Source of the DNA: Devosia beringensis
GTDB taxonomy: Bacteria > Pseudomonadota > Alphaproteobacteria > Rhizobiales > Devosiaceae
DNA: 64,000 bases
NCBI RefSeq assembly: GCF_014926585.1
Contig: NZ_CP045422.1
Location: forward strand, 1,280,501 to 1,344,500
Direction: 5' to 3'
Positions 1 to 64,000 of this stretch are shown here, one piece after another; the stretch's first letter is position 1; the number at the start of each line of letters is the position of its first letter. The notes beneath the pieces are model-generated. The model searched no databases. It was not told where the DNA came from and saw only the letters and a program-made list of their open reading frames with translations. The translations under genes and the position numbers were made by a program.

Positions 1-2
1 AG

Positions 3-338
3 TACAATGACGGCATTCCCGAGGACAGCCGCTTCAACCTGCCCGGCTATGAGTGGCTGAAGAAGGCCTGGACCAGCCCCGAGGGTCAGGCCAAGCTGGA
101 AAAGGTCAAGCAGCTGGCCGGGCTGGCCAAGGAGATCGGCCTGCCGATCCACCATCTGGCGCTGCTGTGGTGCCTGCACAATCCGCGCGTCTCGACGGTG
201 ATCCTGGGCGCATCCAAGAAGAGCCAGCTGGCCGACAACCTGTCGGCGCTGGACTCCAAGGCCAAGCTGACGCCGGACGTGATCGAGAAGATCGAAGCCA
301 TCATGGGCAACAAGCCCAAGCCCTTCGAGACCTACTAG
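3..338 (+). CDS. Aldo/keto reductase, C-terminal part (5' end outside window)
   Basis: The reading frame is open from the window edge and ends at TAG 336-338. The 111 visible residues carry the C-terminal signature of the aldo/keto reductase family, which uses NADPH to reduce aldehydes and ketones on a TIM barrel. A helix of the type EIGLPIHHLALLWCL is followed by the cofactor-binding stretch VSTVILGASKKSQLADNL, where the GAS.xxQLxxNL pattern is typical of the voltage-gated potassium channel beta subunit/YghZ-like branch. The catalytic Asp-Tyr-Lys-His tetrad lies in the missing N-terminal part, so substrate and subgroup cannot be judged. It is followed by a strong hairpin and then by an unrelated ABC exporter. 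Confidence 0.85.
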   Translation, partial: YNDGIPEDSRFNLPGYEWLKKAWTSPEGQAKLEKVKQLAGLAKEIGLPIHHLALLWCLHNPRVSTVILGASKKSQLADNLSALDSKAKLTPDVIEKIEAIMGNKPKPFETY

Positions 339-345
339 TCCATTG

Positions 346-376
346 CTTCCCCTCACCCGGCACGGGTGAGGGGAAG
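346..376. terminator. Terminator-like perfect hairpin after the aldo/keto reductase
   Basis: Two 14-base arms, 346-359 (CTTCCCCTCACCCG) and 363-376, pair perfectly around the three-base loop GCA, eight bases after the stop codon of the reductase. There is no clear T-run on the plus side, so it may act as a Rho-assisted terminator or an mRNA-stabilising stem rather than a classic intrinsic terminator. Confidence 0.5.
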
Positions 377-435
377 TCACTCAAATTGCACGCCTATCTA
401 TTCCCCGGCCCGCCGGACCGGGCTATTGTCACGCC

Positions 436-2313
436 ATGACCGACCTTCCCGGGCGCCGCCCGCCGCCCATCCCCGAATCCACCCCCAGTTTCCGCGAGCG
501 CATCGACAATCTGCGCCATCTCGGGCGGCTGCTGGCGCAGATCTGGCGCACCAGCAAGGTTCTCACCGCCGCCAGCATCGGCCTGCGGCTGGTGGCCTCG
601 CTGCAGCCCATCGCCATGCTCTATATCGGCAAGCTGCTGATCGATGCGGTGGTGGCGCTGACCGGCGCTCCGGCCCCGGGGCCAGGTTTTGCCGACTGGT
701 GGGAAAGCGGGCTACTGACGCCGGTGGCCGTGCTGCTGGCGGTCGAACTGGGCCTGGTGCTGGTATCGGACCTGCTGAGCCGGATTACCGGACTGGTCGA
801 CGCGGTCCTCTCCGAGCTGCATTCCAACACGGTCAGCGTCGAGCTGATGGCGCATGCGGCGCGGCTCGATCTCGTGCATTTCGAGTCGGCCGAATACCAG
901 GACAAGCTGGAACGCGCCCGTCGGCAGGCGGCAGGGCGCAATGCCCTGCTCAGCCAGATGTTCGGGCAGGCGCAGGACATCATCACCGTGGCGACGCTGG
1001 CGGCGGGCCTCTTTGTCTATGCGCCCTGGCTGATCCTGCTGCTGCCGATCAGCTTTGCGCCGGCCGTCTGGGGCGAGGCGCGGTTCAATACCCTGGCCTA
1101 TATGCTCAGCCGCTGGCGCACGCCGGAGCGGCGCGAGCTCGAATACATCCGCCATGTCGGCGCCAGCGCCGAAACGGCCAAGGAGATCAAGCTGTTCGGG
1201 CTGGGCGGCTTCCTGATCGAGCGGTTCAAGACGCTGGCGCAGGGGATTTTCCTCGACAATCGCCGCATCGCCATGCAGCGCGCCTTCTGGGGCGCGCTGT
1301 TCTCGGCGATCTCGACGCTGACCTATTACGGCGCTTATGGCTTTATCGTCTGGCGCACCATCATTGGCGATTTCTCCATCGGCGACCTGGCCTTTCTCTC
1401 CGGCTCGTTCCTGCGGCTCAACGGGCTGTTCCAGAAACTGCTGCTCGGCTTTACCCAGATTGCCGGGCAATCGATGTATCTGGACGATCTGTTCTCCTTC
1501 TTCGAGATCGAGCCGAGTATCGTCTCGCCGGCCGTGCCCAAGCCCTTCCCCGATCCGATCCAAACCGGCATCGTCTTTGAGGATGTCGGCTTCCGCTATC
1601 CCGATACCGAGACCTGGGCGCTGCGCCATCTCAGTTTCACCCTGAGGGCCGGCGAGACGCTGGCTTTGGTGGGCGAGAATGGCGCGGGCAAGACCACGAT
1701 CGTCAAGCTGCTGACCCGGCTCTACGACCCCGACGAGGGGCGCATCACCGTAGACGGCATCGACCTCAAGGACTTTGCCGTGGGTGATATCCACGCCCAT
1801 ATCGGGGTGATTTTCCAGGATTTCATCCGCTACAGCCTCAGCGCGCGCGACAATATCGGGGTGGGTCGGATCGAAGCGCAGCAGGACATGGCGCGCATTG
1901 AGGATGCCGCCGAGCGGAGCCTGGCCAATGCGGTGATCGCCAAGCTGCCGCTTGGCTATGACCAGCAGCTGGGGCGCCTGTTCAAGAAGGGCCGCGATCT
2001 CAGCGGCGGGGAATGGCAGAAGGTGGCCATTGCCCGGGCCTATATGCGCGATGCCGGGCTGATCATTCTGGACGAACCCACCGCGGCGCTCGACGCCAAG
2101 GCCGAGGCGGAAGTGTTTTCCCGCTTCAAGAGCCTGGCCGCCGGCAAGACCGCGGTGATCATTTCGCATCGTTTTTCCACGGTGCGCATGGCCGACCGCA
2201 TCCTGGTGATGGAGAACGGAGCGATCCTCGAAGCCGGCACCCACGCAGAACTGCTGGCGCTGGCGGGGCGCTATGCCGAACTGTTCGACCTGCAGGCGGC
2301 AGGCTATCGCTAG
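436..2313 (+). CDS. ABC exporter, fused permease and ATPase
   Basis: A 625-residue half-transporter of the ABC-B/exporter type: an N-terminal membrane domain of about 350 residues with hydrophobic segments, then a nucleotide-binding domain. Walker A is GENGAGKTT at about 413-421, the signature is LSGGEWQ at 522-528, Walker B LIILDEP at 542-548, and the H-loop His lies in ISHRFST near 577. It would work as a homodimer in the inner membrane to export a lipid, peptide or drug; nothing in the context fixes the substrate. The Trp in LSGGEWQKVAIARA is common in a bacterial exporter branch. The gene ends with TAG at 2311-2313, sharing the tetranucleotide CTAG with the stop of the convergent oxidoreductase. 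Confidence 0.9.
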   Translation: MTDLPGRRPPPIPESTPSFRERIDNLRHLGRLLAQIWRTSKVLTAASIGLRLVASLQPIAMLYIGKLLIDAVVALTGAPAPGPGFADWWESGLLTPVAVLLAVELGLVLVSDLLSRITGLVDAVLSELHSNTVSVELMAHAARLDLVHFESAEYQDKLERARRQAAGRNALLSQMFGQAQDIITVATLAAGLFVYAPWLILLLPISFAPAVWGEARFNTLAYMLSRWRTPERRELEYIRHVGASAETAKEIKLFGLGGFLIERFKTLAQGIFLDNRRIAMQRAFWGALFSAISTLTYYGAYGFIVWRTIIGDFSIGDLAFLSGSFLRLNGLFQKLLLGFTQIAGQSMYLDDLFSFFEIEPSIVSPAVPKPFPDPIQTGIVFEDVGFRYPDTETWALRHLSFTLRAGETLALVGENGAGKTTIVKLLTRLYDPDEGRITVDGIDLKDFAVGDIHAHIGVIFQDFIRYSLSARDNIGVGRIEAQQDMARIEDAAERSLANAVIAKLPLGYDQQLGRLFKKGRDLSGGEWQKVAIARAYMRDAGLIILDEPTAALDAKAEAEVFSRFKSLAAGKTAVIISHRFSTVRMADRILVMENGAILEAGTHAELLALAGRYAELFDLQAAGYR

Positions 2314-3299
2314 CGCGGGTTGACCAGGACCCTGCCCCGTATCTCGCCGGCCAGGATCTGCTCGGCCGCCTGCGGCAGGTCCTCGAGCCCGATCTCGCGC
2401 ACCATGGCGCCATAGGCGGCCAGGTCCAGGGTCTGGGCGAGGCGCTGCCAGGCGGCGATACGGGCCGGGAACGGCTGCAAAACGCTGTCGATGCCTAGCA
2501 GGCTGACGCCGCGCAGGATGAAGGGCAGCACATTGGTCTGCAGCTCGATGCCGCCGGCATTGCCGATACTGGCGACGGCGCCGCCATAGCGGATCTGCTT
2601 GAGCAGCTTGCCCAACACTTGGCCGCCGACATTGTCGATGGCCGCCGCCCAGCGCGCGGATTCCAGCGGCTTGTCGGGCTCGGCAAGAAAGGCATGGCGA
2701 TCGACAAGGCTGGTGGCCCCGAGCGCGGTCAGCGCCTCGGCATGCTGCGGCCGCCCCGATAGCGCGGCAACCTCATAGCCAAGCTTGGCCAGCAGGGCCG
2801 TGGCGATGGAGCCGACACCGCCTGCGGCACCAGTGACCAGCACCGGGCCGGCATCGGGCGCCAGGCCCGCCGCCTCGAGCCGGCTGATCGCCAGCATGGC
2901 GGTAAGGCCTGCCGTCCCCACCACCATGGCGTCACGGGTGGAAAGCCCGTGCGGCAGCGGCACCAGCCAGTCGGCGCTGACACGGGCGCGTTCGGCAAAG
3001 CCGCCCCATTGCGTCTCCCCGACCCGCCAGCCGGTCAGCACCACGGCGTCGCCGGCCGCGTAGCGATCATCGGCACTGTCGCGCACCGTACCGGCAAAAT
3101 CGATGCCGGCGACGTGCGGATAGGCCCGGACCAGCCCGCCGCCGCCGGTCAGGCAGAGGCCATCCTTGAAGTTGAGGCCGGCCCAGTCGATGTCGACCGT
3201 TACATTGCCTGCGGGCAGGCGGCTGTCGTCGATTTCGGTCACGGCCGAGCTGACCTTGCCGGCGGCGTCCCGATCGGTGAGCAATGCGCGAAAAGTCAT
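2310..3299 (-). CDS. acuI: AcuI/YhdH-type NADPH-dependent acryloyl-CoA reductase (MDR quinone oxidoreductase family)
   Basis: A 329-residue medium-chain dehydrogenase/reductase without the structural zinc cysteines. The N-terminal MTFRALLTDR, then WAGLNFKDGLCLTG and PHVAGIDFAGTV, are characteristic of the YhdH/YhfP/AcuI branch, whose studied members reduce acryloyl-CoA to propionyl-CoA with NADPH. The Rossmann motif is VLVTGAAGGVGSIA in the middle. I chose ATG 3297-3299 because GGAGG lies 7 bases upstream; an in-frame ATG further upstream would cost this site. It is convergent with the exporter, and the two stops overlap in CTAG. No DMSP or propionate genes are visible nearby, so the role could be detoxification of acryloyl-CoA or of another enoyl or quinone substrate. 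Confidence 0.85.
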   Translation of the reverse strand: MTFRALLTDRDAAGKVSSAVTEIDDSRLPAGNVTVDIDWAGLNFKDGLCLTGGGGLVRAYPHVAGIDFAGTVRDSADDRYAAGDAVVLTGWRVGETQWGGFAERARVSADWLVPLPHGLSTRDAMVVGTAGLTAMLAISRLEAAGLAPDAGPVLVTGAAGGVGSIATALLAKLGYEVAALSGRPQHAEALTALGATSLVDRHAFLAEPDKPLESARWAAAIDNVGGQVLGKLLKQIRYGGAVASIGNAGGIELQTNVLPFILRGVSLLGIDSVLQPFPARIAAWQRLAQTLDLAAYGAMVREIGLEDLPQAAEQILAGEIRGRVLVNPR

Positions 3300-3417
3300 G
3301 GCGGCCTCCATCCCTGTTGTTGGCGGGCAGTCTGCCCTGTTGGGGGGCATTTTCCAATCCGCCGCGGTCAGATCGGGCCGCAGGATGGTGCGCGTTAACG
3401 CCGCTCATCGGCTGAAC

Positions 3418-3446
3418 TTGCTTATTTGCGCATTCTCGCCTATATA
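3418..3446 (+). promoter_or_regulatory. Candidate sigma-70 promoter for the small-protein pair
   Basis: In the 356-base gap between the acuI-like gene and the first small gene, TTGCTT (3418-3423) and TATATA (3441-3446) are separated by exactly 17 bases, in a locally AT-rich patch of otherwise GC-rich DNA. This would give a leader of about 200 bases. I see no other recognisable element in the gap. Confidence 0.35.
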
Positions 3447-3655
3447 AGCGTCATACGTTTTTGCGCATCAAAGCTGCCGACTATCGGCTTTCCTGATTTT
3501 TGCGAGCGTGTTGTACCGATCGGCATGGTGCCGGGCGGTCGCGATGTATTGGCTGCATAACAAGCGCCAGCGTCGCGTTTTTCGAGCATGGCCAGCCTGA
3601 GGGCGGCCCAACAAGCAAGACGGGTCACGGCGAATGCCGGACCGAATGAGAGACA

Positions 3656-3952
3656 ATGATACAGTTTGATTTCCAGGCGCCTGCCGCGCTTTTTCTTGGC
3701 AGCGACTGGCACGTGGCGGAGGCCCAAGGGTCCCGCAGATTTCGTACCGCAGCCCAGGCCCTCCGCTTCGCGATAGAAGAGGCGGCCCCGGTCAGTCTCA
3801 AAGGCGCAAGCCTTGAACTGGACGGCCAGCGCCACAGCAACGACCAGATGATCTGGCTCTACCGGAGCCCCGATTATCCGCTGCCGCGCAAGAAGCTGCA
3901 CAAGCCAAGCCGGGCCCGTTCGCGGGCTGTCGCCATCAAGGAGCCGACATGA
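3656..3952 (+). CDS. Small protein of unknown function, paralogue of the next gene
   Basis: A 98-residue protein I cannot assign. No signal peptide, membrane span or known motif is visible. Its central helix RRFRTAAQALRFAIEE, the strand GASLELDG and the tail DYPLPRKKL match, in the same order, YRRFAKAAEAIRFCMEE, GTILEVRG and DYPLPRQEV of the following gene, so the two are tandem duplicates. A basic extension of about 20 residues (KKLHKPSRARSRAVAIK) is unique to this copy. The start has GAGAG just upstream, and the genes overlap as ATGA, implying translational coupling. The complementary strand also holds a long open frame here, but it lacks a ribosome site and recognisable features. Confidence 0.75.
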   Translation: MIQFDFQAPAALFLGSDWHVAEAQGSRRFRTAAQALRFAIEEAAPVSLKGASLELDGQRHSNDQMIWLYRSPDYPLPRKKLHKPSRARSRAVAIKEPT

Positions 3953-4197
3953 CGTTCAACTACAATGCCGCCGCCGAGCTGTTCCCGAGCCGTCGCGTTG
4001 CCAAGTCGCAGCAGACCCAGTATCGCCGGTTCGCCAAGGCTGCCGAAGCCATCCGCTTCTGCATGGAAGAACTGCCCGAAGCCGGCCTGGGCGGCACGAT
4101 CCTAGAAGTTCGCGGCGGGCGTTTTGACGGCATGGCCATCAAGGCGCTCTACGAAGCCGAAGACTATCCGCTGCCGCGCCAGGAAGTCGCGGCCTAG
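3949..4197 (+). CDS. Small protein of unknown function, tandem paralogue
   Basis: An 82-residue protein whose ATG lies inside the TGA stop of the preceding gene (ATGA, 3949-3952). It shares the helix YRRFAKAAEAIRFCMEE, the strand GTILEVRG and the C-terminal motif DYPLPR with the first copy. The shared core is roughly 60 residues: an amphipathic helix followed by two short strands, a size suited to a small cytosolic domain. It contains one cysteine in the helix (FCMEE) that is Ala in the first copy. No function can be claimed. A bidirectional hairpin separates it from the convergent FKBP gene. Confidence 0.75.
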   Translation: MTFNYNAAAELFPSRRVAKSQQTQYRRFAKAAEAIRFCMEELPEAGLGGTILEVRGGRFDGMAIKALYEAEDYPLPRQEVAA

Positions 4198-4237
4198 CCA
4201 CAGCTGCCCGCTTCGCACGGTCCAGGCATTGAAAATT

Positions 4238-4273
4238 CAACAGGCGGGCGCCCGAAAGGACGCCCGCCTGTTG
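4238..4273. terminator. Bidirectional terminator between convergent genes
   Basis: Arms 4238-4250 (CAACAGGCGGGCG) and 4261-4273 pair perfectly over 13 bases around a 10-base loop. On the minus strand the stem is followed by TTGAATTTTC, which gives a usable T-rich tail for the FKBP gene; on the plus strand the tail is TTGCTT. It sits between the stops of the small-protein pair and the FKBP isomerase. Confidence 0.7.
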
Positions 4274-4284
4274 CTTGTCGGCGG

Positions 4285-4734
4285 TTACGCCGCCTGTACG
4301 ATCTCGACCAGCTCGACGTCGAATACCAGATCCTTGCCGGCCAGCGGATGGTTGGCATCGACCTTGATGGTAGCGTCATCCACCGCCACGACGCGGATCG
4401 GCAGCAGGCTGCCATCGGTGGTCCTGGCCTGTAGCTTGGTGCCGACGGCGACGTCGAGACCGGCGGGGACCTTGTCGCGATCGACGGTCTGGATGGCCTC
4501 GGCGCGATGGGGGCCATAGGCCTGGTCGCAGGGAATGGTGACGGTCGACTTGGCGCCCTGCGCCATGCCGATCAGGTGGGCTTCGAGCCCGGGAATGACC
4601 TGGCCTTCGCCCAACTTGACCTCCAGGGGCTGACGCCCGGCCGAACTGTCAAAACTGGTGCCATCGGTGAGACGCCCGTCGTAATTGATGCGGACGATGT
4701 CGCCGGTTCTTGCTTCGATATTGGCTTCGGTCAT
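4285..4734 (-). CDS. FKBP-type peptidyl-prolyl cis-trans isomerase, SlyD-like
   Basis: A 149-residue protein with the SlyD layout: an FKBP half (RINYDGRLTDGTSFDSS near the N-terminus, then GEGQVIPGLEAHLIGMAQG) interrupted by an insert-in-flap domain that starts around IPCDQAYGPHRAEAIQTV. The strand pair at the C-terminus closes the FKBP fold. It would catalyse prolyl isomerisation and act as a cytosolic chaperone. The His- and Cys-rich metal-binding tail of E. coli SlyD is absent, as in many alphaproteobacterial members. AAGGA precedes the ATG at 4734. The leader contains a GGGCCC hairpin followed by a T-run, described separately. Confidence 0.9.
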   Translation of the reverse strand: MTEANIEARTGDIVRINYDGRLTDGTSFDSSAGRQPLEVKLGEGQVIPGLEAHLIGMAQGAKSTVTIPCDQAYGPHRAEAIQTVDRDKVPAGLDVAVGTKLQARTTDGSLLPIRVVAVDDATIKVDANHPLAGKDLVFDVELVEIVQAA

Positions 4735-4756
4735 GGCTGTTTTCCTTCAAAAATGC

Positions 4757-4772
4757 GGGCCCAACAGGGCCC
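4757..4772 (-). promoter_or_regulatory. Terminator-like hairpin in the FKBP leader
   Basis: On the minus strand GGGCCC-TGTT-GGGCCC is followed within two bases by a run of five T, and then about 4 bases later by the AAGGA ribosome site of the FKBP gene. The stem is short but all GC. This is the layout of a leader attenuator or of a stem that controls access to the ribosome site. Confidence 0.3.
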
Positions 4773-4816
4773 TTACTGGATCAGCCGCGCGCCCGATTAC
4801 GCACGACGCATGACCT

Positions 4817-4844
4817 AATATAGGGCAAGGGCGGTCGATTTAAA
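4817..4844 (-). promoter_or_regulatory. Candidate promoter for the FKBP gene
   Basis: Read on the minus strand, TTTAAA (4839-4844) and TATATT (4817-4822) are 16 bases apart, about 80 bases upstream of the FKBP start codon. The rest of the 350-base gap to the next gene (4735-5084) shows no gene; a weak plus-strand TTGCAC near 4983 could serve the transporter operon. Confidence 0.3.
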
Positions 4845-5084
4845 CCTTTTGGTGCCCGAAACTGGCGTTTGCGGGATCACAAGATAGCCGCGCGGGCCCG
4901 TCGCGCGGGGCCGCGTCGGCCTCCGCAGCAGAAAATACTGGGGGCTAAACCACCGCCAGAGCCGGCAGCCCAATTATTAGGCTTGCACTGGTGGCGCTGC
5001 AAAAATAGGCTGGAGGTCTTGGGGAAAATGACTGAACACACCGTCGCCGTCCAGAGCTGGGGGCGACGCTTGAAGGATGCCGGA

Positions 5085-6119
5085 ATGAACAAATTCTTCG
5101 CTGTAACCGCCGCGGTCTCTGCCGTGGCGCTGCTCTCAGTGGCCCCCACCATGGCCCAGGGCAAGACACTGACAATCTCGTGGTGGGGCTTTAACGGGGA
5201 AAAGCTCGAGTCGATCATCCTGGCGCCATTCCGCGCGCAGTGCGGCTGCGAGATCGTGTTTGAAACCGGCAATAATGGCGAGCGCCTCAACAAGATCCAG
5301 ATCCGCAATGGCGGCGGCGTCGACGTTGCCTATTTCTCCGACAGCTATAGCCAGCTGGGCATCGAAGCCGGCCTGTTCCAGAAGATCGACCCGGCCAAGC
5401 TGCCCAACCTGGCCGGCGCCTATGACCTGGCCAAGGATCCACAGGGCGGCTACGGCCCGGCCTATTCGATCGGCCGCGTCGGCATTGTCTATGACTCGAG
5501 CAAGGTCAGCACCCCGATCACCTCGTGGAACGATTTGTGGCGCGAAGACCTGGCCGCCTCGCTGACGCTGCCTGGCATTACCACGACGGCGGGTCCGATG
5601 GTGGTGCTCAAGGCTGGCGATCATGCCGAGGTCGATGCCTTCGAGGACGCCGATGCGGCCTTTGCCAGCGTCGCCGCGCTCAAGCCCAATGTGGTCAAGA
5701 ACTACAATACCGGCTCGGAGATGATCAACCTGTTCTCGACCGGGGAAGTCAGCGCCGCCGTGGCGCAGGACTTCACCCTCGCCCAGATCCAGGCCGCCGT
5801 TCCCACCGCCGTGTGGGCCGAGCTCGGCGAAGGCGCCATTGCTACCCTCAACACGGTCAATATCCCGACCGGTGCGGCCGAGCCCGAGTTGGCCTATGAG
5901 TTCATCAACTTCATCCTGAGCCCCGAAATCCAGCAGCAACTGGCCGAGCAGGGCGTCGATGCGCCGGTGAACACCTCGGTGACGCTGACGCCGGAACAGG
6001 CCGCCCTGTGGACCTATGGCGCCGACGTGATTGCCGGGCTGCAGCGGGTCGACTATGTCAAGCTCAACGCGGCCAAGACCGGCTGGATCGAACGCTGGAA
6101 TGAAGTGTTCGGCATGTAA
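5085..6119 (+). CDS. Polyamine-type (PotD-like) ABC substrate-binding protein
   Basis: A 344-residue periplasmic binding protein of family 1. The N-terminal MNKFFAVTAAVSAVALLSVAPTMAQ is a signal peptide cleaved after AQ. The mature protein starts KTLTISWWGFNGEKL and continues with the PotD/AfuA-type lobe structure (YNTGSEMINLF, INFILSPEIQQQL). I start at ATG 5085 because the signal peptide begins there and AAGGAT lies about 10 bases upstream; the frame stays open upstream but without signal character. It heads an operon with two PotB/PotC-like permeases, a PotA-like ATPase, a deaminase-type amidohydrolase and a nucleoside hydrolase, so the ligand may be a purine or nucleoside-derived amine rather than spermidine. 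This substrate idea is inference from context. Confidence 0.85.
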   Translation: MNKFFAVTAAVSAVALLSVAPTMAQGKTLTISWWGFNGEKLESIILAPFRAQCGCEIVFETGNNGERLNKIQIRNGGGVDVAYFSDSYSQLGIEAGLFQKIDPAKLPNLAGAYDLAKDPQGGYGPAYSIGRVGIVYDSSKVSTPITSWNDLWREDLAASLTLPGITTTAGPMVVLKAGDHAEVDAFEDADAAFASVAALKPNVVKNYNTGSEMINLFSTGEVSAAVAQDFTLAQIQAAVPTAVWAELGEGAIATLNTVNIPTGAAEPELAYEFINFILSPEIQQQLAEQGVDAPVNTSVTLTPEQAALWTYGADVIAGLQRVDYVKLNAAKTGWIERWNEVFGM

Positions 6120-6126
6120 TTGCTTG

Positions 6127-6208
6127 GCGGGCTCGCGAGCCCGCTGATATGAACCGCGCGAAGCGATCCGCCAGCCCGTGTCATCCCGGCTCCGAGCCGG
6201 GGTGACAC
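6127..6208 (+). other. Two intercistronic hairpins after the binding-protein gene
   Basis: First stem: an 18-base perfect palindrome GCGGGCTCGCGAGCCCGC at 6127-6144, eight bases after the stop. Second stem: 6178-6192 (GTGTCATCCCGGCTC) pairs with 6194-6208 with a single G-T wobble. Such REP-like stems between a binding-protein gene and its permease commonly protect the upstream mRNA and lower read-through, giving excess binding protein. Confidence 0.65.
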
Positions 6209-6247
6209 CGACCAGGCGGATGCACCGCAGCGCATAAGGCCAAATCC

Positions 6248-7072
6248 ATGAAACGCTATGCAGGCTGGACACTGGCCCTTCCCGCGACCCTGCTGGTCGT
6301 GGTGTTCCTGGTGATCCCGGTGCTGGCTACCATCTGGACCACCTTCACCACGCCGGCTGGTCCCTTTGCCACCTATACCGCCTTTTTCGGCAGCGGCTTC
6401 CGCCGCACGGTGCTGATGCGCACCATCCAGATTTCGCTGGCGACCACGGCCATTGCCGTGGTGATCGGCTTCCTCACGGCCTATGTGGTGTCTCGGTCGC
6501 CGGGGTGGCTCAAATCCATCCTGATTGTCGCGGCAGTATTTCCGCTGCTGACCGGGGTGGTGGTGCGCTCGTTTGCCTGGCTGATCATCCTGGGCAAGAA
6601 CGGCATCCTCAACTCCACCCTGCTCAATCTGGGCCTGATCGGCGAGCCGATGGCCATGCTCTACACGCCCGGCGCGGTGATCGTGGCCATGGTCTATCTC
6701 TTCGTGCCGCTGATGATCCTGACCCTGGTGGGCGTGCTCGAATCCATTCCCGACGACCTGATCCAGGCCTCGGCCTCGCTGGGCGCCAAACCGGTGGCCA
6801 CCTTCATGCAGGTCACCCTGCCGCTGGCCGTGCCGGGCCTGATCGTGGGCGCCGTGCTGGTGTTTACCGGCAGCTTTACCTCCTATGCCACGCCGCAATT
6901 GCTGGGCGGCGAACAGGTCATGATGATGGGCACGCTGATGTATCAGCAGGCCATGGTCACCTTTGACTGGGTCGCGGCCTCCACCATTGCTGCCGTCATG
7001 GTGGTGATCACCATCGCCATCGTGCTGGTGATGACCCGGCTGGCGCGCCGCCTCAACCCGATGGCTGTCTGA
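6248..7072 (+). CDS. ABC permease, PotB-like
   Basis: A 274-residue inner-membrane permease with about six hydrophobic helices, beginning with a transmembrane segment (LALPATLLVVVFLVIPVLATIW). The cytoplasmic EAA loop that docks on the ATPase is LIQASASLGAKPVATFMQVTLP, close to the polyamine-family EAA consensus. It is the second gene of the importer operon; its stop overlaps the next start as TGATG (7070-7074), so the two permeases are translationally coupled and probably form a heterodimeric channel. Confidence 0.9.
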   Translation: MKRYAGWTLALPATLLVVVFLVIPVLATIWTTFTTPAGPFATYTAFFGSGFRRTVLMRTIQISLATTAIAVVIGFLTAYVVSRSPGWLKSILIVAAVFPLLTGVVVRSFAWLIILGKNGILNSTLLNLGLIGEPMAMLYTPGAVIVAMVYLFVPLMILTLVGVLESIPDDLIQASASLGAKPVATFMQVTLPLAVPGLIVGAVLVFTGSFTSYATPQLLGGEQVMMMGTLMYQQAMVTFDWVAASTIAAVMVVITIAIVLVMTRLARRLNPMAV

Positions 7073-7860
7073 TGACCCGGTCCATTCATCCCCTGCTGAT
7101 CGCCGGCACCGTGCTGGTCTTCATTTTCCTCGTCGGGCCGCTGGTCATCGTGGTTGGCTCCGCCCTGAGCGATACCAGCTACCTTACCTTCCCCCCGCAG
7201 GGCCTGTCGCTGCGCTGGTTCGAGAACATCTTTGCCATCGATGCCTTCCGCCGCACGATTCTCACCAGTCTGCAGACCGCAGTTCTGGCAACGGTGATCG
7301 CGCTGATCCTGGGCATTCCGGCCGCCTATGCGCTCAACCGCCACCGCATACAGCTACCGGGCTGGCTTTCGACGCTGTTCGTGCTGCCCGTGCTGGTGCC
7401 CGAGCTGGTGCTGGGCTTTTCACTGCTCAAGAACGTTGCCGTGCAGCTCGAGGCGCCGATCTATCTGGCGCTGCTGTTCGGCCATGCCCTGCTGGTGCTG
7501 CCCTATGTGGTGCGGGTGATCAGCGCTTCGCTGGCCTCCTTCGACTTTTCCATCGAAGAAGCCGCGATCAGCCTGGGCTCGCCGCCGCTCAAGACCTTCT
7601 TCACCATCCTGCTGCCCAATGTGCGCTCGGGCGTCATCGCCGCCTTCATCCTGGCCTTCATCACCTCGATCAATGACGTCTCGATCTCGATCTTTCTGAC
7701 CGGGCCGGGCCTGTCCACCCTGCCCATCCAGCTGCTGGCCCATATGGAGCAGTTCTTTGATCCCACGGTTGCCTCGGTATCGGTGCTGCTGATGGGGCTG
7801 ACCGTTGCCGTGATGGCCATTGTCGAGCGTACGCTCGGCCTCACCTTCCTAGCCAAGTAG
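7072..7860 (+). CDS. ABC permease, PotC-like
   Basis: A 262-residue permease with six predicted helices. The EAA loop reads IEEAAISLGSPPLKTFFTILLP, the classical PotC form. The first helix (LLIAGTVLVFIFLVGPLVIVVGS) starts almost at once after the initiator. It partners the preceding permease; the ATPase gene starts five bases after its stop. Topology and family are clear, but the transported substrate is unknown. Confidence 0.9.
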   Translation: MTRSIHPLLIAGTVLVFIFLVGPLVIVVGSALSDTSYLTFPPQGLSLRWFENIFAIDAFRRTILTSLQTAVLATVIALILGIPAAYALNRHRIQLPGWLSTLFVLPVLVPELVLGFSLLKNVAVQLEAPIYLALLFGHALLVLPYVVRVISASLASFDFSIEEAAISLGSPPLKTFFTILLPNVRSGVIAAFILAFITSINDVSISIFLTGPGLSTLPIQLLAHMEQFFDPTVASVSVLLMGLTVAVMAIVERTLGLTFLAK

Positions 7861-7865
7861 ACATC

Positions 7866-8927
7866 ATGACCCAGGCCCTTTCCCTCCAGTCGATCTCCGC
7901 CCATTACGGCACTACCCAGGTGCTGGAGAACCTCTCGCTCGACGTCGCCGAGGGCGAGCTGGTCTCGCTGCTGGGCGCCAGCGGCTGCGGCAAGACCACG
8001 ACGCTGCGGCTGATCGCCGGCTTTCTGCAGCCGACATCGGGCCGCATCACCCTGGGCGGACGCGACCTGACCGAATTGCCGCCGCATCAGCGCGACATCG
8101 GCCTGGTGTTCCAGAACTATGCCTTGTTCCCGCACCTGTCAGTGGCCGACAATGTCGGCTTCGGCCTCAAGCAGCGCGGCATTGCCGGGGCCGCGCGGGC
8201 CAAGCGGGTCGACGCCATGCTCGAGCGCGTCGGCATGGCGCATCTGGCGGCGCGACTGCCGGGTGCCCTGTCGGGTGGACAGAAACAGCGCGTGGCTTTG
8301 GCACGGGCGCTGGTGATCGAGCCGCCGCTGCTGATGTTTGATGAGCCGCTAAGCAATCTCGACGCCAAGCTGCGCGTCGACATGCGGGTGGAAATCCGCA
8401 AGCTGCAGCGCGCCAACGGCACGACCTCGGTCTATGTCACGCATGACCAGGAAGAGGCCTTCTCGATCTCGGACCGCGTCGCCATCATGCATGCCGGGCG
8501 CATCATGCAGCTCGATACGCCCGAGCGGCTCTATCAGCGGCCGGCCAATGCCTTTGTCGCGCGCTTTGTCGGCTTCGAGAACCTGATTGCCATGCGCGTG
8601 ACAGCCCGCGACGGCGCCAAGATCACCGCCGAGGCCGATGGTGGGGTCAGGCTGACGCTGTCGCTGGAACAGTTCGGGCAGATCCCGGACAGCTTCGTTC
8701 TGGCCTGCCGGGCTGACGGGCTGATGGTCACCGATGACAAGGCGATGGAAGGCATTCCGGCCACGCTGGGCCTGCGCACCTATCTGGGCCGCGCCTATCA
8801 GTATCAGTGCGAGACCCCCGCCGGCCCCCTGCTGGCCAATGGGGCGCTGACACGGCCACTGGAGCCGGGTGCCACGGCCAAGCTGGTGCCTGTGCCCGAG
8901 CAGTGCACCATCCTGGCGCCGGAATAG
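7866..8927 (+). CDS. ABC transporter ATPase, PotA-like
   Basis: A 353-residue ATPase that powers the adjacent permease pair. Walker A GASGCGKTT is at 37-45, Q-loop VFQNYALFPH at 81-90, signature LSGGQ at 135-139, Walker B LLMFDEP at 155-161, and the H-loop lies in YVTHDQEEAF. The last roughly 110 residues form a TOBE-type regulatory domain, as in PotA. It stands 5 bases after the PotC-like gene and 13 bases before the amidohydrolase, so all six genes 5085-11191 look like one transcript. Confidence 0.93.
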   Translation: MTQALSLQSISAHYGTTQVLENLSLDVAEGELVSLLGASGCGKTTTLRLIAGFLQPTSGRITLGGRDLTELPPHQRDIGLVFQNYALFPHLSVADNVGFGLKQRGIAGAARAKRVDAMLERVGMAHLAARLPGALSGGQKQRVALARALVIEPPLLMFDEPLSNLDAKLRVDMRVEIRKLQRANGTTSVYVTHDQEEAFSISDRVAIMHAGRIMQLDTPERLYQRPANAFVARFVGFENLIAMRVTARDGAKITAEADGGVRLTLSLEQFGQIPDSFVLACRADGLMVTDDKAMEGIPATLGLRTYLGRAYQYQCETPAGPLLANGALTRPLEPGATAKLVPVPEQCTILAPE

Positions 8928-8940
8928 AAGGCCGCCAGGC

Positions 8941-10266
8941 ATGACCATCATCCTCACCAATGCCTGGGTGCTGACGCTCGACGCTGATTTCACCGAGCAC
9001 AATCCGGGCTGGGTGCAGATCGATGGCACGACCATTACCGCGCTCGGTGCCGGCGCGCCGCCAGCCATCGCCGGGGCCGAGATCGTGGACTGTGGTGGCG
9101 ACATCGTCATGCCGGGCATGGTCAATACCCATTGCCATATGGGCATGTCGGTGTTTCGCGGCCTGGCCGAAGATGTCGATGACCGGCTCTACCGTTATAT
9201 CCTGCCGCTGGAGCGCAAGTTCGTCACGCCCGACATGGTGCGGATCGGTTCGGCGCTGTCGGCGCTGGAGATGATCGAGGGCGGCGTCACCACTGTCGCC
9301 GACATGTATTACTTTGAAACCGAGGTCGGCGCCGTGGTGGCCGAGGCCGGGTTGCGGGCCATCATCGGGCAGACCCTGGCCGACTTCAACGCGCCCGACC
9401 ATGCCGATTTCGACACCGGCTTTGCCCTGGTGGAAGAGCTGGTCGATAGCTTTGCCGGCCACGCCCTTATCACCCCGTCGATTGCGCCGCATGCACCCTA
9501 TTCGACGGGACCTGCCGTCATGGCGCGGATTGCGCAGTGGTCGGATGAGCATCCCGACGTGCGCGTGCAGATCCATCTGGCGGAAAGCCAGCTTGAGGTG
9601 GACTGGGCGCTGAAAGAGTACCAGAGCTCGAGCGTCGCCGTGGTGCAGCGGTCCGGCCTGCTGCGACCCGGCCTGATCGCCGCCCATTGCCTGCATCTGA
9701 GCGATGCCGATATCGGCCTGATGGTGGCGGCCGGCGTGGGCGTCGCCACCAATCCACGCTCTAATGGCAAGGCGGGGCGCGGCATTGCTCGCGTCGAGGC
9801 GATGCGCGCGGCCGGCCTGCCGGTGGGGATTGGCAGCGACGGGCCGATGAGCGGCAATACGCTCGATCTCTTTGCCCAGTTCGCGCCGGTCTCGATGTTC
9901 GCCAAGCTGCTGGCCGGTTCGCGCAAACCGCTGCCGGCGCGCGACGTGATCGCCATGGCCACCATCGAGGGGGCCCGCGTGCTGGGGCTCGATAGCCTGA
10001 CCGGCTCGCTGGAAGCGGGCAAGCAGGCGGACATGATCCGCGTCGGCATCGGCGCCACGCGCTTGCAACCGATCTACGATCCCTATTCAATGCTGGTCTT
10101 TGCTGCCGGCCCGACCGACGTGACCGATGTCATGGTGGCGGGACGCTGGTTGAAGCGGGCCGGCGCCGTGACGACGCTCGAGCCCAAAAAAATCCTGCGC
10201 GACGCGATGCAGATCGCCAGCGCCTTCAAGGCGGAAATGATCCGCATCGACGGAGAGCAAAGTTGA
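8941..10266 (+). CDS. Amidohydrolase of the TrzA / SAH-MTA deaminase / guanine deaminase group
   Basis: A 441-residue metal-dependent hydrolase. The metal ligands are H64 and H66 in VNTHCHMG, a His in IHLAESQLE, a His in AAHCLHLSD and the Asp in GIGSDGPMSGN. Family members remove amino or chloro groups from purines, triazines and S-adenosylhomocysteine. The loop SNGKAGRGIA replaces the SNxKLASG typical of adenosylhomocysteine deaminases, so the exact substrate may differ. ATG 8941 follows closely on the ATPase stop. Located in the same operon as an importer and a nucleoside hydrolase, it most likely deaminates an imported purine base or nucleoside; this is inference. Confidence 0.85.
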   Translation: MTIILTNAWVLTLDADFTEHNPGWVQIDGTTITALGAGAPPAIAGAEIVDCGGDIVMPGMVNTHCHMGMSVFRGLAEDVDDRLYRYILPLERKFVTPDMVRIGSALSALEMIEGGVTTVADMYYFETEVGAVVAEAGLRAIIGQTLADFNAPDHADFDTGFALVEELVDSFAGHALITPSIAPHAPYSTGPAVMARIAQWSDEHPDVRVQIHLAESQLEVDWALKEYQSSSVAVVQRSGLLRPGLIAAHCLHLSDADIGLMVAAGVGVATNPRSNGKAGRGIARVEAMRAAGLPVGIGSDGPMSGNTLDLFAQFAPVSMFAKLLAGSRKPLPARDVIAMATIEGARVLGLDSLTGSLEAGKQADMIRVGIGATRLQPIYDPYSMLVFAAGPTDVTDVMVAGRWLKRAGAVTTLEPKKILRDAMQIASAFKAEMIRIDGEQS

Positions 10267-10300
10267 GCGCACCGGACACACGACAGGCGCCGACAGGCGC

Positions 10301-11191
10301 ATGACCAGACGCGTCATCATCGATACCGATCCGGGCCTCGACGACGCCGTGGCCATTCTGTTCGCGCTCAACTGCCCGCAGTTCGAGGTCATCGGCCTGA
10401 CCACGGTGGCCGGCAATATCGGGCTGGAGCGGACAACGACCAATGCCGGAGGCCTGCTGGCGGCGGTGGGTCGCAGCGATATTCCCGTATTCTCTGGCGC
10501 CGCCGTGGCCATGGCGCGCGACAATATTGACGCCATCGTCATTCACGGCGATGATGGCTTGCGCGGCGTGACCCTGCCGCCGCCCATGGTGGCGGCGCGG
10601 GCCGGCGCCGTCGACTGGCTGGCCGAGACGCTGATGGCCGCGCCGAGCGGGTCGATCGACATTCTGGCGCTCGGACCGCTCACCAATATTGCGCATCTGA
10701 TCAGCCACCATCCGGCCGCTGCCGGGCGCATCGGGCACCTGGTGGCCATGGGCGGCACGATTTTCGAGCCCGGCAATGCCGGGCCGGGTTCTGAATTCAA
10801 CTTCGCTTCGGACCCCGAGGCAGTGGCCACGGTGCTGCATTCGGACATCCGCACCACCATCGTGCCGCTCGATGTCACCCGCCGCGTGCGGGCCGACCGG
10901 GACTATGTCGAAGCGCTGCGCGGCGGCCCTGCCGGCACGATCGCCGCCGATCTGCTTACAGGCTATCTGCAGGATGACCGCCAGAGCCGGCCGCTGCATG
11001 ATCCCTGCGTCATGCTGCTGGCGGCGGAGCCGGCCCTGTTCGCCCTCGAGGTTCACCGCCTTACCGTCAACCTGGGCGACGATGCCGATGCCGGTGCGCT
11101 GACCGAGAGCGCCAATGGCTCGCCCGTCGTGGTGGCCATGCGGGTCGATGTTGCCGGCGCGCTGGCGCTGCTGGCCAGCGCCTTTGGCTAG
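10301..11191 (+). CDS. Inosine/uridine-preferring nucleoside hydrolase
   Basis: A 296-residue nucleoside hydrolase that would split the N-glycosidic bond of ribonucleosides to base and ribose. The calcium-binding motif DTDPGLDDA is at 8-16, and the family block IHGDDGL, the segment LALGPLTNIA and the ribose-contacting SEFNFASDPEA all follow in order. The start ATG lies in a short repeat (GACAGGCGC twice just upstream) with only a weak ribosome site, 34 bases after the amidohydrolase. It is the last gene of the importer operon, and its TAG stop shares CTAG (11188-11191) with the convergent M20 gene. Confidence 0.9.
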   Translation: MTRRVIIDTDPGLDDAVAILFALNCPQFEVIGLTTVAGNIGLERTTTNAGGLLAAVGRSDIPVFSGAAVAMARDNIDAIVIHGDDGLRGVTLPPPMVAARAGAVDWLAETLMAAPSGSIDILALGPLTNIAHLISHHPAAAGRIGHLVAMGGTIFEPGNAGPGSEFNFASDPEAVATVLHSDIRTTIVPLDVTRRVRADRDYVEALRGGPAGTIAADLLTGYLQDDRQSRPLHDPCVMLLAAEPALFALEVHRLTVNLGDDADAGALTESANGSPVVVAMRVDVAGALALLASAFG

Positions 11192-12354
11192 ACCAGTTCC
11201 TGTTCCACCAGGGTGGTCCAGTAGCGGGCGCCGGTCAGGATGGCGTCGTCGTTGAAGTCGTAACGCGAATTGTGATGCAGGGCGCCGTCGACGGCAGGTC
11301 CATTGCCAAGCCAGACATAGCAGCCGGGCACCCTGGCGCCGAATTCGGCAAAGTCATCGCCAGCCGTCGAGGGCGGGAAATCGGTCACCACCGGACGACC
11401 CGTGACCCGCGCGGCGGCTGACAATGCCGTGGCGGTGACGCTCGCATCATTGATCACCGGCGCGATGCGGCGGGTGAAGCTGTAGCTGGCGGTGATGCCG
11501 AAGCTCGTGGCAATGCCGTGGGCCAGCTGGCCGATTTCCGTCTCGAGCTGGTCGCGCACACCGGCGGCATAGGCGCGGGCCGTGCCGCCGATGCGGACAT
11601 CGTCGGGAATGACATTGAGGGCGCGAAAATCGCCGCCACCGATGGCACAGGCGCTGACCACGGCTGGCTGCAGTGGATCGACACGGCGCGCGACAATGGT
11701 GTGCAGGGCGGTGAGGAAATGGGCCGCCGCCGTCATGGCGTCGCGCCCGAGATGGGGCTTGGCGCCATGCGTGCCGATGCCGTGGAAGGTCACTTCCCAG
11801 CTATCCGACGACGCCAGCTGCGGGCCGGCGACCACCGCCATCTCGTCGGGAGCCAGGCCCGGCATATTGTGCAGGCCATAGACGGCATCAATCGGGAAGC
11901 GCTCGAGGAAGCCGTCAGCCAGCATGGCGCGGGCGCCGCCTCGGCCCTCTTCGGCGGGCTGGAAGATGAAGTGCACCGTGCCGGAGAAATTGCGGCTGCG
12001 CGCCAGATGGCGGGCGGCGGCGAGCAGCATGACGGTGTGGCCGTCATGGCCGCAGGCATGCATGGTATTGGGCGTGGTCGAGCCATAGGGCAGATCGCCC
12101 AGTTCGGGCATGGCCAGCGCATCCATATCGGCGCGCAGGGCAATGGCGCGCGTGCCCGTGCCGACCTGCAGCGTGCCGACGACGCCGGTCTGGCCCAGGC
12201 CGCGATGCACGGCGATGCCGGCATCCTCCAACCACTGGGCGACAATGGCGCTGGTGCGGACCTCTTCAAAGCCCAGCTCGGGATGGCGATGCAGGTCCTG
12301 GCGCAGGGCAGTCATCGCGGCAAGCTCGAAGGGATCATTGTCGCCGAGGGTCAT
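11188..12354 (-). CDS. M20-family amidohydrolase (hippurate hydrolase/IAA-amino acid hydrolase type)
   Basis: A 388-residue M20D metallohydrolase. The opening LRQDLHRHPELGFEE, the metal-site MHACGHDGH (Cys101, His103), QPAEEGRGGA with the catalytic Glu, and GLHNMPG are the signature blocks of aminoacylases of the hippurate hydrolase and N-acyl-amino acid deacylase group. It hydrolyses an amide bond in an N-acyl or carbamoyl-like substrate. It is transcribed away from the phosphoribosyltransferase gene; an imperfect palindrome (12358-12375) begins only three bases upstream of its start codon. Placed among purine genes, it could act on a purine ring-opening product, but that is speculative. Confidence 0.85.
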   Translation of the reverse strand: MTLGDNDPFELAAMTALRQDLHRHPELGFEEVRTSAIVAQWLEDAGIAVHRGLGQTGVVGTLQVGTGTRAIALRADMDALAMPELGDLPYGSTTPNTMHACGHDGHTVMLLAAARHLARSRNFSGTVHFIFQPAEEGRGGARAMLADGFLERFPIDAVYGLHNMPGLAPDEMAVVAGPQLASSDSWEVTFHGIGTHGAKPHLGRDAMTAAAHFLTALHTIVARRVDPLQPAVVSACAIGGGDFRALNVIPDDVRIGGTARAYAAGVRDQLETEIGQLAHGIATSFGITASYSFTRRIAPVINDASVTATALSAAARVTGRPVVTDFPPSTAGDDFAEFGARVPGCYVWLGNGPAVDGALHHNSRYDFNDDAILTGARYWTTLVEQELV

Positions 12355-12357
12355 CGC

Positions 12358-12375
12358 TTGCTAAGCTCTTGATAA
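12358..12375. promoter_or_regulatory. Candidate operator between the M20 and phosphoribosyltransferase genes
   Basis: The 18-base element TTGCTAAGCTCTTGATAA agrees at 13 of 18 positions with the palindrome at 14138-14155 (TTGCCAAGGCCTTGTCAA), keeping the AAG..CTT core and the TTG and AA ends. Both elements begin three or four bases upstream of a minus-strand start codon inside a divergent gene pair, suggesting a common regulator of the salvage block. Confidence 0.4.
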
Positions 12376-12429
12376 ATCAACATGGTCGTAGCATCCACCA
12401 TTTGCCGCGCGCCAGCAAGGATACCCCTC

Positions 12430-13116
12430 GTGACGCTTGCCCCGCACCATTTCTGGCAGACCCTAGACGCGCCGGGAACCCATGAAGCAGATGCAACGGC
12501 AGGTTGGGTGGACGGCTTTCCCGCCGCCCTGCCCGACGGGCGGCAGCTGCTGCTGCCCATCCGCGTGCTGCCGGGGGATGGCCATTCGGCCGTGGCCTCG
12601 CTGATCATCAACCAGGCCAGCTTTGCCGTCGAGGATGCGCTGTCGGCTGTCATGGCGGCGATGCTGGACGCGGTCGGGGTCGATGTCGTGATCGGGGTGC
12701 CGACGCTGGGCCTGCCGCTAGCCAACAATGTCGCGCGGCGCCTGGGCCATACGCGCATGGTGGCGCTGGGGACGTCGCGCAAGTTCTGGTACAGCGACGA
12801 CTATTCGGCGCCGATGACCTCGATCACCAGTCCCGATCAGCAGAAGACGATCTTTCTCGACCCGCGCAGCCTGCCGCTGCTCGAAGGCAAGCGCGTCGGC
12901 GTGGTGGATGATGTCATCAGTTCGGGCACCTCCATGGCGGCCGTGCTGACATTGCTGGAGCGAGCTGGCGTAACGCCGGTGGCGGTGGCCGCGGCCATGC
13001 TGCAGGGCACGCGCTGGCACGAGCCGCTCGCCGCCTGGCGCAGCCGCATCATGGCGCCGCTGGCTTCGCCGCGGCTGGCGCTGAGCGAGACCGGACGCTG
13101 GCTGCCGAGCGACTAG
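12430..13116 (+). CDS. Purine-type phosphoribosyltransferase
   Basis: A type I phosphoribosyltransferase, about 228 residues from GTG 12430. The PRPP loop is VGVVDDVISSGTSM near residues 156-168, with the two acidic residues and SGT typical of adenine and xanthine enzymes; the earlier strand VDVVIGVPTLGLPLAN fits the same fold. It would couple a free base to PRPP in the cytosol. I prefer GTG 12430, with AAGG about nine bases upstream, over an in-frame ATG at 12382 that has no ribosome site and would leave no room for a promoter between the divergent genes. It neighbours two nucleoside hydrolases and adenine deaminase, which produce its likely substrates. Confidence 0.8.
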   Translation: MTLAPHHFWQTLDAPGTHEADATAGWVDGFPAALPDGRQLLLPIRVLPGDGHSAVASLIINQASFAVEDALSAVMAAMLDAVGVDVVIGVPTLGLPLANNVARRLGHTRMVALGTSRKFWYSDDYSAPMTSITSPDQQKTIFLDPRSLPLLEGKRVGVVDDVISSGTSMAAVLTLLERAGVTPVAVAAAMLQGTRWHEPLAAWRSRIMAPLASPRLALSETGRWLPSD

Positions 13117-13122
13117 GCCCGA

Positions 13123-14133
13123 TCAGCCCGCTGGCGGCACGAAGGCGATGGAGGCGGCGTAGAGCGCGATCAGCCGATCAATTTTGGCGTCCTCGATCAG
13201 GGTGACCATGGGCGTGCCGAGGCGCCCCGAGGGATCGATGATGGTCATGCCGCGGGCCAGGCCCGGTGCCAGGGCGACATCGACCGAGGCGCGGATGGAG
13301 CGGGTGATGATGTCCGGCTCGATCACCGCTGCGGCGGCCAGGGGATCGACGAAGCGGAAATTGTCGCCGCCGCCATAGCCGGCAATGGTCTGGCGAGCAT
13401 GGCGGGCCAGCGCCAGCGAAAACGCCTTTTCCGGGCCGTCGGGCACGGCGTCAAACAGCGCGTCGACCTCGGCGCCGGTCATGTTGTGGGTGACGCAGGG
13501 TTCCCAGGGCGCCACCAGGATGTCGATATCGGCGCCAAAGACGATGGCAGCGGCTTCGGGATCGGCATAGATGTTGAACTCGGCGGCGGGCGTCGTATTG
13601 CCGCGACCATAGATGGTGCCGCCCATGATGGTGAGCTGGCCAATGCCATTGATGATGGTGGGATCGAGCCGCAAGGCCAGCGCCAGATTGGTCAGCGGGC
13701 CGATCATCAGCAGATCGATCTTGTGGCCGCTGGCGCCGGCGGCGCGGAAGCTGTCGATCAGGAAGCCCACCGCATTGCTGCCGGCCGGGGCCGCCGTCTG
13801 CAGCGGCCGCGGCGCGCCACCCAAGCCATCCTCGCCGTGGATATAGCGGGCGTCGATCACCGCCTGGGTCAGCGGGCGGCCGGCGCCGGCATGCACCGGC
13901 ACATCGGCTTTGGCGACAGCCAGGGTGGCCAGGATATTGCGGGTGGCAGCGTCCAGCCCGACATTGCCGAACACGGTGGTGATGGCGATCGGCGCACGGC
14001 CATTGGCGATCAGCATCAGCAGCGCCTGGGCGTCATCAACGCCGCCATCAGTGTCCAGGATCAGCGCATTGGGCTTATGGGGCAATTGGGGACCACTTTC
14101 TGCTGCGGGCGACGGGCGGCTAGCGATGTCCAT
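13123..14133 (-). CDS. Second nucleoside hydrolase
   Basis: A 336-residue member of the inosine/uridine nucleoside hydrolase family, only distantly similar to the copy at 10301. The metal motif is ILDTDGGVDDAQ, with Gly replacing Pro of the usual DTDPG, followed by RYIHGEDGLGG, LLMIGPLTNLA, and AEFNIYADPEAA. The C-terminal half has an FRFVDPLAAA block where the last Asp ligand is expected. A roughly 20-residue N-terminal extension precedes the first strand. It is convergent with the phosphoribosyltransferase (6-base gap) and divergent from adenine deaminase, with an 18-base palindrome beginning four bases upstream of its start. Confidence 0.88.
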   Translation of the reverse strand: MDIASRPSPAAESGPQLPHKPNALILDTDGGVDDAQALLMLIANGRAPIAITTVFGNVGLDAATRNILATLAVAKADVPVHAGAGRPLTQAVIDARYIHGEDGLGGAPRPLQTAAPAGSNAVGFLIDSFRAAGASGHKIDLLMIGPLTNLALALRLDPTIINGIGQLTIMGGTIYGRGNTTPAAEFNIYADPEAAAIVFGADIDILVAPWEPCVTHNMTGAEVDALFDAVPDGPEKAFSLALARHARQTIAGYGGGDNFRFVDPLAAAAVIEPDIITRSIRASVDVALAPGLARGMTIIDPSGRLGTPMVTLIEDAKIDRLIALYAASIAFVPPAG

Positions 14134-14137
14134 CCGC

Positions 14138-14155
14138 TTGCCAAGGCCTTGTCAA
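14138..14155. promoter_or_regulatory. Near-perfect palindromic operator between nucleoside hydrolase and adenine deaminase genes
   Basis: TTGCCAAGGCCTTGTCAA is its own reverse complement except at positions 4 and 15. It lies in the 127-base gap between two divergent purine genes, right at the minus-strand start, where a bound dimer would block transcription or translation initiation. The form (TTG.CAAGG and its mirror) would suit a LacI- or GntR-type regulator, but no such gene lies adjacent. Confidence 0.5.
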
Positions 14156-14260
14156 ACCATGTCGCGGCGTTCATGCCTAGCGCCAAAGCGGCTGTCAACG
14201 CCGCACCAGCAGGGCGGGCGCACCAGCGCGGCCGGACGCTGCGCTCCAAGGACCAGACTG

Positions 14261-16123
14261 ATGCCCCTGCCCGATGACCTGCTGATCCACGCCACCGATG
14301 AAGTCCGCATCCGGCAGAACCTGGCGCTGGTAGCGCTGGGCAAGCGCCCGGCGGACCGGGCGGTGCGGGTGGGGCGACTGCTCGATGTCTATGGCCGCAA
14401 CTGGCATGAGGATCAGGAGATCGTCATCGCCGGCCGCCGCATTGCCTGGGTGGGACCGGCCGACGCCTATCCCGGCGACGTGGCAGAGCGCGTCGATGCC
14501 CGTCACCTCAGCGCCGTGCCCGGCTTTGGCGAGGTGCACAAGCATGTCGAATCCAGCCACCTGACGCCCGAATACGAGGCCGCCCTGGTGCTGCCGCATG
14601 GCAATACCTGGACTTGCGAGGCCAGCCACGAATTTTCCAATGTCGATGGGCCGCATAACCTCGAATTCTGGCTGACGGCGCGGCTGGCCGGCTCGCCGAT
14701 GAAGATCTTCCCGCTGCCCGGCTCGGCCGTGCCACCCACGGCCTATGAATGGGGCGGCGGGCATTTCGGCTATGACGAGCAGCAGAGTTTTCTCAAGCAA
14801 CACCTGATGGTGGCCGGGCTCGACGAGGTGATGGACTGGCCGGCGGTATGGAACCCGGAAAACCCCTCCTATGAGCGGCTCTGGGGCATGATCCGCGCCA
14901 CCTTCGAGCAGCGTGGCGTGGTGGAGGGCCATGCCGCGGGCATGCGTGGCATCAATGACATCAACGCCTTCGCCGCCGCGGGCATGGCCTCGGACCATGA
15001 GGCCTGGACCACAGAAGAGGTGCAGGACAAGCTGCGGCGGGGCCTCTTCATCGAGCTGCGGCCGCATTCACTGCCCGAGATGATCAAGGGGCTATTGGCG
15101 GCAGGCCAGGCGGACTGGTCCAACTTTGCCCTCTGCACCGATGACCGCTCCTGCTCCGATACGCTGCGGATCGGGGCCACCGACCATAATGTGCGGCTGG
15201 CCATAGAAGCAGGCCTCGCGCCCGAAATCGCCATCCAGATGGTGACGATCAATCCGGCCCGCCACATGCGGCTCACGCCCTGGGTTGGGGCCATCGCGCC
15301 CGGACGTTTCGCCGATCTGGTGCTGCTCGACGATGTCGCGACGCTCTCGATTGCCCAGGTCTGGGCCGATGGCGAGCAGGTTTCGTCAGGCAAGGATTTT
15401 CTGAAACCGATCCCGGAAATTGCGTGGCCGGAATGGGCCACCAAGACCGTCAATATCGAGCGCGAGATGGTGGCGGCGGATTTCGCGATTGCCGCCGAGC
15501 CCGGGCGCGAAAGCATGCAGGCGGCGGTGCTGCGCCCGTTCCACTGGGACGACAATTTCATCACCCTGGAACTGCCCGTCGCGAACGGCGCGGTGCAGCG
15601 CGACAGCAGCCGCAACGTGACCAAGTTCGCCATTGTCGACCGCTTTTCGGGCGAGGGTAAAACCTCCAAAATGTTCTGGCTGGGCACCGGCCCGAGCACG
15701 CCCGACGTGGCGCTGGCCTGCTCGATGGGACACGACAAGCACAATATCTGGGTGGTCGGCTCCTCCGACGCCGCCATGGCGATCGCGGTCAATGCGCTGC
15801 GCGAAAGCCAGGGTGGCTGGGCGCTGGTGCGCGACAGTCAGCTGGTCGCCACGGTGCGCTACGAGGTGGGCGGGCTGATGACGCAAAGGCCGCCGGAAGA
15901 ACTCGACGCCGAGATGCAGGAGCTCTACCGGCAGGGGGAAAGGATCGACTGGATGTATGAGCCGACCTTTTCGCCGCGCTGGTGGCCCGGCTTTCCGGAA
16001 CGGCTGGCCTTTGCCACGCTGACCTGCGCGCCCTGGCGCTGGGTGCTGGTGGCGCCCTCACCCCTGGCGACGGCGGGCTTTGTCAATGTCGCCACGGGAG
16101 AGACTCACCCCATCGTCTGGTGA
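14261..16123 (+). CDS. ade: Adenine deaminase
   Basis: A 620-residue amidohydrolase of the adenine deaminase (Ade) family, converting adenine to hypoxanthine and ammonia. Motifs align one by one with E. coli Ade: metal-binding VHKHVESS (His-x-His), SHEFSNVDG for PHEIxNVxG, EVMDWPAV, GHAAGM, SDHEAW and CTDDRSCSD, and in the C-terminal domain GHDKHNIWVVG. Start ATG 14261 has AAGGA eight bases upstream. It stands next to two nucleoside hydrolases and a phosphoribosyltransferase, completing a nucleoside to base to hypoxanthine route. The last 19 bases overlap the convergent DoxX gene. Confidence 0.92.
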   Translation: MPLPDDLLIHATDEVRIRQNLALVALGKRPADRAVRVGRLLDVYGRNWHEDQEIVIAGRRIAWVGPADAYPGDVAERVDARHLSAVPGFGEVHKHVESSHLTPEYEAALVLPHGNTWTCEASHEFSNVDGPHNLEFWLTARLAGSPMKIFPLPGSAVPPTAYEWGGGHFGYDEQQSFLKQHLMVAGLDEVMDWPAVWNPENPSYERLWGMIRATFEQRGVVEGHAAGMRGINDINAFAAAGMASDHEAWTTEEVQDKLRRGLFIELRPHSLPEMIKGLLAAGQADWSNFALCTDDRSCSDTLRIGATDHNVRLAIEAGLAPEIAIQMVTINPARHMRLTPWVGAIAPGRFADLVLLDDVATLSIAQVWADGEQVSSGKDFLKPIPEIAWPEWATKTVNIEREMVAADFAIAAEPGRESMQAAVLRPFHWDDNFITLELPVANGAVQRDSSRNVTKFAIVDRFSGEGKTSKMFWLGTGPSTPDVALACSMGHDKHNIWVVGSSDAAMAIAVNALRESQGGWALVRDSQLVATVRYEVGGLMTQRPPEELDAEMQELYRQGERIDWMYEPTFSPRWWPGFPERLAFATLTCAPWRWVLVAPSPLATAGFVNVATGETHPIVW

Positions 16124-16602
16124 GCCGGCGCCTGCCGCCGGCGCAGACCACCCGCCAGGGCATCAAGTGAGAGGCGGCCGCCGCCAAAGGCCATCAGGCC
16201 CAGGGCCATGGCCGCCCAGGGCAGATGGAAATTGATCAGCCCATCGGGGATGGTCAATTGGATGACCAGCGTCATCAGCAGAATGCCGAGGGCGGCAAAG
16301 CGCGTCCCCAGGCCCAGTATCAGCAGCACGGGCAGCACCAGTTCCCCGATGCCGGCGAGGAAGGCGGCGGTCAACGGGAAAGGATAGGCCAGCGCCTGCC
16401 CGAAGATATGCAGTTTGAACTCCTGTACGAACAGGTAGCGCGCGCCGCTGGAGAGGCTGAACCAGCCATCCCATTTGGTCAGCCCCGAGCGCCAGAAAGG
16501 GAGGGCCAGCGCCAGCCGCAGCGCCAAGAGGCCAATGGAGGGCGGGATGGACGCGATCAGGCGATCGAGGTCCTGATAGGGCTGAACCAGTCTATGCAGC
16601 AT
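16105..16602 (-). CDS. DoxX-family membrane protein of the bufferin operon
   Basis: A 165-residue membrane protein with four hydrophobic helices (LLALRLALALPFWRSGLTKW; AFLAGIGELVLPVLLIL; ALGILLMTLVIQLTI; AMALGLMAFG), the DoxX layout. I start at ATG 16602 ([11 protein letters not shown]), which overlaps the end of the DUF2063 gene by 11 bases. DoxX proteins are frequent fourth members of MNIO/DUF2063 clusters and may handle redox or electron supply at the membrane; the exact role is not established. It is the distal gene of the four-gene operon. Confidence 0.85.
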   Translation of the reverse strand: MLHRLVQPYQDLDRLIASIPPSIGLLALRLALALPFWRSGLTKWDGWFSLSSGARYLFVQEFKLHIFGQALAYPFPLTAAFLAGIGELVLPVLLILGLGTRFAALGILLMTLVIQLTIPDGLINFHLPWAAMALGLMAFGGGRLSLDALAGGLRRRQAPAHQTMG

Positions 16603-17371
16603 GCGCGCTTCCTGTGGCTTGAATTGGTTGGGCGAAGGCGCCGAGATTGCACAGCCCCACCAGCGCACGGCCGACATCGAACGCATCCGACAAGCCGGTG
16701 GCAGCGGTGGCGGCCGCGCCGAGCGCGGCGCCCTCGAACAGGTGGTGCAGGAACAGGGCATCGGCTTGCGGGATGACGGTCACCATCACGTCCAGCGCGG
16801 GCCGGCTGATCAGTACCGCCTCGGCACCAGGGCGCACCGTGACGCCCTCGGCCTGGTGCGCCGACCAGATCGAGCCCACCGGGAAGGCGGAATGGATCAG
16901 GCCGGCCGCCGGATGGGATGCGAGGCGGAGCTCTGGCACCGTGGCCTGGTCAATCGTGGCCAGGGCAGTGATCGACATCGGCACCATGTCGGCAGCGTTG
17001 TAGGCAATGGACCAGGCTTCTTCGAGCCTGGCCATGTCGGCTAGGTAGGGCACGGCGCGGGCGGGGTCAAAGCTCTCGATAAAGGCGGCAAAGTCGGCGC
17101 CATAATGCTGCATGATCGGCGAGCGTGGTTTGTGGTCGGCGACGTAGAGCCGCGCCATGGCGGTGAAGAAGTCAGCGCCGACAAGGCGTTCGCAGACCGG
17201 ATACTTCGCTGCCAGCACGCCAACCAGGCCGACATGGACATTGTTGCGATAGACGGCAAAGCGTTTGGCGTCACTGTCGCCGCGATGGGACACAATGCCG
17301 GGCGGCACGGGCAGCGCCGGATCGACCAGGGCGGCAGCAAAAGCGGCCTGGGCGACGAGCGGCGCGATCAT
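16592..17371 (-). CDS. bufC1: DUF2063 partner protein of an MNIO enzyme (BufC-type)
   Basis: A 259-residue protein with the DUF2063 opening: [16 protein letters not shown], then [33 protein letters not shown], in short KRFAVYRNN and YPV..LVG. The C-terminal half resembles the winged-helix-like part that recruits the precursor peptide in homologues. Its start overlaps the MNIO gene as ATGA (17368-17371), so the two products are made together and probably form a heterodimer. Family knowledge: such partners present the RiPP precursor to the iron oxidase. The C-terminal 3 codons overlap the DoxX start. Confidence 0.88.
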
Positions 17372-18237
17372 GCCACGCGCTCGCGCGGCTGGTGCCGCTG
17401 CGCCGCTTCTGCCAGCGCGGCATCGACAATGCCGGCCTCCTCGGCCAGCACGGCAAATTCAGGCACGTCATTGTCCCATTCGACCAGGGTCGGCAGCGGA
17501 CCGGTACGCGCCAGGGTATGCGTATAGAGCGCAAAGACGTCGGGACTGACGCGGGAGGCATGCGCATCGATCAGCAGCCGGTCCCCGGCGGCATCGGTGG
17601 TCTCGTCATAGCCGGCCAGATGGATTTCGCCGACCTGATGCAGCGGGAAGCGGTCGATATAGGCGAAGGGATCGAGCCGATGGTTGACGGCCGAGACCAT
17701 GACATTGTTGACGTCGAGCAGCAGGCCGCAGCCGGAGCGCTCGGCAATGGCGGCGAGGAAATCGACCTCGTCGATGCTGCTCTCGGCAAACAGGACATAG
17801 GTGGAGGGGTTTTCCAGCAGCATGCGGCAGCCCAGCGCCTGTTGCACCTGGTCGACATGGGCGACGACATTGTCCAGCGTTGCGGGCGTATAGGGCAGCG
17901 GCAGCAGGTCATTGAGCCTGCTCTCCTCATGGCTCGACCAGGCGAGGTGCTCGGAAAAAGACTGGGGCCGGTAGCGCTCGATCAGCGCGCGCAGGCGGCG
18001 CAGATGGTCGCGATCCAGCGGGCCGGCGCCACCGATGGAAAGGCCCACGCCGTGCAGCGACAGCGGATAGTGCGCGACGATGTCGGCGAGGTAGCGGTGC
18101 GGCGGACCGCCATCGCCCATATAGTTTTCGGCATGCACTTCGAAAAAGCCGATAGGTGGCCGGGTGGCCAGGATCTCGGCATAATGCTGGGGCTTGAGCC
18201 CGAGGCCGGCGCGCGGCGGCAGGTTGGCTGGCTGCAT
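17368..18237 (-). CDS. bufB1: MNIO-family (DUF692) multinuclear non-haem iron oxidase, BufB-type
   Basis: A 289-residue TIM-barrel enzyme with the DUF692 metal-site blocks in order: [71 protein letters not shown] and [10 protein letters not shown]. Enzymes of this family use two or three iron ions to oxidise cysteine side chains in ribosomal peptides; BufB-type members make thiooxazoles in bufferins. I start at ATG 18237, eight bases after AAGGG, rather than at GTG 18246, which follows the ribosome site with no spacing. Its gene lies 66 bases after the precursor and is coupled to the DUF2063 gene. Confidence 0.9.
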
Positions 18238-18303
18238 GATGATCACCCTTGAACAAAGGCCGGAGATCCGGGCAGCCGGACCTCCGGGGCAATGGTGGCC
18301 GGA

Positions 18304-18597
18304 TCAGGCCTTGGGCAGATCGCGATCGAGCTCTTCGAGCGAGCCCATGCGGTCGCCTTCGAAGGACATGGTCAGGCAGGTGCCGGCTGGCACGGCCTTC
18401 CAGGCATTGCCCTGATAGTCGATCACCGAGGTACCGGCGCAGGTGGTGCCGGGACCGGCAGCACAGTCATTCTGGCCGGCCAGGGCGACGCCATAGCATT
18501 TTTCGGTGGCATCCTGAGCGGTCGCGGTCTGGACCGAAACGGCGGAGAGGGCAGCGAGCAGAGAGGCGGCGAGAACGAGTGAATTGCTGGGCTTCAT
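18304..18597 (-). CDS. bufA1: Bufferin-type (DUF2282) precursor peptide
   Basis: A 97-residue secreted peptide precursor. Residues 1-28 form a signal peptide ([19 protein letters not shown], cleavage after ATAQ). The mature part has four cysteines at 34, 45, 53 and 74, in [22 protein letters not shown] and PAGTCL, which is the DUF2282/BufA1 pattern. Known bufferins have such cysteines converted by the MNIO enzyme and bind copper in the periplasm. AAGGAA lies seven bases before ATG 18597. It is the first gene of the operon, as expected for a highly expressed precursor. The acidic tail ([12 protein letters not shown]) is unmodified-looking. Confidence 0.9.
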
Positions 18598-18688
18598 GGT
18601 GTGTTCCTTCCTTGCGGCGAAGCCCTGACTGGCTTCGTGCAGGTTAGTTCGCGCCACCGCGCCGGCCGTTACCGGCCTTCAGATCACG

Positions 18689-18704
18689 AGTTCGTGTTCG
18701 AACT
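18689..18704. promoter_or_regulatory. Small palindrome upstream of the bufferin operon
   Basis: AGTTCGTGTTCGAACT has two six-base arms that pair perfectly. It lies about 90 bases upstream of the precursor start, in the 134-base gap to the L,D-transpeptidase gene. It could be an operator or part of the promoter; a further GC stem, GGGGAG..CTCCCC near 18713, may end the upstream transcript. Confidence 0.25.
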
Positions 18705-18731
18705 TGAAGCGAGGGGAGATCGCTCCCCGGA

Positions 18732-19511
18732 CTAGAGGGCCGCCATGGTCGAAAAGGTCCCGATCGGGCAGGCGCCGTTTGGATCGAGCGGGGCAGTGCG
18801 TGGGTCGTTCTGGTTGAAGACATAGCGCTGCTCGCAGACATCCCAGGTCGGCGGCTGGCCGGCCAGGTCAAAGGCATCGGTGCCGATCTTGAGGTTGCGC
18901 CAGAAGGCGTTATGCGGGCTGGCGGCATGACGCATGAGGTTTTCCTCGGTCATGCGGAAGGGCAGCAGCTGCAGCTGGAAGGCGCTATTGCCGCCCCGGA
19001 AGGTCTCGCGGGCCAGGGCATAGATTTCCTTGATGCCGTCATCGGTCATGGCGTAGCAGCCGACCGACAGGCAATCGCCATGGATCATCAGATAGGTGCC
19101 GGTGCGCTCGAGCGCCTGGTCGAACTTGTTGGGAAAGCCGGTATTGAAGGACAGGTGATAGGAGGACTTGGGGTTGAGCAGCGCCGGGGTGACATCATAG
19201 AACCCTTCCGGCGACTGGTAATCGCCCTGCTTGACCTTGGGCCCGAGCGTGCCCGACCATTTGCAGATCGGGTAGGTCTTGAGCAGGGCATAGCGGCCCG
19301 AAGTGGTGCGCTTCCACACTTCGAGCTCGGAGCTTTCCTTGTAGACCCGGATCATCATCGGTTCAGCAGGAGAAGAGCCAATTGCCGCCAGGCGCTCGAG
19401 CAGCGGCTTGGGCAGCGGCACATTGCCGCGATTGTCACCGGCGAACTGGCAGCCGGCCAGGACCGTGACGGCCAGCAGCAGGACAAAAGTGCGAAGAACG
19501 TTGGTGAGCAT
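18732..19511 (-). CDS. L,D-transpeptidase (YkuD/YafK-type) lipoprotein
   Basis: A 259-residue protein with a lipoprotein signal: LLLAVTVLAGC, the lipobox Cys being residue 21. The YkuD catalytic block is MIHGDCLSVGCYAM, with His144 and the nucleophile Cys152 (HGxxxxxGC pattern). The preceding text KTYPICKWSGTLGPKVKQGDYQSPEGFYDV matches the YafK/DpaA branch, which modifies or cuts the link between peptidoglycan and outer-membrane lipoproteins in the periplasm. It is divergent from the VWA gene, and upstream of the bufferin operon on the same strand with a 134-base gap, so co-transcription is uncertain. Confidence 0.88.
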   Translation of the reverse strand: MLTNVLRTFVLLLAVTVLAGCQFAGDNRGNVPLPKPLLERLAAIGSSPAEPMMIRVYKESSELEVWKRTTSGRYALLKTYPICKWSGTLGPKVKQGDYQSPEGFYDVTPALLNPKSSYHLSFNTGFPNKFDQALERTGTYLMIHGDCLSVGCYAMTDDGIKEIYALARETFRGGNSAFQLQLLPFRMTEENLMRHAASPHNAFWRNLKIGTDAFDLAGQPPTWDVCEQRYVFNQNDPRTAPLDPNGACPIGTFSTMAAL

Positions 19512-19634
19512 GGGCTATCCCGTCAGGTTTTGCCGCAAGATGGGACCGAGCGGTTACCGGAAGGTGAACTTTACGAATCTGTGACCGCACGGGTCTGGCC
19601 TTGCGGCAGGACGCTGCGGGCCACATATTGGGGC

Positions 19635-20354
19635 ATGGTGCAAAAAGACCCGGCGACGCGACAAACCTCTGGATTGCCCGACAAGGGCAAGGTCAGCGGC
19701 AATATTGCCGCCTTCGTGCAGAAAGTCGGCACCATGGCCCGGCCGAACGCGGCCCAGGACGGGCGGCTGCTGTTCGCGCTGGACGCGACGATGAGCCGCC
19801 AGCCGACCTGGGACCTGGCCTGTTCGCTGCAGGCGGAGATGTTTGCCGCCATTCCCAAGCCCAGTGCGCTGCAGGTGCAACTGCTGTATTTCCGCGGCTT
19901 CGGCGAATGCCGGGCCAGCAAATGGGTGCTCGACGGCGACGCTCTGGCCAGGCTGATGAGCGGCATCGATTGCCGGGGCGGCCATACCCAGATTGCCAAG
20001 GTCTTCGCCCATGCCCGCGCCGAGCACAAGCGGCGGCGGATCAATGCGGTGATCTATGTGGGCGACGCCATGGAGGAAAATGTGGACGACCTGGCCGAAA
20101 AAGCCGGACAGCTGGGCCTCTTGGGCCTGCCGCTGTTCATCTTCCAGGAGGGTCGCGACGCCCAGGTGGAAGCCGCCTTCCGCGACTTTGCCCGGCTGAG
20201 CAAGGGGGCCTATGCCCGCTTTGATGCCAGTGCGCCGCAGGAGCTGGCGGCGCTGCTCAAGGCAGTGGCCGCCTATGCCAGCGGCGGGCGGGATCTGCTG
20301 AAACTCCAAGCCAGCGGCCAGGCAAGGGCGCTGCTGGCGCAATTGCCGTCATGA
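19635..20354 (+). CDS. VWA-domain protein
   Basis: A 239-residue von Willebrand factor A domain protein without signal peptide or membrane helix. The metal-ion-dependent adhesion site appears complete: LFALDATMS (D50-x-T52-x-S54), the Thr in GGHTQIAKV, and the Asp in YVGDAMEEN. Cytosolic VWA proteins usually act as metal-dependent scaffolds for chaperones or chelatases. I start at ATG 19635; the frame continues upstream across the divergent lipoprotein gene, which is implausible. The stop overlaps the next start as ATGA, so it is tightly coupled to the J-domain membrane protein. Confidence 0.85.
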   Translation: MVQKDPATRQTSGLPDKGKVSGNIAAFVQKVGTMARPNAAQDGRLLFALDATMSRQPTWDLACSLQAEMFAAIPKPSALQVQLLYFRGFGECRASKWVLDGDALARLMSGIDCRGGHTQIAKVFAHARAEHKRRRINAVIYVGDAMEENVDDLAEKAGQLGLLGLPLFIFQEGRDAQVEAAFRDFARLSKGAYARFDASAPQELAALLKAVAAYASGGRDLLKLQASGQARALLAQLPS

Positions 20355-21055
20355 CCTATTTCTTTGTCGGCGGGCTGGCGCTGCTGGCGGTTCTTGCCGC
20401 CGTCAATTATGCGCGCGGGCTGGACCAACGCGTGCTGTGGCGGGGTCTGCGCTACCTCGTCGGGGGACTGGGCGCACTGGCCGCCATCGGCCTGCTGCTG
20501 GCGCGGCGGATCGACATTGCCCTGTTTGTTGGCGCGGCTGCCATAGCGGTGCTGCGCACCGGGCGGCTGGGGCCGATCTCGTTTGACGGGCCGGCCATGG
20601 GTGCGAGCAATATCTCCAAGGTGCAGAGCTACAGCTTTGCCATGGAGCTCGACCACGATACCGGCGCGGTCTCGGGCCGGGTGCTCAATGGTCCGTTCGC
20701 CGGGATGGACCTGCTCGATCTGGGCGAGAACGAGACCCGGGCGCTGCTGGCCGAAGTCGGCGGCGATGCCGACAGCCTCAGCCTGCTCGAAAGCTGGCTC
20801 GATGCCAATCGGGCCGGCTGGCGCGAATATTTTGCCGAACAGGATGAAGGTGGCGGCGCTACCGCCCCGAGCGGCGGCGATCCGATTGCCGAGGCATATG
20901 AGGTATTGGGCCTCAAACCCGATGCCAGCGAGGATGATATCCGCACCGCCCATCGCGAGCTGATGAAGGCCGTGCATCCCGATCACGGCGGCTCGAGCTA
21001 TCTGGCGGTCAAGATCAACCAGGCGCGCGACCTGCTGCTCAAACAGCGGCAATAG
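20351..21055 (+). CDS. Membrane-anchored J-domain (DnaJ-type) protein
   Basis: A 234-residue protein with two N-terminal transmembrane helices (YFFVGGLALLAVLAAVNYA; YLVGGLGALAAIGLLLA), a middle region of unknown fold, an acidic and Gly-rich linker (EQDEGGGATAPSGGD) and a C-terminal J-domain: AYEVLGLKPDASEDDI followed by the HPD motif at 209-211. J-domains stimulate DnaK ATPase, so this anchors DnaK activity at the inner membrane. The layout recalls DjlA/TerB-less J-proteins found in alphaproteobacteria. It overlaps the VWA gene by four bases, suggesting a joint function in protein quality control; the client is unknown. Confidence 0.88.
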   Translation: MTYFFVGGLALLAVLAAVNYARGLDQRVLWRGLRYLVGGLGALAAIGLLLARRIDIALFVGAAAIAVLRTGRLGPISFDGPAMGASNISKVQSYSFAMELDHDTGAVSGRVLNGPFAGMDLLDLGENETRALLAEVGGDADSLSLLESWLDANRAGWREYFAEQDEGGGATAPSGGDPIAEAYEVLGLKPDASEDDIRTAHRELMKAVHPDHGGSSYLAVKINQARDLLLKQRQ

Positions 21056-21090
21056 AGCGCGTCGGACGGACCTGTCACCAAGGAGCTGTC

Positions 21091-22455
21091 TTGCCTCAGA
21101 TCGATCAGTCCGCGCTGCCACCGCATGTCGAACCGCATCGCAAGCCGCTGTCGCTGTTGCAGTCGCTGCGGGCGGCGCGCCAGAACGTGCTCGAGATCAT
21201 CCCGGCCATCGCCTATCGGCAGCCCATGGTGTCGGGCCGCATGGGCGCGCGCTGGCACATGGTGCAGGACCCGGCCGCACTGCGGCGCATCTTTCTGGAC
21301 AATGCGGCGAACTATCCCAAATCCGAAGTGATGCTGCGCATGTTGCGCCCGGCGATCGGCAATAGCCTGTTCAACGCCGAAGGCGCCGACTGGCGCTGGC
21401 AGCGGCGGGCCGTGGCGCCGGTCTTTGCCCAGCGCAATGTCACCGCTTTGGCGCCGGTGATGACGGCCACGGCCGAGCGGGCGGCACAGCGGCTAGGCGC
21501 GGCCGGACCCCAGGCCGAAATGGTCGGGGAAATGCTCACCGCCACGTTCGATGTCATCTGCGAAGTGGCGCTGTCGGGCCGCGAGCATTTCGATGCCGGG
21601 GTCTATGGCGCCGCCATCATCCGCTATTTCGAAACGGCTGGAAAAGCCTCGCTGCTGGACTTCCTGCGCGTGCCGAGCTGGTTTCCCCGGCCCGGCGAAG
21701 TGCTGGGCATGGGCGCCGTGCGCACCATGCACGACATGGTGGAAAAGGCCATTGCGGCGCGCCGCAAACAGGCGACGGGCACGGCGGATGACCTGCTCGA
21801 TTTCATGCTCAAGGCGCAGGATCCGGAAACCGGGCGGACCATGTCGCCGCAGGACGTGCTGCACAATATGCAGTTCTTCATCGTGGCCGGGCACGAAACC
21901 ACGGCGCTGGCGCTGAGCTGGGCGCTGCAGCTGCTGGCCCTGTCCCCCGCCATCCAGGAGCGGGCCCATGAAGAGGCCCGCGCCGCACTGGGCGAGCAGC
22001 CGGCCGGGCTCGAGCATCTCGAGGCCATGCCGCTGGGCCGTCGCATCCTCGAGGAGTCCATGCGGCTTTATCCGCCGGTGGGCATGCTGGCGCGCGAGGT
22101 GCGCGCCAGCGACGAGTTGGGCGGCCGACAGATCGCCGCCCATGACGTGATCTTCCTGCCGCTTTATGCGCTGCATCGACACGAGCTGCTGTGGGACGAC
22201 CCCAACAGCTTCAACCCGGACCGCTTCCTGCCCGAGGCGGCCAAGGCCCGCGACCGCTATGCCTATCTGCCCTTCGGTGCCGGTCCGCGCGTCTGCGTCG
22301 GCGCCAACTTTGCCATGATGCAGGCCCAGATTATCCTGGCGACCCTGCTGGCGCGGTTCCGCTTCGCGCCGGGTCCCGATCCCCTGCCCCGGCCGACCAT
22401 GCTGATGACGGTACGCCCCGATACCGGGATCAAGCTGCGCGTAACGCCGCGATAA
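21091..22455 (+). CDS. Cytochrome P450
   Basis: A 454-residue P450 starting at TTG 21091, which has the strong site AAGGAG five bases upstream. Hallmarks in order: C-helix DWRWQRRAVAPVF, I-helix oxygen-binding AGHETTALALSW, K-helix EESMRLYPP (ExxR), and the haem-thiolate loop FGAGPRVCVG near residues 394-404. The lack of a membrane anchor indicates a soluble bacterial class I enzyme needing a ferredoxin and reductase, neither encoded here. It hydroxylates an unknown substrate. It lies 35 bases after the J-domain gene and is convergent with the aldolase-like gene; a small GCCGC/GCGGC stem sits at its stop. Confidence 0.92.
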   Translation: MPQIDQSALPPHVEPHRKPLSLLQSLRAARQNVLEIIPAIAYRQPMVSGRMGARWHMVQDPAALRRIFLDNAANYPKSEVMLRMLRPAIGNSLFNAEGADWRWQRRAVAPVFAQRNVTALAPVMTATAERAAQRLGAAGPQAEMVGEMLTATFDVICEVALSGREHFDAGVYGAAIIRYFETAGKASLLDFLRVPSWFPRPGEVLGMGAVRTMHDMVEKAIAARRKQATGTADDLLDFMLKAQDPETGRTMSPQDVLHNMQFFIVAGHETTALALSWALQLLALSPAIQERAHEEARAALGEQPAGLEHLEAMPLGRRILEESMRLYPPVGMLAREVRASDELGGRQIAAHDVIFLPLYALHRHELLWDDPNSFNPDRFLPEAAKARDRYAYLPFGAGPRVCVGANFAMMQAQIILATLLARFRFAPGPDPLPRPTMLMTVRPDTGIKLRVTPR

Positions 22456-22467
22456 TAGCGGCGATAA

Positions 22468-23214
22468 TCAGCCCGGCTTGACCGGATTGAGGCGGCGCCA
22501 GGCCTGGTACTCGTCATTGGCATCGGGATGGAGCGGGTAATAGCGCTGCAGCGGCGCGCCCTCCATCAGCTTGATGCGGGAAAACTCTTCCCACTCGGCA
22601 TGCTTTTGCCCGTCCGCGATCACCTGCTCGGCCATCGATACCGGCACCACCACCGCGCCGTCGTCATCGGCCACGATAATGTCGCCGGGCACCACGGTCA
22701 CGCCGCCGCAGGCGATGGTCACGTTGACCGCATAGGGGTAGATGTCGGTCTGCACATGGTAGTTGGGCGACCAGCCCTTGAGCCAGAGCGCCAGGTCGAG
22801 CTTTTCCACATTGGGCCGATCGCGCATCACCCCGTCGATGATGATGCCGGCGCCGCCGCGCCCCTTGAAATAGGTGCTCATCATGTCGCCGAAAATGCCC
22901 GAGCGCATGTCGCCGCGCGCATCCACCACCACCACATCGCCCTCCTGCACGTGATAGAGCACGTGGCGGTGCAGCTGGGTTTCAGGGTCGGCATATTCGC
23001 CTTCGCTGAACAGGTCCGGCCGCTGCGGCAGGCATTGCAGGGTCAGCGCCGGTCCGCAGATGCACTTGCCATGGGTCTGGGGCAGGATGCCGGTCATATG
23101 CGGGTTCTTGAAGCCCATATGCCCCAGCGTCCCGGCGATGGTCGCTGCGCCCAATCCCCTGAGCCCCTCGATCAGGTGCTTTGCCGGCCGCGTGATCTCG
23201 GCGCCCTTGGTCAT
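22468..23214 (-). CDS. RraA-like / HMG-aldolase family protein
   Basis: A 248-residue member of the RraA fold, which includes 4-hydroxy-4-methyl-2-oxoglutarate and 4-carboxy-4-hydroxy-2-oxoadipate aldolases and the RNase E regulator RraA. Recognisable blocks are GAATIAGTLGHMG, GDVVVVDARGDMRSGIFGDMM (the GD..V.D and G..G...A.A type core), GIIIDGVMRDRPNVEKL and PGDIIVADDDGAVVVP, with the metal-site Asp. At the end of a sugar-acid operon with a galactonate-dehydratase-like enolase, a retro-aldol step on a 2-keto-3-deoxy acid is the likely reaction. I start at ATG 23214 behind a GGGGG stretch. Confidence 0.8.
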   Translation of the reverse strand: MTKGAEITRPAKHLIEGLRGLGAATIAGTLGHMGFKNPHMTGILPQTHGKCICGPALTLQCLPQRPDLFSEGEYADPETQLHRHVLYHVQEGDVVVVDARGDMRSGIFGDMMSTYFKGRGGAGIIIDGVMRDRPNVEKLDLALWLKGWSPNYHVQTDIYPYAVNVTIACGGVTVVPGDIIVADDDGAVVVPVSMAEQVIADGQKHAEWEEFSRIKLMEGAPLQRYYPLHPDANDEYQAWRRLNPVKPG

Positions 23215-23242
23215 CGTCTGTCCCCCACTCACATCGCTAAAA

Positions 23243-24403
23243 TTACCAGTTCGTGACCGAACCGTCGGTGCGCCGCAGATGCGGCGCCTCCCAGAATTGG
23301 AAACTCTGCTTGGCCAGCAGGTCCTCGTTGACCTCGACGCCCAGGCCCGGCGCGTCGCTGACCGGATAGACCGCGCCCTGCAGCTTCGGCTGTACCGGGA
23401 AAAACGCGTCATTGTCGAAGCCGAGGCCCCGCTCGGGTGCCCGGGTTTCGAGCCAGGCGAAGTTGGGCACGGCAGCGGCAAAGTGAATGGTGGCGGCGGT
23501 GCAGACGGGACCGAGCGGATTGTGCGGCATCAGGTCGACATAATGCGCCTCGCTCCAGCCGGCGACCTTCATCGCCTCGGTCAGGCCACCGACATTGCAC
23601 ACGTCCAGCCGATTGAACTGGTGAATGCCGCGCTCGATAAAAGGCAGGAACTGCCACTTGCTGGAAAATTCCTCGCCGATGGCGAAGGGAATATCGGTCA
23701 TGCTGCGCAGCGATTCATAGGCCTCCGGCGTCTCGTCGCGGATCGGCTCTTCGAGGAAATCGAGCACGCCCTTGTCGAGCTTGTTGCAGAAGCTGGCCGC
23801 CTCGGCGACCGAGAGACGGTGATGATAGTCGATGCCCAGCACCACTTCGCTGCCCAGTTCCTCACGCGCTTTGTTGAGAATGCGCGCGGTGGCGGCGATG
23901 GACTGGCGCGGCTCGAAGATGTCGGGGCTGTCCTGGCCGATGGGGAAGAAGCGGATGGCGTCAAAGCCCATTTCCTTGAGTTCATGCGCCCGCTCGATGG
24001 CGCCCTCGCCGGCGCTGTCGCCGGTCGAGGCAAAGGCGGGGACCGCATGGCGCTGCTTGCCCCCGAGCAGGTCATAGACCGGCACGCCCAGCGCCTTGCC
24101 CTTGATGTCGTGCAGCGCGATGTCGATGGCCGAAATCGCCGCCTGCAGCACGCGGCCGCCCTCGAAATACTGGCTGCGGTAGAGTTCCTGCCAGATGCAA
24201 CCGATCTGCATGGCGTCCCGGCCGATGAGGAATTCGCGATAATGCTCGATGGCGCCGGCCACCGCTTTTTCTCGCCCGGTCAAACCACTCTCGCCCCAGC
24301 CGAAAATGCCCTGATCGGTCTCGATCTTGACCAGGAACTGGTTTCTGATGCCCACCCGGACCGGGTAGGGCTTGATGGCAGTGATCTTGAGCTTGAGGGG
24401 CAT
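23243..24403 (-). CDS. Enolase-superfamily dehydratase, galactonate-dehydratase-like
   Basis: A 386-residue mandelate racemase/muconate lactonising enzyme family member. Metal and catalytic residues: Asp and His in VLGIDYHHRLS, Glu in FLEEPIRD, Glu in AIGEEF, Asp in DVCNVGGL and His in MPHNPLGP, the D-x-H plus PHNPLGP combination of D-galactonate dehydratase-type enzymes. These remove water from an aldonate to give a 2-keto-3-deoxy acid. It is the fifth gene of a minus-strand operon after a CUT1 importer and precedes the RraA-like aldolase, which forms a coherent uptake, dehydration and cleavage series. Exact sugar acid not determinable. Confidence 0.87.
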   Translation of the reverse strand: MPLKLKITAIKPYPVRVGIRNQFLVKIETDQGIFGWGESGLTGREKAVAGAIEHYREFLIGRDAMQIGCIWQELYRSQYFEGGRVLQAAISAIDIALHDIKGKALGVPVYDLLGGKQRHAVPAFASTGDSAGEGAIERAHELKEMGFDAIRFFPIGQDSPDIFEPRQSIAATARILNKAREELGSEVVLGIDYHHRLSVAEAASFCNKLDKGVLDFLEEPIRDETPEAYESLRSMTDIPFAIGEEFSSKWQFLPFIERGIHQFNRLDVCNVGGLTEAMKVAGWSEAHYVDLMPHNPLGPVCTAATIHFAAAVPNFAWLETRAPERGLGFDNDAFFPVQPKLQGAVYPVSDAPGLGVEVNEDLLAKQSFQFWEAPHLRRTDGSVTNW

Positions 24404-24418
24404 GAATAGTCTCAGGGG

Positions 24419-25516
24419 TTAGTCGGCGTGCAGGGCCATTTCGGTCTGGCCGTCGAACAGATGAATGCGGTCCTGGTCGAATTCGAGCCAGACCATTTCA
24501 TCGGGTTCGACCTGGGCGGTCGGTGGCAGGCTTATATTGACGATGGCGCCAGACAGGAAGGCCTGGACGAAAGTGATGTCCCCGGTCGGCTCGACGGTAT
24601 AGACGCGGGCCGGCACGGCGCCTGCCACGGCTGACTTGTGCAGTCTGATGGTGGAGTGCCGCGCCCCCAGCACCACCTTGTTCGAGCTGGCCGCAGCGAC
24701 CTTGCGGGCATTGGCGTCCGACAGCGGCAGCAGCCAGCCCTCGGCGCTGCTGAGCGCCGTCTGTCCATTGGCTGTGGTTGCTTCGAGCGGCACCAGGCTC
24801 ATGGCCGGGCTGCCGATGAAGCTGGCCACGAACATGTTGACCGGATTGGCAAAGACCTGGGCCGGCGTATCATATTGCTGCAGCAGGCCGGCATTCATCA
24901 CCGCCATCTTGTCGGCCATGGTAACGGCCTCGAGCTGGTCATGCGTGACATAGATGATAGTGGCATGCAGATCCTGGTGGAAGCGCTTGAGCTCGCTGCG
25001 CATCTGCACGCGCAGCTTGGCGTCGAGGTTGGACAAGGGCTCGTCCATCAGGAACACCGCCGGATCGCGCACCAAGGCACGACCGAGCGCCACGCGCTGC
25101 TGCTGCCCGCCGGACAGTTCGCGCGGCTTGCGCTCGAGCAGATGGGTGATGTCGAGCACCTTGGCGGCTTCGCGGACCTTGCGGTCAATCTCCTCTTTGG
25201 GCAGCTTGCGCATCTGCAGGGGGAAGGCCAGGTTCTGGAACACCGATTTCTGCGGATAGAGTGCGTAGTTCTGGAACACCATGGCGATGTCCCGGTCCTT
25301 GGGATCGAGATCGTTGACCACCCGATCGCCGATGACGATGTCGCCCGAGGTGATCGGGATCAGGCCCGCGACGAGGTTCAGCGTCGTGGTCTTGCCGCAA
25401 CCGGAGGGGCCGACCAGGGCGACGAATTCACCGTCATTGACCGTCAGCGACACATCCCTGGCGGCATAGACCGAGCCATAGGTCTTGACGAGATCTTTGA
25501 GAACGACCTGGGCCAT
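24419..25516 (-). CDS. CUT1-type sugar ABC ATPase (UgpC/MalK-like)
   Basis: A 365-residue ATPase with Walker [10 protein letters not shown] at 36-44, Q-loop FQNYALYP at 81-88, signature LSGGQ at 134-138, Walker B VFLMDEP at 154-160 and YVTHDQLEA as H-loop. The C-terminal 130 residues form the OB-type TOBE domain ending [14 protein letters not shown], as in MalK and UgpC. It energises the two adjacent permeases. It lies 12 bases from the permease and 15 bases from the enolase gene within one operon. Confidence 0.92.
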
Positions 25517-25528
25517 GAATGCAACCTT

Positions 25529-26410
25529 CTAGTGTTTGACGGCGCCTTCGGTGAGGGCCCGCACGAAATACTTCTGCAGCAACAGGAACAGCACGACCAC
25601 GGGCACGCTCATGATGAAGCTTGCCGCCATCAGGCCGGGGAAATCGGTGGTATTTTCCGAAAAGAACCGCTGGATGCCGACCGGCAAGGTGAGCTGCTCG
25701 TTCTTGGTGAGGAAGGTGGCGGCATAGATGTATTCGTTCCAGGCGCCGATGAAGGAGTAGATCGCGGTGGCGATGATGCCGGGCACCGAGAGCGGCATGA
25801 CGATGTAGACGAAGGCCTGGAACCGGGTGGCGCCATCGATGCGGGCCGCCTGTTCCAGCTGGACCGGGATATTGTCGTAAAAGCCCTTGAGCAGCCAGAT
25901 GGCCAGCGGCAGGCCGAAGGTGAGATAGGTCAGGATCAGCGATCCATGCGTATTCACCAGACCCAGCCAGCGCATCAGGATGAACAGCGGCACGAGGAAG
26001 ATGACAGCCGGAAACATGTTGCGCAGCAGCACGGCAAAGAACAGGAACTTGCGGCCCGGAAAGCGGAATCGCGAGAAGGCATAGGCTGCCGGAACGGCGA
26101 CGGCGACCGCCAGGATCGTGGTGACGGTTGAGACGAAGAGGCTGTTCCAGAAGAAGCGCAGGAAATCCTGGCCCACGCTGTTCTGCGGGTCGAGCAGCTT
26201 TTGATAGCTGGCCAGGGTTGGCTCGGATGGCCACCATTGCGGCGGGAACTGCATCGCGGCAAAGCCCGACTTGATCGAGGTCAGCAGCATCCAGACCATC
26301 GGCAGCGCCGTATAGAGCAGCATGAAGAAGAGGAAGATGCGCCCGGCCCAGCGCCAGCCGTCTATGGCCTTACGACCGCGCGGCGTCCGGCTTTCCGAGA
26401 TCGCGGTCAT
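25529..26410 (-). CDS. CUT1 sugar ABC permease (MalG-like)
   Basis: A 293-residue inner-membrane permease with six predicted helices, the first at GRIFLFFMLLYTALPMVWML after a short cytosolic N-terminus. The EAA loop is LEQAARIDGATRFQAFVYIVMP, a textbook CUT1 form. It is coupled to the upstream permease by ATGA (26407-26410). Member of the importer whose binding protein starts at 28927; substrate probably a sugar or sugar acid by context. Confidence 0.92.
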   Translation of the reverse strand: MTAISESRTPRGRKAIDGWRWAGRIFLFFMLLYTALPMVWMLLTSIKSGFAAMQFPPQWWPSEPTLASYQKLLDPQNSVGQDFLRFFWNSLFVSTVTTILAVAVAVPAAYAFSRFRFPGRKFLFFAVLLRNMFPAVIFLVPLFILMRWLGLVNTHGSLILTYLTFGLPLAIWLLKGFYDNIPVQLEQAARIDGATRFQAFVYIVMPLSVPGIIATAIYSFIGAWNEYIYAATFLTKNEQLTLPVGIQRFFSENTTDFPGLMAASFIMSVPVVVLFLLLQKYFVRALTEGAVKH

Positions 26411-27363
26411 GCGCCGTCCTCTTTCTTCTCATTGGCGCTCAGGGCCCGCACGTAAAAGTAGCCCAACGACATCACTATGATGAACAGCAGCACCGAATAG
26501 GCCGCGGCGACGCCCCAGCGCTGCCGCCCGAAGGCCAGTTCGTAGATGTGGGTGATCCAGATGTGGGAGGCGTTGGATGGCCCGCCGCCCGTGGTGATCC
26601 AGGGCACGATGAAGGAATTGAAGTTGGCCACGGCCAGCAGCAGGATGGTGACGGTGGAGACGCCGCCCAGATAGGGGAAGGTCACATGCCAGAAGCGCTG
26701 CCAGGCGGAGGCGCCATCGACGCGGGCGGCGCGTAGCAATTGCTCGGGCACGGTCTGCAGGCCCGCCATGATCATGATCATGGCAAAGGGAAACTCGCGC
26801 CAGATGTTGACCACGATCAGCGAGGGCAGCACCGTATGCACATTGTCGATGAAGTTGGGTTGCCGGTCGACCAGGCCCATCTGCATCATCACGGCCCCGA
26901 TGATGCCGAAATCAGAATGATACATCCACTTCCAGATGTAGGAGGCCGCGACCGCGCTGATGACCCAGGGAATGATCAGGATGGCGCGCAGCACGGCGCG
27001 CCCGGCAAAGTCGCGGTGCAGTGCCAGCGCGCAGGCATAGCCGAGCACGAAGGCGATCAGCGTCGAAGACACCGTCCAGATCAGCGTATTGGCGGTCACC
27101 TTCCAGAAGACGTCGCTGGACAGGATGGCGGTGTAATTCTCGGTGCCGACAAAGATCTTGTCGCGCAGCTGCAGGCCTGGTGGTGTTTTGAAGAACGACA
27201 GGTCGATCGTGTAGTAGACCGGATAGGCGATGACGATGAGCATCACCACGATGGCGGGCAGCACGTAGAGATAATCGGCGCGGGCGGTCCACATCTGCTG
27301 AAGCAGACTGGGCCGGGTCGGCAGGGCCCGCTGGGGAGAGCCATGGCCGGCAGTAATGGTCAT
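26407..27363 (-). CDS. CUT1 sugar ABC permease (MalF-like)
   Basis: A 318-residue permease. After about 30 polar residues comes the first helix YLYVLPAIVVMLIVIAYPVYY, then a periplasmic loop and five more helices. The EAA loop reads LLRAARVDGASAWQRFWHVTFP. I start at ATG 27363, eight bases after AAGGAG; the longer frame upstream has no such site and would run into the intercistronic stem. It forms a heterodimer with the MalG-like partner. Confidence 0.9.
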   Translation of the reverse strand: MTITAGHGSPQRALPTRPSLLQQMWTARADYLYVLPAIVVMLIVIAYPVYYTIDLSFFKTPPGLQLRDKIFVGTENYTAILSSDVFWKVTANTLIWTVSSTLIAFVLGYACALALHRDFAGRAVLRAILIIPWVISAVAASYIWKWMYHSDFGIIGAVMMQMGLVDRQPNFIDNVHTVLPSLIVVNIWREFPFAMIMIMAGLQTVPEQLLRAARVDGASAWQRFWHVTFPYLGGVSTVTILLLAVANFNSFIVPWITTGGGPSNASHIWITHIYELAFGRQRWGVAAAYSVLLFIIVMSLGYFYVRALSANEKKEDGA

Positions 27364-27401
27364 CGTGCGGCTCCTTGGGACTGACTGCTGGCGGGAAAGG
27401 T

Positions 27402-27429
27402 GACCGGCAGCGCGGGGGCGCCGCCGGTC
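27402..27429 (-). other. Intercistronic hairpin after the binding-protein gene
   Basis: GACCGGC (27402-27408) pairs with GCCGGTC (27423-27429); the loop contains a further GC-rich stem. It lies in the 82-base gap between the binding-protein stop and the first permease, as in three other importers of this window. Confidence 0.45.
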
Positions 27430-27445
27430 GTGGTCGCGGGGAGGG

Positions 27446-28927
27446 CTAGAGTCCGCCGCCCTCGGTGACCTCCCGGACCTTCTGGGCGGCATCTTCGGCC
27501 GCTTCATCCACCGTCATGGCCCCTGTCAGCACGTTCTGCAGCATGTCGGGGATGATGATGTTCATGATCTCGGGCGTTTCCGGCAGGGTCGGGAACGGCA
27601 CGCCATAGGGCAGCATCGAGGTCGTGACATCGAGGAACTTGATGGAGTCGAGACGCTCCTTCATCCACTTGGTCTTGAAGCCGTTCAGGTTGCCGGGATT
27701 GGAGCCGGCATAGGCCATTTTCAGCGACCATTCCGGACTGGTCCAGAAGCAGACCATGGCCTTGGCCGCCGCCTCGTCCACTTCACCGCCCTCGACATAT
27801 TCGGGGTTGAGAATGTGGATATTGGAGCCGCCGAACACCACCGCCCGCTTGCCGTCCGGTCCGGTCGGGATCAGGCCGTAGCGCATGTTGTCGATGACGG
27901 TCTGGGCCTTTTCCGCGTCGGTGCCGGTGGCCTTGGCCTGCAGGTCGAGCATCACGTTGTAGTCGGATGGATGGGAGATCATCATGGCCAGCTGCCCGGC
28001 CAGGAAGAGCGGCTGGTTATCCGCCTGCTGGTTGGTCAGCGCCGAGACCGGGACCGACTGGTCGCGGACATACATATCATAGGAGGCCTGCAAGGCCTGC
28101 TTGCTGGCATCGCTGTCGAGGCGGATCTCGCCATAGTTCGGATTGGGATCGGCTTCGTCGAACACGCCGCCGCCATAGCCCCAGAGCTGGGGCATGAAGC
28201 GATAGGGGGTGTTGCCGGCATTCTTGCGGGCCACGAGGCCATAGCCGGAGACGCCCAGATTGTCGTGGATCTGCTTGGAATAGGTGACGACATCATCCCA
28301 GGTGGCCGGCGGCACTTCGGGATCGAGCCCTGCCCGTTCGAAGATGTCGGCATTCCAGATCAGCGCCATTGTCTCGTTATTGGTCGGGATGCCATAGGCC
28401 TTGCCTTCCCACATCACCGACTTCATGGCGCCGGGCCAGAAGTCCTCGGTCTTCCAGCCGACGTCTTCGGGGCTCAGCTCCTGCAGATAGCCCTTGGAGG
28501 CAAACTCGACGCCGCCCAGGATCTGCAGGCGCACCACCATCGGCCCGGCATTGCCCAACAGGGCCGTGCGGAACTTGTCGAGCAGATCGTTATAGGTAAG
28601 CGCCTGCTCCTCAAGCACGATATTGGGATAGGTAGTACGGAAGGCCTCGAAGAAATCCTTGTAATACTGGCGCAGCAGATCAGGATCGCCCTCGAACACG
28701 CCCTGGTACCAGAAGGTCAGCTTGCCCTGGTAGTCGAGCGGCGTGACCGCGCCGCAGGCCTCGGCGGTATCGAATTCCTCGGTGCCGGCAATCGAGCGCA
28801 CATATTCCGGCGACCACTGGCTGATATCGACGCTCTGACCGAGCACGGTGGTGCTCAGCATCGACACGGCAAGCGCAGACACTACTGCGCCATGCGCAAG
28901 CGCACGGCCCAATCGGTAGTTGCTCAT
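27446..28927 (-). CDS. Family 1 ABC sugar-binding protein
   Basis: A 493-residue periplasmic binding protein, with signal peptide MSNYRLGRALAHGAVVSALA ending at VLGQ. The mature protein has the MalE/UgpB-type fold (LTFWYQGVFEGDP, a hinge region around MEWGKAYGIPTN-like VMWEGKAYGIPTN, and the C-terminal LNGFKTKW). It is longer than usual (about 420) because of an N-terminal 50-residue segment rich in acidic residues before the first strand. The ATG has the strong site AGGAGG at a good distance. It is the first gene of a six-gene operon and is divergent from the GntR gene, with a consensus TTGACA box and a palindromic operator upstream. Confidence 0.9.
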   Translation of the reverse strand: MSNYRLGRALAHGAVVSALAVSMLSTTVLGQSVDISQWSPEYVRSIAGTEEFDTAEACGAVTPLDYQGKLTFWYQGVFEGDPDLLRQYYKDFFEAFRTTYPNIVLEEQALTYNDLLDKFRTALLGNAGPMVVRLQILGGVEFASKGYLQELSPEDVGWKTEDFWPGAMKSVMWEGKAYGIPTNNETMALIWNADIFERAGLDPEVPPATWDDVVTYSKQIHDNLGVSGYGLVARKNAGNTPYRFMPQLWGYGGGVFDEADPNPNYGEIRLDSDASKQALQASYDMYVRDQSVPVSALTNQQADNQPLFLAGQLAMMISHPSDYNVMLDLQAKATGTDAEKAQTVIDNMRYGLIPTGPDGKRAVVFGGSNIHILNPEYVEGGEVDEAAAKAMVCFWTSPEWSLKMAYAGSNPGNLNGFKTKWMKERLDSIKFLDVTTSMLPYGVPFPTLPETPEIMNIIIPDMLQNVLTGAMTVDEAAEDAAQKVREVTEGGGL

Positions 28928-29025
28928 AAAATCCTCCTGTCGGCCTGCCAGCATCCCTCCGCGGCAGGTCCCTTTGTGGCGGCGTGCATCGGGCTTTGCC
29001 TCTTATGCACATCTCGCCAAGTCCA

Positions 29026-29055
29026 TAGGTATGCAGAAGCCATATTGCGTGTCAA
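29026..29055 (-). promoter_or_regulatory. Candidate promoter for the sugar-acid importer operon
   Basis: On the minus strand TTGACA (29050-29055) matches the sigma-70 -35 consensus fully; TACCTA (29026-29031) at 18 bases is a weak -10. It lies about 100 bases upstream of the binding-protein start and next to the palindrome at 29065-29097. Confidence 0.35.
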
Positions 29056-29064
29056 CTGAATTGG

Positions 29065-29097
29065 ATCGTACATTGTTTGCCGACAACTATGTATGAT
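29065..29097. promoter_or_regulatory. Palindromic operator between GntR gene and importer operon
   Basis: The outer arms ATCGTACAT (29065-29073) and ATGTATGAT (29089-29097) pair at eight of nine positions, and the inner bases TTGTT/GACAAC extend the dyad with a few mismatches. It sits in the divergent intergenic region just upstream of the TTGACA box of the importer operon, a natural site for the adjacent FadR-type GntR regulator. Confidence 0.5.
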
Positions 29098-29132
29098 ATC
29101 GGTGAGGCAGGTTGTTGCTTCGGGAGCGGGAT

Positions 29133-29846
29133 TTGGCGAGCACGAGTGAATTCAAGATTTCGCCGCCGGCGGGCCTCGAGGAAATCGACGTCTCCAGCCA
29201 GCGCGCCGTCTCGCTCTACGAGGCCATTCGCGAGGACATCCTGTCGGGGCGGCTGCAGCCCAATGAGCGCCTGGTGGTTGCCGATCTGGCCGAACGGCTG
29301 GGCACCTCCACCAATCCGGTGCGCGAGGCGCTGCAGATGCTGCGCGGCGAGGGCTATGTCATGTTCTCGCCCAATCGCGGCGCCCGCGTGCGGCCGATCG
29401 ACCATGACTTCGTGCGCAATATCTACGAGATCAGCGCGCTGATCGAGCCGGCCCTGACGCAGTGGTTTGTCGGCATGGCCACCGATGCCGACATTGCCGA
29501 GCTCGAGCGCATCCAGGGCCTCATCGAGGAAAATAACTTCGTCGATGCGGTGCTGCATAGTGGCCTCGACGTGCAGTTTCACACCGTCGTCTACCAGCGC
29601 CACTACAACCGCCACGCCGCCGAAATCTGGTGGAAGCACCGCCAGGTGCTGCGGGCGGTGACGCAGCGCTTCGCCTATACGCTGGCCCGGCGCAGCCAGG
29701 TCATCCGCGAGCACCGCGAGCTCATCGCGCTGGTCAAGGCCGGCGAGGCCGACAAGGCCGCCGCCTGCGTGGCCCGCCATGTCGAAAGCTCGGGCCGGCA
29801 TATCCTCGAGCAGATGCGCGCCCATCATGCGGCACAGGCAGGATAG
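29133..29846 (+). CDS. GntR-family regulator, FadR/FCD subfamily
   Basis: A 237-residue regulator. The N-terminal winged helix includes LYEAIREDILSGRLQPNERL and VADLAERLGTSTNPVREALQMLRGEGYV, the GntR signature. The C-terminal all-helical FCD domain contains metal-binding His residues in HTVVYQRHYN and REHRELIALV and ends EQMRAHHA. FCD regulators of this kind sense sugar acids or their keto products. I start at TTG 29133 because GGGAG lies six bases upstream; a TTG at 29112 is possible but lacks a site. It is divergent from the importer operon and 53 bases before an enolase gene. Confidence 0.88.
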   Translation: MASTSEFKISPPAGLEEIDVSSQRAVSLYEAIREDILSGRLQPNERLVVADLAERLGTSTNPVREALQMLRGEGYVMFSPNRGARVRPIDHDFVRNIYEISALIEPALTQWFVGMATDADIAELERIQGLIEENNFVDAVLHSGLDVQFHTVVYQRHYNRHAAEIWWKHRQVLRAVTQRFAYTLARRSQVIREHRELIALVKAGEADKAAACVARHVESSGRHILEQMRAHHAAQAG

Positions 29847-29899
29847 GCCGCCGCAAACACGAATTTGCCGCTAGCGGAACTCACTGAAAGGCAACAGAA

Positions 29900-31069
29900 A
29901 TGAAGATTACCGGCGTCAAGCCATGGCTGATCAAATCGAGCGCCTCCTATTGGGGCGAGTTCCTCTTCGTGGAGGTCACCACGGATGCGGGCGTTACCGG
30001 CTGGGGGGAAATCACCAGCACGACCTATGTGGCCAACCGGGCGCTCTGCGTCATGCTCCGCCAGATCAGCACCATCATCGAAGGCGATGATCCGGCCCAT
30101 ATCGAGCGGATCTGGCACAAGATCTTCCGCAACTTCACCTATATGGGCAGCCGCGGCGCCGCTGTGGAATGCGTCAGCGCCATCGACATCGCGCTGTGGG
30201 ACATTCGCGGCAAGGTGCTGGGCCAGCCGATCTATGAACTACTCGGCGGGCCGGTGCGTGACGATATCCTGCTCTACACCCATCCCGACCAGCGCAAGTT
30301 CACCAGCGATGCCGCCGTGGTGCAGGAGATCGAGGACATCATTGCCTCGGGCCACACGGCGCTCAAGTTCGACCCGTTTCCGCAGCAGGGCCCCAAGGGG
30401 CGCGACGGCGTCGCCCGCGAACAGTCCGAGGGCTATCTCGATGGCTCGATGAACCGCAAGGACGAGCGCGCGGCGGCCGAGCTGACCGCCCTGATCCGCC
30501 AAACGGCGGGTCCCGACATCGACATCCTGATCGATGCACATGGCCGGTTCGACGTCCCCACCGCCATCAGGCTCTGCCGCACGCTCGAAGAGGCCGGCGA
30601 CATCGACTGGTTCGAGGAACCCGTGCCGCCCGAGAGTCTGAATGCGCTTAAGCAGGTGCGCGACAAGGTCAGCGCGGCGATCTCCTGGGGCGAACGCGGC
30701 CATACCAAATGGGATTTCGTGCCGGTGCTGGAAGGCCAGCTGGCCGATTTCATCATGCCCGACGTCACCTGGACCGGCGGCATTACCGAGCTCAAGAAGA
30801 TTTCGGCCTTGTGCGAGGCCTATTACATCCCGGTCTCGCCGCATGACGCGGCGGGGCCGATCAATGTGGTGGCCGGCGCGCAGGTGATGATGACGGTACC
30901 CAACTTCTACCGGCTGGAAACCTCGGAATGGAACCTGAGCAAATACGACCATCTGATCGACAAGCCGCTCGACAATTCCCATGGCAGTCTCAAGCTCAAC
31001 AAGGCGCCGGGCCTGGGCATCGAGATGAACCGGGATTATCTGGCGGACAACCTGATCGAGATTGACTGA
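29900..31069 (+). CDS. Enolase-superfamily sugar-acid dehydratase, second copy
   Basis: A 389-residue mandelate racemase/galactonate dehydratase-like enzyme. N-terminal capping domain [20 protein letters not shown]; barrel ligands Asp and His in ILIDAHGRF, Glu in WFEEPVPPE, Glu in [12 protein letters not shown], Asp in MPDVTWTGG and His in SPHDAAGP. The D-x-H arrangement is shared with the copy at 23243, but sequence identity otherwise looks limited. It starts at ATG 29900 with GAAAGG nine bases upstream. It begins the catabolic series on the plus strand, downstream of the GntR gene and probably co-transcribed with it. Confidence 0.87.
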
Positions 31070-31101
31070 GACGACAGCAGGCCAAAGCCCGGGGGGACCG
31101 C

Positions 31102-32463
31102 ATGGATGCCAATGGAGCTGCAGAAGCCATCGAGAGCAATGTGCGCACGGCGTCGCGACCGAGCGATCTGCGCATCACCGATATCCGCGTTGCCGAGATC
31201 GTCGGGGCGCCGTTCACCTCGGCGCTGATCAAGGTTTTTACCAATCAGGGCCTGGTCGGTCTGGGCGAGGTGCGCGATGGCGCCAGCGCCAGCTATGCCC
31301 TGATGCTCAAGAGCCGGCTGCTGGGCGAAAATCCCTGCGACATCGACCGCCTGTTCCGCCGCATCAAGCAGTTCGGCGGCCATGGCAGGCAGGGCGGCGG
31401 CGTGTCGGGCCTCGAAATCGCGCTGTGGGACCTGGCTGGCAAGGCCTATGGCGTGCCCATCTACCAGATGCTGGGCGGCAAGTTCCGCGACAAGGTGCGC
31501 ATCTATTGCGACACCGATGCGGAAAAGCCGAGCGGTACCGAGACCGGCAAGCGCCTCAAGGCGCGCATGGATATGGGTTTCACCTTTCTCAAGATGGATC
31601 TCGGCCTGATGCAGATCGCCGACATTCCCGGCGCCGTGGTCGCGCCGGCCGGTTCGCTGGAGGGCTATCGCGTGCATCCCGGCCGCGGTTCGATCAAATC
31701 CATGGAAGACCGCCGCGCCCGCAACGCCGTCTATGACATGCACAATGTGCGGCACCCGTTTACGGGCCTTCATTTCAGCGACAAGGGCCTCGACCTGCTC
31801 GAGCAGTATATTGCCGAGGTGCGCGACGTCATCGGCTACGAGATACCCCTGGCCATCGACCATGTCGGCCATATCTCGCTGCAGAACGGCATCCGCCTCG
31901 CCCGGCGCATCGAGAAATATGTGCCGGCCTGGCTCGAGGACGTCATCCCCTGGCAATATACCGAGCAGTACCGTCAGCTGCAGGACGCCACCACGGTGCC
32001 GATCTGCACAGGCGAGGACATCTATCTCAAGGAAGGTTTCGAGCCGCTGCTGCGCAGTAGCGGTGTCTCGGTCATACATCCGGACCTGCTGACCTCGGGC
32101 GGGATACTTGAAACCAAGAAGATCGGCGACATGGCGCAGGACCATGGCGTGGCCATGGCCATCCACATGGCCGAAAGCCCGATCGCGGCGATGGCCGCCG
32201 CCCATGTGGCGGTGGCCACGGAGAATTTCATGGCGCTCGAATATCACAGCGCCGATGTGGACTGGTGGGACGACATCGTCACCGGCCTGCCCAGGCCGCT
32301 GGTGCAGGACGGTTTCATCACCGTGCCTGACAAGCCGGGCCTCGGGATCGACGATATTGTCGACGACGTCATCGCTCAGCACCTGCAGCCCGGCGTCACC
32401 GGCATCTGGCAGCCGACCGAAAGCTGGGACGACGACTATTCCTGGGACCGCACCTGGAGCTGA
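31102..32463 (+). CDS. Enolase-superfamily protein, third copy
   Basis: A 453-residue enolase-superfamily member with a longer N-terminus (about 25 polar residues before [12 protein letters not shown]) and an insert after the second barrel strand. Probable metal ligands: Asp in AIDHVGHIS, Glu in WLEDVIPW, Glu in CTGEDIYL; a His in MAIHMAESP takes the place of the catalytic His. It lacks the D-x-H pair of galactonate dehydratases and pairs instead with the fourth copy: both have WLED, TGExIYL and a WWxDIVTGLP tail. So it may catalyse a different dehydration or epimerisation. It follows the second copy by 32 bases. Confidence 0.83.
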
Positions 32464-32510
32464 CGGGCGCGGGAACAGGACGACAATCAACCGAACATTT
32501 AGGAAGCATG

Positions 32511-32837
32511 ATGATCTACGAAATGCGCGTCTATGACTGCCTGCCCGGCCGCCTGCCGGCGCTACTGGCACGCTTTAACGACCACACCCTGGCGCTGTGG
32601 GACAGGCACGGCATCAGGCAGGCCGGGTTCTTCACCACCGTCATCGGCGAAAACAATAATCGGCTGACCTATTTCCTGGCCTGGCAATCCCTGGCCGAAC
32701 GCGAGAGCAAGTGGAAGGCCTTCATCACCGATCCGGCCTGGCTCAAGGCCCGCGACGAGTCCGAAGCCGACGGTCAGATCCTCGCCAATGTCAGCAGCCA
32801 GATCCTGGCGCCGACCGCCTTCTCGTCAGTGCAATAG
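32511..32837 (+). CDS. NIPSNAP-family protein
   Basis: A 108-residue dimeric alpha-beta barrel protein of the NIPSNAP family: MIYEMRVYDCLPGRLPALLARF, then a central TYFLAWQSLAERESKWKAF and the tail ILAPTAFSSV. Such proteins occur often in sugar and aromatic catabolic operons, but their reaction is not known; some ABM-fold relatives are monooxygenases or lyases. Two adjacent ATGs exist; the second, at 32511, is six bases after AGGA and is preferred. It sits between the third and fourth enolase genes. Confidence 0.82.
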   Translation: MIYEMRVYDCLPGRLPALLARFNDHTLALWDRHGIRQAGFFTTVIGENNNRLTYFLAWQSLAERESKWKAFITDPAWLKARDESEADGQILANVSSQILAPTAFSSVQ

Positions 32838-32847
32838 GAGGGGCATC

Positions 32848-34050
32848 ATGAAGATCACCGACCTGCGCTGCGCCGTCATTGGCCGCCATCCCATCGTGCG
32901 GATCGTCACCGATGAGGGTCTGTACGGGCTGGGCGAGGTGGAGTTCACCAAGAGCTATCTCAAACCCTTCGTGCTGCATTTCCGCGAGGCGCTGATCGGC
33001 CAGGACCCCATCGATGTCGAGCGCTGCATGCTCAAGATCCGCCAGCGCGGCAGCTTCAAGCCATATGGCGCCGCCGTCTCGGCCATCGAGCATGCGCTGT
33101 GGGACATTGCCGGCAAGGCGGCCAACGTTCCCGCCTACAAGCTGCTGGGCGGCAAGGTGCGCGACCAGGTGCGGGTCTATAACGGCTCCATCCGGCGCAA
33201 GCGCAGCGGCGACCGGCCGGAGGACTATGCCGCCGACGTCAAATGGATGATGGAGCAGCCCCAGAACTTCTTCATGGTCAAGCAGGGCATCAGCTTTCAC
33301 TCCAACATGAAGGATGCCATTCCCGACTTTCACTATGGCCTGCGGCAGGACAATGCCGGCTATCACGGCGCCATGGATCAGGGGCAGATCTCCGAGCGCG
33401 GCTTCAACCACATGCTCGATTGCGTGGCGGCTATGAAGGAAGTGCTGGGCGACAAGGTCAGCCTGGCGCTCGATTGCGGGCCGGGCTGGTTCCTCAACGA
33501 CGCCATCCGCTTTGCCCGCGCCGTCGAGAAATATGACCTGATGTGGCTCGAGGACATGCTGACCGGCGACTATGTGCCCTGGGTCAATCCGCAGGCCTAT
33601 CGCGAGCTGACCACCTCGACCTCGACGCCGATCCATACCGGCGAGCAGATCTATCTGCGGCACAATTTCAAGGAGCTCATCGAAAGCCAGGCCGTGCGCG
33701 TCATCGGGCCGGACCCGGCCGATGTCGGCGGCATTGCCGAGCTCAAATGGATCACCGAGCACGCCTATATGCACTCGATCATGATGGCCCCGCATGGCAC
33801 AGCCAATGGCCTGCTGGGCCTGGGCGCGCTGATCAATGTCTGCGCCACCCTGCCGGCCAACTTCATCGCCTTTGAATATCCCAGCGCGTCGGATCCTTGG
33901 TGGCACGATATTGTCACTGGCCTGCCCGAGACCATCGTGACCAATTCGATGATCGACCTGCTGCCCGGCCCCGGCCTGGGACTCGACATCGATGCAGAGG
34001 GCGCCCGAAAATACCTGCGGGAAGAGGATGCGGGCTTTTTCGACGCCTAA
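32848..34050 (+). CDS. Enolase-superfamily protein, fourth copy
   Basis: A 400-residue enolase-superfamily member. Opening MKITDLRCAVIGRHPIVRIVTDEGLYGLGEVE; candidate ligands Asp in LALDCGPGW, Glu in WLEDMLTG, Glu in IHTGEQIYL, and the catalytic His in APHGTANGLLGL. It resembles the third copy in the C-terminal half (SDPWWHDIVTGLP against [12 protein letters not shown]), suggesting duplication and divergence. GGAGGGG lies closely upstream of ATG 32848. Last gene of the plus-strand catabolic operon; its stop overlaps that of the convergent ROK regulator (34047-34050). Confidence 0.85.
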   Translation: MKITDLRCAVIGRHPIVRIVTDEGLYGLGEVEFTKSYLKPFVLHFREALIGQDPIDVERCMLKIRQRGSFKPYGAAVSAIEHALWDIAGKAANVPAYKLLGGKVRDQVRVYNGSIRRKRSGDRPEDYAADVKWMMEQPQNFFMVKQGISFHSNMKDAIPDFHYGLRQDNAGYHGAMDQGQISERGFNHMLDCVAAMKEVLGDKVSLALDCGPGWFLNDAIRFARAVEKYDLMWLEDMLTGDYVPWVNPQAYRELTTSTSTPIHTGEQIYLRHNFKELIESQAVRVIGPDPADVGGIAELKWITEHAYMHSIMMAPHGTANGLLGLGALINVCATLPANFIAFEYPSASDPWWHDIVTGLPETIVTNSMIDLLPGPGLGLDIDAEGARKYLREEDAGFFDA

Positions 34051-35243
34051 GCCTTCAGCCGCATGCTGCCGTTCATGAAATAGCGATCGAACAGCGGACT
34101 GGTTGCGGCGCCGATGGCGCGGGCATTGCCGCCGACCATGCCGGCTTCGACCTGCGGCGCGATCAGGCCGCGCATGTCCTGGTGGCTGAGATAGCGCCGC
34201 GTGCGCTCGACCAGAGAGTGCTTGACCGAATTGGGGAAGGCGCCGTCGATGATGATGGCCTCGAAATCGATGACGGCGCAGACCGAGAGGCTGGCCTTGG
34301 CCAACTCCTGGGCGGTCTGGCCGATCCAGGGATCCACGAACCGCGCCATCTTGCTCCAGTCCTGCGGCTGATCCCAAAGCGCCTGCGGATCGAGGCCGAA
34401 TTCGGCCAGGCGGGCCTCGAGCAGGTGGATGGATGCGGTGTCGATCAACTGCTGGCTTTCGCCATGCGGGCCGACGCTGCGCAGCGACCCCAGCGCCCCG
34501 GCATTGCCCTGGTGGCCCTGATAGACCGAGTGATTGAGCACCACGCCGCCACCGATAAAGGCACCAACGAAGAAATAGGCATAGTCGCGAAATTCCTTGC
34601 CGCGACCATAGATATGCTCGGCCTGGCAACCGGCGGTGGCGTCGTTGACGATGCTGACGGGCAGGTCGGTGAAATCGGCCAGCGCGCCGACGAAATCGAC
34701 ATCCTGCCAGGAGGAGAACTCCGCCGCGGGGGCGCCGACCAGCTCATTCCACTTCCACAGTTCGAAGGGCAGGCCGATGCCGATGCCGCAGATGCGGGAC
34801 TGTTCGGCTGGCGTGCAGCGGCTGAGGATGTCTGTAATGCCGGTCCGCAGAAAGTCGAGGATCGCCTCTGGCATGGGATACTTGTAGGTGAGCTGCATTT
34901 CATGGCGGACGGTGCCGCGGAAGTCGGCCAGCAAGAGCACGGCGCTGCGTCGGCCGACCTTGCAGCCAAAGGACAGCACGCCGCCTTCGGCCAGGCCCAT
35001 CGGCACGGATGGCTTGCCGACCTTGCCCTTTACCGGCGTGCCGCGGCTGAGCAGTCCCTCCGCCTCCATCTCGCGCAGAATGATGGAAACGGTCTGCGGC
35101 GACAGGTTGGCCATGCGCGCAAGATCGCTGCCGGCGGTCGGGCCGTTGCGCTGCAGCAGGGTCAGCAGCAGGCGCTCGTTGTAGTCGCGCACGCCACTCT
35201 GGTTGACGCCGGTACTGAGGCTTCGAATGATTGCAGGTCTCAT
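34047..35243 (-). CDS. ROK-family transcriptional regulator
   Basis: A 398-residue ROK repressor: a MarR-like winged helix at about 20-75 (NERLLLTLLQRNGPTAGSDLARMANLSPQTVSIILREMEAEGLL) and a C-terminal sugar-kinase-like domain. The kinase ATP motif is altered, as usual in regulators. The segment GHQGNAGALGSL corresponds to the ROK signature, although the Cys cluster of the zinc site is not obvious. It is divergent from frcB with a 174-base gap, matching the known arrangement in rhizobial frc loci where a ROK regulator controls fructose uptake; assignment as FrcR is inference. Confidence 0.87.
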   Translation of the reverse strand: MRPAIIRSLSTGVNQSGVRDYNERLLLTLLQRNGPTAGSDLARMANLSPQTVSIILREMEAEGLLSRGTPVKGKVGKPSVPMGLAEGGVLSFGCKVGRRSAVLLLADFRGTVRHEMQLTYKYPMPEAILDFLRTGITDILSRCTPAEQSRICGIGIGLPFELWKWNELVGAPAAEFSSWQDVDFVGALADFTDLPVSIVNDATAGCQAEHIYGRGKEFRDYAYFFVGAFIGGGVVLNHSVYQGHQGNAGALGSLRSVGPHGESQQLIDTASIHLLEARLAEFGLDPQALWDQPQDWSKMARFVDPWIGQTAQELAKASLSVCAVIDFEAIIIDGAFPNSVKHSLVERTRRYLSHQDMRGLIAPQVEAGMVGGNARAIGAATSPLFDRYFMNGSMRLKA

Positions 35244-35298
35244 GGCGCCGCACCTTAGAGACTGCCGATGCGGGCGGAAAGATGCCCAACCGCGAATA

Positions 35299-35323
35299 AA
35301 TAAATAAAGTAGATTTATATATT
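35299..35323. promoter_or_regulatory. AT-rich palindrome in the ROK/frcB divergent region
   Basis: AATAAATAAA (35299-35308) and TTTATATATT (35314-35323) pair at nine of ten positions around GTAGA. It is by far the most AT-rich stretch nearby, as is usual for ROK operators. A TTGACG box begins at 35322 and could be the -35 element of frcB, so a bound repressor would cover it. Confidence 0.4.
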
Positions 35324-35417
35324 GACGGGGCAGATGGAACTGGCCACGATAAGCGCGTCATCGAACGACAGACGGACCTGGGAGGAGCCCGATCCGCTGC
35401 GGACAAGGGAGAGAATC

Positions 35418-36434
35418 TTGAACAAGCTGCTTTTGAGCACAGCACTGTGCCTTGCTGTCATGTCGGCACCGACCATCGCGCAGGACGCGGTTTCGGCCTG
35501 CCTGATCACAAAGACCGATACCAATCCATTCTTCGTGAAAATGCGTGAAGGCGCCGAGGCCAAGGCCGCGGAACTGGGCATCACGCTCAAGTCCTATGCC
35601 GGCAAGATTGACGGCGATCACGAAACCCAGGTCGCGGCCATCGAGACCTGCATTGCCGACGGCGCCAAGGGCATTCTGATCACCGCCTCGGACACCTCGG
35701 CCATTGCCCAATCGGTGAAGCAGGCGCGCGATGCCGGCCTGCTGGTGATTGCGCTTGATACCCCGCTCACCCCGGCCGATGCGGCCGACGCGACCTTTGC
35801 CACCGACAATTTCCTTGCCGGTGAACTGATCGGCAAGTGGGCCGCCGGCAAGCTTGGCGCCGAAGCCGCCAATGCCAAGATCGCCATGCTCGACCTGGCC
35901 ATCAGTCAGCCGACCGTCGACGTGCTGCGCGACCAGGGCTTCCTGCAGGGCTTCGGCATCGAGCTGGGTGATCCGGACAAGTGGGGCGACGAGACCGATC
36001 CGCGCATCGTCGGCCATGACGTGACCGCCGGCAATGAGGAAGGCGGCCGCAAGGCCATGGAAAACCTCCTCGCCAAGGATCCCTCGATCAACGTCGTCTA
36101 CACCATCAACGAGCCGGCCGCGGCCGGCGCCTATGAAGCGCTCAAGTCGATCGGTCGCGAAGCCGACGTGCTGATCGTCTCGGTCGACGGCGGTTGCCCA
36201 GGCGTCGCTAACGTCAAGGACGGCGTCATCGGCGCCACCTCGCAGCAGTACCCGCTGCAGATGGCGGCCCTGGGCGTCGAGGCCATCAAGGCCTGGGCTG
36301 ACACAGGCGCAAAGCCGGCCCCCACCGAAGGCAAGGCCTTCTTCGACACCGGCGTGGCGCTGGTGACCGACACGGCTGTGGATGGCGTTGAGTCCATTGA
36401 CAGCGTCAAGGGCGCCGAGCTCTGCTGGGGCTGA
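35418..36434 (+). CDS. frcB: Fructose-type ABC substrate-binding protein (FrcB-like)
   Basis: A 338-residue periplasmic binding protein of the ribose/fructose class (peripl_BP_4). Signal peptide [22 protein letters not shown]; the mature part begins [29 protein letters not shown], with the sugar-contacting DTNPFF motif, and ends [15 protein letters not shown]. The start is TTG 35418, with GGGAG six bases upstream, chosen because the signal peptide starts exactly there. It is followed by frcC and frcA and preceded by a divergent ROK gene, the standard frcBCA order. No fructokinase (frcK) is adjacent. Confidence 0.88.
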
Positions 36435-36459
36435 ACCGGCCTGACTGACACGACAAGAC

Positions 36460-36486
36460 GAGGGGCGGGCCACCGGTTCGCCCCTC
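36460..36486 (+). other. Intercistronic hairpin between frcB and frcC
   Basis: GAGGGGCG (36460-36467) pairs perfectly with CGCCCCTC (36479-36486) over an 11-base loop, in the 79-base gap after the binding-protein gene. Probably limits read-through or protects the frcB message. Confidence 0.5.
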
Positions 36487-36513
36487 ATCCAATCAATCTG
36501 GGGAGGAGAACCC

Positions 36514-37569
36514 ATGAGCGAGCATGAAGTGGACGCGACCATTGTCGCGCGCGATGCTGTCGCCGTATTCGACCATCAACCGCGCGGATTGCTGTCCCGG
36601 GTGCAGCATGCCCTGCACAGCACCCCCGCTCTGGTGCCGCTGATCGTGCTGGTGCTGTCGATCGCCCTGTTCGGCAGCCTGCTGGGATCGAAGTTCTTCT
36701 CGTCCTTCGCGCTGACGCTGATCCTGCAGCAGGTGGCCATTGTCGGCATTGTCGGGGCGGCGCAGTCGCTGGTGATCCTGACCGCGGGCATCGACCTGTC
36801 GGTGGGCGCCATCATGGTGCTGAGCTCGGTCATCATGGGCCAGTTCACCTTCCGCTATGGCCTGCCGCCGGCAGTCGCCATCGGCATCGGGCTGATGGTG
36901 GGCACCTTTGTCGGCTTCATCAATGGTTGGCTCATCGCGCGCATCAAGCTGCCGCCCTTCATCGTGACGCTGGGCGTCTGGCAGATCGCGCTGGCCTCCA
37001 ACTTCCTCTATTCGGGCAATGAGACCATCCGCGCCCAGGAAATCGAAACCCAGGCGCCGCTGCTGCAGTTCTTCGGGCGATCGATCAGTATCGGCGGCGC
37101 GGTCTTTACCTATGGCGTGATCTTCTTCGTGCTGCTGGTGCTGCTGCTGGCCTATGTGCTGCGCCATACCGCCTGGGGACGCCACGTCTATGCCGTGGGC
37201 GACGATCCGGATGCGGCGGAGCTGTCGGGCGTCAATACCAAGCGCATCCTGATCTCGGTCTACATGCTGTCGGGGCTGATCTGCGCCTTTGCCGGCTGGG
37301 CCCTGATCGGCCGCATCGGCTCGGTTTCGCCGACCTCGGGCCAGTCGGCCAATATCGAAAGCATCACGGCCGTGGTGATCGGGGGCATCTCGCTGTTCGG
37401 CGGCCGCGGCTCGATCCTGGGCATGCTGTTCGGCGCGCTGATCGTGGGCGTCTTCTCGCTCGGCCTGCGCCTGCTCGGCGCGGATGCGCAATGGACCTAC
37501 CTGCTGATCGGCGCGCTCATCATCGCCGCAGTGGCCGTGGACCAGTGGATCAGGAAGGTATCAGTCTGA
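36514..37569 (+). CDS. frcC: Fructose-type ABC permease (FrcC-like)
   Basis: A 351-residue CUT2-type permease of the RbsC/FrcC group, with about nine to ten hydrophobic helices after a 40-residue cytosolic N-terminus. Key family blocks: GAAQSLVILTAGIDLSVGAIM (binding-protein docking and pore helices), GFINGWLIARIKLPPFIVTLG, and VYAVGDDPDAAELSGVNTKRI, the cytoplasmic ATPase-coupling loop. It works as a homodimer. GGAGGAG precedes the ATG. Its TGA overlaps the frcA start as TGATG. Confidence 0.9.
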   Translation: MSEHEVDATIVARDAVAVFDHQPRGLLSRVQHALHSTPALVPLIVLVLSIALFGSLLGSKFFSSFALTLILQQVAIVGIVGAAQSLVILTAGIDLSVGAIMVLSSVIMGQFTFRYGLPPAVAIGIGLMVGTFVGFINGWLIARIKLPPFIVTLGVWQIALASNFLYSGNETIRAQEIETQAPLLQFFGRSISIGGAVFTYGVIFFVLLVLLLAYVLRHTAWGRHVYAVGDDPDAAELSGVNTKRILISVYMLSGLICAFAGWALIGRIGSVSPTSGQSANIESITAVVIGGISLFGGRGSILGMLFGALIVGVFSLGLRLLGADAQWTYLLIGALIIAAVAVDQWIRKVSV

Positions 37570-38342
37570 TGGAACCCATTCTCAAGGCGCGCAACCTGTC
37601 CAAGCGCTATGGCCGCGTCACCGCGCTCGACAATTGCGACTTCGACCTGATGAAGGGAGAAATCCTCGCGGTCATCGGCGATAACGGCGCCGGCAAGTCT
37701 TCGCTGATCAAGGCCATGTCGGGCGCCATTGCGCCCGATAGCGGCGAGATCTTCCTCGATGGGCAACTGGTGAATTTCAGCTCGCCCATTGCCGCGCGGC
37801 ATGCAGGGGTTGAAACGGTGTACCAGACCCTGGCCATGTCACCGGCCCTGTCTATCGCCGACAACATGTTCATGGGGCGCGAACTGCGCAAGCCGGGTAT
37901 TGCGGGGAGCCTGTTCCGCCAGCTCGACCGGCCCAGAATGGAGCGCATTGCGCGCGAGAAACTCAGCGACCTGGGCCTGAGCACGATCCAGAACATCAAC
38001 CAGACGGTGGAAACACTGTCGGGTGGCCAGCGCCAGGGCGTGGCCGTGGCGCGGGCGGCGGCCTTTGGCAGCAAGGTGATCATCCTCGACGAACCAACGG
38101 CGGCGCTCGGGGTCAAGGAATCGCGGCGCGTGCTGGACCTGATCCAGGACGTGCGCGCGCGCGGCATCTCCATCGTCCTGATCAGCCACAACATGCCGCA
38201 TGTCTTCGAGGTCGCCGATCGCGTGCATGTGCACCGGCTCGGACGACGCCTCTGCGTGATCGATCCCAAGGACTATACCATGTCCGATGCCGTGGCCTTC
38301 ATGACCGGCGCCAAGGAGGCACCAGTTCTGACGGCAGCCTAG
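37569..38342 (+). CDS. frcA: Fructose-type ABC ATPase (FrcA-like)
   Basis: A 257-residue single-domain sugar ATPase, unlike the double RbsA type. Walker A GDNGAGKSS is at 37-45, signature LSGGQRQ at 150-156, Walker B VIILDEP at 170-176 and LISHNMPHVF carries the H-loop His. Short length and sequence fit FrcA of rhizobial fructose importers. After it, a bidirectional hairpin separates the convergent CUT1 operon. Confidence 0.9.
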   Translation: MEPILKARNLSKRYGRVTALDNCDFDLMKGEILAVIGDNGAGKSSLIKAMSGAIAPDSGEIFLDGQLVNFSSPIAARHAGVETVYQTLAMSPALSIADNMFMGRELRKPGIAGSLFRQLDRPRMERIAREKLSDLGLSTIQNINQTVETLSGGQRQGVAVARAAAFGSKVIILDEPTAALGVKESRRVLDLIQDVRARGISIVLISHNMPHVFEVADRVHVHRLGRRLCVIDPKDYTMSDAVAFMTGAKEAPVLTAA

Positions 38343-38348
38343 ATCTGA

Positions 38349-38374
38349 GGGGCGATTGCGGCGCCGATCGCCCC
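38349..38374. terminator. Bidirectional hairpin between frcA and the convergent importer
   Basis: GGGGCGAT (38349-38356) pairs perfectly with ATCGCCCC (38367-38374) around the ten-base loop TGCGGCGCCG. It fills the gap between two convergent stops. There is no T-run on either side, so termination efficiency is uncertain. Confidence 0.55.
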
Positions 38375-38376
38375 GG

Positions 38377-39465
<1,089 letters not shown>

Positions 39466-39479
39466 GAAATGTCTCCGGA

Positions 39480-40304
39480 TTAGCCCTTCACCGCGCCCTG
39501 CATCAGGGCGGCGACGAATTGGCGCTGGAACAGCAGGAAGATCACCACGGTGGGTGTCAGAATGAGCAGCGAGCCGGCGCAGAGCAGCGGGATATCGGTG
39601 CCCCACTGGCCCTGGAACGCGCCGAGCGCGCCAGCCATGGTGCGCTGCATGGGGTCCTGCACCAGCACGACGGGCAGCAGGAACTGGTTCCAGGTCCACA
39701 GGAACAGCAGGATGGCCAGCGACATGATCGCCGGGCGCGCCAGCGGCACCTGCACCAGCAGGAATTCCTTCCAGCGGGTGGCGCCATCGAGCTGGGCAGC
39801 TTCGCTGAGGTCATTGGGCACGTTGAGGAAATGCGCGCGCATCCAGTAGACGCCAAAGGGCATGTAGAGACCGATCAGGGGCAGGATGATGGCAAAGCGC
39901 GTATTGAGCAGGCCCATGGCCCGCACTTCGTAATAGAGCGGGGTGATCACGGCCTCAAAGGGCAGCGTCAGGCCGAAGACGAAGACCAGATAGAGCCACT
40001 TGTAGCGATCGGTGGTGAGCTTGGCCAAGCCGTAGCCGGCCATCGTGGCGATCAGCACCGAGAGCGGCACCACGCCGAGCACGATCAGCGAACTGGAGAT
40101 CAGCAGCTGATCCATCCGGGCCACTTCGAAGGCTTTGACGAAGTTGCCCCACTGCGGATCAGCCGGCCATTGCAGGCCGTTGGGATAGGTGCCAGACGGC
40201 GCCAGCGCCGCCGAGAGCATGCTCAGAAACGGCAGCACGGTGACCAGCATCAGGACGACGATCAGCAGGCGCGCCAGGAGCGTCTTGGACGAGAGCATCT
40301 TCAT
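39480..40304 (-). CDS. CUT1 sugar ABC permease (MalG-like), second system
   Basis: A 274-residue permease with six helices; EAA loop LSEAAQLDGATRWKEFLLVQVP. The ATG at 40304 overlaps the preceding TGA as ATGA, which decides the start over an upstream in-frame codon. The first helix (LLIVVLMLVTVLPFLSMLSAAL) follows after about 10 residues. Works with the MalF-like partner in the inner membrane. Confidence 0.92.
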   Translation of the reverse strand: MKMLSSKTLLARLLIVVLMLVTVLPFLSMLSAALAPSGTYPNGLQWPADPQWGNFVKAFEVARMDQLLISSSLIVLGVVPLSVLIATMAGYGLAKLTTDRYKWLYLVFVFGLTLPFEAVITPLYYEVRAMGLLNTRFAIILPLIGLYMPFGVYWMRAHFLNVPNDLSEAAQLDGATRWKEFLLVQVPLARPAIMSLAILLFLWTWNQFLLPVVLVQDPMQRTMAGALGAFQGQWGTDIPLLCAGSLLILTPTVVIFLLFQRQFVAALMQGAVKG

Positions 40305-41236
40305 TTCTTGTCTCGCGTGAGCCACTGCACCGGAGCGATCGACACCAGGACCAGCACCATCAGCACAATGGCCAGCGCGGAGGCCAGCCCGACCTGGCGG
40401 TGGGCAAAAGCCAGGCGATAGATTTCGAGCCCCGGCACCGTGGTGGTAATGCCCGGCCCGCCCTGGGTGGCGATATAGACGATGTCGAAACTGGCCAGCG
40501 CCGCGATGATGGTCAGGGTCACGCAGACGCCGATTTCCTGGCGCAGGCCCGGCAGGGTGACATAGCGGAATTCGTGCCAGGGACGGGCGCCGTCAAGCCG
40601 GGCCGCCTCGTAAAGGCTGGGGTCGATCTTGGCGATGCCGGTCACCAGCAGCATGATGCAGAGGCCCAGCAGCACCCACGCTCCGATGACGCCCACCGCC
40701 GGCAAAGCCCAGACGAAATCGCCGAGCCAGCCGCGGGTCCAGCTCGAGAGGCCAATGGCCTTGAGCCCCTGGTTGACGACGCCGGTGGAGGCAAACATCC
40801 AGCTCCAGGCAATGCCGGCCGCGACCAGCGGAATGACCTGGGGCAGGAAGAAAATGGTGCGCGTGACCGTGCCGAAGGTGCCGGCCATCTGGCCGCGGAT
40901 GGCCGAGGCAATGGCCAGGCCCAGCCCCACCGGGATCAGGGTGAAATAGGCCACCAGCTGGAAGGCGTTGCCGATGATCTGCAGCAGATCGGCGTCGGTC
41001 AGCACGGTGATATAGTTGGTCATGCCGTGGAACGTCGCCTTGCCGATGCCGTCCCAGCGCAGAAAGGAATAGTAAAAGCTCATGCCCAGCGGCACCAGGA
41101 CGAAGGTGGCATAGGCCAGGAAAGCGGGGGCAATGAACAGCCAGGCGGTCAGCTTGCTGTTGCGGCTCCCCCGGTTACGGGGAAGCCGCTGAATCTGCCG
41201 CGTCGCGGCCGGAACGGTAGTTTGGGGTTCGGTCAT
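40301..41236 (-). CDS. CUT1 sugar ABC permease (MalF-like), second system
   Basis: A 311-residue permease with a polar 30-residue N-terminus, six helices (first WLFIAPAFLAYATFVLVPLGM) and the EAA loop LYEAARLDGARPWHEFRYVTLP. It is second in the operon, 33 bases after the binding-protein gene; no clear hairpin occupies that gap, in contrast to the other four importers. Confidence 0.92.
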   Translation of the reverse strand: MTEPQTTVPAATRQIQRLPRNRGSRNSKLTAWLFIAPAFLAYATFVLVPLGMSFYYSFLRWDGIGKATFHGMTNYITVLTDADLLQIIGNAFQLVAYFTLIPVGLGLAIASAIRGQMAGTFGTVTRTIFFLPQVIPLVAAGIAWSWMFASTGVVNQGLKAIGLSSWTRGWLGDFVWALPAVGVIGAWVLLGLCIMLLVTGIAKIDPSLYEAARLDGARPWHEFRYVTLPGLRQEIGVCVTLTIIAALASFDIVYIATQGGPGITTTVPGLEIYRLAFAHRQVGLASALAIVLMVLVLVSIAPVQWLTRDKK

Positions 41237-41269
41237 GGTTCATTCCGGTCGAAGCGCGGTGGGCGTATG

Positions 41270-42571
41270 CTAGCGCGACAGCTGGCTTTCGTATTCCTGC
41301 TGCACGGCTTCGAGCAAGCCTTCGGGGGTTTGCTGACCACCCACCATCTTCTGCAGCTCCGGCGTCCAGCCGGCAGAGAAGATGGCGCCAGTGGCATTGG
41401 CGATGAAATCCATGGCGCCATTGTCCTGGGCCAGCATATTGCCAGCGGCCAGCGAAGACTCGGTCACCGAGCCGGGCTCGACGGCGGGAATGGCCAGATC
41501 GGCCGGACCGCCTGGATTGGAGCCACCCACGGCAACGTTGATCTTGCGGGCTTCCTCGTTGCGGGCCACCCAATCGAGGAAGAAGGCGGCGCAGTCAGCA
41601 TTGGCCGCCTTGGCACTGATGCCGAAGGTCAGCGGCGAGGACATGGTGGCGTGGCGGCCACCGGCCTCCTCCGTGGGCATGATGAAAAAGCCGAACTGGC
41701 CGGCAGCATTCTTGTCGAGATTGCCGGATTCCCAGTCGCCGTTGAACATGAACAGACCTTCGCCGCCGATGAAGCGGCTCATCATCTGGAAGTACTCGAT
41801 GGCATTGGCGTCGGTGGGGAAGTAGCCTTCCTTGATCCAGCTTTCGAGGTGCTGGGCAGCCTCGAGGTTTTCCGGCGTATTGATGGTGGCGCCGTCCTTC
41901 TGGAAAATCCAGTCGTTGATCGGCTCGGGCGCGCCATAGGCGCCCATCAGGTTCTGCAGCGGGAAGGCAAAGCCGCCGGTGCCCTTGTTCCACTGCATGA
42001 TGGGCAGGATGCCGGCTTCCTTGGCCTTGGCCAGCAGCGCATCGAGCTCGGCCACCGTCTTGGGGGCTTCGGTCATGCCGATCTGCTCGGCGAGCGCCTT
42101 GTTGTAGAAGACGCCGGTCATGGAATAGTTCAGGCCCATGGCATAGAGCGAGCCGGTGCCGCGCGGGCGCCCGCCTGGCTCGACACGCAGCTGCACCAAC
42201 TGGCCGGCGGGGAACTGATCCCAGCCCAGTTCGGCATAATAGGTGTCCAGATTGAGCAGCAGATCGTTGGCCACAAGGTCGGTCAGCGACGGCAGCCGGA
42301 GCAGGTCGGGCGCATTGTCCTCGGAGAGGATACGCGGCGAGTTCTCCATCATATTGGCGAACTGGTCTTCCCGGATCTCAAACGTGACATTGGGGAACTG
42401 CCGGGTGAATTCTGTCGACAGCTCCGTAGGCAGCGGGAAGCCGGTTTCAAAATAGGCATTGAGGGCGACCGGATCGGTGCCGCAGCTGGGGGCGGCGATG
42501 GCGGCACCGGCCGTGGCGGCAACCGACAGGGTCAGGGCGATGCGAAGCGCGTGGCGCGAATGGGATTTCAA
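41270..42571 (-). CDS. Family 1 ABC sugar-binding protein, second system
   Basis: A 433-residue periplasmic binding protein, with signal peptide MKSHSRHALRIALTLSVAAT and cleavage near AIAA. The mature domain contains the usual family 1 blocks: DLLRLPSLTDLVANDLLLNLD, LYAMGLNYSMTGVFYNKALAEQIG, WNKGTGGFAFPLQNLMGAYG and MFNGDWESGNLDK. It binds a sugar or glycoside; the linked glycosidase and FrcBCA suggest a fructose-containing or similar oligosaccharide, by inference only. A perfect LacI-type operator and a TTGACA promoter lie 40-80 bases upstream. Confidence 0.9.
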   Translation of the reverse strand: MKSHSRHALRIALTLSVAATAGAAIAAPSCGTDPVALNAYFETGFPLPTELSTEFTRQFPNVTFEIREDQFANMMENSPRILSEDNAPDLLRLPSLTDLVANDLLLNLDTYYAELGWDQFPAGQLVQLRVEPGGRPRGTGSLYAMGLNYSMTGVFYNKALAEQIGMTEAPKTVAELDALLAKAKEAGILPIMQWNKGTGGFAFPLQNLMGAYGAPEPINDWIFQKDGATINTPENLEAAQHLESWIKEGYFPTDANAIEYFQMMSRFIGGEGLFMFNGDWESGNLDKNAAGQFGFFIMPTEEAGGRHATMSSPLTFGISAKAANADCAAFFLDWVARNEEARKINVAVGGSNPGGPADLAIPAVEPGSVTESSLAAGNMLAQDNGAMDFIANATGAIFSAGWTPELQKMVGGQQTPEGLLEAVQQEYESQLSR

Positions 42572-42614
42572 GATTACCTCCTCCGGGGCGGGGTGTGCAG
42601 TGGATCTTTCCGTC

Positions 42615-42654
42615 TGCTAAATGGATTTAGCACATGGACGCTGGTGGCTGTCAA
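42615..42654 (-). promoter_or_regulatory. LacI-type operator overlapping the promoter of the importer operon
   Basis: TGCTAAATGGATTTAGCA (42615-42632) has eight-base perfectly symmetrical arms around GG. On the minus strand TTGACA (42649-42654) is a consensus -35 element, and the -10 region (CTAAAT or GCTAAA at 17-18 bases) falls inside the palindrome, so a bound repressor would exclude RNA polymerase. The reverse complement of the element at 44803-44820 matches it at 16 of 18 positions. Confidence 0.7.
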
Positions 42655-42678
42655 TATGGCCTTGAGTCAACAAGCCCG

Positions 42679-43836
42679 CTACAGCAAGGGCCGCAGGGCG
42701 TCGAGGATGCGGGTGGCCCGCAGGTCTTCGGGTCCCATCATCCAATTGGCGACATAGCCGAAGCCGACGCGACGGACCGGATCGGCAAAGCCGACCTGAC
42801 CGCCGGCACCGTCGTGGCCGAAGCAGCCATCCGACAGATAGCGCCGCGCCTCGGAATCAAGCTGAAAGCCGCAGCCCCAGCGCGAATAAGGCGGCTCTCC
42901 GCCGAACACGGAAACCCCGCTGCTGCGGGTGCGGGTTGCCGCGGCAATGACCTCGGGCTCGAGCAGGCGGACACCGCGGGTGGGCGCTACCGTCGCCGAC
43001 CAGATGGTGGCCAGGGCTTCGGCACTGGCCAGGCCGCCGGCGCCGGGGATTTCGGCGGCGCGAGTGCGCTGCTTGTTGAAGCCGCCATCGGCGGTGACCA
43101 GATCGGCCGGCAGGGCATGGCCCAGCGTCATGGCCTTGTAGGGCCAGTTGGGGCCAGGCTTGGCGGCCTCGTCGGCCCAGAGCGCCGAGAGCGGCGGGCT
43201 GACCTGCAGATGCGCGGCGCGATCGGCCAGGGCCTCAGGCAGGCCGATCCAGGCGTCAACGCCCAGTGGCTTGGTGATCAGCTCTTCAAAATATTGGCCC
43301 ACCGACAGGCCAGTGACCCGGCGGACGATCTCGCCTGCCACCCAGCCATGAGTCAGCGCATGATAGGCGTAGCCGCTGCCTGGTTCCCAAAGCGGCTCCT
43401 GGGCAGCCAGCAGGCTGACCATGCGGTCCCAGTCGACAATATCGTCTTCGCTCAGGTCCGCGCGCGGCGCGCTCAGGCCCGCCTGATGGGCCAGCGCCTG
43501 CCCTACCGTCACCGTCGATTTGCCGGCAGCGGCAAATTCGGGCCAGTAGCGGCTGACCGGCGCGTCATAGTCGAGCCGCCCCTCCTGCACCAGGCGCGCC
43601 GCCAGGATGGAGACCAGTCCCTTGGTGCAGGAAAAGATCACCGATGGCGTATCGGCAGCCCAGGCGCGTCCAGTGCGCTGGTCGGCAGTGCCGGCCCATA
43701 GATTGACCACGCTCTGGCCGTCGACGACGACATGCAGCGCGGCGCCCATAGCGGGCCGTCCCTCGAAGCCGGCCTCGAACGCCACAGCCACCGCCTCGAA
43801 ACCGGGCTCGGCCGAGCCCATCAGCTGAACGCTCAC
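42679..43836 (-). CDS. Serine hydrolase of the beta-lactamase / class C esterase family
   Basis: A 385-residue beta-lactamase-fold hydrolase (EstB-like). The nucleophile motif SxxK is SCTKG near residue 69; the tyrosine motif appears as YAYHALTHGW; the third motif is HDGAGG, as in class C esterases, where HxG replaces KTG. No signal peptide is visible, so it acts in the cytosol, perhaps removing acetyl or other esters from an imported sugar. Initiation is probably at GTG 43836, overlapping the glycosidase stop as GTGA. It is second in a two-gene unit behind a LacI operator. Confidence 0.85.
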   Translation of the reverse strand: MSVQLMGSAEPGFEAVAVAFEAGFEGRPAMGAALHVVVDGQSVVNLWAGTADQRTGRAWAADTPSVIFSCTKGLVSILAARLVQEGRLDYDAPVSRYWPEFAAAGKSTVTVGQALAHQAGLSAPRADLSEDDIVDWDRMVSLLAAQEPLWEPGSGYAYHALTHGWVAGEIVRRVTGLSVGQYFEELITKPLGVDAWIGLPEALADRAAHLQVSPPLSALWADEAAKPGPNWPYKAMTLGHALPADLVTADGGFNKQRTRAAEIPGAGGLASAEALATIWSATVAPTRGVRLLEPEVIAAATRTRSSGVSVFGGEPPYSRWGCGFQLDSEARRYLSDGCFGHDGAGGQVGFADPVRRVGFGYVANWMMGPEDLRATRILDALRPLL

Positions 43837-44792
43837 GCGCGCTCCTCCACGGCAAGATAGCCATCCTGATCGACATGGACCGCGAGCGGGTCGCTGATCC
43901 CGCCAACAAAGGCGCCATCGGCGCTGATATTGTTGAAGGCCAGCAGCCAGGGCGCGCCCGCGCGATCGATGGCGATGCGACCGGCATAAAGGCGTTCATC
44001 GACCAGCAGCCGGGCCTGGTGGAAATCCACCTGCCCGGGCATGTCGCCGACGGGCAGGCTCCAGACGCCACCCACCTGCCCCAGGCGCGGACCGACCAAC
44101 TTGGCGGTATCGCAGCAGAAGACGAGATGGTTGCGGCCACCAACCCTGACCACCTGAAACACTTCAAGATGGGCAAAGCCGGCGCCAGGCTGGCTCAGCG
44201 GCTCGCGGACGGTCCAGGTCTTCAGGTCGGGTGAGGTGGCGTGCGCCATGACCCCGCGATCGGGCTCGGTACCGGTCTTGCTGCGCGCGGTGATCAGCAT
44301 GTGCCAAAGCTGGTCGTCCTGCCGCCAGAAGATCCAGGGATCGCGCCAGGCTTCTTCCGGCCAGGTCGAGGTGCCGAGCGTTTCATACCAGCGCGGATCG
44401 GCCGCGCAGAGGGGCCCCGCCTGCTTGGTCCAGACAAACAGGTCCGGCGAGGTGGCGACCCCGACGGTCTCGATATTGGCATTGCTGTCGGCCGACAGAA
44501 AACGTGAGCCGGTATAGAACATTTTCCACTGGCCATCGGGGGCGTGGACGATGCTGCCGGTCCAGGTGGCACTGCCATCGAAGCTGCCCGGTTCGCCCGC
44601 CTCCATGGCGCGGCCATGGTCGGTCCACTCACGCAGATCGCTGGACGTGGCGTGGCCAATGCGGGCATTGCGATGGCGCAGATCGGGATTGCCCAGGGAT
44701 TTGGGCGCATGCAGATAGAACAGGTGATACCGGGCGCCGTCATCGGCCAGCCAGAAATCCCAAACCCAGTGATCGCTCAGGTTGAAACCCAT
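43833..44792 (-). CDS. Glycoside hydrolase of the GH32/GH43/GH68 five-bladed propeller clan
   Basis: A 319-residue protein without signal peptide. The three acid positions of the clan are visible: a nucleophile Asp in HWVWDFW close to the N-terminus, the transition-state RDP motif in EAWRDPWIFW, and a Glu in HLEVFQVV as likely acid/base. Repeated propeller strands such as HATSSDLREWTDHG, VATSPDLFVWTKQA and HATSPDLKTWTVRE mark the blades. RDP is typical for fructosidases (GH32/68), but the WECP motif of GH32 is missing, so specificity is open. Cytosolic action on an imported oligosaccharide is likely. Start at ATG 44792 behind GGGGA. Confidence 0.78.
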   Translation of the reverse strand: MGFNLSDHWVWDFWLADDGARYHLFYLHAPKSLGNPDLRHRNARIGHATSSDLREWTDHGRAMEAGEPGSFDGSATWTGSIVHAPDGQWKMFYTGSRFLSADSNANIETVGVATSPDLFVWTKQAGPLCAADPRWYETLGTSTWPEEAWRDPWIFWRQDDQLWHMLITARSKTGTEPDRGVMAHATSPDLKTWTVREPLSQPGAGFAHLEVFQVVRVGGRNHLVFCCDTAKLVGPRLGQVGGVWSLPVGDMPGQVDFHQARLLVDERLYAGRIAIDRAGAPWLLAFNNISADGAFVGGISDPLAVHVDQDGYLAVEERA

Positions 44793-44802
44793 CAATATCC
44801 CC

Positions 44803-44820
44803 TGCTAAAACCATTTAGCG
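44803..44820. promoter_or_regulatory. Second LacI-type operator, between glycosidase and lacI-type gene
   Basis: TGCTAAAACCATTTAGCG; read on the minus strand it is CGCTAAATGGTTTTAGCA, which equals the operator at 42615-42632 at 16 of 18 positions. It lies ten bases upstream of the glycosidase start and about 20 bases upstream of the lacI-type promoter, fitting repression of the glycosidase unit and possibly autoregulation. Confidence 0.65.
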
Positions 44821-44840
44821 AATGCAACGGCTTTGCTCTG

Positions 44841-44869
44841 TTGTCAAGTTGCGGCGGTGTGACTATCCA
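44841..44869 (+). promoter_or_regulatory. Candidate promoter of the LacI-family gene
   Basis: TTGTCA (44841-44846) and TATCCA (44864-44869) are 17 bases apart, 45 bases before the TTG start. On the opposite strand the same spot gives TTGACA (44842-44847), possibly the -35 box of the glycosidase unit. Confidence 0.4.
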
Positions 44870-44913
44870 AGATCAAGCAGGCGCGCCGCGTCCGAAAGCG
44901 AGGGAAACCGGCA

Positions 44914-45951
44914 TTGCGAAAAAAACGCGTTACCTTGGCGGACGTCGCCCGACTGGCGGGCCTGTCCACATCCGCCGCCTCCATGATCATGACGGGCCGG
45001 CCGGATACGCGGCTGTCCGCCGATGCCCATGCCAAGGTCCATGCCGCCGCCGCCAGCCTGGGCTATCGCCCCAATGTCGCCGCCCGGGCCCTGCGCACGG
45101 ACAAGTCGCGTTCGATCGCGCTGATTTCAGACTATGTTGCCACCACGCGTTTTGCCAGCGGCCTGATCCGCGGCGCGCTGGCGGCGGCCGAAGATGCCAA
45201 GCATGTGATGATGGTGCTGGAAACCGGCGGCGAGCCGGCGCGCGAGATCGAGGCGGTCGAGGCCGCCCTCGACCGGCAGGTGGACGGGCTGATCTTTGCC
45301 GCCATGCGCGCCCGCGAGGTTTTCGTGCCCGATATCTCGGTCAATGTCCCGATCGTCATGCTGAACGGCACCAGCGCCCGCTTTCCTGTCGCAGTGCTGC
45401 CCGACGAGTATGAGGGCGGCCGCACCGCGGTCCGGCTGCTGCTGGGCACCGGGATCGTCGACGGCATCGTGCTGCTGGGTCACAACAGCAATGAGGAGCA
45501 GGGGCTGTTTCGCTCGGAAGCGATTTCGCGGCGCATTGCCGGCGTCCGGGATGCCATGAGTGCGGCAGGGCTGGCCTTCGATGCCGAGCTCAGCTGCTGG
45601 AACTGGGAGCCCGCGCCGGGCTATGATCTCATCGCGGCACTGCTGAAAAAGCACCGCCCCAAGGCGATCCTCTGCCTCAATGATCGGCTGGCCTTCGGCG
45701 CCTATCAGGCACTGGGCGAGGCAGGGCTGAGCATTCCCGGTGACGTGTCGCTGGTGTCCTTCGACAATGACGAACTGGCGTCCTATCTGCGGCCGGGGCT
45801 GACCACGATCGCCCTGCCGCATGAGGCCATGGGACGGCGGGCCGTGGAAATGCTGCTCGATCGCCAGACCAGCGGGGAAGCCTTGATCCCCATGCCCGCG
45901 GTTATCCGCGGGTCGCTGCGCGAGCCCCAGGGCGGGGTGAGGCAGCGTTAA
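44914..45951 (+). CDS. LacI-family transcriptional repressor
   Basis: A 345-residue LacI regulator. Helix-turn-helix and hinge: VTLADVARLAGLSTSAASMIMTGRPDTRLSADAHAKVHAAAASLGYRPNVAARAL in outline, with the hinge helix at RPNVAARALRT. The effector domain has the periplasmic-binding fold (SIALISDYVATTRFASGLIRG; ILCLNDRLAFGAYQALGEAGLSIPGDVSLVSFDND). Initiation is at TTG 44914, with AGGGA upstream. It most likely controls the glycosidase/esterase unit and the second CUT1 operon through the two matching palindromes. Confidence 0.92.
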   Translation: MRKKRVTLADVARLAGLSTSAASMIMTGRPDTRLSADAHAKVHAAAASLGYRPNVAARALRTDKSRSIALISDYVATTRFASGLIRGALAAAEDAKHVMMVLETGGEPAREIEAVEAALDRQVDGLIFAAMRAREVFVPDISVNVPIVMLNGTSARFPVAVLPDEYEGGRTAVRLLLGTGIVDGIVLLGHNSNEEQGLFRSEAISRRIAGVRDAMSAAGLAFDAELSCWNWEPAPGYDLIAALLKKHRPKAILCLNDRLAFGAYQALGEAGLSIPGDVSLVSFDNDELASYLRPGLTTIALPHEAMGRRAVEMLLDRQTSGEALIPMPAVIRGSLREPQGGVRQR

Positions 45952-45995
45952 TAGTCTCAACCCTATAGTGCGGCAGCTTCGGAAGGAGGCATGCC

Positions 45996-47366
45996 ATGTC
46001 GCAGAACGTCGTCGCGCTGTCGGAAGTTCTCGGCGCGCTCAGTTATGCGCTGGACATCACCGAAGGTCAGCCGGTCGGGCACAGCCTGCGCTGCTGCTGG
46101 ATCGGCATGCATATCGGCAAGCGCATCGGGCTGGATGACGAGGCCCTGTCCGACCTCTATTACACCTTGCTGCTCAAGGACATCGGCTGCAGTTCGAACG
46201 CCGCCCGCATCTGCCAGCTCTATCTGGCGGACGATCTCAGCTTCAAGCATGCCTACAAGGCGGTCGACACCAAGCTGCCCGAGATATTGCGCTTTCTGCT
46301 GGCCAATACGGCCAAGAAGTCAGGCTTTGTCGAGCGGCTGCAGACACTGGTCAACATTGCCCGCAATGGCGGGGAAATCTCGCGCGAGCTGATCGAGACG
46401 CGCTGCCAGCGCGGCGCCGAGATCGCGCGCAGCATGCGCTTTTCCCAGGCCGTCGCAGACGGCATCCTCGACCTCGATGAACATTGGGACGGCACCGGCC
46501 AGCCGCTGAACCGCGCCGGCGACGACATTTCGCTCTTTGCCCGCATCGCGCTGCTGGCCCAGGTCAGCGACGTGTTTTTCATGCGCACCGGTGTGGCCGG
46601 TGTCATGCGCGAGGTCACCGAGCGCAGCGGGCGCTGGTTTGACCCAACGCTGGTCGACGTTCTCGTTGAATTCGCCGATGACGCGCAATTCTGGTCGACG
46701 CTGCGGGCCAACGATCTCGACCAGCGGGTCGCCCGGCTTGAACCCCTCGCCATGGTTCGCCGGGTTGATGACGATTATCTCGACGATATTGCCGTCGGAT
46801 TTGCCCAGGTGGTCGATGCCAAGAGCCCCTTTACCGCGGGCCACAGCGATCGGGTCGCCCTGTTCGCCGATCTCATTGCCGAAGAGCTCGGCTATGCGCC
46901 CGAGCGGCGGCGCTGGCTCAAGCGTGCGGCCCTGCTGCATGACATCGGCAAGCTGGGCGTCTCCAACACCATTCTCGACAAGAACGGCAAGCCGGACGAG
47001 GAGGAATGGGCTGAGATCCGCCGCCATCCCGAGTTGGGGCGACAGATCCTGTCCAAGATATCGGCCTTCAGCGACATGGCCAGTATTGCCGGCGACCACC
47101 ATGAGCGTCTCGACGGCCAGGGCTATCCCAATGGCCTGGCGGAGGCCGCGATCGATCTCGACACAAGGATCATCACCGCCGCCGACATCTTCGACGCCTT
47201 GACTGCGGACCGGCCCTACCGGAAGGCCATGCCCGTGCACACTGCCTTTGACATCATGCAGCGCGATCTGGACAAGGCGATCGACCCCAAGGTCTTCGCC
47301 GCCCTGCAGCGCGGTTTTGTCCACCTTGAACACATTGCCGACCCGACCGATGAGAAGGCCGCCTGA
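45996..47366 (+). CDS. Tandem HD-GYP domain protein (c-di-GMP phosphodiesterase type)
   Basis: A 456-residue protein with two HD-type halves. The C-terminal half (about 270-440) is canonical HD-GYP: AGHSDRVALFADLIAEELG, AALLHDIGKLGVS (HD), AGDHHERLDGQGYPNG (HHExxDGxGYP) and ADIFDALTADRPYR. These enzymes hydrolyse cyclic di-GMP. The N-terminal half repeats the plan (GHSLRCCWIGMHIG; LLLKDIGCSS; DEHWDGTGQP) but has Lys instead of His at the HD position, so it is probably catalytically altered or regulatory. AGGAGG lies six bases before ATG 45996. No receiver or membrane domain. Not obviously linked to neighbours; a terminator follows. Confidence 0.88.
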   Translation: MSQNVVALSEVLGALSYALDITEGQPVGHSLRCCWIGMHIGKRIGLDDEALSDLYYTLLLKDIGCSSNAARICQLYLADDLSFKHAYKAVDTKLPEILRFLLANTAKKSGFVERLQTLVNIARNGGEISRELIETRCQRGAEIARSMRFSQAVADGILDLDEHWDGTGQPLNRAGDDISLFARIALLAQVSDVFFMRTGVAGVMREVTERSGRWFDPTLVDVLVEFADDAQFWSTLRANDLDQRVARLEPLAMVRRVDDDYLDDIAVGFAQVVDAKSPFTAGHSDRVALFADLIAEELGYAPERRRWLKRAALLHDIGKLGVSNTILDKNGKPDEEEWAEIRRHPELGRQILSKISAFSDMASIAGDHHERLDGQGYPNGLAEAAIDLDTRIITAADIFDALTADRPYRKAMPVHTAFDIMQRDLDKAIDPKVFAALQRGFVHLEHIADPTDEKAA

Positions 47367-47374
47367 GGCTTCCG

Positions 47375-47401
47375 GCCGTCAGCTCCAGGTGACGGCGTTT
47401 T
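47375..47401 (+). terminator. Rho-independent terminator of the HD-GYP gene
   Basis: GCCGTCA (47375-47381) pairs with TGACGGC (47390-47396) around an eight-base loop and is followed by GTTTT. It starts nine bases after the HD-GYP stop and overlaps the last codons of the convergent LysR gene. Confidence 0.5.
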
Positions 47402-48326
47402 CGTGGCGTTGAATGGTATGCTTGAGCACATCGAAGACGGCAATCACGTGCTGGACGAAGCGCTCGGCCGCCGGTGCGCGCGGCCCATCAAGCCGGCGGA
47501 GAATGCCCAGCGAGCGGTCTGGCTGGGGAATGGCGAAGGGGAGCGTGGTGACCCGGTTGTCCTGGCGCAGCGCGAAAACCACGGAGAACGGCAGCACCGC
47601 CAGCGCATCTGAATCAGCCAGGAAATTGACCACACTCATCAGCGAGCCGCCGGCATAGCGGATATTGAGCTCGGAAATGCCGATGCTGAGCAGGATCATC
47701 TGCAGGTCGGTCATCAGCGGCGAGCCGGGCAGCGGCGCGATCCAGGGGTAACCGGCCAGATCGTTCGCCTGGGCCTGGGGGAGGCGCAGCAGGGGGTGAC
47801 CCGTCCGGCAGGCCACGACATTGCGGCCGGGCAGGATTTCGATGAATTCGTAGGCCGGGCCCGGATGGGCCGAACCAATGGGAACGATGCCGATATCGAT
47901 CAGCCTGGCGTCCAGCGCCGATACCAGGTCGGGCAGATTGCCATAGCTCTGCTGCACGGTGATCTCGGGCTCTTCCCGGTGGAACTGGGCGATCATCTGG
48001 CTGATCAGCGCATCCATGAAGAAGGGCACGCCGCCGACCCGCACCAGGCCACTGCTGCCCTTGAGATGGCCCCGGACGGCATCGGTGGCCCGGCGCGAGG
48101 CGGTGACGATGGCCCTTCCATGCACCGCCAGTTGCGCGCCCAGGGGCGTGGCCTGCAGCGGCCGGCGTCCCTTAACGAAGAGCGGCGCCCCCACCCGCGC
48201 CTCCAGCATGGAGAGCGAGCGGCTGACCGCCGACTGGGTCATGCCGAGCATGGCCGCGCCCTCCGACACCCCTCCCGCGTCAAGAACCGCTGCCAGTTGC
48301 ATCAAGTGGCGTTCATTCAGCTTCAT
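47379..48326 (-). CDS. LysR-family regulator, copy 1
   Basis: A 315-residue LysR-type regulator. Winged helix: MKLNERHLMQLAAVLDAGGVSEGAAMLGMTQSAVSRSLSMLEARVGAPLF in outline (residues 1-50); then the effector domain with VRVGGVPFFMDALISQMIAQFHREEP. It is paralogous to the LysR at 50182: both share the pattern RHL..LAA..D.GG..EGA...G..Q..VSR...MLEAR.GAPLF and the phrase MDxxIS..IAQF. It is divergent from the ring-cleaving dioxygenase gene and probably controls it. Its start codon lies inside a 15-base palindrome and directly after a good -10 box, suggesting a leaderless, autorepressed message. Confidence 0.9.
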   Translation of the reverse strand: MKLNERHLMQLAAVLDAGGVSEGAAMLGMTQSAVSRSLSMLEARVGAPLFVKGRRPLQATPLGAQLAVHGRAIVTASRRATDAVRGHLKGSSGLVRVGGVPFFMDALISQMIAQFHREEPEITVQQSYGNLPDLVSALDARLIDIGIVPIGSAHPGPAYEFIEILPGRNVVACRTGHPLLRLPQAQANDLAGYPWIAPLPGSPLMTDLQMILLSIGISELNIRYAGGSLMSVVNFLADSDALAVLPFSVVFALRQDNRVTTLPFAIPQPDRSLGILRRLDGPRAPAAERFVQHVIAVFDVLKHTIQRHENAVTWS

Positions 48327-48363
48327 AGCAAAATGCTATACTGAACCCCGCAGTAATCATCAA
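48325..48363 (-). promoter_or_regulatory. LTTR palindrome and leaderless promoter of LysR copy 1
   Basis: ATAGCA-AAA-TGCTAT (48325-48339) is a perfect T-N11-A LysR box that includes the LysR start codon. On the minus strand TTGATG (48358-48363), a 17-base spacer and TATAGC (48335-48340) form a promoter whose start point would fall at or one to two bases before the ATG. Confidence 0.55.
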
Positions 48364-48551
48364 TGCCGGCCCGGCGTCATGCCAGATTGATGGCGAGGCG
48401 GGGAGGCCTCGAGACGCCGGCGAGCGGCAAGGATGTCCCAGGGATGTCCATTGCGACGCCCCAGCCCTGCCGTCCCTCGCCAAGTCTTAGACTTCAACCT
48501 TGTGCGCCGTCCCCGCGGCGGGGCGCAAGCAATGCCAGGAAGGAGCTCAAA

Positions 48552-49511
48552 ATGAGTGGCATCAACGGCTACCATCATCTGACACTGTCCACTGACGGTG
48601 CGCAGGAAGATTTCGATTTCTATACCAAGACGCTCGGGCTGCATTCGGTGAAGCGCACCGTGCTGTTTGATGGCGTGCTGCCGGTCTACCACCTCTACTA
48701 TGGCTCGCCGGCAGGCGACGCCTCCACCATCATCACCACGTTTCCCTTTCGCAAGCCGGGCGTCTATGGCCGGCGCGGCACCAATCAATCGCGCGCCATC
48801 CTGCAGGCCATTCCCAAGGGTGCTGCCGACTTCTGGGTCGATCGGCTCAATGGACGCGGCATCGAGGCGACAAAGGTCACCCGTTTCGGCACCGAACGCG
48901 TGATCTTTGCCCATCCCTGCGGTATCCCGCATGAACTGGTGGAAAGCGACAGTGACAGCCGCGAGCCCATTACCAATGCGGGCCAGGGCATCGGCAGGGA
49001 CCACGGCATCAAGGGCATCTATGGCAGCGTCGTCGCCACCACCGACAAGTCGGCCATGGATGACTTCCTGACCATTGCGCTGCCCCTTACCCTGGAATCG
49101 CGCACCGATGACGGCGACGTCTATCGGGTGCCCGATGCCAGTGGCGTCATCCAGCGCGTCGAGGTGATCACCGACCGCGACAGTCCGCAGGGCACCTGGA
49201 CGCTCTCGGGCGGGACCATTCATCACCTGGCGCTCAATACCGGCGATGAAGAAAGCCAGCTCAAGCTGCGCGCCCATATTGAAGGGCTCGGCTTTACCGA
49301 TATCTCCGAGCAGAAGGACCGCAACTACTTCAAGTCCTGCTATGTGCGCTCGCCTGGCGGCGCCCTGTTCGAACTGGCCTGGACCACGCCCCAGGGCTGG
49401 ACCTCCGACGAACCCCCGGGCCAGATCGGCAAGACCCTGGTGTTTCCACCCTGGTTCAAGGATCGCGAGGCCGAGCTGCGCGAGGGCCTCGAACAGGCGG
49501 ATTTCGTCTGA
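48552..49511 (+). CDS. Ring-cleaving dioxygenase of the VOC/glyoxalase superfamily (MhqO/LinE-like)
   Basis: A 319-residue double-glyoxalase-fold protein. The first module opens INGYHHLTLSTDGAQEDFDFYTKTLGLHSVKRTVLFDG with the metal His; the second has GGTIHHLALNTGDEE and ends SPGGALFELAWTT, placing His and Glu ligands. Blocks such as VYHLYYGSPAGDASTIITTFPF and GIYGSVVATTDK match the Bacillus MhqO/MhqA hydroquinone-type dioxygenase group. It would cleave hydroquinones or detoxify quinone adducts with iron. ATG 48552 follows AAGGAG. It forms a coupled pair with the next gene (TGATG). Confidence 0.87.
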   Translation: MSGINGYHHLTLSTDGAQEDFDFYTKTLGLHSVKRTVLFDGVLPVYHLYYGSPAGDASTIITTFPFRKPGVYGRRGTNQSRAILQAIPKGAADFWVDRLNGRGIEATKVTRFGTERVIFAHPCGIPHELVESDSDSREPITNAGQGIGRDHGIKGIYGSVVATTDKSAMDDFLTIALPLTLESRTDDGDVYRVPDASGVIQRVEVITDRDSPQGTWTLSGGTIHHLALNTGDEESQLKLRAHIEGLGFTDISEQKDRNYFKSCYVRSPGGALFELAWTTPQGWTSDEPPGQIGKTLVFPPWFKDREAELREGLEQADFV

Positions 49512-50167
49512 TGGCACAAACGGCTGGCCTGCGGCGGGGCGCGACCGGCGCCGGGGTCCGGGCGCTCTGCGTCCTGGTCCACGGCCGCGGCCAGTCCCCC
49601 GAGGACATGGAAAGTCACATCCTGGCGCGTCTGGATGCGCCAGACGTGGCCGTCGCCCTGCCCCGCGCCCCGGCAGGCGCCTGGTACGAGGCCCGCGCGG
49701 TCGATCCGCTGACCGGTGAAACGCGCCAGCAGCTCGGTGCCGCGCTCGACCTGTTGCACGGGGAGATCGCGGCGCTGCGAGAAGACTTTCCCGGGCGGCC
49801 GCTGCTGCTGGCGGGGTTTTCGCAGGGCGCGTGCCTCTCCATCGAATATGTCAGTCGCGGCGAGGCGGTTCCCGATGCCCTGGTTGCCCTGACCGGCTGC
49901 CGTGTGGGGACGTCGTCCTGCGGCCGGCCCGACGCGGCGCCGCGCGATCTGCCCGCCTACCTTACCGGCAGCGATGCCGATCCCTGGATTCCACTGGCGG
50001 CGATGTCGGCTGCAGCGCTTGCTCTGGGGAGCCGCGGCCTGCGCCTGCGGACTGACATTTTTCCGGGTCGCCCGCATGAGGCCACCGATGCCGAGATCGC
50101 CATGCTGGCCAGCATGCTGGCCGATCTGGGGGCGGGACGACGCCCGGCCATGGAGGCCGGGCGATGA
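49511..50167 (+). CDS. Alpha/beta hydrolase, phospholipase/carboxylesterase type (MhqD-like)
   Basis: A 218-residue serine hydrolase. The oxyanion part CVLVHGRGQSPEDM, the nucleophile elbow LLAGFSQGACLS and a late His in PGRPHEATDAE give the catalytic triad; the Asp lies in TGSDADPWIP. The dienelactone hydrolase-like MhqD protein is encoded next to MhqO-type dioxygenases in quinone-stress operons, and the same pair is seen here with a one-base overlap. Convergent with LysR copy 2. Confidence 0.85.
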   Translation: MAQTAGLRRGATGAGVRALCVLVHGRGQSPEDMESHILARLDAPDVAVALPRAPAGAWYEARAVDPLTGETRQQLGAALDLLHGEIAALREDFPGRPLLLAGFSQGACLSIEYVSRGEAVPDALVALTGCRVGTSSCGRPDAAPRDLPAYLTGSDADPWIPLAAMSAAALALGSRGLRLRTDIFPGRPHEATDAEIAMLASMLADLGAGRRPAMEAGR

Positions 50168-50181
50168 GTGTGCATGCCAGT

Positions 50182-51132
50182 TCAGTCACGCCAGACGGTG
50201 TTCTGCTCATGCTGCTGGATGAACTGGGACAGGTTACGGAATTCGGTGTCGATGAAGCGGCGGAACCGGCGCACGGTCGGGCCGGCGGTTTCCCCGTCGC
50301 GCGTGAGGATGCCCAGCATGCGCTCGGGGTGACCGATGCGGATGGAGAGAGCCGCCAGGACGCGCTGTCGCCGCGCCATGAACACCACCGAATAGGGCAG
50401 CACGGTCAGGGCGTCCGAATTGGACAGGATGGCCGTCATCGAGGCGAGCGTACCGCCGGAAAAGGAAATGCGCGTGTCGTTGACGCCGATATCGCGCAGG
50501 ATATGCCGCATGTCCTCGTAAAGCGGGCTCGATGCCGGCGGCGCAATCCATGGATAGGGGGCAATGTCGGCCAGTCGCAACGAGCCCTTGTGCAGCAGCG
50601 GATGCTGGCTGCCGCAGGCGATGACATTGCGGCCCGGCAGCACCGGCACGAACTGGAACCCGTCGGCCAAAGCCGCCGGGTTCATCGGGCAGATCGCGAC
50701 GTCGAGCGCGCCGGCGCTGAGCCGGTCGAGCAGGTCCGGCACGTAGCCATAGGACTGCTCGATGCGCACCTGCGGATGGTTCTGCTGAAACTGTGCGATC
50801 AGGGCGGAAATCACCCCATCCATGAAGACCGGCGTGCCGCCGATCCGCACCATGCCGCGATGGCCGGTATGGAAAGTGGCAACGATCGCCGACGCCGTAT
50901 TGCCCGCCGCCAGGATACGGCGCCCTTCGCCGGCCAGGCTGAGACACAGTTCGGTCGGCACGAGCGGGCGACGGTTCTTCTCGAACAGCGGCGCGCCGAT
51001 CCGGGCTTCCAGCATGGCAATGGTGCGCGAGACGCTCGGTTGCGCCCGGCCAATGGCCTGAGCGCCTTCGGTCAGGCCGCCGCCGTCGACAATGGCAGCG
51101 AGAATTTCGAGGTGGCGGGGATCGAGCTTCAT
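50182..51132 (-). CDS. LysR-family regulator, copy 2
   Basis: A 316-residue LysR regulator closely resembling the copy at 47379 through the whole length: MKLDPRHLEILAAIVDGGGLTEGAQAIG at the N-terminus and RIGGTPVFMDGVISALIAQFQQNHP in the effector domain. It is divergent from maleylacetate reductase and the hydroxyquinol operon and is the obvious candidate activator. Its start is embedded in a T-N11-A palindrome, as for copy 1. Confidence 0.9.
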   Translation of the reverse strand: MKLDPRHLEILAAIVDGGGLTEGAQAIGRAQPSVSRTIAMLEARIGAPLFEKNRRPLVPTELCLSLAGEGRRILAAGNTASAIVATFHTGHRGMVRIGGTPVFMDGVISALIAQFQQNHPQVRIEQSYGYVPDLLDRLSAGALDVAICPMNPAALADGFQFVPVLPGRNVIACGSQHPLLHKGSLRLADIAPYPWIAPPASSPLYEDMRHILRDIGVNDTRISFSGGTLASMTAILSNSDALTVLPYSVVFMARRQRVLAALSIRIGHPERMLGILTRDGETAGPTVRRFRRFIDTEFRNLSQFIQQHEQNTVWRD

Positions 51133-51180
51133 AACATCATGTTATGTTACGCTCCGGCATTCCGATCAAGACGGTATAAA
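51131..51180. promoter_or_regulatory. LTTR palindrome with divergent promoters at the hydroxyquinol operon
   Basis: ATAACA-TCA-TGTTAT (51131-51145) is a perfect palindrome with T-N11-A spacing over the LysR start codon. Minus strand: TTGATC (51164-51169) and CATAAC (51141-51146), spacer 17, would give a leaderless LysR message. Plus strand: TATAAA (51175-51180) is a -10 box for maleylacetate reductase with a poor -35, as expected for an activated promoter; the palindrome is then centred near -49. Confidence 0.55.
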
Positions 51181-51236
51181 GTCTATGCGATGGTGTCATC
51201 AATCGAGCAGCCGAATGGTTGCCGAGGGGAGGATTG

Positions 51237-52310
51237 ATGTCGCATTTCAGGTCAAGCTTCGCCGCGCAGTTCGCCCCGGTCCGGGTGCGCTTCGGCGTCG
51301 GTATGCGCCGGCAGGTCAGCGAGGAAGTGGCGCGGCTTGGCTGCAAGCGGGCGCTAGTGCTGTCCACGCCCGCCCAGGCCGATGCCGCCATGGAGATGGC
51401 GCAGGAGATCGGCGACCTGGCCGTTGGCGTCTTTACCCGCGCCACCATGCATACCCCGGTGTCCGTGACTGAAGAGGCCGTGGCCCATGCGAGGGCGGTC
51501 AATGCCGACTGCCTGGTGGCCGTTGGCGGCGGCTCGACCACGGGGCTCGGCAAGGCCATCGCGCTGCGCACCGATCTGCCGCAGATTGTCGTGCCCACCA
51601 CCTATGCCGGCTCGGAGGCCACCAATATTCTGGGGCAGACCGAGAAGGGCGAAAAGACCACGCTGACCGATGTCCGGGTGCAGCCCGAGGTGATCCTCTA
51701 CGATCCCGAACTGGTGCGCAGCCTGCCGGCCGGCCTCACCGTCACCAGCGCGCTCAATGCGATGGCCCATGCGGCCGAGGGCCTCTATGCCCGCGACCGC
51801 AACCCCATCTCGACGCTGCTGGCCATTGAAGGGCTCGAGGCCTTCGCCGAATCCCTCGACCGGGTGGTCGCAGATCCGGGTGACCTCGAAGCGCGCGGCC
51901 GCACGCTTTACGGCGCCTGGCTCTGCGGCACCGTGCTGGGTCAGGTCGGCATGGCCCTACATCACAAGCTTTGTCACACGCTGGGTGGCTCGTTCGACCT
52001 GCCCCATGCGGAGACGCATGCCGTCATCCTGCCCCATGCGATCGCCTTCAACGCGCGCGCCGCAGCACAGGAGCTCGAACCGGTGGCGCGCATCTTCGGC
52101 GATCCGTCCCCCGGCAAGGCGCTCTATGCCTTTGCCAAGAGACTGGGCGCCCCCATGGCGCTGCGCGATCTCGGGATGAAGGAACAAGACCTCGACAAGG
52201 CGGCAGAGATCGCCACGGCCAGGCCTTACTGGAATCCACAAGCCGTAACGAAAGACGACATCGCTACCCTGCTGGCGGCCGCCTGGAGGGGCGATCCGCC
52301 GGCTTTCTGA
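51237..52310 (+). CDS. Maleylacetate reductase
   Basis: A 357-residue iron-alcohol dehydrogenase-like enzyme that reduces maleylacetate to 3-oxoadipate with NADH. Family marks: CLVAVGGGSTTGLGKAIAL (nucleotide loop), QIVVPTTYAGSEATNILGQT and HHKLCHTLGGSFDLPHAETHAVILPH, the His-rich metal region of maleylacetate reductases. ATG 51237 is chosen because GGGAGG lies just upstream. It opens the nine-gene operon that ends with the intradiol dioxygenase, whose product it would reduce. Confidence 0.93.
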   Translation: MSHFRSSFAAQFAPVRVRFGVGMRRQVSEEVARLGCKRALVLSTPAQADAAMEMAQEIGDLAVGVFTRATMHTPVSVTEEAVAHARAVNADCLVAVGGGSTTGLGKAIALRTDLPQIVVPTTYAGSEATNILGQTEKGEKTTLTDVRVQPEVILYDPELVRSLPAGLTVTSALNAMAHAAEGLYARDRNPISTLLAIEGLEAFAESLDRVVADPGDLEARGRTLYGAWLCGTVLGQVGMALHHKLCHTLGGSFDLPHAETHAVILPHAIAFNARAAAQELEPVARIFGDPSPGKALYAFAKRLGAPMALRDLGMKEQDLDKAAEIATARPYWNPQAVTKDDIATLLAAAWRGDPPAF

Positions 52311-52351
52311 CACCAGCCGCAAGGCTCATGATTTCTGGGAGGAAACCAATC

Positions 52352-53626
52352 ATGATTACCCGCCGCACTCTGCTCAAGGGCACCGCCGCTACCGGCCTGA
52401 TCGCCGCGACCGGCAGCTTTCCCATGCCTGCCATCGCCCAGGGCGCCAAGATCAAGCTCGGCTATGTGAGCCCTCAGTCGGGACCGCTGGCCGCCTTTGC
52501 CGAGGCCGACAATTTTATCCTGTCTAACTTTGCCAAGAGCGAAGTGGCCTCGCAGTTCGAAATCATCGTCAAGGACAGCCAGTCCAATCCGAACCGCGCC
52601 GCCGAAGTCGCCCAGGAACTGATCATCGACGATGAAATCGACATGATGCTGGTAGCCTCGACCCCCGAGACCACCAATCCGGTCACGACGACGGCGGAAG
52701 CCGAAGGCGTGCCGACGATCTCCACCATGGCGCCCTGGCAACCCTGGTTCATCGGCCAGCAGGGCAATCCAGGCGACCCGGAAAGCTGGCGCCCGTTCAA
52801 CTATGCCTACCACTTCTTCTGGGGGCTCGAGGACGTCATCTCCGTCTTCACCAATATGTGGGGCCAGCTCGAGACCAACAAGATCGTGGGTGGCCTCTTC
52901 CCCAATGATGCCGATGGCAATGCCTGGGGCGATCCCAATACCGGCTTCCCGCCGGCTTTGGCCGCAAAGGGGTTCCAGATGTTTGATCCCGGCCGCTACC
53001 AGAACCTGACCGATGACTTCTCGGCCCAGATCAACGCCTTCCGCCAGGCCAATGCCGAGATCATCACCGGCGTGCCGATCCCGCCCGATTTCACCACCTT
53101 CTGGACCCAGGCCCGCCAGCAGGGCTTTGCCCCCAAGGCGGCGTCGATCGGCAAGGCCATCCTGTTCCCGCAGGCCGTCGAGGTGCTGGGCGATACCGGG
53201 CATAACCTCTCCTCGGAAGTCTGGTGGTCACCCAGCCATCCGTTCTCGTCCTCGCTCAACGGCATGAGTTCGGCCCAGCTGGCCGAGGCCTATACCGCCG
53301 AGACCGGCAAGCAGTGGACCCAGCCGATCGGCTTCGTCCATGCGCTGCTCGAAATGGCAACCGATGTCATGGGCCGCGTCAGCGATGCCGGGGATGTTGA
53401 TGCCGTGGTCGAGGCCATTGCCGCGACCAATCTGCAGACCATTGTCGGACCCGTCGCGTTCAACGGCGCCGGCGTGCCGCCTTTCGCGGCAGCCAATGTG
53501 TGCAAGACCCCGCTTGTCGGCGGCCAGTGGCGCATGCGCGAGGGCGGCGGCTACGATCTGGTGATCGTGGACAATACCGGCTTCGACACCATTCCCACCG
53601 GCGGCACCATGGAAGCCATTTCCTGA
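52352..53626 (+). CDS. Liv-type ABC substrate-binding protein with Tat signal
   Basis: A 424-residue periplasmic binding protein of the LivJ-like family (peripl_BP_6). The N-terminus MITRRTLLKGTAATGLIAAT has the twin-arginine pattern TRRTLLK and ends in AIAQ. The mature part IKLGYVSPQSGPLAAFAEADNF is followed by NPNRAAEVAQELIIDDEIDMM, both family blocks. It probably binds an aromatic or hydroaromatic acid, as judged from the catabolic genes around; Liv-type importers often serve aromatic compounds. GGGAGGA stands eight bases before ATG 52352. Confidence 0.9.
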   Translation: MITRRTLLKGTAATGLIAATGSFPMPAIAQGAKIKLGYVSPQSGPLAAFAEADNFILSNFAKSEVASQFEIIVKDSQSNPNRAAEVAQELIIDDEIDMMLVASTPETTNPVTTTAEAEGVPTISTMAPWQPWFIGQQGNPGDPESWRPFNYAYHFFWGLEDVISVFTNMWGQLETNKIVGGLFPNDADGNAWGDPNTGFPPALAAKGFQMFDPGRYQNLTDDFSAQINAFRQANAEIITGVPIPPDFTTFWTQARQQGFAPKAASIGKAILFPQAVEVLGDTGHNLSSEVWWSPSHPFSSSLNGMSSAQLAEAYTAETGKQWTQPIGFVHALLEMATDVMGRVSDAGDVDAVVEAIAATNLQTIVGPVAFNGAGVPPFAAANVCKTPLVGGQWRMREGGGYDLVIVDNTGFDTIPTGGTMEAIS

Positions 53627-53637
53627 CCGCAATTCCT

Positions 53638-53659
53638 GCCGGGCGCTGCGGCGCCCGGC
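53638..53659 (+). other. Intercistronic hairpin after the Liv-type binding-protein gene
   Basis: GCCGGGCGC (53638-53646) pairs perfectly with GCGCCCGGC (53651-53659) around TGCG, 12 bases after the stop, again between a binding protein and the rest of its transporter. Confidence 0.6.
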
Positions 53660-53674
53660 TCCAGGGAAGAGTCC

Positions 53675-54394
53675 ATGTCCATGATCGCCCTTGACAATGT
53701 CTGCAAGAGTTTTGGCGCCCTCAAGGTGGCCGACGCCATCTCCCTGGAGGTGCGCGAGGGCGAAGCCCTGGGCATTATCGGGCCCAATGGCGCGGGGAAA
53801 TCAACGCTGTTCAACCTCATTACCGGCAATATCGCCGCCGATAGCGGCCGCATTCACTTCCGGGGCGCGGACGTCACCCACGCCTCAGCCATGCAGCGGT
53901 GCCTGGGCGGGATTGGCCGTTCCTTCCAGATCCCCCAGCCCTTCGGCAAGATGACGGTGTTCGAAAACCTGCTGGTTGCGGGGGCCTTCGGCCAGGGCCG
54001 CAGCGAGCGCAGCGTCCAGGATCAATGCGCCGACATCCTCGAGCGCACCGGCCTCATCGCCCGCGCCAATAGCGTCGCCGACAGCCTGTCGCTGCTCGAA
54101 CGCAAGCGGCTCGAACTGGCGCGCGCGCTCGCCACCGATCCAAAACTGCTGCTGCTCGACGAAATTGCCGGCGGGCTGACCGAAGGGGAATGCGGACAAC
54201 TCGTCGCGACCATCAAGGATATCCACGCCCGCGGCACCACCATCATCTGGATCGAGCACGTCCTGCATGCGCTGAACTCGGTGGTGGAGCGGCTGCTGGT
54301 GCTCGATTTCGGCAAGGTGATCGGTATCGGCGAGCCGTCCGCCATCATGGCGAGCCCGCAGGTGCGCGAAATCTATCTGGGGATCGAAGTCTGA
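53675..54394 (+). CDS. Liv-type ABC ATPase (LivG-like)
   Basis: A 239-residue ATPase. Walker A GPNGAGKST is at 36-44 and Walker B KLLLLDEIAGG near 157-166. The signature is LSLLERKR at 138-145 instead of LSYGQQR; this form occurs in a subgroup of LivG proteins and keeps the leading LS. It pairs with LivF-like ATPase in the heterodimeric motor. Its stop overlaps the next start as TGATG. Confidence 0.9.
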   Translation: MSMIALDNVCKSFGALKVADAISLEVREGEALGIIGPNGAGKSTLFNLITGNIAADSGRIHFRGADVTHASAMQRCLGGIGRSFQIPQPFGKMTVFENLLVAGAFGQGRSERSVQDQCADILERTGLIARANSVADSLSLLERKRLELARALATDPKLLLLDEIAGGLTEGECGQLVATIKDIHARGTTIIWIEHVLHALNSVVERLLVLDFGKVIGIGEPSAIMASPQVREIYLGIEV

Positions 54395-55101
54395 TGTCCC
54401 TGCTGTCCACCCATGGCCTCACCGCCCATTACGGCCAGTTCCAGGCGCTGTTCGGCGTCGATATCACGCTGGAGCCAGGCGAATGCGTCGCGATCATCGG
54501 CGCCAATGGCGCGGGCAAGACGACGCTGCTGCGGGCCCTCTCGGGCATCCTGAGGAGCGATGCCGACGCCATCCGATTCAACAACGAGGCCGTCGGCGAC
54601 CGCCCGGCCGATGAAATCCTGCGCCGCGGCATTGCCATGGTGCCCGAGGGGCGCAAGCTCTTCCCCTCGCTCAGCGTCGAAGAAAACCTGCTGATCGGCG
54701 CCCATGCCCGCAAGGTCCCCGGCCCCTGGTCGCTCGAGGCCATCTATGCGCTGTTTCCCATCCTGGCAGAGCGGCGCAACAGTCCGGGCACCGCCCTGTC
54801 CGGCGGCCAGCAACAGATGGTGGCCATCGGCCGGGCGCTGATGAGCAATCCCGCTGTGCTCCTCTGCGACGAGATCTCGCTCGGGCTCGCCCCAGTGGTC
54901 ATTCGCGACATCTACAATGCCCTGCCGCAGATCCGCTCCGGCGGCGCGGCCCTGATCATCGTCGAGCAGGATATCGGCCAGGCGCTCAAGGTGGCCGACC
55001 GGGTCTATTGCATGATGGAGGGGCGCGTCACCCTCTCGGGCGCTGCCAGCGACCTCAGCCGCGAGGCCATCCACAATGCCTATTTCGGAGCGGCCGCATG
55101 A
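54394..55101 (+). CDS. Liv-type ABC ATPase (LivF-like)
   Basis: A 235-residue ATPase: Walker A GANGAGKTT at 36-44, GIAMVPEGRKLFPSLSVEENL (LivF-typical), signature LSGGQQQMVAIGRAL and Walker B VLLCDEISLGLAP. The ATG lies in the previous stop, and its own stop overlaps the LivH-like start as ATGA, so translation of the transporter is chained. Confidence 0.92.
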   Translation: MSLLSTHGLTAHYGQFQALFGVDITLEPGECVAIIGANGAGKTTLLRALSGILRSDADAIRFNNEAVGDRPADEILRRGIAMVPEGRKLFPSLSVEENLLIGAHARKVPGPWSLEAIYALFPILAERRNSPGTALSGGQQQMVAIGRALMSNPAVLLCDEISLGLAPVVIRDIYNALPQIRSGGAALIIVEQDIGQALKVADRVYCMMEGRVTLSGAASDLSREAIHNAYFGAAA

Positions 55102-55961
55102 ACTGGCTCGACACCATCGTGCAGGGCATTCTGCTGGGCGGGCTCTATGCGCTCTTTGCCACGGGCCTGAGCCTCGTCTTCGGCATCATGCGGCTGGTCA
55201 ACCTGGCGCATGGCGACCTGATCGTACTGGGCGCTTACCTCATCCTGCTCATCGTCTCCCTGCTCGGCATTTCGCCCTTTCTGGCCGCGCTCATCGCCCT
55301 GCCGCTGATGTTCGGGCTTGGCTTTGTGCTGCAAAAGGTCGTGCTCAACCGGGTGCTGGGCGAAGACATCCTGCCGCCGCTGCTGGTGACCTTTGGCATT
55401 TCCGTCGTGGTGCAGAATGCGCTGCTGCAGGGCGCCTCGGCTGATACAAGGCGCCTGCCGACCGGCGATATCGGCGTCGCCTCGGTCAATCTGGGGCCGG
55501 TTACCGTCGGCGTGCTGCCGGTCCTCACCTTTGCCTCGGCGGTGCTGGTCATCGTCATTCTCAACCAGGTGTTCTACCGCACCGCGCTCGGCCGCGCCTT
55601 CCGCGCCACCTCCGACGATCCCGTCACGGCCAGCCTGATGGGCATCAAGCCCAAAACGGTCTTTGCCCAGGCGACCGGCATCGCCATGATGATCGTCACC
55701 ATTGCCGCGCTTTATCTCGGCATGCGCGCCAATTTTGATCCGGCGGTCGGGCCGGCACGGCTGGTCTATGCCTTCGAGGCCGTGATCATCGGCGGCCTGG
55801 GGTCGCTCTGGGGCACGCTGGCCGGGGGCATCATCATCGGTGTTGCGCAGACGCTGGGCGCCGCCATCAATCCGGAATGGCAGATCCTGTCGGGCCACGT
55901 GGCCTTCCTCCTCGTCCTGCTGTTCAAACCGCGCGGTCTCTTCCCGCGCGCCGTCGATTGA
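55098..55961 (+). CDS. Liv-type ABC permease (LivH-like)
   Basis: A 287-residue permease with about eight helices. Opening NWLDTIVQGILLGGLYALFATGLSLVFGIMRLVNLAHGDLIVLGAY carries the LivH motif GLSLVFGIMRLVNLAHGD (split here over the family block); the coupling loop is RAFRATSDDPVTASLMGIKPKTV, and the C-terminus ends with FKPRGLFPRAVD. Partner of the LivM-like permease. Confidence 0.92.
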   Translation: MNWLDTIVQGILLGGLYALFATGLSLVFGIMRLVNLAHGDLIVLGAYLILLIVSLLGISPFLAALIALPLMFGLGFVLQKVVLNRVLGEDILPPLLVTFGISVVVQNALLQGASADTRRLPTGDIGVASVNLGPVTVGVLPVLTFASAVLVIVILNQVFYRTALGRAFRATSDDPVTASLMGIKPKTVFAQATGIAMMIVTIAALYLGMRANFDPAVGPARLVYAFEAVIIGGLGSLWGTLAGGIIIGVAQTLGAAINPEWQILSGHVAFLLVLLFKPRGLFPRAVD

Positions 55962-55970
55962 GGCCCGGCC

Positions 55971-57059
55971 ATGAGCGATAATCCCATGCCGCGCAGCTAC
56001 CGTGTCGAAACCCGCACCCGAACGTCCGTGGTTGCCGGCCTCGTCGCCATAGCGCTGGTTGCCGGGCTCTTCGTCCTGCCGGCCTTTGCCTCGCGCAGCC
56101 TGATCCAGGACCTGTTCTTTATTCTGACCATGCTGACGCTGGCGCAGTTCTGGAACCTGCTCGCCGGTTATGGCGGCCTTGTCTCCGTGGGTCAGCAGGC
56201 CTTTGTCGGCATGGGCGCCTATGCCCTGTTTGCTGCCGTCATCCTTTGGGGTCTCGATCCCGTGCCGGCGATCCTGCTGGGCGGGCTGGCAGCTTTGGTG
56301 CTAGCCGTGCCCTTCGGCTTTTTCGCCTTTCGCCTGCAAGGCGCCTATTTTGCCATCGGCACCTGGGTGTTGGCCGAGGTGGTGCGGCTGGTCGTGGCGC
56401 AATGGCGCGCCGTTGGCGGCGGCACCGGCACCTCGCTGCCGCGCGAGGCCACCGAAGCCATCATGTTCACCGACCAGATCGCCCAACTGCTCGATGTCCG
56501 GGCGTCGGCGGCGCGCGATATCCTCGCCTATTGGCTGGCCCTCGTGCTCGCCATCCTGGCCATTGGCGGCATCTACTGGCTGCTGCGCTCCAAGCGCGGG
56601 CTGGCGCTGGCCGCCATGCGCGACAATCCGCAGGCGGCGCGCTCGGTCGGCGTCGATGCACAGCGGATCAAATGGGTGGTTTTCCTTGGCGCCGCGCTGG
56701 GCACCGGGCTCACCGGCGCGCTCATCTACATGCAGAAGGCGCGCATCTCGCCCGACGCGGCCTTTTCGCTCAATGACTGGACCGCCTATGTCATCTTCAT
56801 TGTCGTCATCGGCGGCATCGGCACCATCGAAGGACCTATCGTCGGGGTCCTGATCTTCTTCGCCCTGCAGACCCTGCTGGCGCAATATGGCGCCTGGTAC
56901 CTGATCGTCCTGGGCCTCATCGGCATCGGCGTCATGCTGCTGGCCCCGCGCGGCATCTGGGGCAGCTTTTCGGACCGCACCGGCATCCAGCTTTTTCCCA
57001 TTCGGCGGCGCCTGGTCGGCGGTCCGCTTTCATCCAAACCGACCTCGAGGGAGGAATAA
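55971..57059 (+). CDS. Liv-type ABC permease (LivM-like)
   Basis: A 362-residue permease, with a 30-residue cytosolic start and some eight to ten helices. Family blocks: QFWNLLAGYGGLVSVGQQAFVGMGAY, the coupling loop LALAAMRDNPQAARSVGVDAQRIKW, and GGIGTIEGPIVGVLIFF. The C-terminal 25 residues are polar and basic. The gene is nine bases after LivH-like and two bases before the monooxygenase, keeping importer and catabolic enzymes in one transcript. Confidence 0.92.
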   Translation: MSDNPMPRSYRVETRTRTSVVAGLVAIALVAGLFVLPAFASRSLIQDLFFILTMLTLAQFWNLLAGYGGLVSVGQQAFVGMGAYALFAAVILWGLDPVPAILLGGLAALVLAVPFGFFAFRLQGAYFAIGTWVLAEVVRLVVAQWRAVGGGTGTSLPREATEAIMFTDQIAQLLDVRASAARDILAYWLALVLAILAIGGIYWLLRSKRGLALAAMRDNPQAARSVGVDAQRIKWVVFLGAALGTGLTGALIYMQKARISPDAAFSLNDWTAYVIFIVVIGGIGTIEGPIVGVLIFFALQTLLAQYGAWYLIVLGLIGIGVMLLAPRGIWGSFSDRTGIQLFPIRRRLVGGPLSSKPTSREE

Positions 57060-57061
57060 TC

Positions 57062-58828
57062 ATGGCGGACATTACCACGGACGTGCTGGTCATCGGCACC
57101 GGCCCAGCCGGCTCGGCCACGGCAGCTTTGCTGTCGACCTATGGCGTCGACAACATGGTCATCAACCGTTACCGCTGGCTGGCGACGACCCCGCGCGCCC
57201 ACATCACCAACCAGCGCACCATGGAAGTGCTGCGCGACCTGGGCCGGGATGTCGAAGCGGAAGCCTATCTCTTTGCCACCGAGCAGGAGCTGATGGGCGA
57301 GAACATCTTCTGCGAGAGCCTGGCCGGCGAAGAGATCGGCCGCATGAAAAGCTGGGGCAACCATCCCCTGTCGCGCGCCGAACACGAACTGTCTTCGCCC
57401 ACCAAGATGAACGACCTGCCGCAGACCTATATGGAGCCACTGCTGTTCAAGACAGCCTGCGCGCGCGGCACGCAGTCGCGCATGTCGATGGAATATCTTC
57501 GCCACGAACAGGACGCCGAGGGGGTGACCACCACCTGCCTTGACCGGTTGAGCGGCAAGGAAATCACCATCCGCTCGAAATACCTGGTCGGGGCGGACGG
57601 CGGCAATTCCAAGGTTGCCGAACAGGAACAACTGCCGTTCGAAGGCCAGATGGGCGTCGGCGGATCGATGAATATCCTCTTCCGTGCCGACCTCTCGCGC
57701 TACGTCGCCCACCGGCCATCGGTGCTCTATTGGGTGATGCAGCCGGGCGCCGATGTCGGCGGTATCGGCATGGGCCTGGTGCGCATGGTGCGGCCTTGGA
57801 ACGAGTGGCTGATCGTCTGGGGCTATGACATCAACCAGCCCGCCCCGGTCGTCGATGCCGCCTTTGCCACCGACGTCGCCCGCCAGCTGGTCGGCGATCC
57901 GGCGCTGGACATCGAGCTGCTGTCGGCCAGCGTCTGGACCGTCAACAACATGTACGCCACCCATATGCAGAAGGACCGCGTCTTCATCATGGGCGACGCC
58001 GCCCATCGCCATCCGCCCTCCAACGGGCTGGGGTCGAACACCTCGATCCAGGATGCTTTCAACCTCTCCTGGAAACTGGCTTCAGTGCTCAAGGGCATTG
58101 CCGGCCCCGGTCTGCTTGACACCTATTCGGCCGAGCGTGCCCCGATCGCCAAGCAGATCGTCACCCGCGCCAACCAGTCCATCGGCGAATTCGGCCCGAT
58201 CTTTGAGGCGCTGGGCATGACCGGGGGCACCGATATCGAGCGGATCAAGGCGTCCATGGATGCCCGCTGCGACGCCACGCCCGCCGCCGAGCGGCAGCGC
58301 GAGTCGCTGCGCCAGGCCATTGCCTTCAAGAAATACGAGTTCGATGCGCATGGCGTGGAAATGAACCAGCGCTACAAGTCGGCCGGCATTGTCACCGATG
58401 GCCAGATGGAGCCCAGCTTCGATCTCGACGCGGAGCTGCATTACCAGCCCACCACCTGGCCGGGCGCAAGGGTGCCGCATGCCTGGCTCTTCGACAGCAA
58501 GGGCGCCAAGCACTCGACCCTCGACATTACCGGCAAGGGCCGCTTCACCCTGCTCACCGGCATTGCCGGGGAAGCCTGGGCGCAGGCGGCCGAAAAGGTC
58601 GCCGGCTCGCTCAACATTACCCTGGTCACCCATGTCATCGGGCCGCGCCGCGCGCTGGCCGATCTTGAAGGATCATGGGCCCGCGCCCGCGAGGTCACCG
58701 ATGGCGGCTGCGTCCTGGTGCGGCCCGATCACCACGTCGCCTGGCGCGCCGAGGAAATGGTGGCCGACCCCGTCGCCGAGCTGACCCGCGTCCTGTCCGC
58801 GGTCCTCGACCGCAACGCTGTCCAGTAG
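57062..58828 (+). CDS. FAD-dependent aromatic monooxygenase (TfdB / phenol or resorcinol hydroxylase type)
   Basis: A 588-residue class A flavoprotein hydroxylase. FAD motifs: VLVIGTGPAGSATAALL at 8-24, YLVGADGGNSKVAEQ, and FIMGDAAHRHPPSNGLGSN followed by SIQDAFNLSWKL. The C-terminal thioredoxin-like domain (FTLLTGIAGEAWAQAA; VLVRPDHHVAWRA) marks the phenol hydroxylase/TfdB branch that ortho-hydroxylates phenols with NADPH and oxygen. With hydroxyquinol dioxygenase directly downstream, resorcinol or a related phenol giving hydroxyquinol is the best guess. GGAGGAA precedes the ATG. Confidence 0.9.
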   Translation: MADITTDVLVIGTGPAGSATAALLSTYGVDNMVINRYRWLATTPRAHITNQRTMEVLRDLGRDVEAEAYLFATEQELMGENIFCESLAGEEIGRMKSWGNHPLSRAEHELSSPTKMNDLPQTYMEPLLFKTACARGTQSRMSMEYLRHEQDAEGVTTTCLDRLSGKEITIRSKYLVGADGGNSKVAEQEQLPFEGQMGVGGSMNILFRADLSRYVAHRPSVLYWVMQPGADVGGIGMGLVRMVRPWNEWLIVWGYDINQPAPVVDAAFATDVARQLVGDPALDIELLSASVWTVNNMYATHMQKDRVFIMGDAAHRHPPSNGLGSNTSIQDAFNLSWKLASVLKGIAGPGLLDTYSAERAPIAKQIVTRANQSIGEFGPIFEALGMTGGTDIERIKASMDARCDATPAAERQRESLRQAIAFKKYEFDAHGVEMNQRYKSAGIVTDGQMEPSFDLDAELHYQPTTWPGARVPHAWLFDSKGAKHSTLDITGKGRFTLLTGIAGEAWAQAAEKVAGSLNITLVTHVIGPRRALADLEGSWARAREVTDGGCVLVRPDHHVAWRAEEMVADPVAELTRVLSAVLDRNAVQ

Positions 58829-58838
58829 GAGACCAGCC

Positions 58839-59702
58839 ATGACCGAAACCTACGAGACCGAAACCTACGAATTCTTCTCCGAGGCGCGCAGTGAAGCCGT
58901 GGTCAATGCCCGCATGGGCGCCGACGTCTCGACGCGTCTAGCCCAAGTGATGGCGTCTCTCGTCAAGCACCTGCACGCCTTTGCCAAGGATGTGGAACTG
59001 ACCCAGGAAGAATGGGGGCTAGCCGTGGACTTCCTGACCCGCACGGGACAGATGAGCGATGGCAACCGGCAGGAATTCATCCTGCTCAGCGACGTGCTGG
59101 GCCTGTCCATGCTGGTCGACGCCATCAACCACCGCCGCCCATCGGGAGCCACCGAAAACACTGTGCTCGGCCCCTTTCACGTCGCCGGCGCCCCGCACTA
59201 TCCCATGGGCAGCAATATTTCCCTCGATGGCAAGGGCGAGAGCTGCCTGTTCATCGGCCAGGTGCGCGACACCGACGGCAGCCCGATCGCGGGCGTCCAG
59301 ATCGACGTCTGGTGCGACAATGCCGACGGCTATTACGACGTGCAGCAGCCCGGCATCCAGCCGCAATGGAACAATCGCGGCATCTTCGTCACCGGTCCGG
59401 ATGGCCATTATGAGTTCCGGGGCATCCGCCCGGTTGCCTATCCCATTCCCGATGACGGCCCGGTGGGCCAGATGCTGGCGGCGCTGCACCGCCACCCCAA
59501 CCGCCCCGCGCATATGCATTTCCTGGTCTCGGCGCCGGGCTTTGAAACCATCGTCACCCATACCTTTGTCGCGGGCGACCAATGGCTGAACTCGGACGCC
59601 GTCTTCGGGGTCAAGACCTCGCTGATCGCCAGCATCGAAACAGGCACTGACACCGCCTGGCGCTCCCATTTCGACTTCGTCATGACCCGCAAGACGGCCT
59701 GA
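58839..59702 (+). CDS. Intradiol ring-cleavage dioxygenase, hydroxyquinol 1,2-dioxygenase type
   Basis: A 287-residue non-haem Fe(III) enzyme. An N-terminal helical linker (FLTRTGQMSDGNRQEFILLSDVLGLSMLVDAI) provides the dimer interface; the barrel holds the four ligands: Tyr in ADGYYDVQ, Tyr in RPVAYPIP, and two His in HPNRPAHMHF. The segment ATENTVLGPFHVAGAP is characteristic of catechol/hydroxyquinol enzymes. It cleaves between the hydroxyls to give maleylacetate when the substrate is hydroxyquinol, consistent with maleylacetate reductase in the same operon. AGGAG lies eight bases before the ATG. Last gene of the operon. Confidence 0.92.
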   Translation: MTETYETETYEFFSEARSEAVVNARMGADVSTRLAQVMASLVKHLHAFAKDVELTQEEWGLAVDFLTRTGQMSDGNRQEFILLSDVLGLSMLVDAINHRRPSGATENTVLGPFHVAGAPHYPMGSNISLDGKGESCLFIGQVRDTDGSPIAGVQIDVWCDNADGYYDVQQPGIQPQWNNRGIFVTGPDGHYEFRGIRPVAYPIPDDGPVGQMLAALHRHPNRPAHMHFLVSAPGFETIVTHTFVAGDQWLNSDAVFGVKTSLIASIETGTDTAWRSHFDFVMTRKTA

Positions 59703-59733
59703 ACGCGCCCGTTCGGGGCGTGCGCTTGGCCCC

Positions 59734-59832
59734 GTGCTGCACGACACGATCCATATCGGCCTGCCAGCCGAAGGCGCGCACCTGTTCGACGTGGCCGGCC
59801 GAGCTCTGCGCCAGGCGAGGGCGATCCGCTGA
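59734..59832 (+). pseudogene. Remnant of a sugar ABC ATPase C-terminus (plus strand)
   Basis: The frame starting at GTG 59734 reads ..TIHIGLPAEGAHLFDVAG.. and stops at TGA 59830-59832. This is the typical end of UgpC/MalK-type ATPases (VGLP.E..HLFD..GRAL), compare HLFDGQTE in the gene at 24419. There is no ATPase domain before it: the upstream 30 bases run into the dioxygenase stop. It therefore looks like the last 30 codons of a deleted ATPase gene. Confidence 0.5.
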
Positions 59833-59888
59833 CCGGTCGCGGCGTCGAAGATGTGCGCCTGGGTCGGATCGGCCTGCGGCCCGATCAG
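59833..59888 (-). pseudogene. Second ABC ATPase C-terminal remnant (minus strand)
   Basis: On the minus strand, right after the ccoS stop, one frame reads ADPTQAHIFDAATGQRI, again the C-terminal TOBE end of a CUT1 ATPase, but in a different frame from ccoS and without its own stop at the expected place. It abuts the plus-strand remnant, as if two convergent ATPase genes had been deleted down to their 3-prime ends. Short, so identification is tentative. Confidence 0.4.
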
Positions 59889-60040
59889 TCCTTGGGCAGG
59901 GGGTCGTCGTTGAGCAGCACACGCTGGGCATCCCCCTCCAGGTCGTCATATTGTCCGCTGCGCAGGGCCCAGAAAAACGCCAGCAGCGCCAAGGCGCCCA
60001 GGCATAGGGCGCAGGGAATCAGGATAAGCAGGCCACTCAT
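59885..60040 (-). CDS. ccoS: cbb3-type cytochrome oxidase assembly protein CcoS
   Basis: A 51-residue membrane protein: MSGLLILIPCALCLGALALL forms the single helix, followed by the invariant LRSGQYDDLEGDA motif of CcoS and a polar tail ending in PLPKD. It is needed for haem and copper insertion into cbb3 oxidase. The ATG overlaps the ccoI stop as ATGA (60037-60040). The gene is very short and easily missed. Confidence 0.95.
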   Translation of the reverse strand: MSGLLILIPCALCLGALALLAFFWALRSGQYDDLEGDAQRVLLNDDPLPKD

Positions 60041-62250
60041 GGGGCTACCTCGATCTGTGTAGTCCGCTCGGAAGGGCCGGCGCCCAGGCGCAGACGAAGG
60101 GCGTTGAGAACCACGATGATGGACGAGCTCGACATGGCGATGGCCGCGACCAGCGGGGTGACCTGGCCGGCAATGGCCAGGGGCAGGACGATGGCATTAT
60201 AGGCCACCGCCAGGCCCAGATTTTGCCGCACGAGGCGATCTGCTCGCCGGGCGATCGAGAGCACGAAGGCAACGCCGCTCAACCGGTCATTGGTCAGCAC
60301 GAAATCGGCGGCTGCACGGCCGATATCAGCGGCGCTGGCCGGCGCGATGGAGACATCTGCTGCGCGCAGCGCCGGGGCGTCATTGATGCCATCGCCAACC
60401 ATCAGCACAGCGCCATGCGCCTGACGCAGCGCGGCGATGGCCGCCTGCTTCTGCTCGGGCGCCAGGGCTGCAGACCATGACGCCGCCCCGACGGTGGCGG
60501 CAATGCCGCGCACGGCGCTGACGCGATCCCCCGACAGGATGTGGACGCCCACCCCAAGCGCGCTCAAGGCCGCCACGGTGGACGCCGCATCGGCCCGCAG
60601 CGTGTCCTCGAAGGCGAAGACGCATACCGGTCGTCCGCCGCGCGCCAGCCAGACATGGCTGGACGCATCTGGCCCAGTGTCGCTGGCCCCGCAGAAGGCG
60701 GCATTGCCGAGCCGCCAGCGCGTGTCATCGATCTGGGCGGCGACGCCCTGCCCGGCAAATTCGGTCACTGCTAGCGGCTGCGTGCCGTCGGTCCCGGCGG
60801 TTTCAGCAATGGCGCGCGACAGCGGGTGATTGCTGTGCGCCGCCAGTCGGCCGGCCATGGCGAGCAGTGCCGGATCGGGCGGGGTCTGCTCCACCAGCCG
60901 TGGCTGCCCCCGGGTCAAGGTGCCGGTCTTGTCAAAGGCGGCCACGCGGACGGCGGCCATGCGTTCGAGCGCCGAGCCGTCGCGCATGACGATGCCATTG
61001 GCAAACAGCCGGCCGGCGGCCACCACATGCACGATCGGCACGGCCAGGGCCAGCGCACAGGGGCAGGTGATGATCAGCACTGCCACGGCATTGAGCAGCG
61101 CCGTATGCCAGCCTGCCCCGAGCAACAACCAGAGGGCAAAGGTGGCGGCCGCCGTCAGGTGCACAACCGGGGCATAGAGCTGTGCCGCGCGGTCGGCAAT
61201 GCGGCGATAGCGGGTGCGGGTATCCTCGGCGGCCGCGATATAGGCGGCCATGCGCGCCAGAAAGGAGTCGCTGGAGGGGCGATCGGCGCGGATCTCGATG
61301 CTGCCCAGCAGGTTGATGGCGCCCGCCGGCAGCGCCACGCCGGGCTGGGCGGACAGCGGTATGGACTCGCCGTTGACCATGGCCATGTCGATCTGGCCGC
61401 TGCCCGACACCACCGTCGCATCCACCGGCACGCGGTCGCCGGCGCGCAGCATGAACCGCATGCCCGGGACGATCTCGGCCAGGCGCAGAAATGCCAGCGT
61501 GCCGTCGGGGAGTATCCGATAGGCGCCGCGCGGCGACAGCTGGGCGAGATTGTCGACGGCGCTACGGGCCTGCTTGCGTATGAGATGATCGAGCGTCCGC
61601 CCGGCCAGCAGGAAGAACAGCAGCATGGTCGAGGCATCAAAATAGGCATGCTCGCCGCCGACGATGGTTTCGAACAGGCTGAGCGCCGTAGTCAGCGTTA
61701 CGCCGATGCTGATGGGCACATCCATATTGGTGCGTCCGACGCGCAGCTCTGCCCAGGCGGAGCGGATAAACGGGCGACTGGCATAGGCGATCGCCGGCAG
61801 CGCCAGCAGGGCGGACAGCCAGTGAAACAGTGCGCGCGTGGACTCATCGGCGCCCGCCCAGACCGAAACGGAGAACAGCATGATATTGCCTGCTGCAAAG
61901 CCGGATACGGCCATGGCGCGCATCAGTTCGGCCAACGCGGCATCATGGCGGGGGTCGACGTCCGCATCGACCGGGAAATTGCGATAGCCGCTCCGGGTGA
62001 TGCGGTCGGGGAGCGCGGCGAGGTCGGCGGCTGCATCATAGCGGATCAGTACCCGGCGCTGCGACAGGTTCACCCGCGCGGCCACGACACCGGGCGCCTG
62101 GCGTAGCGCGGTCTCGATACTGTCGATGCAGGCGGCACAATAGGCGTCCGGAACGGCAAAGCAGATTTCGTTCAGCCCGTCGGCGCCGTGCGCGACGAAG
62201 GCGCCCAGATCGCCTTCGGCCTCATCCAGGATGAGGGCAGCGTCGCTCAC
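60037..62250 (-). CDS. ccoI: Copper-translocating P-type ATPase CcoI (FixI)
   Basis: A 737-residue P1B ATPase that exports or delivers copper for cbb3 oxidase assembly. The N-terminal heavy-metal domain has CAAC at 38-41; the membrane channel has CPCALALAVPIV; the phosphorylation site is DKTGTLTRGQP and the hinge GDGINDAPALRAADVS. A second Cys pair is not seen in the N-terminus. It overlaps ccoH by four bases and ccoS by four bases, giving the canonical ccoGHIS order. Confidence 0.95.
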   Translation of the reverse strand: MSDAALILDEAEGDLGAFVAHGADGLNEICFAVPDAYCAACIDSIETALRQAPGVVAARVNLSQRRVLIRYDAAADLAALPDRITRSGYRNFPVDADVDPRHDAALAELMRAMAVSGFAAGNIMLFSVSVWAGADESTRALFHWLSALLALPAIAYASRPFIRSAWAELRVGRTNMDVPISIGVTLTTALSLFETIVGGEHAYFDASTMLLFFLLAGRTLDHLIRKQARSAVDNLAQLSPRGAYRILPDGTLAFLRLAEIVPGMRFMLRAGDRVPVDATVVSGSGQIDMAMVNGESIPLSAQPGVALPAGAINLLGSIEIRADRPSSDSFLARMAAYIAAAEDTRTRYRRIADRAAQLYAPVVHLTAAATFALWLLLGAGWHTALLNAVAVLIITCPCALALAVPIVHVVAAGRLFANGIVMRDGSALERMAAVRVAAFDKTGTLTRGQPRLVEQTPPDPALLAMAGRLAAHSNHPLSRAIAETAGTDGTQPLAVTEFAGQGVAAQIDDTRWRLGNAAFCGASDTGPDASSHVWLARGGRPVCVFAFEDTLRADAASTVAALSALGVGVHILSGDRVSAVRGIAATVGAASWSAALAPEQKQAAIAALRQAHGAVLMVGDGINDAPALRAADVSIAPASAADIGRAAADFVLTNDRLSGVAFVLSIARRADRLVRQNLGLAVAYNAIVLPLAIAGQVTPLVAAIAMSSSSIIVVLNALRLRLGAGPSERTTQIEVAP

Positions 62251-62720
62251 CTGGCCATGACCCGGTGTTCGTAGCTGATGGTCCCCAGCGGCGTGGAGTC
62301 GGTGCTGACGGTGACATCCCAGACACCGGCCGGCAGATCGATGGCGGCGACGTACTGGTTGTCCTGCAGATGCAGGGCAATGGTGGTGTCGTCATGCCCG
62401 CCCACGGGCCGGCGCAGGAAGGCGCTGACGCCGGTCAGGGCCAGAGGAGCGCCGTCGCCATCGAGGGCGGCGAAGCGGACCAGGCCATCGGCGTAGCTGA
62501 CCTGCAAGGTCCAGCCGGCCGCCACCTGGCGGGCAATGGTGTCCTGCACCGTCTGGAAGTTCTGGCTGGCCACATAGCTATTGGTGACCACCAGGCCGGT
62601 CCAGGTCCGGGCCGAGGAAATTGCCATGGTCAGGTTGGCGGCAATGACCACGGCGAAAAAGGCAATGCTGATCAGCAGCATGTGGCGGCCGGTAAAGGGC
62701 TTGGACGTGGTGGAGGCCAT
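62247..62720 (-). CDS. ccoH: cbb3 oxidase assembly protein CcoH (FixH)
   Basis: A 157-residue membrane protein with one N-terminal helix (HMLLISIAFFAVVIAANLTMA) and a periplasmic beta domain. The segment GLVVTNSYVASQNFQ is the FixH signature, and LPAGVWDVTVS lies in the second half. It stabilises the oxidase during assembly. Three bases separate it from the ccoG stop, and its end overlaps ccoI. Confidence 0.93.
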   Translation of the reverse strand: MASTTSKPFTGRHMLLISIAFFAVVIAANLTMAISSARTWTGLVVTNSYVASQNFQTVQDTIARQVAAGWTLQVSYADGLVRFAALDGDGAPLALTGVSAFLRRPVGGHDDTTIALHLQDNQYVAAIDLPAGVWDVTVSTDSTPLGTISYEHRVMAR

Positions 62721-62723
62721 GGC

Positions 62724-64000
62724 TCAATCCTGTGGGGTTTCAAAGCGCACCGCGGCGCTGACGCGATTGCTGCCATCGGCATTGGCAATGCTCATGGTGA
62801 AGTCGGTCTGGCCGATCTGTTCACCGTCCGGAGCCCGCACATAGACGCGCAGCGGCAGCACCAGATCGGGTTCGACCGCCAGCTGCAGCTGCGTGGTCGG
62901 CGCTTCGGCTGCTCCCGGCACGGTCAGCGTCGCCCCCGGCAGTCCGGCAATGGAAAACACCATGTCCTGCGGCTGGGTGGTCATGTTGAGAATCTTGACG
63001 TCATAGCCGTTCTGGATCGATCCGTCCGACAGCAGCACGAATAAGGGGTTGCGGTCGTGCAGCACGCTGATGCCGATGGGCGCCCGCAGCGAGAGCACCG
63101 TCAGCATGGCGAGGCCAATGCCGGCCCAGACCAGGAAATAGATCAGCGTGCGCGGGCGCAGGATCGAGCGCCAGTTGGTGTGTCTGACCTTGTCGACCAG
63201 GCCACCGGTGGCCGGATCGCGCACGCGCGCCGGCTCGATCTGCCCCAGCGGCGCCGCCAGGTTCATATTGGCATTGTAGTCGGCCAGGGTGGCATAGGAG
63301 ATGAGGCCGCGCTCGCGCCCCAGCTTGTCCATGACATTGTCGCAGGCGTCGATGCACAGGGCGCAGGTGATGCATTCCAGCTGCTGGCCATCGCGAATGT
63401 CGATGCCCATCGGGCACACCACGACGCAGGCATTGCAGTCCACGCAGTCGCCCTGCGGCACGCCGGCCACCAGGGCCTTCTTGGCATGGCGGCCACGCGG
63501 CTCGCCGCGCCAGTCGTTATAGGTGACGGTCAGGGAGTGCTCGTCCAGCATGGCCGCCTGGATGCGGGGCCAGGGGCACATATAGGTGCAGACCTGCTCG
63601 CGCATCAGCCCGCCGAAGGTATAGGTCGTGGCCATCAATAGCGCGATGGTGATGTATGCCACCATGGGCGCCTGCAGGTGCACGACATCGTTGAGGAGCG
63701 TGGGAGCGTCGGCAAAGTAGAAGATCCAGGCGCCACCGGTGGCAATGCCGATCAGCAGCCACAGCGCGTGCTTGCTGACCCGCTTGACCAGCTTGGCCGG
63801 CCCCCAGGGCGCGGCATCGAGCTTCATGCGGGCATTGCGGTCGCCCTCGATGGCCCGCTCGACCACGAGGAACAGGTCGACCCACACCGTCTGCGGGCAG
63901 GCATAGCCACACCAGGCGCGGCCTACGGTGGAGGTGATCAGGAACAGCCCGACCCCGGCCATGACCAGCAGGCCGGCAACGTAATAGAATTCCTGCGGCC
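62724..64000 (-). CDS. ccoG: Cytochrome oxidase accessory protein CcoG (FixG), 5' end outside window
   Basis: At least 425 C-terminal residues of a protein that is usually about 480-520 long; the frame is open to the window edge (..PQEFYYVAGLLVMAGVG), so the ATG at 63962 is internal. Features: GRAWCGYACPQTVW, several membrane helices, two 4Fe-4S clusters in CVDCNACVVVCP and CITCALCIDACD, and a C-terminal immunoglobulin-like periplasmic domain (QDMVFSIAGLPGATLTV). CcoG is a copper-reducing membrane ferredoxin of the cbb3 assembly pathway. The structural genes ccoNOQP would be expected just beyond this edge. Confidence 0.95.
   Translation of the reverse strand, partial: PQEFYYVAGLLVMAGVGLFLITSTVGRAWCGYACPQTVWVDLFLVVERAIEGDRNARMKLDAAPWGPAKLVKRVSKHALWLLIGIATGGAWIFYFADAPTLLNDVVHLQAPMVAYITIALLMATTYTFGGLMREQVCTYMCPWPRIQAAMLDEHSLTVTYNDWRGEPRGRHAKKALVAGVPQGDCVDCNACVVVCPMGIDIRDGQQLECITCALCIDACDNVMDKLGRERGLISYATLADYNANMNLAAPLGQIEPARVRDPATGGLVDKVRHTNWRSILRPRTLIYFLVWAGIGLAMLTVLSLRAPIGISVLHDRNPLFVLLSDGSIQNGYDVKILNMTTQPQDMVFSIAGLPGATLTVPGAAEAPTTQLQLAVEPDLVLPLRVYVRAPDGEQIGQTDFTMSIANADGSNRVSAAVRFETPQD

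Follow-up and report, generated by a model that had tools for sequence, protein, structure and literature searches.

A Buf1-type bufferin operon, judged by the profiles that its genes match, is encoded in the Devosia-group genome of Devosia beringensis, and this gene cluster appears from sequence to be linked, via a stress regulator encoded far away and a second DNA site, to genes for the repair of oxidised proteins. Operons of this kind are already known, the enzymes and precursor of this one add a further member to a known family, and by itself the operon is ordinary. The variant lies in the wiring, as a single promoter box would connect methionine-sulfoxide repair with a copper peptide of the thiooxazole type. 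We consider it likely that the bufferin is made within a dual-input response for envelope stress repair, in which SigF drives transcription, a second regulator acts at a conserved palindrome and the product holds copper. In the following, the window refers to the whole 64-kb stretch of DNA analyzed (C1:1280501-1344500).

Operon organization and the BufA precursor

The operon consists of four genes:

18304..18597, minus strand: bufA, 97-aa bufferin precursor; DUF2282 (PF10048), 84.2 bits (cut-off 22.4)
17368..18237, minus strand: bufB, MNIO-type maturase, 289 aa from the ATG at 18237; PF05114, 348.4 bits (cut-off 25)
16592..17371, minus strand: bufC, DUF2063 partner, 259 aa; PF09836, 96.5 bits (cut-off 27.2)
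16105..16602, minus strand: doxX, DoxX-family membrane protein, 165 aa; PF07681, 62.7 bits (cut-off 23.6)

An initial annotation made from the sequence had described a complete operon of precursor, MNIO, DUF2063 and DoxX genes at this location in a Devosia-like genome and had proposed searching the precursor against the DUF2282 profile. All four profiles, including DUF2282, score over their cut-offs on the minus strand, and among the named BufB relatives the top two by score come from Devosia ureilytica and D. marina, in agreement with that description. bufB and bufC overlap by 4 bases and bufC and doxX by 11 bases with the doxX start at 16602, which was our choice, while 66 nt separate bufA from bufB if the ATG at 18237 is taken as the bufB start. 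An alternative bufB start, a GTG at 18246, would yield a protein of 292 aa. BufB additionally scores 382.2 bits against NF050167, the model for bufferin-type MNIO proteins (cut-off 310), and could also be aligned with PDB 3bww. The BufC domain family PF09836 carries the label putative DNA-binding domain. A Buf2 or oxazolin (Hvf) identity was rejected based on NCBIfam models, with scores of 24 for BufA2 (cut-off 60), 57.9 for HvfC (142), 52.4 for HvfX (80) and 234 for HvfB (360).

BufA contains, as previously noted, cysteines at positions 34, 45, 53 and 74 of its 97 residues. The resulting 10-7-20 spacing is common to 78 of 79 BufA proteins (80 named loci), and all four cysteines are invariant across 43 aligned sequences, namely the BufA of the window and 42 of 43 retained relatives. 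The N-terminus is hydrophobic with an AQ-type end, consistent with a signal peptide as judged by eye, and an AlphaFold model of BufA has a mean pLDDT of 73.2 and a pTM of 0.56. In the published Buf1 model, modification falls on the two central cysteines and a disulfide joins the outer pair (PMC12452194). The initial annotation spoke of Cys residues becoming thiooxazole-type groups; under the Buf1 model only the central Cys45 and Cys53 are expected to be modified. BufB, the MNIO enzyme, together with BufC would turn these two residues into thiooxazoles before Sec export, a Cys34-Cys74 disulfide would form in the periplasm, and the mature bufferin would hold copper there, with DoxX as an accessory membrane protein. 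A copper-holding peptide of a known kind is the probable product of the gene cluster; the copper-binding product named in the initial annotation is supported by the same family membership.

The sigma-F-type box and its predicted regulon

A promoter element precedes bufA:

18648..18672, minus strand: promoter box of the sigma-F (ECF16) type, GTAACGGCCGGCGCGGTGGCGCGAA, its end lying 51 nt ahead of the ATG of bufA

This box is the sole match in the window, where 0.10 would be expected. Compared with the published consensus GTAACC-N16-CGAA, its spacer is one base shorter and a G replaces the last C; the shorter spacing is found in 15 of the 19 bufA boxes of the genus. Altogether, 19 of the 21 bufA genes in the genus have such a box ahead of them, the remaining two being without a strict box. 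The genome contains only one NrsF match (C1:2695744-2696355, 223.1 bits), which adjoins SigF, possesses Cys 129 and Cys 179 and lies 1.4 Mb from the window. A sigma/anti-sigma pair is thus indeed absent beside the operon, as first noted; the suggestion made at the time that control may differ is not favoured by the sequence, given the sigma-F-type box before bufA and the SigF/NrsF pair elsewhere in the genome. Across 75 genomes, NrsF scored over cut-off in all 17 that carry bufA versus 36 of the 58 others. We propose that the operon would be transcribed by the unlinked ECF16 sigma factor SigF, which would be freed when the membrane anti-sigma factor NrsF (Cys129, Cys179) senses an envelope oxidant or metal.

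Genome-wide (4.05 Mb), 16 box matches were identified. Nine are located before bufA, sigF, an MrpX/MsrPQ-like operon, two msrA genes, two msrB genes, a DsbD-like gene and a DUF1223 gene, and seven are without such a target. All four MsrA/MsrB genes of the D. beringensis genome are preceded by the box. Twelve related genomes were hand-picked from the 75, eight with NrsF and four without. The box is found at 22 of 32 msr genes in the NrsF-containing genomes (own genome included; the other 10 are without a strict box) versus 0 of 16 in the four relatives without NrsF, with p-values that ignore kinship and a count that omits one entry, L115, which is a fragment of the G067 gene already represented by L114. 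SigF would also drive the MrpX/MsrPQ-like operon, both MsrA genes, both MsrB genes and the DsbD/CcdA-like gene.

Control by sigma-F and NrsF has been described for two bufferin operons of Caulobacter crescentus, CC3254-3257 and CC2907-2905, the latter located apart from sigF (PMC3511200). These likewise contain DUF2282, DUF692 and DUF2063 genes (with DoxX in one) behind a GTAACC-N16-CGAA box, their NrsF has two key cysteines and a YedY-type gene belongs to the regulon (PMC3511200). In contrast to the two operons of C. crescentus, the D. beringensis genome has just one bufferin operon, located away from sigF, and carries the box before MsrA/MsrB genes as well. The ECF16 systems EcfF-OsrA of Bradyrhizobium (PMC3420878) and BcrS-AbcS of Brucella (PMC8315932) also employ an NrsF-type anti-sigma factor with Cys129/179, the Devosia residues matching those of OsrA. 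Among their targets are Msr genes together with a gene for cytochrome c biogenesis, or else a Met-rich peptide and MsrPQ, and bufferin genes were not found among the targets described in the accessible parts of these reports (PMC3420878, PMC8315932). In Sinorhizobium meliloti, the ECF16 sigma factor of the RpoE7-EcfR7 pair similarly controls a DUF692/DUF2063 operon, which unlike that of Devosia is adjacent and divergent; RpoE7 fusions showed no response to H2O2, CdCl2 or K2CrO4 (PMC6180224). The inducing signal may therefore not be an oxidant.

The precursor of the Haemophilus influenzae MNIO operon is an oxazolin and not a DUF2282 protein. msrAB and this MNIO/DUF2063/DoxX operon likewise share one ECF regulon, that of RpoE2, which is HOCl-induced and, unlike in Devosia, has a different anti-sigma factor (PMC7907618). 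Such HOCl induction of an MNIO operon, together with the boxes common to bufA and methionine-sulfoxide repair genes, would suit a product that acts in the periplasm chiefly as an oxidant sink or a redox peptide, with copper binding secondary. However, function does not follow from co-regulation and published bufferins and captophorins bind copper, and we regard such a role as quite unlikely. Alternatively, the operon could be a copper-only system under a copper-responsive control of its own, which would make the box and the palindrome ahead of bufA incidental. Bufferins are described as copper-sequestering (PMC12452194), and other control does exist in the family, because all 14 Pseudomonas loci among the named relatives are without box or linked SigF/NrsF. 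Yet incidental elements are hard to reconcile with the presence of the box at 19 of the 21 bufA genes in the genus, with NrsF in 17 of 17 bufA genomes and with an expectation of 0.10 matches in the window, which makes this explanation very improbable. Whether the role of bufferins is defence against copper, oxidants or the two combined is now directly testable.

A second conserved promoter element

Upstream of the box, a second conserved element comes to light, overlapped by a palindrome that had been pointed out initially:

18684..18697, no strand assigned: conserved palindrome TCACGAGTTCGTGT, CenR-like operator candidate, 11 bp upstream of the box
18689..18704, no strand assigned: palindrome AGTTCG-N4-CGAACT of the initial annotation, present, not conserved

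TCACGAGTTCGTGT has one mismatch to TCAC-N6-GTGA; of 48 non-redundant bufferin promoters with a box, 42 carry this palindrome on the upstream side of the box (52 reduced by identity; 20 shuffles preserving base content alone, even gaps only). In the corresponding genus test, the 30 non-sigF rows include three from locus L062 and the background consisted of site-holding loci. AGTTCG-N4-CGAACT, earlier suggested as a possible site, does exist but was rejected as an operator based on its lack of conservation across 11 aligned genus promoters. No description of a conserved palindrome at bufferin promoters was found in the open-access literature searched, including the accessible account of the C. 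crescentus bufferin operons (PMC3511200).

The conserved palindrome is not merely part of the sigma-F promoter, given that TCAT-N6-GTGA is found before secreted msrA in 3 of 4 box-less genomes without NrsF and that 14 CGTA-type boxes are without a palindrome. BufC was likewise discarded as the binding protein, given that genus genomes with no DUF2282 match, such as G003 and G008, carry the palindrome ahead of the MrpX-like operon. In the proposed model, the palindrome upstream of the box would be bound by a second DNA-binding protein at bufA, the MrpX-like operon, the DsbD-like gene and secreted msrA, and the envelope response regulator CenR would be the best candidate for this protein. The palindrome resembles published CenR sites (PMC9275681), which also consist of an inverted repeat TCAC-N6-GTGA adjoining the -35 element, although one of the two CenR reports describes a direct repeat, TGA-N8-TGA, instead; msrA, dsbC and genes for cytochrome c maturation are among the CenK-CenR targets (PMC9561847, PMC9275681). 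Bufferin or ECF16 promoters were not found among the CenR sites described in the available sections of these reports. Beside the 49 palindromes listed from a larger set, some of them counted twice because loci overlap, a crude motif flagged no response-regulator gene that could be cenR.

ArsR proteins are often self-regulating, and the palindrome could be bound by another regulator such as a member of this family. The promoter of the S. meliloti ArsR gene SMc01226 contains the repeat ATTCACGACGTTGTGAAT (PMC9561847), which fits the palindrome consensus of this analysis. That repeat itself, however, came from a search with a CenR-bound repeat (PMC9561847), and one of the CenR sites of R. sphaeroides, located at cenR, is ACACGAGCGCGTGAG (PMC9275681), leaving a different binder somewhat unlikely. 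With CenR as the candidate, we tentatively hypothesize, at slightly less than even chances, that Hyphomicrobiales bufferin promoters are composite, combining an ECF16 box with a CenR-type palindrome, and that the copper peptide is made when NrsF and CenK-CenR signals coincide, alongside periplasmic methionine-sulfoxide repair genes. If this were true, envelope oxidative repair would have the bufferin as one of its arms, and the peptide would not be a copper device in its own right.

Two hairpins are also present at the locus:

18713..18728, no strand assigned: GGGGAG-N4-CTCCCC hairpin, just past the upstream L,D-transpeptidase-like gene
18260..18287, minus strand: bufA-bufB hairpin, 12-pair stem with a T-containing tail

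The former was not called as a terminator by the terminator scan. The latter is among two terminator-like sites found (1.3 expected) and is possibly an attenuator or processing site; a stem of at least 9 pairs lies between bufA and bufB in 16 of 21 genus loci, as assessed with shuffles that preserved base content only.

Identity of the bufferin operon

The initial annotation placed bufA, bufB, bufC and doxX correctly, all four at window positions 16105-18597 on the minus strand. In profile searches DUF2282, MNIO, DUF2063 and DoxX each scored above their own Pfam cut-off, including the BufA precursor against DUF2282, a comparison that this annotation had suggested. The BufB MNIO protein scored 382.2 against a cut-off of 310 with the NCBIfam bufferin-maturase model, while the operon proteins all stayed below cut-off for the NCBIfam Buf2 and Hvf (oxazolin) models. 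The Devosia beringensis genome, a single contig (C1) of 4.05 Mb, contains one match each for MNIO, DUF2282 and NrsF, the membrane anti-sigma factor of the ECF16 sigma factor SigF.

BufA carries the four cysteines of its family with a spacing of 10-7-20, shared by 78 of 79 BufA proteins from 80 named loci. Because the central cysteines are modified in the Buf1 model, the outer two forming a disulfide (PMC12452194), Cys45 and Cys53 would be the expected modification sites. Alignment of BufB with PDB 3bww indicates that the majority of histidine and acid motifs are retained. In our reading of this alignment, LDVNN (174-178) and D224-x-H226 appear to correspond to HvfB N175, D242 and H244, whose replacement abolishes activity (PMC13419390).

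Sigma-F-type boxes before bufA and msr genes

The Caulobacter sigma-F box, GTAACC-N16-CGAA, controls two bufferin operons, one of which, CC2907-2905, lies apart from sigF (CC3253) (PMC3511200). The pattern GTAAC-N16/17-CGAA has 16 matches in the D. beringensis genome. The reversed control pattern has 84, making the box about fivefold rarer, as if avoided elsewhere. One box, the sole match within the window (0.10 expected), ends 51 nt before bufA. Another ends 11 nt before sigF, which is found together with nrsF at C1:2.696 Mb. A third precedes a divergent operon that is arranged like MrpX/MsrPQ systems (PMC8315932): it encodes an apparently secreted Met-rich protein without Pfam match, together with a cytochrome b561-type protein and a molybdopterin oxidoreductase. 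All four MsrA/MsrB genes (two of each) are likewise preceded by a box, as are a DsbD/CcdA-like gene and a DUF1223 gene, which brings the boxes with such targets to nine of the 16. Three of the remaining seven fall inside long reading frames on the same strand. Two others lie upstream of a dehydroquinase gene (by 24 bp) and an MFS transporter gene (by 137 bp), and the last two have no assigned gene.

Among 75 genomes of the genus, 17 encode DUF2282 proteins (21 genes) and 53 encode NrsF above cut-off. NrsF is present in all 17 bufA genomes vs 36/58 others (Fisher 0.0017). A strict box occurs no more than 300 bp from the bufA start for 19 of the 21 genes, each box ending 47-64 nt before the ATG (two starts corrected), and was not found in this range at two loci (L027, L034). 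For msr genes, eight NrsF-positive genomes, D. beringensis included, were compared with four NrsF-negative ones from the 75: a box occurs within 420 bp of the msr domain in 22/32 vs 0/16 genes (Fisher 4e-6, kinship ignored). Four genomes (G002, G019, G029, G040) carry two bufA genes each; the G029 copy at L037, a short locus, has a doxX match and no bufB or bufC matches.

Spacing is N16 in 15/19 genus bufA boxes and N17 in all 22 msr boxes, all 27 sigF boxes and 39/45 named bufA boxes outside Devosia. As a guess, the shorter spacer might set a higher threshold.

The 80 named loci encode near BufB proteins and were covered by stretches of up to 5 kb on each side. Linkage of bufferins to SigF/NrsF is common outside the genus, since a relative of SigF or NrsF is encoded in the stretch at 45 of these loci, and at 38 of the 45 bufA is preceded by a box. 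Nine of the other 35, including both Devosia loci, have a box. All 14 Pseudomonas loci had neither box nor SigF/NrsF in the stretch. In the genus itself, two bufA genes are close to nrsF by coordinates (G024 and contig C10 of G019); the window's operon does not.

A palindrome upstream of the box

Alignment of 11 genus bufA promoters revealed a second conserved stretch, distinct from the palindrome at 18689-18704 that the initial annotation had considered a possible site:

Window 18684-18697: palindrome TCAC-N6-GTGA, TCACGAGTTCGTGT

Allowing at most one mismatch within 90 bp upstream of the box, it precedes 18/19 genus bufA boxes and 25/30 boxes of a divergent set not classed as sigF, 24 of these 25 at exactly 4 bp, against 2.9% of random 90-bp stretches from the same loci. 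In the named loci it accompanies 28/33 CGAA-type vs 0/14 CGTA-type boxes (background 1.5%). The CGTA-ending bufA boxes without it (L142, L144, L145 and other Rhizobium-group loci) look as though a separate sigma-F subgroup were serving them. Overall, 42/48 non-redundant promoters carry the palindrome. When all 256 half-sites were scored at 13 gaps, CACG-N4-CGTG (24/48 exact) and TCAC-N6-GTGA (19/48 exact), which represent the same site, ranked top; counts in 20 shuffles never exceeded 3.

The D. beringensis genome contains 19 exact palindromes, two of them within 90 bp upstream of its 16 boxes (0.007 expected), at the MrpX-like operon and the DsbD-like gene. With one mismatch, bufA and the secreted msrA follow. 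The palindrome was not found at the boxes of cytosolic msrA, both msrB genes and DUF1223. As one of these msrB proteins shows a Tat-like N-terminus when inspected by eye, the division does not strictly follow periplasm vs cytosol. The palindrome looks like an input separate from the box, because a TCAT form persists before secreted msrA in 3/4 NrsF-negative genomes. Further intergenic palindromes of this type (L199, exact; L247, one mismatch) lie near L,D-transpeptidase-like and DsbD-like genes, named by eye, consistent with an envelope regulator.

Candidate binder and proposed control

Judged by sequence, the envelope response regulator CenR is on balance a probable candidate for the palindrome's binder. 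The sequence bound by CenR in S. meliloti is AGTCAC-N6-GTGACT, which adjoins the -35 element and has its centre at -42 (PMC9561847). In R. sphaeroides, ACACGAGCGCGTGAG at cenR is among the CenR sites, and msrA is activated by CenR (PMC9275681); on the operon strand, the window palindrome reads ACACGAACTCGTGA. Against CenR, the authors of PMC9275681 describe the site as a direct repeat, TGA-N8-TGA, none of the D. beringensis palindromes listed was found to lie next to cenR, and the DUF1223 gene, related to PDB 2axo as is SrlA, lacks the palindrome in this genome.

We hypothesize that SigF would be freed when the envelope encounters an oxidant or metal, that it would then transcribe repair genes and bufABC-doxX, and that the palindrome-binding protein would raise or gate the genes carrying its site. 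NrsF has cysteines at positions 129 and 179, positions needed for normal function in OsrA (PMC3420878). However, an oxidant signal is argued against by the Caulobacter genes, which compounds producing reactive oxygen are reported not to induce (PMC3511200), and by S. meliloti RpoE7 fusions described as unresponsive to H2O2, CdCl2 and K2CrO4 (PMC6180224). Coupling of msr genes to an MNIO operon is not unique, because a single ECF regulon of H. influenzae already has both (PMC7907618); DUF2282, ECF16 and the palindrome are added here.

Another feature lies between bufA and bufB:

Window 18260-18287, minus strand: 12-pair hairpin with a T-containing tail

Stems of at least 9 pairs, differing in sequence, occupy this gap in 16/21 genus loci, and the hairpin may keep the precursor level above that of the enzyme.
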